Shown here piece after piece: positions 1 through 15,054 of a stretch of 15,054 nucleotides of DNA. A program made the position numbers and the translations under genes. The notes below the pieces were generated by a model that saw only the letters and a program-made list of their open reading frames with translations, made no database searches and was not told the DNA's origin. Where the stretch lies: contig LJUY01000069.1 in NCBI GenBank assembly GCA_001304015.1, positions 1-15,054 of the forward strand. The letters run 5' to 3'. Source of the stretch: a candidate division Zixibacteria bacterium SM23_81 (lineage in GTDB: Bacteria; SM23-81). Within the stretch, counting starts at the first letter, position 1. Every line of letters begins with the position of its first letter.

Positions 1-501
1 CAAATCGGTCTGGCTTGCCAAACGGTGGTCGAACCGGGTATGTATCTGGCACAGATCCCCTTTTATCCGGGGCACCGTGCCGACTATTACCTGGAGGAGC
101 TGGAGCCAACTTTTCAAACCGTGGTCAAGACCTATCCCGAGTTGCTGCGCTGCCTGAGTTGTGGCACCTGTACAAAGGTGTGCCCGCAAGACATTGATGT
201 GAAGCAATACATGGCCGATGCCATGCGGGGGGACATCGCTGCTGTGGCTGATCGTTCCTTTGACTGTATCATGTGTGGATTGTGTGTCTCCCGCTGCCCG
301 GCTGAGGAAGTGCAGCCTAACATCGCTATCCTCTGCCGCCGTCTCTATGGCAAGTATTTGGCTCCTAAAGCGGAACACCTGGCGGAACGGGGGGCCGAGA
401 TCGAGGCTGGCCAGTTCGACGATGATCTGACGAAAATGAAAAGCCTCAGCGAAGGGGAACTGCGGAAGATGTATAACGAGCGGGACATCGAGCCGGAGTA
501 G
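1..501 (+). CDS. Iron-sulfur subunit of a fumarate reductase/heterodisulfide reductase-like complex (5' partial)
   Basis: The frame is open to the window edge, so the gene starts upstream; the GTG at 25 is probably internal. Residues 4-8 (LACQT followed by VVEPGM) resemble the last cysteine loop of a 2Fe-2S ferredoxin domain such as those of NuoG or SdhB-type subunits, suggesting an upstream 2Fe-2S domain. Two complete CxxCxxCxxxCP motifs follow (Cys 51/54/57/61 and Cys 89/92/95/99, counted from the window start). Two full four-Cys motifs point to two [4Fe-4S] clusters, as in TfrB, HdrC or GlpC, rather than the 3Fe-4S cluster of classical SdhB. No membrane segment is visible in the part present. 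It stops 13 bases before the flavoprotein gene, so the two are very likely co-transcribed and pass electrons between them. Expected role: soluble electron transfer to or from the flavoprotein. The true partner (quinone, thiol or ferredoxin) cannot be read from this fragment. Confidence 0.85.
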   Translation, partial: QIGLACQTVVEPGMYLAQIPFYPGHRADYYLEELEPTFQTVVKTYPELLRCLSCGTCTKVCPQDIDVKQYMADAMRGDIAAVADRSFDCIMCGLCVSRCPAEEVQPNIAILCRRLYGKYLAPKAEHLAERGAEIEAGQFDDDLTKMKSLSEGELRKMYNERDIEPE

Positions 502-514
502 AGCCGGAGGAGGA

Positions 515-2128
515 ATGATGAGTTATACTCCAGAGATGCGCGAATCCATAAAGAAAGTAGAGGCCACCCGGCCAGATCGCTTGCATGAGACTTTCCCCAT
601 GATGTCGCCCCAGGATAAGCAGGTTATTTTGGAAAAGTTCCACCCTGACTACAAGGCGGAGGGCATGCGCGAAATTCGGGTGGGGGTCAGCAAAGGACAC
701 CGTATGCCTCTGGAATTGGCCGATGTTATGGAGGGAGCCAGTCACCTGACTTCCGACATGCTCGACCTGGAGCAAATTGACTACGACACCGATGTGCTGG
801 TCATTGGTGGGGGTGGGGCGGGTTCCTCGGCAGCGCTGCTGGCCCGCGAAAATGGGGCCAAGGTGATCATAGCCAACAAGCTGCGCCACGGTGATGCCAA
901 CACCATGATGGCTCAGGGTGGTATCCAGGCTGCCGACAAGCCCAACGATTCGCCAACCATTCACTACCTGGACGTTATGGGTGGCGGCCACTTTGCCAAC
1001 TACCCTGATCTGGTGGAGGCCCTGGTCAAAGATGCGCCGTTGGTCATCCAGTGGCTGGAAGACCTGGGTTGCATGTTCGACAAAGAGCCCGACGGTACGC
1101 TGAAAACCATCCACGGTGGGGGCACATCGCGCAAGCGGATGCACTCGGCGCGGGATTACTCTGGAGCTGAGATCATGCGCACCCTGCGCGATGAGGTGCG
1201 CAGCTACCCGGAGGGCATCACGGTCCTAGAGTTCGCGCCAGCTATCGAACTGATCATGGATGATAAAGGGCAGGCGGCTGGGGCCGTTTTGCTGAACATG
1301 GAAACGGGAGAGCACCTGGTGGTGCAGGCCAGGTGCACCATTCTGGCCACCGGCGGCAGTGGGCGGTTGCACTATCGGGGTTTTGCCACAACCAACCACT
1401 ACGGAGCCACTGGCGATGGGCTGGTGCTGGCCTATCGGGTGGGAGCCAAGCTGGCCTTTCTGGATACCATGCAGTATCACCCTACCGGCGCTGCCTATCC
1501 AGAGCAGATTGTGGGGTTGCTGGTGACAGAGAAGGTGCGCGGGCTGGGAGCCCAGGTCTGTAATATGGATGGCAACCAGTTCGTCTACCCGCGTGAGACC
1601 CGCGACGTGGAGGCCTCGGCTCTTATCCGTGAGTGCGTGGAGCGGGGCAAAGGGCTAGCGACGCCCTCGGGCATGATGGGGGTCTGGCTCGATTCGCCTA
1701 TGATTGACATCCTCCATGGTCCAGGTACTATTGAGCAAGCGTTGCCAGCCATGGTCCGCCAATTTGGCCGCTTTGATATTGACATAACTAAAGAGCCGAT
1801 GTTGGTTTACCCTACGCTGCACTATCAGAACGGTGGCATATCTCTCAGGCCTGACGGTTCGACCGATATCCCCAATCTCTTTGCTGCCGGGGAGATTTCG
1901 GGGGGTGTGCATGGCCGTAATCGTTTGATGGGCAATTCCCTTTTGGAGATCACGGTCTTTGGCCGTCGGGCGGGGAGGGCGGCGGCGCTACGAGCTAAAG
2001 AGGTCGAATTAGGAAAGCTGACTTTGAGTCATGTGGACAAGTGGCAGCAGGAATTGGATGAGGTAGGGATAGAGAACCCTATTCAAGCACCGATTCTGTT
2101 ACCGGATTACACCAGGAAACTGCGTTAG
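515..2128 (+). CDS. FAD-dependent fumarate reductase/succinate dehydrogenase-type flavoprotein subunit
   Basis: A 537-residue flavoprotein. The dinucleotide-binding motif GGGGAG lies at 98-103 after about 90 residues of N-terminal extension. Superfamily signatures follow: AQGGI (133-137), HPTG (322-325), RGLG with Arg342, PTLHY with His436, and GRNRL with Arg470 then NSLLE. These match the substrate-binding His and Arg positions of SdhA/FrdA/aspartate oxidase. The residue aligned with the FAD-linking His of SdhA (SHTVSAQGG) is Asn129 (ANTMMAQGG), so FAD is probably non-covalent. Only about 60 residues follow NSLLE, so most of the C-terminal helical domain of FrdA is missing. A GGAGGAGG site at 506-513 precedes two adjacent ATGs (515 and 518); spacing slightly favours 518. 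It forms an operon with the preceding Fe-S gene. A TfrA-like soluble fumarate reductase is the best guess; L-aspartate oxidase is less likely because of the dedicated Fe-S partner. Confidence 0.85.
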   Translation: MMSYTPEMRESIKKVEATRPDRLHETFPMMSPQDKQVILEKFHPDYKAEGMREIRVGVSKGHRMPLELADVMEGASHLTSDMLDLEQIDYDTDVLVIGGGGAGSSAALLARENGAKVIIANKLRHGDANTMMAQGGIQAADKPNDSPTIHYLDVMGGGHFANYPDLVEALVKDAPLVIQWLEDLGCMFDKEPDGTLKTIHGGGTSRKRMHSARDYSGAEIMRTLRDEVRSYPEGITVLEFAPAIELIMDDKGQAAGAVLLNMETGEHLVVQARCTILATGGSGRLHYRGFATTNHYGATGDGLVLAYRVGAKLAFLDTMQYHPTGAAYPEQIVGLLVTEKVRGLGAQVCNMDGNQFVYPRETRDVEASALIRECVERGKGLATPSGMMGVWLDSPMIDILHGPGTIEQALPAMVRQFGRFDIDITKEPMLVYPTLHYQNGGISLRPDGSTDIPNLFAAGEISGGVHGRNRLMGNSLLEITVFGRRAGRAAALRAKEVELGKLTLSHVDKWQQELDEVGIENPIQAPILLPDYTRKLR

Positions 2129-2174
2129 GCCAATAGTCGGATTCGTTTCTTAGGAGTTTATTAAGGTGGGTAGC

Positions 2175-2210
2175 AAAGGAGCCGCCCTGAGAAAAAGTGG
2201 GCGGCCCTTT
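2175..2210. terminator. Likely bidirectional intrinsic terminator
   Basis: A GCCGCCC/GGGCGGC stem (2181-2187 with 2199-2205) is extended by AAAGG/CCTTT (2175-2179 with 2206-2210) past a single bulged A at 2180, with an 11-base A-rich loop. It lies 47 bases after the flavoprotein stop and 46 bases before the end of the converging glycosyltransferase gene. The short T/A arms could serve both directions. The T-run is only three bases, so termination strength is uncertain. Confidence 0.6.
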
Positions 2211-2255
2211 GATTGGCAAAACAAGCGAGTGTGGCGGTGCGCAACTGGGGTAAAG

Positions 2256-2990
2256 TCAATGGCGTTGCCTGGTCAATTTCCTGTGCCGCCACTTCACTTC
2301 GAAAACCCGCAGGGCAGCCTCCAGCTTGACTGACATGGACATCTTGGACCGGCCGATGCGTCGGTCCTCGAAATAGATGGGAACCTCCAGCACCCGATAG
2401 CCTAGCTTTTCGCAGACATAAGCCATCTCTACTTGGAAAACATAGCCGCTGGATTGGATGTGGCTGAGATCAATGCCCTCCAAGGCCTCACGTCGCCAGC
2501 ATTTGAAACCGGCTGTTGCATCACGCACCTTGACCCCGAGGATGATACGGGTGTAGATGCTGTTAGCCCACCAACTGAGCAGGTACCGCCCGAAGCCCCA
2601 GCGATCATCGAGTCTACCGCCCTCCACGTAGCGTGAGCCCACCACTACATCATAGCCCACAATTTTCTCCAGAAACTGGGGGATATAGGATGGTGAGTGA
2701 GAGAAATCGGCGTCCATCTGGATGATATAGTCAGCTCCGTGGTCTAAAGCGTGACGAAATCCAGCAATGTAGGCTGTTCCCAACCCCATCTGTTTCTCTC
2801 GATGAATGACGTGCAGGCAATCGGGGTATCGTCCCGCTAGCTCGTCGGCTAGGTCTCCGGTTCTGTCGGGAGAATTGTCATCCACAATGAGTATCTGTAG
2901 GCCGTCAATGCCGAGAGAGAGCAACTCTCCCACTATGTTGGGCAGGTTTTCTACTTCATTGTAAGTTGGTATGACTACCACAGTTTTCAT
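2256..2990 (-). CDS. Family 2 glycosyltransferase, polyprenol-phosphate mannose synthase (DPM1)-like
   Basis: A 244-residue GT-A fold enzyme. It starts with the strand motif VVVIPTYNE (4-12), has IVDDNSPDRT (35-44) typical of DPM1/polyprenol monophosphomannose synthase, the metal-binding DAD (93-95, in QMDADFSH), VVGSRY (116-121) and the acceptor-side segment DATAGFKCW (157-165). The length fits the soluble DPM1-like class with no C-terminal membrane domain. Expected reaction: transfer of mannose (or glucose) from a GDP- or UDP-sugar to a polyprenyl phosphate at the cytoplasmic membrane face, providing lipid-linked sugar for envelope glycans or protein mannosylation. The sugar cannot be read from sequence. 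It starts with ATG at 2988-2990; the nearest GGAGG is about 15 bases upstream, which is long, so the ribosome site is weak. It stands alone, convergent with the flavoprotein operon. Confidence 0.9.
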   Translation of the reverse strand: MKTVVVIPTYNEVENLPNIVGELLSLGIDGLQILIVDDNSPDRTGDLADELAGRYPDCLHVIHREKQMGLGTAYIAGFRHALDHGADYIIQMDADFSHSPSYIPQFLEKIVGYDVVVGSRYVEGGRLDDRWGFGRYLLSWWANSIYTRIILGVKVRDATAGFKCWRREALEGIDLSHIQSSGYVFQVEMAYVCEKLGYRVLEVPIYFEDRRIGRSKMSMSVKLEAALRVFEVKWRHRKLTRQRH

Positions 2991-3276
2991 GGAGATGTCT
3001 GGATCCCTCCAAAGGAGTGTCAGCCTATCTCTAATCCCAATGCCGTTCGGTTAAGCCCGTGGGCCGAGTAGCGACTTGGGCTGAGTAGCGCGGCGTACCG
3101 AACCCGGCGTATCGAGGCCACGGCGCTGCCACAAATCAGAACCTCTAAGAAGCCGCTCGGTTTAGATAAATACGGGGGTTTCCTGCATTAATTACGTAGG
3201 TTTACGGATAGACAAGCCGACCAAAAGAGTGTAGTATGATAATGGTCCCACACCAAGCTCAGTACTAGCCAGGCTG
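2991..3276. other. Untranslated leader of the glycosyltransferase gene
   Basis: No gene is seen in this stretch. It holds the long predicted leader of the glycosyltransferase transcript and one degenerate copy of the dispersed repeat (3059-3116). The rest is AT-richer and unassigned. Confidence 0.5.
3059..3116 (-). repeat. Degenerate intergenic repeat, copy 1
   Basis: Read on the minus strand it contains CTCGATACGCC (3106-3116) followed downstream by two CGCTACTC motifs (3083-3090 and 3066-3073). The same pattern, TCGATACG then CTACTC, occurs in the spacers near 4500 and 6890. It is an interspersed intergenic repeat rather than a coding remnant. Confidence 0.5.
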
Positions 3277-3305
3277 ATTATACTATGATAGGCCTAAAAG
3301 GTCAA
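3277..3305 (-). promoter_or_regulatory. Promoter for the glycosyltransferase gene
   Basis: On the minus strand, TTGACC (3300-3305) and a perfect TATAAT (3277-3282) are separated by 17 bases. Transcription would start near 3270 and give a leader of about 280 bases that contains the dispersed repeat at 3059-3116. Confidence 0.65.
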
Positions 3306-3359
3306 CAATGTGCGCTTTTCTCTCTCGGCCGTTATCTTAACAATAGGACCAATCTGCTA

Positions 3360-3388
3360 TTGCCATTATAGCCATGATGCGGTATAAT
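3360..3388 (+). promoter_or_regulatory. Promoter for the response regulator gene
   Basis: TTGCCA (3360-3365) and TATAAT (3383-3388) are separated by 17 bases. The predicted start near 3395 gives a leader of about 130 bases to the ATG at 3527. Confidence 0.6.
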
Positions 3389-3526
3389 TGGGGATACAGG
3401 AATCTCAAGCTGTCGGGCGCCATGTTAAAAGTTTTGTCTTGCTATGATCAACTCTGATCGCCTGCCCCATTTCTTGGCGGCAAATAAATGCTCTGAGGGA
3501 GCTAGGTAGTTGCGGAGGTAAGGAGC

Positions 3527-3598
3527 ATGAGCTTGAAGGTTCTCCTGATAGGAAAGTATGCATCCACACTCAGTTCACTGAGGTGCCGATCAGCCTGA
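3527..3598 (+). pseudogene. Detached 5' end of the response regulator receiver domain
   Basis: An ATG at 3527 has an excellent ribosome site (GGAGG 3514-3518, 8 bases upstream). It encodes 23 codons starting MSLKVLLIGKY, which is the first beta strand of a receiver domain, then ends in TGA at 3596-3598. The downstream frame resumes with a receiver segment. Only about 28 codons lie between this ATG and the expected phospho-acceptor Asp, against roughly 50-55 in OmpR-type regulators, and the distance is not a multiple of three. This looks like an internal deletion of about 70-75 bases with a frameshift. It may be a true mutation or an assembly error. Confidence 0.55.
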
Positions 3599-3599
3599 C

Positions 3600-4154
3600 T
3601 TGATGGTTTTGGATGCTACTTCACCCAAGCTAGACGGTGGGAGGACCTGTCAGGCTTTGCGGCAAAAAGTGGGAGAGGTTCCCATTGTCCTTATCCATGA
3701 GAAAGAGAATGACTCTGGCCAGGCCGAGGCTGATTTTCATCTGACCACGCCTTTTACTTTCCGCAAACTGGCCAACCGCATTAAGAGGGCTGTACAGAGT
3801 AGAGAACAAAGTGGGGAGACTCTTCAGGTCGGTGATCTGATTCTCAATTTAGATAAGCGTTCGGTAGCCAGAGGTGAAAAGAAGTATGATTTGACTCCCA
3901 AGCAGTTTGAGCTGCTGGAAACCTTTATGCGAAATCCGGGCAAGGTGCTGAGTCGCAAATTTCTGATGAAGAATGTTTGGGATACAGATTATTTAGGGGA
4001 CACCAGGACCTTGGACGTTCACGTGCGTTGGATACGAGAGAAGATAGAGGAGGATCCTGGCTCGCCGCTCTGTCTGTGCACAGTACGCGGCGTGGGCTAC
4101 ATATTTGATGTGCCAGAACAAACCTCTGGCATCCAACCCGGAGGCAGCAAATAG
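3600..4154 (+). CDS. OmpR/PhoB-type transcriptional regulator with truncated, degenerate receiver
   Basis: From the TTG at 3600 (or ATG at 3603) this gives 184 residues. Residues 1-65 are the C-terminal half of a receiver domain: VLDATSPKLDG carries the likely phospho-Asp (Asp5), but the conserved Thr/Ser position in PIVLIHEKE is His, and the conserved Lys of the KPF motif is Thr50 (TTPF). Residues 77-171 form a complete winged-helix DNA-binding domain, with LTPKQFELLETF, VLSRKFLMKNVW, TRTLDVHVRWIREKIE and TVRGVGYIF. There is no good ribosome site before 3600; translation could restart after the upstream 23-codon frame, which ends one base earlier. No histidine kinase gene is adjacent. The DNA-binding half appears intact, so the product may still bind DNA without phospho-control. 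It could equally be a decaying gene. Confidence 0.75.
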   Translation: MMVLDATSPKLDGGRTCQALRQKVGEVPIVLIHEKENDSGQAEADFHLTTPFTFRKLANRIKRAVQSREQSGETLQVGDLILNLDKRSVARGEKKYDLTPKQFELLETFMRNPGKVLSRKFLMKNVWDTDYLGDTRTLDVHVRWIREKIEEDPGSPLCLCTVRGVGYIFDVPEQTSGIQPGGSK

Positions 4155-4177
4155 AGGGCTGAGGATTAGAAATCCCT

Positions 4178-4243
4178 GCCTGAAGTTGAGAAGCGCCCTC
4201 AGGCGCTGAAATTAGGCCCTGAGGGGCCTTCTCAGCTTCAGGC
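4178..4243 (+). ncRNA. Three-way-junction hairpin in the regulator 3' region
   Basis: The outer arms 4178-4193 and 4228-4243 pair over 16 positions, fully if one G-U is allowed. Inside are two short tetraloop hairpins: 4192-4197 with 4202-4207 (AGCGCC/GGCGCT, loop CTCA) and 4214-4219 with 4224-4229 (AGGCCC/GGGCCT, loop TGAG), each overlapping the outer stem by two bases. There is no T-run, so it is not a simple terminator. It may be a structured 3' UTR, a small RNA body ending at the terminator at 4342, or a palindromic repeat unit. Confidence 0.4.
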
Positions 4244-4306
4244 GTCGAATTCCATTCGGCGATCTAAGAGTCCGGATTAATGGTGTGAAACAGCATCAGG
4301 GAGCAG

Positions 4307-4342
4307 ACGAGCCAGGAAGTAGGTGATCCTGGCTCGTTCTTT
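4307..4342 (+). terminator. Intrinsic terminator of the response regulator transcript
   Basis: A perfect 11-bp stem (4307-4317 with 4327-4337, ACGAGCCAGGA/TCCTGGCTCGT) with a 9-base loop is followed by TCTTTTT. It lies about 150 bases after the regulator stop, so the transcript would carry the branched hairpin at 4178-4243. Confidence 0.85.
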
Positions 4343-4429
4343 TTGATGCCTGCGGGTAGTACTCTCTCCCTGCTACCAGAGCCATTCAGTTCTCAGCCCG
4401 GAGGCGAGCGAGCGCTGATTGAGCGCCGC

Positions 4430-4535
4430 CCTGACCTTGTCGAAGGGTTGCCGCAGGCGTATCGAAATCAAGCGAGTGGGGCGATATGTACAACACGCTT
4501 GGTCTCGATACGTCGCTTCGCTCCTACTCGACTGG
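4430..4535. repeat. Intergenic repeat, copy 2, with a 17-bp inverted repeat
   Basis: Two inverted arms, 4458-4474 and 4496-4512, match at 15 of 17 positions around a 21-base spacer, each carrying the core CGTATCGA/TCGATACG. The right arm is followed by TCGCTTCGCTCCTACTCG. Just upstream, CCCTGACCTTGTCGAAGGG (4430-4448) is another widespread intergenic repeat motif. The flanks 4346-4429 and 4536-4569 show no gene. Confidence 0.55.
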
Positions 4536-4569
4536 CGCTCCCAAGAAAACCGAATGACCCTTTGTCCCG

Positions 4570-5004
4570 CTACCCTGTGGCAGCCATCGGTTGTGGTAAA
4601 GGAATCCCCCTGCCTTCTTCTGGCTTGCGCTGGGCCGCCTTCTCCCTGACCTGGGGCTGAGGGAGGGTGGTGAGGCGCAGGCTGCAAGCGGCACACCCTC
4701 TAGGGTTGGTGATGGGAGCAACTTTGACCGAGCAGGCAGCGCGGAGGAAGGAGACGGAAGGTGGCTCGTCGTTCCAGACCTCGGTTCTGCCGCCAGCGTA
4801 GCGGACGACAATGGCCGAGGAAGAGGATTTCTGGAGGGAGAAACGGAGGTGGTGGCAGGCGATGATTTTGGCCGGGCAGTTGCGGCAGAGATTGGGAGAG
4901 ACCTCGTTTTCGCCCAGGGTGATCTTGGCACAGACGATGCGCCCATCAGCAGCCACGCTCCGATGCTCACAGAGTCCGTTCACTGACCTATCATGATTAT
5001 GCAT
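4570..5004 (-). CDS. Cys-rich small protein of unknown function under a LexA-type promoter
   Basis: A 144-residue soluble protein with no signal peptide or membrane segment. Cysteines lie at 12, 25, 40, 43, 50, 91, 104 and 107, with CxxC pairs at 40/43 and 104/107 and CHH at 50-52. This suggests a zinc site or an Fe-S cluster. Basic and hydrophobic stretches between the Cys groups (LRFSLQK, AIVVRY, VSFLRAAC) look like real fold elements. It resembles a small conserved Chloroflexota protein I cannot name. Residues after about 110 (LTTLPQPQVREK onward) are low-complexity and run into the repeat zone, so the original C-terminus was probably shorter. It starts with ATG at 5002-5004, with AAGGGGG seven bases upstream. 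A consensus promoter with a LexA-like operator lies immediately upstream, implying DNA-damage induction; the role in repair or toxicity is unknown. Confidence 0.65.
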   Translation of the reverse strand: MHNHDRSVNGLCEHRSVAADGRIVCAKITLGENEVSPNLCRNCPAKIIACHHLRFSLQKSSSSAIVVRYAGGRTEVWNDEPPSVSFLRAACSVKVAPITNPRGCAACSLRLTTLPQPQVREKAAQRKPEEGRGIPLPQPMAATG

Positions 5005-5033
5005 AGCAAAACCCCCTTGGCTGTCCTAGCTAT

Positions 5034-5063
5034 ATTATACTAGAACATACGTTCTAATGTCAA
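5034..5063 (-). promoter_or_regulatory. Consensus sigma-70/A promoter of the Cys-rich gene
   Basis: On the minus strand, perfect TTGACA (5058-5063) and perfect TATAAT (5034-5039) are separated by 18 bases. Transcription should begin near 5027, leaving a leader of about 23 bases before the ATG at 5004. Such a strong promoter normally needs tight repression, consistent with the operator inside its spacer. Confidence 0.85.
5041..5056. promoter_or_regulatory. LexA-type SOS box
   Basis: The sequence TAGAACATACGTTCTA has TAGAAC/GTTCTA arms around a 4-base centre and fits the Gram-positive/Actinobacterial LexA consensus GAAC-N4-GTTC (5043-5054). It fills the spacer between the -35 and -10 boxes, where a bound repressor would exclude RNA polymerase. 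Confidence 0.75.
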
Positions 5064-5107
5064 GGGGGTTTTCAGTGAATCGCGAAAATTTTAAGGTTGG
5101 ATTCGGT

Positions 5108-5383
5108 TTAGTACCCGCCAGCTTCTTGATTCAGCATCTTCATGAGGCGAGACTTGCGGCGGGCGGCGTTGTTCGTGTGGATGACGCCTTTCTGGGCCGC
5201 CTTGTCCAGGGCGCTGATGGCCTGACGCACGGCAGCCTCGGACTCTTGGGTCCGGCCCTGCTCGGTGATGAGCTGGCGGGCTTTTTTGACGTAGGTACGA
5301 GCCGACGACCGGAAGATGCGGTTGCGTTGTCTCTTCTTCTCCGAGCTTCTGATTCGTTTCAGAGCCGATCTGGTATTGGCCAA
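5108..5383 (-). CDS. rpsT: 30S ribosomal protein S20
   Basis: A 91-residue, highly basic helical protein with the S20 signature: [20 protein letters not shown] at the N-terminus, then [37 protein letters not shown]. The length is normal for the family. It binds 16S rRNA early in 30S assembly. The start is TTG (5381-5383), fixed by a strong GGAGG at 5391-5395 seven bases upstream and by the universal M-A-N beginning; TTG is a known start for rpsT in several bacteria and is linked to translational autoregulation in E. coli. It is a single-gene unit with its own promoter; the neighbouring NTPase operon ends at a terminator upstream. Confidence 0.97.
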
Positions 5384-5416
5384 CTTTTTCCCTCCTTCAG
5401 TAAAACTTCAGAGGGT

Positions 5417-5446
5417 ATGATACACCATTTTGGCGGATTTGTCCAA
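5417..5446 (-). promoter_or_regulatory. rpsT promoter
   Basis: On the minus strand, TTGGAC (5441-5446) and TATCAT (5417-5422) are separated by 18 bases. They lie downstream of the NTPase-operon terminator and about 34 bases upstream of the TTG start. Confidence 0.55.
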
Positions 5447-5473
5447 TCTGGTTGGGCGGCCTGCGACTCAAGC

Positions 5474-5507
5474 AAAAACAGGGATGGAACCACAATTCTC
5501 ATCCCTG
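5474..5507 (-). terminator. Intrinsic terminator of the NTPase operon
   Basis: Read on the minus strand, an 8-bp perfect stem CAGGGATG/CATCCCTG (5500-5507 with 5479-5486), loop 13 bases, is followed directly by TTTTT (5474-5478). It lies about 44 bases after the stop of the last NTPase gene. Confidence 0.9.
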
Positions 5508-5550
5508 CTTGTCTCGCTTGGCGTCGTCCCCCCCATTCTGTCGCCGAAAA

Positions 5551-6840
5551 TCAATCCCTCAGCGTCTTCTCCACATTGAGGATTTGTTCGTCCAGCTCGA
5601 CGATTCTGTTGACCAGATAGTCTATCTCGTTCACCAGGTCCAGAGGCGGGCTGGGGCCGTGTTGCGCTTCTTTGAACTTGAGGTGCTCAAGGTTTCTCTC
5701 GTAGATGGCGTGGTCTTCCTTTAACTCTGTTAATTTGGTCTCAAGGGTTTCCGGGTCTGTCATATTGATGGGCCTTTCGCCTTGCTCGATGATCCATTGG
5801 GCAAACAGGAAGGAAAAGACTTCAGGGTGCCTGCCTCGATGCGTCACCAACCCCCGCTCGGTCAGGGAACGCAACTCACGGGTTAGCCGGGCCTGGGTGA
5901 GTTCGTGATCGAGATCGCGGGTCGCTATGGCGAGCAGCAAGGTTTTCTCACCTTCCGTTGAGGCTTCCCATAAGCTTTTGAAATGGTGCGATGCTTGCTC
6001 TTCGAAACGCTTGCTGATGGCCCAGTAGTTTTCTATGGGGCCTACTCGCACTCTGGACTCAAAGAGGAGGGAGCCCGCCGTCTGCAAAAGCAGAGGTTGA
6101 CCACCCGCTATTTGCTTGACATAATTACGTTCGTCCTCCGTGAACTCTAGACCGGTGCCTTTCAACATTTTGGTGAAGAACTGCTCCACCTCGGCCTCTG
6201 TGAAAGGCCTGAGTCGGAAGAGGAGAAAGCTGTTGCTGAAAGGCGAGCCCCTGAATTCTATCCCCTCACACAGCCTGTCCAGCGGCTGAGCGGCGCCGAT
6301 CACCAGGGCCAACCCTTTTGGCACCCGGTTGATGAGAGCCCGCAAGCCGGAGAGGAAATCATGGGTCATCTCAACGCTGCCAGGGTCGGTCCGCACCACC
6401 CATTCGAATTCGTCCAGCAACAGGACCAGCGTCTGCCCATCCTCGTAGATTCGGTCGCTGACGATCTCGAAATCAGTGCAACTGATTTCCTCGCACTCCA
6501 GTAGCTTGGCCGTGGCTTGGCCGAGAGAATCATCAGTGATCTTGTTTCCCAGCAGCCTCAAGACCCTTTGCCAAAAACGGGTGGGGGTGAAACGCGGTAC
6601 GGACTGGCAGTCCACGTAGAGGGGGAGAAATTGCTCTTGTAGGGTGACCTCGCTCAGTCGTCCGGTCAAATAGTGAAGTAGAGAGGTCCGGCCAATGTGC
6701 CGCTCACCGCTGATGGCGCTGCTGCCCCGGGCGGCGCTTGCCAGATGGTCCAGGATCCCCTGGAGCTCCTGCTCTCGCCCCACAAAGTAAGTTGGAGAGA
6801 CAGGGGAATAAGGGGTGAATGGATTTGAGGGATGTGCCAT
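5551..6840 (-). CDS. STAND/Orc-like NTPase with winged helix and C-terminal helical module; Walker A Lys replaced by Arg
   Basis: A 429-residue cytoplasmic protein. It opens with the cluster signature NPF...PV.P.YFVGREQEL (6-26). The P-loop at 45-53 reads GERHIGRTS, with Arg51 where Lys is expected; the codon is CGG. Walker B is LVLLLDEFEW (138-147). A GGQPLL motif (246-251) matches the HP/GxP segment of STAND and archaeal-type ATPases. A winged helix spans about 290-350. Residues 364-429 are charged helices (ERNLEHLKFKEAQHG...PLDLVNEIDYLVNRI) resembling short helical adaptor modules attached to bacterial conflict-type NTPases. It starts with ATG at 6838-6840, with AGGAG eight bases upstream. 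It is the last gene of the four-gene operon, 180 bases after its neighbour. It may be a nucleotide-binding-impaired adaptor or effector subunit; function is inferred. Confidence 0.8.
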   Translation of the reverse strand: MAHPSNPFTPYSPVSPTYFVGREQELQGILDHLASAARGSSAISGERHIGRTSLLHYLTGRLSEVTLQEQFLPLYVDCQSVPRFTPTRFWQRVLRLLGNKITDDSLGQATAKLLECEEISCTDFEIVSDRIYEDGQTLVLLLDEFEWVVRTDPGSVEMTHDFLSGLRALINRVPKGLALVIGAAQPLDRLCEGIEFRGSPFSNSFLLFRLRPFTEAEVEQFFTKMLKGTGLEFTEDERNYVKQIAGGQPLLLQTAGSLLFESRVRVGPIENYWAISKRFEEQASHHFKSLWEASTEGEKTLLLAIATRDLDHELTQARLTRELRSLTERGLVTHRGRHPEVFSFLFAQWIIEQGERPINMTDPETLETKLTELKEDHAIYERNLEHLKFKEAQHGPSPPLDLVNEIDYLVNRIVELDEQILNVEKTLRD

Positions 6841-6883
6841 CGGATAATCTCCTGACTAGCGGCAAATCCGTTGCAAACCCGCA

Positions 6884-6976
6884 CCCTTCGATACGGCCTC
6901 CGCTCCGCCTTTCGATACCTCAGGACAGAGTTCCGGCCTACTCAGGATGCTTGTGGTGAGCCGCGTGTCGAACCGC
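6884..6976 (+). repeat. Intergenic repeat, copy 3
   Basis: The gap between the third and fourth NTPase genes holds CCCTTCGATACGGCC (6884-6898), a second CTTTCGATACCTCAGG (6909-6924), GGCCTACTCAGGATG (6935-6949) and GTGTCGAACCG (6965-6975). It is the same family of motifs as near 3060-3116 and 4458-4530, and here lies inside an operon just after the shortened third gene. Confidence 0.55.
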
Positions 6977-7020
6977 TGGTCTCGTCTTGACAACCGTTGG
7001 CTTATTTGCGCCGCCATTTG

Positions 7021-7911
7021 CTAACCTACACCTAAGCCTACTTTCTTTACTTCTTCTCTGAACCTGGCCTCCATCGCCTGGAAGTTCTCTGCCGTCATCG
7101 GGCCAGCCGCCTTGGCTTCGAAGAGCAAGTGCCCCGCCAACAGGGCCAGCATGGGATGCCCTCGCGAAAGCCTAGAGATGTGGCGGCGGTCGTGCTCGTC
7201 AAAGGTCATTCCCGTGCCAGAGAGAGCGTTTTCGATCAACTCGTCGATCTCCTGGTCTGAGAATCCTTTCAAACGGACCGACATGAAACTGTTGGGGAAG
7301 GGCGACGCTCCCCCAAAATCTATCGTCTGGCACAATTCCTCCAGGGGCTCGTCGGTGGTGACCACCAAGGACAGCGTCCTTGGTCTGCGGTTAATGAGCG
7401 CCCGCAGTTGAGAGAGAAAATCCCGGGTTACCGTCTCATTGGCCACCTGGGTTCGGATCAGCCGCTCAAAGTTGTCCAGCAGCAGGATCAGCCGCTGCCC
7501 TCTCTCGTGAACGGCGTCCAGGATCATCTCAATGTCGGCATTACTGATTTGCTCTTGCTGGCATAGCTTCTGAAGGCCTTCCCCCATACTGTCCTGGAAG
7601 TGAGGTCGGAGGAGGTTAAGCACCTGTCGCCAGAAGGCAGTGATGTTGAAAGGGTGGTCTACCAATTGGCAATCAAAGAGGGAAATGAGGGCGTTGTCCT
7701 CTGTCAGGTCCCACTCCGCTGCAATCTCTGGCGCGGCGATGTAATGCAGCACTGAGGTTTTGCCGGTGCAGCGGGGGCCGCTGATGGCTACGCTGCCCTG
7801 GCCAGGGCCAGTCAACTGGCTGAAGGTTTTCGTTAACTCTCGCTTTCGGCCGATGAAACGGGAGGGGGGGACAGGGCCATCAATCCAGAAAGGGTTGATC
7901 CCGATGGGCAT
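7021..7911 (-). CDS. STAND/Orc-like NTPase lacking the winged-helix domain
   Basis: A 296-residue paralogue of its neighbours. It has the N-terminal NPFWIDGPVPPSRFIGRKREL (6-26), an intact P-loop GPRCTGKTS (45-53), and Walker B LILLLDNFER (141-150), where the second acidic residue is Asn147 instead of Glu. The conserved block SPFPNSF..VRLKGF (203-217) and RGHPMLALLAG (250-260) follow. The chain ends at VGLGVG right where the other members continue into the winged helix, so about 80-130 residues are missing, with dispersed-repeat DNA downstream. The start ATG (7909-7911) is 3 bases from the upstream stop, with the ribosome site (GGAGAGGAG) inside the upstream gene, indicating translational coupling. 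It probably binds ATP, with weak hydrolysis; it could be a regulatory subunit or a truncated remnant. Confidence 0.8.
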   Translation of the reverse strand: MPIGINPFWIDGPVPPSRFIGRKRELTKTFSQLTGPGQGSVAISGPRCTGKTSVLHYIAAPEIAAEWDLTEDNALISLFDCQLVDHPFNITAFWRQVLNLLRPHFQDSMGEGLQKLCQQEQISNADIEMILDAVHERGQRLILLLDNFERLIRTQVANETVTRDFLSQLRALINRRPRTLSLVVTTDEPLEELCQTIDFGGASPFPNSFMSVRLKGFSDQEIDELIENALSGTGMTFDEHDRRHISRLSRGHPMLALLAGHLLFEAKAAGPMTAENFQAMEARFREEVKKVGLGVG

Positions 7912-7914
7912 CTC

Positions 7915-10014
7915 TCACTCCTCTCCTGACCCTCTGCTGGAGATCATTTTCCGCAGGTCCTCTCCCAGCTCGGCGCAAGTCTGATAGCGCTGATCGGGGT
8001 CTTTGGCCATGGCTTTGAAGAGGATATCCTTCAACTCCAGAGGCAAGTGGGGGCCCAAGGCCGTGAGCGGCAGGGATTCCTCACTGCTCAAAAGACGGTG
8101 GATCACCGAGGTGATGTTCTTCCCCTGAAAGGGTCTCTCGCCGGTCAACATCTCGTAGAGGATGACTCCCAGGGAGAAAATATCGGAACGGCCGTCAATC
8201 TCCTGGCCCAATATCTGTTCCGGCGACGCGTATTCCAAAGTCCCGTGGAATGCTCCTGACTGGGAGGTACTTGATGATGAGGTTGAGGCCAATTTGGCCA
8301 GGCCAAAGTCGGTGACTTTCACCTGACCGTTTTCCAGTAGAATGATGTTGGAAGGGTTGACATCTCTGTGGATCACCCCGTGCTGGTGGGCATAGTCCAG
8401 GGCATTACCTATCTGGAGGGCAATGTCGACAGCCCGTGCCAGGGACAGGGGAGCCAGGACTTCCAGCACTCTAGCCAGGGTGGGACCTCCCAGGTATTCC
8501 ATGACAATGAAGGGCTCACCTCTGTCTTCGTCGGCATCATAGACGGCCACTATGTTAGGATGGGTCAGTTGTCCCGCAGACATGGCTTCGCGCTTGAAAC
8601 GCATCTTGGATTTCTGGGAGCGGACCTCCCAGTCCAGGCGCATGACTTTCAGGGTGACTAGACGGGCGATGTTGGGGTCTCGAGCCTTGTAGACTATGCT
8701 CATGGCCCCTTGGCCAAGTTCTTCAATGATTTCATAGCGCCCTATTCTCTTCCAGTCGGTGCGACCTAGCCTGACATTCTCCCTGTCACTAATCCGTCTC
8801 ATGACATTCGTCACTTGCTCTGCCTCATCTCTTGGAAGCAGGTCGAACATGAGCGTTTCTCGTTTGGCGAACTCTTCCTTGTCAGCATTCCTTATTTCCC
8901 TTATCACCCAGGATTCAAAGGTGGCTGGGCAGACGGTGATGCTCTTTCCCACCTGGGCAATGAGGCCCCGTTTGAGCAGGTCTTTCAGCGTGCGTTCATG
9001 GCGACGGCAAATACGCTCAAAGGCAACCCCATCGTAGGCCCATTTGCTCTTTTCACGTTCTCCCGATCTCTTCAGAGCCAGGACTGTCAAAAGCATCTGT
9101 TCCTCGCGGCTGCAGTTCTCCCAGAGCTGAGAGAGGTGGTAGCGAGCCAATTCTTCGAACTCGGCTCTGATTAATTCCGAGTTGGGAGCCGTTTCCAGAC
9201 CCTGCATACGGAACTCCAGAAGGGTGGAGCCGGCCAATTGGATCAGGAGGGGATGGGTTCCGGCCAGGGAGCAGACAAAGTCACGCTCTTCTAGGGTGAA
9301 TTCGATGCCTGTTCCTTTTAAAGCATTGTCGAGCAATTGGTCAATTTCTCTGCGGGTAAAGGGTCTTAGGCGCCGGAAGGTGAACTCGTTGTCGAAGGGT
9401 GAGCCGATGAACTTTATCGGACGGCACAGTTCGTGCAGCTCTCGACAGGTAGCAACGATCAGCACCAGGGCCTTCGGCGTCCGGTTCATGAGTGCCCGCA
9501 AGGCCGACAGAAAATCGCGTGTAATGGGTTCGTTGTCATCGTCGGTTCGGATGACCCACTCGAACTCATCGAGCAGAAGGACAAGCACCTGACCTCGGCG
9601 GCTGATTTCATCGAGGATGATCTCAAAGTCAGTGTGGCCGATTTCTTCCTTGGCCAGAATACCCTCAATGATCTCTGGAGGTAGGTTCCCTTTCCTTTCG
9701 CGGAGGAGGAGGGTGAGCAGCCGTTGCCAGAAACGGGAGGGTCTGAACTCACTGATGGATTGGGAATCCAGGAAAAGGAAGAGGTATTTGTCCTGCGATA
9801 AACCCCATTCTTGCAGGACATCAGGATGGCAAACGTATTGCAGCAGCGAGGTTTTGCCAATGCGGCGGTCTCCGCAAATGGCGATGCTGCCCAGCGCGTG
9901 GCTGGTGATTTGGTCAAAGACGATTTGTAGCTCTCGTTCCCGCCCGATAAAGTGAGAGGGGGGGACGGGGCCACCACAGATGAAAGGGTTTCCTAGCCTG
10001 TTCGCCGGTACCAC
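7915..10014 (-). CDS. STAND/Orc-like NTPase fused to a Hanks-type Ser/Thr protein kinase
   Basis: A 699-residue cytoplasmic fusion. The NTPase part has NPFICGGPVPPSHFIGRERE (9-28), P-loop GDRRIGKTS (48-56), Walker B LVLLLDEFEW (144-153) and AGTHPLLIQLAG (251-262), followed by a winged helix (about 300-375). A helical linker leads to a kinase domain (427-690): glycine loop ELGQGAMSIVY (432-442), Lys456 (VTLK), Glu476, HRDVNPSN (549-556), DFG (569-571), SPE (597-599). The catalytic loop has Asn553 where active kinases carry Lys. Most STAND-kinase fusions put the kinase first; here it is C-terminal. No membrane helix follows the kinase. It starts with GTG at 10012-10014 (AAGAGG nine bases upstream), 34 bases after the membrane-sensor gene, and is coupled to the next gene. 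Likely role: nucleotide- or sensor-controlled phosphorylation of partner proteins. Confidence 0.88.
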   Translation of the reverse strand: MVPANRLGNPFICGGPVPPSHFIGRERELQIVFDQITSHALGSIAICGDRRIGKTSLLQYVCHPDVLQEWGLSQDKYLFLFLDSQSISEFRPSRFWQRLLTLLLRERKGNLPPEIIEGILAKEEIGHTDFEIILDEISRRGQVLVLLLDEFEWVIRTDDDNEPITRDFLSALRALMNRTPKALVLIVATCRELHELCRPIKFIGSPFDNEFTFRRLRPFTRREIDQLLDNALKGTGIEFTLEERDFVCSLAGTHPLLIQLAGSTLLEFRMQGLETAPNSELIRAEFEELARYHLSQLWENCSREEQMLLTVLALKRSGEREKSKWAYDGVAFERICRRHERTLKDLLKRGLIAQVGKSITVCPATFESWVIREIRNADKEEFAKRETLMFDLLPRDEAEQVTNVMRRISDRENVRLGRTDWKRIGRYEIIEELGQGAMSIVYKARDPNIARLVTLKVMRLDWEVRSQKSKMRFKREAMSAGQLTHPNIVAVYDADEDRGEPFIVMEYLGGPTLARVLEVLAPLSLARAVDIALQIGNALDYAHQHGVIHRDVNPSNIILLENGQVKVTDFGLAKLASTSSSSTSQSGAFHGTLEYASPEQILGQEIDGRSDIFSLGVILYEMLTGERPFQGKNITSVIHRLLSSEESLPLTALGPHLPLELKDILFKAMAKDPDQRYQTCAELGEDLRKMISSRGSGEE

Positions 10015-10048
10015 TACCAGTTACCTCTTGAGAGCTTGACGTGGGAAC

Positions 10049-13000
10049 TCACTGTCGCTTCCAGAGTTGGCCTCCATCGGTTGATTTGTACAATCCCCCA
10101 AAGCTGGCCGCATAGATGGTTTGGCTATCATTGGGGTCTATAGCGATGGATTGCACGTAATAACCGCCGAGCCACGCGGCATCAATGGGCAGGCCGTTGT
10201 TAATGCTTTTCCAACTCAGGCCACCATCAGTGCTCTTGTAAATTCCATGTCCATCGTAATTGCTTTTGAAGCCAGTGCCGGCATAGATGGTGTTGGGATT
10301 GCGGGGGTCAATGGCCAGAGCCGATATTTTCAATTCAATTCCTGGATGTTTCAATCCCCCATTTCTTAACAGCCAGTTATGACCGCCATCGGTGCTCAGC
10401 AATGCGGTGGAGTCATTCGTGCCAGCGTAGATCCATTGGCTGTTTTTGGGGTGCAATGCCAGGGCATAAACCGCTTCCTTGAAGTAGCCAGAGGATAGCT
10501 TTTCCCATGGGGAGCTTCCGGCGTCAATAGATTTCCAGATCTCGGCGCCCCTGCCAGCGGCGTAGATTAAATTCCCGTCATGGGAGCCGATGGCCAGGGT
10601 GTAGATGGCTGTATCCCCCATGCCCTTGTTCCTTGCTTCCCACGTCAGGCCGCCATTGGAGCTCCTGTAAACCCCACGCTCAATCCCGGCGTAGATAACT
10701 TGGCTGTTACCCTCAGGGATAGCCAGCACATGGGCTGGCCCAGGGAGAGCGTCCTTTCCCACGGCGATCAATTCCCACGTTGTTCCTCCATCCATGGACT
10801 TTAGAATCCCATTCCAGATGGCCGCGTACAGAATCGAGGAGTCCTTTGGATCAATAGTCAGACTTTCAACTGTTTCATGCTTGTAAACTTGTTCCCAGCG
10901 ATAGCCACCGTCTGTGCTCCTGTAGATTCCTTGCCCTTTGACGATGGTGTATATCACTTTGTTGTTCTCAGGGTTGACGTCTACATCCCAGACCTCCACA
11001 GTTCCCAGAGGCTTTGGAGGTTGAGTAACCGGGGTTGAGGTCGGCGTCCAGGTTGGTGAGGGCGTGAAAGTAGGAGTGTTAGTTGCCGTCGCTGTCGGTG
11101 TTGGGGGAGTTGTCTCCGTTGGTGTGGAGGTTGCCGCCAGCGTTGGGGTAGGCGACGGTGCTACGGCGATGCTCACTTGAGTCGGTGTGTGCGTGGGGCT
11201 GGGAGACGGCGATGGCGATGGGGTCAGGGTAGCAGTAGCGGTTGGTGTCAAAGCAGCGAGAAGTTGTGCCCTCTTATATTCAGCGTATTTAGTGGTACCC
11301 CAGGCCCCAAGAGGGATAAGTACAAAGGCTGAGGCGATAGCAACCAGGGCCAGGCGCAGGTTGCGTTTGCGTCTGGCGATGCGTTCGCGCTGCAGAATCG
11401 CCTCTTTCAGCAGAGCAGACACCTTTTGGCCGTTTTCACCCACATAATCAGGATTTCTGCTGTATAGCCGCTCCCACTTCTCTTGTGCCAGGCTCCATAT
11501 CTTTGCCGTGTGGGCCACCATGGCTTCAGCGTAGAGGTTGGCCTGGGACCATTCTTCCAGCATCCTCTGCACACGCCGTTTGGCTTCCCCGTCGTCGAAC
11601 TCGCGTATCAACCATGTGTAGACGTCGTTGGCTCTTCTCCACTCCCTTTCTTGCTCGTACCCTTCCGCTTCAGCGAGCTTGATGTCTGTCAGCCGCCTCC
11701 GGGCCATTTCATTGTCAGGTGCAATCTCCAGAACCCGCTCATATCTTCTGGCTGCCTCAGCAACAGATGTGACATCTTTCTCCAATGATTCCCCGGATGC
11801 CAGTAGAGCCTTGATTAAACCTTCGCTGGCTATCTCATCCAGGTTATGAGCTTTCTCATATTCTGTGACTGCTTCTTCGATCAGGCCCTGTTCGTGCAAG
11901 GCTTGCGCCAAACCAAGCTGGGCTCCCGCGTGATTGGGATTGGCGGCCAGGGCACGCCGGTAGCTCTCCACAGCTATTTCCAAGTCTCCGTCAATGTGGG
12001 CTTGCCGCGCGTAGGTATAGTCGCGGATAGCCCGCTTGCTGATACTCTCTAGCTCCCGTTTGGCGTTCTCCAGGGAGTGTTTTTTACCGATCCAACGTCT
12101 CAGTAGTTCGACAACAAATTTGTAGCCATCCCGCTCTCCCGTCTTCTCAAGCCAGCCCCAATCCACCAGCATGTCAGGGGCTCGGGTCAACTCGACACCC
12201 AGCAACCGTACTCGATATCGGCGCAGGGCTTCGTTGATGCTTTCTTTGGTAGCTATCCCATTTTCGTCAGTGACACTGGTCACCGCTGAAAGGATGAACC
12301 GTTCGGCGATAGGCAACCCGTCCCAGAGCCAGGCCAGGCCCGAACCGCCGCTTTCTATGGCATCGTCAATAACGGCGTTAATGTCGTCTACCGTTACCCT
12401 GGTTTTGCCCAAGCTGTCGAGATAGTCAACCAGCTCAAAGCACACCAATTGTGTCAGGTAGGGGTGGCAAGCGGTGACAGAAAGGATTTGCTCGATGGCA
12501 TTGTCGTCGTATTCTAACAAGCCCAGCATGGGTTCTCTGATGAGCCGCCTGGCGTCTTCCCTGGAGAGGAAAGAAATCGGTCTGGTTCTGGCCTGTTTGA
12601 ATGTGGCCAGGAACTCAGGAGTCAGTTCCTCAAGGCGGCGTCCAACCACGAAGATATAGACCAGCTTCTCTTCATCGAAGAGTCTGTTTTGAAGGTAAGG
12701 GAAGAAAGTGTTCAGGGCCATTGCCCCATCTAGAAGCTCTTCACTGAGCACATCAAACTCGTCAAAGAGGAGAAGCAGATGCTGATCCTGGAGGGCTTCA
12801 TAAGCGTGTGGGAGGAAACATTCACTGAAATAGTCGCCATCGTCCTCGAACTCGGATTGGGCTACAGGGGAGAGGTTCAGCGTTTCAGCGATTTTCTCAG
12901 CCAAAGCGCACAGTACTTCGTTAAGGTTTTGGCTGGCTCGGCCTTCCAAATTGAAGTAGACAGGGTGAAAACCTTCCGGCAGGTTGGACGGCTTCTGCAA

Positions 13001-13174
13001 CTGGTAGAGGATGGAGGTCTTGCCGACGCGCCGCTGGCCGAACAGCACGATGACCTTTTGATGAGTTGACGAGAAGGTCTTTCGTACGAAATCAAAGACG
13101 TCTTGTCGTCCGTAGAAGCCTTCATCCCCTCCAATAGGTGGGCCTGCAATGTAAGGGTTCGGTATCCTGACCAT
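10049..13174 (-). CDS. Membrane-anchored STAND NTPase with TPRs and an extracytoplasmic Asp-box propeller
   Basis: A 1041-residue protein. Domains: N-terminal NPYIAGPP...GFYGRQDVF (6-27); NTPase with P-loop GQRRVGKTS (46-54), Walker B LLLLFDEFD (133-141) and CHPYLTQLVC (236-245); winged helix (about 290-362); TPR-like helices (about 383-590); basic RIARRKRNLR then one membrane helix (607-625); Pro/Thr/Ser-rich stalk (643-722); and seven Asp-box units ending S-x-D/N-x-G-x-x-W at about 753, 793, 838, 882, 927, 981 and 1031. The positive-inside rule puts the NTPase and TPRs in the cytoplasm and the propeller outside. Repeats alternate with LAIDP...IYAG strands typical of BNR/sortilin/YCF48-like propellers. 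It starts with ATG at 13172-13174 (AGAGGA six bases upstream) and is first in the operon. Likely a sensor that passes an external signal to the NTPase and kinase partners; ligand unknown. Confidence 0.9.
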   Translation of the reverse strand: MVRIPNPYIAGPPIGGDEGFYGRQDVFDFVRKTFSSTHQKVIVLFGQRRVGKTSILYQLQKPSNLPEGFHPVYFNLEGRASQNLNEVLCALAEKIAETLNLSPVAQSEFEDDGDYFSECFLPHAYEALQDQHLLLLFDEFDVLSEELLDGAMALNTFFPYLQNRLFDEEKLVYIFVVGRRLEELTPEFLATFKQARTRPISFLSREDARRLIREPMLGLLEYDDNAIEQILSVTACHPYLTQLVCFELVDYLDSLGKTRVTVDDINAVIDDAIESGGSGLAWLWDGLPIAERFILSAVTSVTDENGIATKESINEALRRYRVRLLGVELTRAPDMLVDWGWLEKTGERDGYKFVVELLRRWIGKKHSLENAKRELESISKRAIRDYTYARQAHIDGDLEIAVESYRRALAANPNHAGAQLGLAQALHEQGLIEEAVTEYEKAHNLDEIASEGLIKALLASGESLEKDVTSVAEAARRYERVLEIAPDNEMARRRLTDIKLAEAEGYEQEREWRRANDVYTWLIREFDDGEAKRRVQRMLEEWSQANLYAEAMVAHTAKIWSLAQEKWERLYSRNPDYVGENGQKVSALLKEAILQRERIARRKRNLRLALVAIASAFVLIPLGAWGTTKYAEYKRAQLLAALTPTATATLTPSPSPSPSPTHTPTQVSIAVAPSPTPTLAATSTPTETTPPTPTATATNTPTFTPSPTWTPTSTPVTQPPKPLGTVEVWDVDVNPENNKVIYTIVKGQGIYRSTDGGYRWEQVYKHETVESLTIDPKDSSILYAAIWNGILKSMDGGTTWELIAVGKDALPGPAHVLAIPEGNSQVIYAGIERGVYRSSNGGLTWEARNKGMGDTAIYTLAIGSHDGNLIYAAGRGAEIWKSIDAGSSPWEKLSSGYFKEAVYALALHPKNSQWIYAGTNDSTALLSTDGGHNWLLRNGGLKHPGIELKISALAIDPRNPNTIYAGTGFKSNYDGHGIYKSTDGGLSWKSINNGLPIDAAWLGGYYVQSIAIDPNDSQTIYAASFGGLYKSTDGGQLWKRQ
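11009..11248 (-). repeat. Low-complexity Pro/Thr/Ser coding repeat (stalk)
   Basis: In the sensor gene, about 80 codons are mostly Pro, Thr, Ser and Ala (TPSPSPSPSP, TPTPTATATNTPTFTPSP). They form an extended, probably O-glycosylated stalk between the membrane helix and the propeller. The DNA is G/T-rich on the plus strand and prone to length change. Confidence 0.8.
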
Positions 13175-13430
13175 CTATCGTCCTCTCTGGTAGGGTTAAT
13201 AGTTCCTATTGGTTACGGCTTTTCGGTCACCCTCAAAGTGGGGAAGAACACCTTGAGGTCGTGTACAAAGGAATACCCCTGAGGTAAGAATACTACTCCA
13301 GGGGCCTCCAACCTCTGCTCGCCTACGAGAACTTGCCTCACCAGCCCAACTGAAGAGCTTTCTACTCCCTATCCTCTAGGATCATGTCGTAGGGAATGGA
13401 GCCATCGCGCTAGTGAAACACTCTATGAAT
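13175..13430 (-). promoter_or_regulatory. Long 5' leader of the NTPase operon with two hairpins
   Basis: From the predicted start near 13424, about 250 bases precede the ATG with no gene. Two RNA hairpins are visible: CCCCTG/CAGGGG arms (13276-13281 with 13299-13304), and a 10-bp stem with one G-U (13231-13240 with 13249-13258, loop 8). Neither is followed by a T-run. A short dyad, ATCCT..AGGAT, lies near 13371-13382. No known riboswitch was recognised. Confidence 0.35.
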
Positions 13431-13459
13431 AATATACAACATCTGGAGGAATTTGTCAA
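13431..13459 (-). promoter_or_regulatory. Promoter of the NTPase/kinase operon
   Basis: On the minus strand, perfect TTGACA (13454-13459) and TATATT (13431-13436) are separated by 17 bases. The ten bases AATTTGTCAA containing the -35 box (13450-13459) recur at 13476-13485, 26 bases upstream. No terminator separates it from der, so some read-through from der is possible. Confidence 0.7.
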
Positions 13460-13481
13460 GGGAGAAAATGGTATGAATTTG

Positions 13482-14852
13482 TCAAAACCTGGACGTTCTT
13501 CTGCGAAAACTGAGCCTCAGCGGTGTTCCCTCAAAACCAGATCTCTCCCGCAGTTGGTTCTCGATGTATCGCTCGTAAGAGAAGTGGACTAGGCGGGGGT
13601 CGTTGACGAAGAAGACAAAGGTGGGTGGATCTACCGCAGCTTGGGTGGCGTAATAGAATTTCAGACGCTTGCCCCTTTTGGAGGGAGGACTATGGCGGGC
13701 CACAGTCTCCATCATGATACGGTTCAGCTCCGAGGTGGGAATGCGGACTAGCCTTTGCTTTTGCACCCGCAGGGCCGTGGGTAGGACCTTGTTCACCCGT
13801 TGGCCAGTCAGGGCGGAGATGAAGAGCACGGGCACATAGTCCAGGAACTTGAGATCGGCCCGAATGCGCTTAGTGTATTCGACCATGGTGTGGGTGTCTT
13901 TGTCCACCAAGTCCCACTTGTTGACCACCACTACCACGCTCTTTGCCTCCTCCAGAATGTAACCGGCGATGTGAGCATCCTGGGCGGTGACCACCTCCGT
14001 GGCCTCAACGAGGAGCAGCACTACATCGGCCCGCTGGATAGCTCGCAGAGCCCGTAACACGCTGTATTGTTCAAGGCCTCGTTCGATGCGGCCGCGACGG
14101 CGGATACCAGCGGTATCAATGAGGACAATGGGCTCCCTCTCCCATTCCAGGTAGGTGTCAATAGCGTCCCGCGTAGTACCAGGAATTGCGCTGACGATAG
14201 CCCGTTCCTGCCCCAGAAGTTTGTTGAGCAGAGAAGACTTGCCTACATTGGGCCGTCCCACAATGGCAATTCTGATAGCCTCAGTTTCCTCTGCCTCTTG
14301 AATTGGAAAGGAAGCTACCACATCGTCCAGGAGATCCCCCGTGCCTGTGCCGTGCAGAGCTGAGATGGGGTAAGGATCGCCCAGGCCCAAAGCATAGAAC
14401 TCAACGGCGGCCTCCCGTCTTATCTGGTTATCAGCTTTGTTAACGGCCAGGAAAAGCGGTTTCTGAGAACGCCGCAGCACGTCGGCCACATCCTCGTCGC
14501 CGGCCACTAGGCCGTCTATGACGTCAACCATGAAGATGATGGCATCTGCCTCGGCGATAGCAACTTGAGCCTGAGCCCGTATCTGTTCGACATATTGGGG
14601 TGAGGCCACTGAGAGCGGAGGGGGTTTACCTTCTGTGTGTGGATGACCAGGGATAGCCACTTCTATCTCCAGACCTCCCGTGTCAACCAGGGTGAAAGGT
14701 ACACCATTCCATTCAGTGTCGGCGTAGAGGCGGTCGCGAGTGGTGCCGGGGATGTCCTCGACGATGGCCAGAGGCTGACCAATCAGCCTGTTGAAGAGCG
14801 TCGACTTGCCCACATTAGGCCGGCCGACGATGGCGACGATAGGTTTGGTCAT
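13482..14852 (-). CDS. der: Ribosome assembly GTPase Der (EngA)
   Basis: A 456-residue tandem GTPase needed for 50S subunit maturation. Numbering from the chosen ATG: first G domain with GRPNVGKS (10-17), PGTTRD, DTGG (57-60) and NKAD (138-141); second with GRPNVGKS (199-206), PGTTRD, DTAG (246-249) and NKWD (311-314); then a C-terminal KH-like domain ending [12 protein letters not shown]. An insertion of about 20 residues ([18 protein letters not shown]) follows DTGG in the first domain compared with E. coli Der. I chose the ATG at 14850-14852 because GGTGGAG lies six bases upstream; a GTG at 14862-14864 would add four residues but has no good ribosome site. It overlaps the end of the upstream cdaR-like gene by 38 bases, implying co-transcription. 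Confidence 0.96.
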
Positions 14853-15054
14853 GGGCTGCTCCACCTGAGTACGTATCCTGGAAACTGCAGAGCGATGTCC
14901 CCATGCCGCCTGCAGAACCTTGGGATAAGCCCTGCTCTTCTAGGAGAGGTTCTGGCGTAGGGGTAGGAGTAGGGACGATGCTTATCTCCACCTCGATGGT
15001 ATCGGGCAGGATACTCTCCACCTTGATCCCTTCAGGGGCGATAGCTGTGGGCAC
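14815..15054 (-). CDS. YbbR/CdaR-domain protein, C-terminal end (partial)
   Basis: Only the last 79 codons are in the window; the gene continues past the edge. The opening residues, TAIAPEGIKVESILPDTIEVEI, match the end of a YbbR repeat (the ...P.gi.v.sv.P.tV.v.i pattern), and the PTPTPTPEP tail after it is common in Chloroflexota homologues. CdaR proteins are membrane-anchored regulators of the c-di-AMP synthase CdaA. The final 35 residues are low-complexity and overlap der in another frame, so they may be poorly conserved. Identification rests on a short segment. Confidence 0.6.
   Translation of the reverse strand: MPTAIAPEGIKVESILPDTIEVEISIVPTPTPTPEPLLEEQGLSQGSAGGMGTSLCSFQDTYSGGAAHDQTYRRHRRPA

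Follow-up and report, generated by a model that had tools for sequence, protein, structure and literature searches.

A probable Gram-positive-type LexA operator in the promoter of a conserved eight-cysteine protein gene points to an undescribed SOS operon of Anaerolineae

Does a palindrome lodged between the two hexamers of a promoter place a small cysteine-rich protein under the control of the SOS response? The question is raised by the window analysed here, a stretch of 15,054 nucleotides that makes up contig C8 of a 99-contig metagenome bin. Read directly, the minus strand from 5063 to 5034 has the form TTGACA-N18-TATAAT with both hexamers perfect, as the original prediction had stated, and the whole region runs, in minus-strand order, ACCCCC-TTGACA-TTAGAACGTATGTTCTAG-TATAAT-ATAGCTAGGACAGCCAAGGGGGTTTTGCT-ATG (Table 1). 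The core box GAACGTATGTTC (5054-5043) lies inside the spacer with 3 bp on either side, so that the LexA-type box does sit exactly between -35 and -10, and it is nested in the longer perfect palindrome TAGAACGTATGTTCTA (5056-5041). The gene downstream does encode a small protein with exactly eight cysteines (144 aa); only the gap of 23 bases given for it needs correction, the distance from TATAAT to the ATG (5004) being 29 nt.

Table 1. Coordinates of the eight-cysteine gene, its promoter and its upstream neighbour in the window.
Feature	Position	Strand	Remark
144-aa eight-Cys protein gene	4570-5004	-	conserved Anaerolineae SOS-linked family
Right arm of inverted repeat, CAAGGGGGTTTT	5008-5019	-	holds probable ribosome-binding site AAGGGGG
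-10 hexamer TATAAT	5034-5039	-	sequence
18-bp spacer	5057-5040	-	sequence
LexA operator palindrome TAGAACGTATGTTCTA	5041-5056	strandless	core GAAC-N4-GTTC 5043-5054; conserved in homologous loci
-35 hexamer TTGACA	5058-5063	-	sequence
Left arm of inverted repeat, AAAACCCCCTTG	5061-5072	-	identical in L006
A/T-rich upstream segment CCAACCTTAAAATTTTCGC...	5073-5099	-	common to promoter before lexA2/Cys in L007, L008
rpsT (ribosomal protein S20)	5108-5383	-	upstream neighbour of Cys gene

The chance expectation per window is 0.01 for a perfect TTGACA-N18-TATAAT (1 of 200 shuffles) and 0.20 for GAAC-N4-GTTC by itself (40 of 200 shuffles), which makes the box unremarkable alone; the whole bin contains the box 37 times and its reversed control 39 times. 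With such an expectation for the box alone, conservation elsewhere has to decide, and the weight of the evidence is in the combination of promoter and box together with that conservation.

The bin itself is chimeric. It holds two full der genes (contigs C8 and C26) and two rpsT genes (C8 and C9), the cysteine family is absent from the other three of the four genomes of the bin's phylum that were examined, and the window matches the Anaerolineales MAG E26_bin7 at 84-90% DNA identity, with a common gene order of response regulator, Cys gene, rpsT and STAND-type ATPases. The contig is therefore almost certainly foreign, an Anaerolineae contaminant in the bin of another, rare phylum, and the bin's own LexA is irrelevant to the window box. 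The GAAC-N4-GTTC box was not found at the bin's own lexA genes, and this was considered as a refutation and rejected, since the duplicate der, the duplicate rpsT and the family-free phylum show the contig to be foreign. The lexA on C79 has the promoter TTGACATTTGCACAAATGTGCAG, seemingly with another LexA motif, so a naive check of the bin genome would have led to a wrong rejection of the SOS reading; a chimeric metagenome bin can in this way cause a regulon call to be missed or wrongly refuted. Upstream of the same C79 gene (L011, ~2800-2860) a palindrome, TGCACAAATGTGCA, overlaps the promoter, and is possibly a distinct LexA motif of the bin's rare main phylum.

Among Anaerolineae, the box proved to be conserved upstream of orthologues. 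The promoter TTGAC-[GAAC-N4-GTTC]-TATAAT precedes the Cys gene, or the lexA in front of it, in 31 of 32 homologous loci, the single locus lacking it being cut by its contig end, and the box is kept in the -35/-10 spacer down to ~43% protein identity. The 35 distinct sites in module loci give the consensus TTGACATAGAAC-R-N-R-Y-GTTCT-NN-TATAAT, in which the box itself, AGAAC-R-N-R-Y-GTTCT, is Gram-positive-like. Fifteen neighbourhoods (265 kb) contain 45 boxes where ~4 are expected, and the combined promoter-box pattern has ~86 matches in 16 genomes, against ~11 in the reversed control.

The LexA of this lineage also appears to use the motif. The box is found in lexA's own promoter in homologous loci and before stand-alone lexA genes, separately encoded FtsK-like genes and a radical-SAM gene; recA promoters have it perfect in four genomes (G215, G252, G362, G398), with one mismatch in another four (G344, G304, G268, G406), and at a different position in G270, while at the recA of G098 (the closest relative), G169 and G138 it was looked for and not found. 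The neighbouring LexAs retain the Ala-Gly cleavage site and the Ser and Lys residues and score above the NCBIfam lexA cut-off; these features were read in relatives of the window's own Anaerolineae genome. Conservation of the box and its presence at lexA and recA of related genomes thus support the proposal that the gene belongs to a probable DNA-damage regulon. Our literature search returned no paper on LexA or the SOS response of Anaerolineae, or on LexA of other relevant Chloroflexi.

The protein under this promoter had zero matches in Pfam, NCBIfam, PADLOC, PHROGs or PDB sequences, and none of 16 family members matched in a Pfam search. No support emerged for a defence-system origin. A profile search of 396 genomes belonging to E26_bin7's class found the family in 31, and a search of 400 from the whole phylum found it in 2 (E26_bin7 being one of the two), so its distribution is narrow. 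All eight cysteines (12, 25, 40, 43, 50, 91, 104 and 107) are invariant among 16 aligned homologues, in the pattern C-x12-C-x14-C-x2-C-x6-C ... C-x12-C-x2-C, and they probably bind zinc or an Fe-S cluster, judging from this pattern. The alignment shows no hydrophobic segment. A dN/dS of 0.05-0.16 among four close copies indicates purifying selection; AlphaFold2, run on four sequences, gave no usable fold (pLDDT 36.8). Longer members add a low-complexity linker, mostly with a conserved C-terminal tip, (R/C)VGWTD, that the window copy does not have. In seven of these long members (L055, L059, L061, L054, L056, L063 and L067) the tip after the linker is invariant, an SSB-like layout, and such an arrangement of linker and tip is one that an adaptor might have.

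In 25 of the 30 non-solo loci the Cys gene directly follows one lexA gene or two, and in 25 of the 30 a gene for an FtsK-like ATPase lies downstream of it, several of the exceptions being contig ends; the usual order is lexA(-lexA2) - Cys protein - FtsK-like motor - small membrane protein. Where the box precedes lexA, as in many loci, the Cys gene would be co-transcribed with it. The motor (366 aa, ~370 in general) consists of an FtsK_SpoIIIE motor domain (PF01580, 1.2e-38) and alpha domain (PF17854, 4.2e-11), and a domain search detected neither an N-terminal membrane part nor a gamma domain. Three further clusters of small genes are kept in the neighbourhood and lie downstream of the motor in L053-L067: c3, which encodes a small membrane protein, probably of two helices; c18, whose product weakly resembles DUF6504; and c4, for a short conserved protein with the motif 'WYDxxxxxxxxKI'. 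A tandem of two different lexA genes stands before the Cys gene in L007 (1964-3774), L025-L030, L057, L064 and L066, the second of them divergent (~28-58% identical to the first kind). To the extent searched, both the family and the operon are undescribed.

The sequence elements, their conservation, the operon context, purifying selection and hairpin potential were computed directly, and the reading that we prefer builds on them. It is highly probable that the palindrome truly serves as a LexA operator, set between the hexamers of a strong sigma-70 promoter that drives a cytosolic eight-cysteine protein under SOS control. From what is established of LexA, its binding in a promoter spacer would occlude polymerase, and RecA-dependent self-cleavage would lift the block. 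LexA would thus be expected to bind the window operator and exclude RNA polymerase, and DNA damage would free the promoter through RecA-stimulated self-cleavage; induction of the Cys gene by damage is very likely. Very probably the gene is a true component of the bacterial SOS response that had gone undescribed. As to what its product does, we infer a cytosolic, metal-binding SOS effector acting with the FtsK-like motor: most likely it would join this soluble translocase in acting on DNA, or would act together with DNA, and might for instance help to process or clear chromosomes that have been damaged. We put this functional partnership forward tentatively, as somewhat short of probable.

The strongest competitor for that last step is a damage-induced inhibitor of growth or division, of the kind of YneA, DivS, ChiZ or SidA, and not a protein that processes DNA together with the motor. 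Inhibiting division is a frequent role of small proteins encoded with lexA, and the membrane protein family c3 is among the next genes; the Cys protein, however, was found to have neither a transmembrane segment nor a LysM motif, its invariant cysteines look like a metal site, and the gene that most often follows is that of a DNA motor. We consider an inhibitor unlikely, though a serious candidate.

The box is also present where the Cys gene stands apart from the module: at the rpsT site of the window, and of L006, only the promoter and the Cys gene are found (solo copies), with lexA and ftsK not adjacent. An upstream segment, CAACCTTAAAATTTTCGC, is common to solo and full-module loci. The module has rpsT as a neighbour in five further genomes, in several of which rpsT precedes it, so the window's rpsT site may be its ancestral location. 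On the far side of rpsT the window carries four adjoining STAND/AAA ATPase-domain genes (5551-13174), one a Ser/Thr kinase fusion and one with TPR and BNR-like repeats, and related genes are also adjacent to the L006 copy.

Flanking the solo promoter is a perfect 12-bp inverted repeat, AAAACCCCCTTG / CAAGGGGGTTTT (5061-5072 / 5008-5019). Folding of the RNA that reads through from rpsT gives a dG of -28.4 kcal/mol with z -5.2 in the window (z -5.5 in L006), as a hairpin with a terminal U run and with the AAGGGGG ribosome-binding site in its 3' arm, whereas RNA started at the SOS promoter is without the 5' arm and does not fold stably at this place (z +1.4). Because both genomes have identical arms, they give no covariation signal. 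The promoter lies in the loop of a terminator-like fold (5008-5072) that is expected solely in the read-through RNA, where it would mask the ribosome-binding site. Such a hairpin would end transcription that continues from rpsT and cover the ribosome-binding site of the Cys gene; the gene would then be insulated from rpsT and depend on the SOS promoter for nearly all its expression. One could picture a dedicated Anaerolineae SOS operon whose products form a new machine for responding to damage, a DNA pump that damage switches on and that has a metal-cluster protein as its adaptor or sensor, and whose solo copies are run independently by an SOS promoter hidden in a terminator loop that masks the ribosome-binding site; we offer this as a speculative model, more doubtful than not.

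A solo copy could also be the decayed remnant of a moved or duplicated lexA module, its box real and its protein no longer of consequence. The missing lexA and ftsK neighbours would fit, as would the loss of the second operator that most module promoters have and the full module that G098 additionally carries elsewhere (L007). Decay is, however, hard to reconcile with an intact reading frame, a dN/dS of 0.10 between the two solo copies (window and L006), a promoter and box that are letter-perfect in both genomes and a conserved hairpin, and we regard it as improbable.

That the module belongs to a prophage or other mobile element whose repressor is LexA-like, the Cys protein serving transfer or excision, is quite improbable. 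An FtsK-like motor beside an S24-type repressor does resemble some integrative elements, and several copies occur at different places per genome, but the module sits among core genes of the chromosome, rpsT being one, and the LexAs lie above the lexA equivalog cut-off. A phage or plasmid origin is likewise unsupported: searches of viral contigs, phages, plasmids and PHROGs gave no relatives. Finally, that the palindrome is the operator of another dyad-binding repressor or a chance motif, as its frequency by chance and the box-less lexA genes of the bin might suggest, is very improbable given that the window contig is evidently foreign to its bin and that related genomes keep the box in their lexA, recA and Cys promoters.

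The preferred reading, SOS control by LexA, gives Anaerolineae, a large environmental group, a testable LexA box and a conserved SOS operon. It also makes the unannotated eight-cysteine family, which has lexA and a DNA motor as its neighbours, a candidate for a new effector of the response to DNA damage.

Known systems resemble this arrangement in part. The genes yneA of Bacillus, divS of Corynebacterium and Rv2719c/chiZ of Mycobacterium are small SOS genes adjoining lexA, and share with the Cys gene both this position and a similar type of box. Their products differ from it: the Cys protein has a soluble eight-cysteine core and is not a membrane or LysM protein, and no sequence or domain similarity to YneA, DivS or ChiZ was found. 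SOS control of an FtsK motor has a parallel in the ftsK (dinH) gene of E. coli, which encodes a LexA-regulated FtsK DNA motor (PMC4080785). The proteins are nevertheless different, the Anaerolineae motor having only ~370 aa, with alpha and motor domains and without the N-terminal membrane part or a detectable gamma domain, and its gene standing behind lexA and the Cys gene. The closest likeness is in the operator: GAAC-N4-GTTC is the established LexA box of Gram-positive bacteria such as Bacillus and Mycobacterium (PMC3323433), and there too it overlaps a sigma-70-type promoter. A 2012 survey counted the Chloroflexi among the groups it considered, and gave as its limits the lack of a well-defined motif or of genomes. 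The extended RNRY centre of the Bacillus box recurs in the Anaerolineae consensus, whereas the flanks in this chloroflexotal host are A/T (AGAAC...GTTCT) and not C/G. The type of regulation is thus already known, a Gram-positive-type LexA box; what is new, as far as the search went, is the probable SOS gene family and the type of operon in which it is found.

Follow-up and report, generated by a model that had tools for sequence, protein, structure and literature searches.

What task would require four neighbouring NTPases of one class, each ending in a different way and one of them apparently crossing the membrane? For the most part, the known STAND NTPases, the class of the NLRs and the apoptosome, sense in the cytosol and carry their effector on the same chain. 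The operon in question consists of four minus-strand genes, named A, B, C and D here, each encoding a STAND/ORC-type AAA+ NTPase, and it lies in a stretch of 15,054 nucleotides which was analysed at full length and is called the window below. A preliminary description of the window had listed four same-strand genes with gaps of 34 (A-B), 3 (B-C) and 180 (C-D) bases, a common leader pattern in front of a P-loop NTPase, four different C-terminal parts, and one promoter with one terminator. The mechanically picked ORFs were found exactly at these positions and their coordinates give the same gaps, the NP[FY]...F.GR motif followed by the P-loop NTPase was seen in all four N-termini, and the C-terminal parts were confirmed by Pfam, by sequence and by a structural model of D. 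The features are the following.

13459-13431, minus strand: sigma-70-type promoter TTGACA-17-TATATT, 11 of 12 consensus matches
13175-13430, minus strand: 5' leader of the operon, about 250 nt, non-coding yet well conserved
13174-10049, minus strand: gene A, 1041 aa, STAND NTPase - TPR - TM - Pro/Thr stalk - Vps10/BNR propeller
12050-13174, minus strand: A-type NTPase domain of A, aa 1-375, Walker A (GQRRVGKT) and Walker B (LFDEF) intact
11675-12019, minus strand: TPR region of A, about aa 386-500, matched by Pfam TPR families and solved TPR proteins
11303-11359, minus strand: predicted TM helix of A, aa 606-624, flanks with 7 vs 3 K/R, richer on the NTPase side
10052-11002, minus strand: Vps10/BNR-type beta-propeller of A, aa 725-1041, PF15902 (Sortilin-Vps10) 1.1e-17, PF14870 4.2e-9
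10014-7915, minus strand: gene B, 699 aa, B-type (nSTAND2-related) NTPase and Ser/Thr kinase
7978-8736, minus strand: Ser/Thr kinase domain of B, aa 427-679, Pkinase 1e-52
7911-7021, minus strand: gene C, 296 aa, bare B-type NTPase
6840-5551, minus strand: gene D, 429 aa, B-type NTPase, winged helix and two-helix hairpin tail
5557-5754, minus strand: helical hairpin of the D tail, aa 363-428 (last 66 residues), from an AlphaFold2 model and a profile search
5474-5508, minus strand: intrinsic terminator after D, stem-loop and U5 tract, -33 kcal/mol, z -4.6

Both promoter hexamers are unchanged in a relative of the locus (genome G052), and the upstream region including the leader is about 92% identical between the two. 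The leader of gene A may form hairpins, and no known RNA family matched it in an Rfam scan. The C-D gap (6841-7020) consists of repeat-like CATCCTGAG sequence, which shows little conservation in G052 and has there the form of an inverted repeat; a second copy was not found in its own genome, nor did a repeat search within the gap find any. The operon is flanked by der (EngA) upstream and rpsT downstream, and the defence island whose presence was to be checked is not visible around it. Outside the operon, a perfect TTGACA-18-TATAAT promoter (5034-5063, minus strand) stands upstream of a minus-strand ORF (5004-4570).

The nominal host had to be considered before the relatives of the locus could be interpreted. 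Two full-length der genes are present in the nominal genome (G000). The der of the window shares 92% identity with that of the Anaerolineae genome G052, and its counterpart on contig C26 shares 68% with the partial der of the family member G001. Judged from this comparison, the window contig (G000:C8) is probably an Anaerolineae contig misbinned into another genome, in agreement with the Chloroflexota origin guessed earlier. Misbinning also explains that no relative of the operon was detected near the nominal host in 290 genomes at the threshold used; the nominal group comprises four genomes, and its other members gave no relative at that threshold. Viral contigs contained no relatives either.

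In two other genomes (G052 and G016) the A-B-C order is kept, and in G052 D is kept as well, the four genes being about 90% identical to those of the window and standing beside der. In G016 the D slot is occupied by an 841-aa B-type NTPase-kinase. C is a bare NTPase of 298-299 aa in both genomes, and dN/dS between the loci is 0.12-0.18 for A, 0.11-0.21 for B, 0.12-0.14 for C and 0.17 for D; thus all four genes, C and D included, are under purifying selection, and the set cannot be attributed to chance. C as a truncated pseudogene was ruled out by its conserved length, its conserved DN change (see below) and the selection on it. An apparent loss of the propeller from A in G016 was likewise rejected, since it reflects a run of N (assembly gap) in the contig, after which the same propeller end follows. 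Directly after D, G052 contains two more A-type and two more B-type genes and then an OmpR-like gene (L041:3112-10765), which suggests a growing or exchanging cassette.

The four NTPases are not equally related. B, C and D are close paralogues, 41-49% identical over the NTPase, and the NTPase of A is only 23-25% identical to them, so that the idea of four paralogues holds closely for three of the genes and more distantly for A. Hereafter, homologues of the two kinds are called A-types and B-types. The model of D (AlphaFold2, pLDDT 82) has an ORC-like AAA+ core with a winged helix, as in the STAND/ORC clade, and a two-helix hairpin behind it; its structural matches rank archaeal STAND-like ATPases and ORC/Cdc6 ahead of NLRs and CED-4 (2qen Z 21.8, ORC2 1w5t 19.9, RPP1 16.3, CED-4 15.2). 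Solved relatives found by sequence were only remote AAA+ proteins. On the strength of the modelled resemblance, the assignment of the B-type core to the STAND/ORC-clade AAA+ proteins, and with it the STAND label given in the preliminary description, is well supported.

The catalytic residues, by which that description had passed, divide the set further. In B the Walker motifs are intact and the kinase domain contains the VxLK, HRD and DFG residues in its sequence. In C, which has nothing C-terminal of the NTPase core, the Walker-B Glu is replaced by Asn (LLLDNF), a substitution kept in G052 and G016; in D the Walker-A Lys is replaced by Arg (GERHIGRT), which is kept in G052. C and D therefore look like pseudo-NTPases as far as their motifs tell. 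A candidate alpha-4 Arg, assigned as arginine finger by position, is retained in B, C and D, and the same position is occupied by Gln in the A proteins of the window and of its two close relatives and by Arg in most A-types. Taken together with the changes in C and D, this distribution suggests composite ATP sites between A and its B, C and D neighbours. Across the families the Walker Lys is present in 61 of 64 B-types and the Walker-B DE in 58 of 64, nearly all A-types have both Walker motifs intact, and the candidate Arg is found in 97% of the B-types and 79% of the A-types.

Gene A had been proposed as a membrane sensor facing outside, and the topology prediction for the whole family agrees. 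By a simple hydropathy rule a TM segment is predicted in 49 of 58 A-types (nine lack one by this rule) vs 1 of 64 B-types. The K/R-rich flank lies on the NTPase side in 37 of the 38 informative A-types (p 3e-10), and this bias holds both for NTPase-first proteins (window A, PD40 types) and for NTPase-last ones (L086, with an N-terminal FG-GAP propeller). Since the positive flank stays on the NTPase side in both domain orders, the accessory parts beyond the membrane helix are predicted to be outside and the TPRs between NTPase and helix inside; in window A this would place the propeller, which follows a Pro/Thr-rich stalk, outside the membrane. Accessory parts of the A-types comprise Vps10/BNR, PD40, FG-GAP, LamG-like, TPR and HEAT domains.

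Is the four-gene set itself the conserved unit? A B-type NTPase profile was searched against 396 genomes of the class, where it matched in 92, and five candidates were scored per genome. Among loci chosen in this way by B-type score from one class, mostly in draft genomes, a same-strand A-type gene was present within 2.5 kb in 49 of the 53 with a B-type gene, usually less than 250 bp away or overlapping; two of the four exceptions are at contig ends. As a genome contains only roughly 1 to 12 A-type genes, this pairing is far above chance. Searched from the A side, 11 further loci had a B-type neighbour in five cases. Because it was absent in the other six (in two of which, L168 and L174, the A-type runs to the contig end), A-types may have other partners too. 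The NTPase distances of A and B are correlated (50 pairs; Mantel r 0.90, p<=0.0001), and when partners were shuffled within genomes the observed correlation was reached in none of 2000 shuffles. The co-divergence supports contact between A and B without proving it, since co-inheritance in an operon alone could correlate the trees; the two NTPase profiles also match each other. The core is thus a widespread two-gene pair of an A-type and a B-type, of which the set in the window is an expanded version. The conserved neighbourhood that had been expected in other genomes was indeed found, and homologues scattered singly were not what the loci showed; the four-gene unit originally proposed is kept whole in G052 and as A-B-C in G016, and represents an enlargement of the pair.

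The varied outputs postulated for the system are carried mainly by the B-types. Kinases occur in the window and its relatives, OmpR-type Trans_reg_C domains in L047, L049 and L086, a LuxR-type GerE domain in L069, EAD7 in L055, L090 and L104, TCAD9 in L048 and L051, an N-terminal TIR in L057 and HEPN_Swt1 in L165. OmpR- and LuxR-type HTH domains together make up about 18 of the B-type tails read, those of L047, L049, L069 and L086 being verified by Pfam; outputs beyond those assigned above to a locus were read from the tails by eye. The division of labour is not absolute, since in L096 the output HTH is on A and a membrane part on B. In L057 (4803-7403) TIR, STAND NTPase and Ser/Thr kinase are joined in a single protein, and the HEPN-bearing B-type of L165 (8274-9952) is split over two overlapping ORFs by a frameshift or a sequencing error.

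The helical module of D, noted previously as a charged tail, proved to be a recurrent, adaptor-like part, as far as profile and motif comparison can tell. Its profile matches other B-types as well (L060-L063, L065) and finds 5-26 copies per genome across G052, G016, G307, G281, G214 and G234 (7 in G052, 26 in G307 and 17 in G281). The motif NL..L....A..G....P..L.N.I is common to 29 members with several positions conserved at 79-100%, which indicates more than a coiled coil. The module is attached to SIR2_2, CHAT, nSTAND1, AAA_35, Pkinase and EAD7 proteins. Like the EADs, from whose example its putative adaptor role is drawn, it is a small domain that recurs both on STAND proteins and on effectors (SIR2, CHAT), and it occurs on the core NTPase and on separate effector proteins of one genome; unlike them it is a helical hairpin with a motif of its own, and the module itself had no match in a Pfam scan.

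The set had not been recognised at the outset. Its closest known system is the predicted two-gene nSTAND2 operon (PMC8195603), and a description of a version with a membrane sensor was not found among the papers searched, where the one further paper using the term nSTAND2 was unrelated. That mobile operon encodes two nSTAND2 STAND NTPases with conserved arginine fingers; the partner with eroded motifs carries a GT4 or HEPN effector, and the operon was predicted as a counter-invader system (Kaur, Iyer, Burroughs, Aravind, eLife 2021, PMC8195603, Fig. 6C). Adjacent STAND NTPase genes with a variable effector on one of them are common to both (window A-B and the 49 of 53 loci), and the candidate alpha-4 Arg, assigned by position in most A-types and B-types, may correspond to the arginine fingers described there. 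The nSTAND2 profile of Pfam recognises B (40.9 bits, 2e-10, cut-off 24) and its relatives down to 7e-29; C (16.7) and A (16.3) stay below the cut-off, D is absent from the listed matches, and L098 alone passes among the other A-types scanned. The ternary VMAP/iSTAND systems with MoxR and vWA (Kaur et al., eLife 2020, PMC7159879) share the idea of an inactive STAND subunit, modular effectors, EAD/TCAD domains and the occurrence in Chloroflexota; here, however, two STAND types stand in place of MoxR and vWA, and no MoxR AAA+ or vWA gene was present among the window proteins scanned. With two- and one-component receptors the locus has in common an outside sensor, a membrane helix and a variable cytosolic output such as Trans_reg_C, but NTPases link these parts instead of a histidine kinase and a receiver. 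PADLOC reported no known defence system, only kinase-domain and very weak matches: those of MADS and PD-T4-6 to B cover just the kinase domain and its flank (aa 398-696), and no other convincing MADS gene was seen in the window, the mad8 match to C being 16.8 bits over 21 residues.

We consider it fairly probable that the operon is an expanded member of a conserved signalling system of the Anaerolineae, built of a sensor NTPase and an effector NTPase. A might then be an envelope-spanning STAND NTPase whose propeller detects a ligand outside, with its TPRs and NTPase in the cytosol; B, C and D would be soluble and form a hetero-oligomer in which they bind A, or bind each other around it. On binding its ligand, A would pass into another nucleotide state, and the shared ATP sites would convert this into a switch of the whole complex from its off to its on form. 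The output might be phosphorylation by the kinase of B and the recruitment, through the helical hairpin of D, of other proteins bearing the same module, and C and D could serve as regulatory subunits which bind nucleotide or complete the site of a neighbour rather than turn over ATP. The response might be directed to stress or to an invader.

It could be argued that the locus is simply a member of the nSTAND2 counter-invader operons, of anti-phage or abortive-infection type, in which A responds to a cue from an invader and its B-type partners set off an effector that is toxic or dominant-negative. The profile matches of the B-types, the two-gene layout and the HEPN-bearing relative fit the published description, and the TIR, EAD7 and TCAD9 outputs, the links of the D tail to SIR2 and CHAT, and the exchange of outputs at the same site in G016 point in this direction. 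However, the motifs of the effector-bearing NTPase, eroded in the published partner, are intact here (only window C and D are altered), the A-types mostly miss the profile and are predicted to span the membrane with an outside sensor, and no GT4 effector was seen among the B-types scanned; therefore we regard the operon as a variant rather than a plain member of that group. Moreover, many outputs are kinases, DNA-binding domains or adaptors and not toxins, the window has three B-type paralogues with two of them catalytically altered, and the locus stands between der and rpsT with no system recognised by PADLOC. We regard plain membership as rather unlikely. Still less credible is that A and the B-types assemble each with its own kind and share no more than a transcript, with B, C and D as lineage-specific duplicates of which C and D are decaying: their close tandem paralogy, the substitutions in C and D and the variable sequence between these two genes would suit it, but purifying selection on C and D is as strong as on B, the substitutions and the length of C are conserved, and the B-types almost always have an A-type beside them and diverge together with their own partner.

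The sensor and effector NTPase system might also be read more narrowly, as mainly a transmembrane control of transcription and phosphorylation in response to envelope or nutrient cues, with no immune role. We hold this to be possible though somewhat doubtful: the share of HTH tails, kinases which look active from their residues and propellers predicted to face outward speak for it, but the TIR, HEPN, EAD7 and TCAD9 outputs and the presence of the D tail on SIR2 and CHAT proteins point to an ancestry in conflict systems. Immune and non-immune signalling are about equally likely.

Our more far-reaching proposal is a tentative one: envelope-spanning STAND receptors with a dedicated soluble partner NTPase might constitute a two-component system built of NTPases, which feeds kinases, transcription factors or, via an uncatalogued helical adaptor, SIR2 and CHAT proteins, and in which window C and D supply arginine fingers to the finger-less A in an obligate heteromeric ring. 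Sensing and response appear here divided between two dedicated NTPases, the sensor predicted to cross the membrane, the outputs exchanged and the pair co-diverging. If this is true, the pair would offer a tractable bacterial model of mutual control by paired NLR-like proteins and pseudo-NTPase subunits, and would add an adaptor module linking such receptors to known immune effectors.

Two further proteins extend the range of architectures. One (L075:7914-12191) combines an A-type NTPase with TPR, FHA and a complete ABC transporter in a single chain. The other is a small protein composed of EAD7 and the D-tail module (L117:1189-1668), a possible bridging adaptor.
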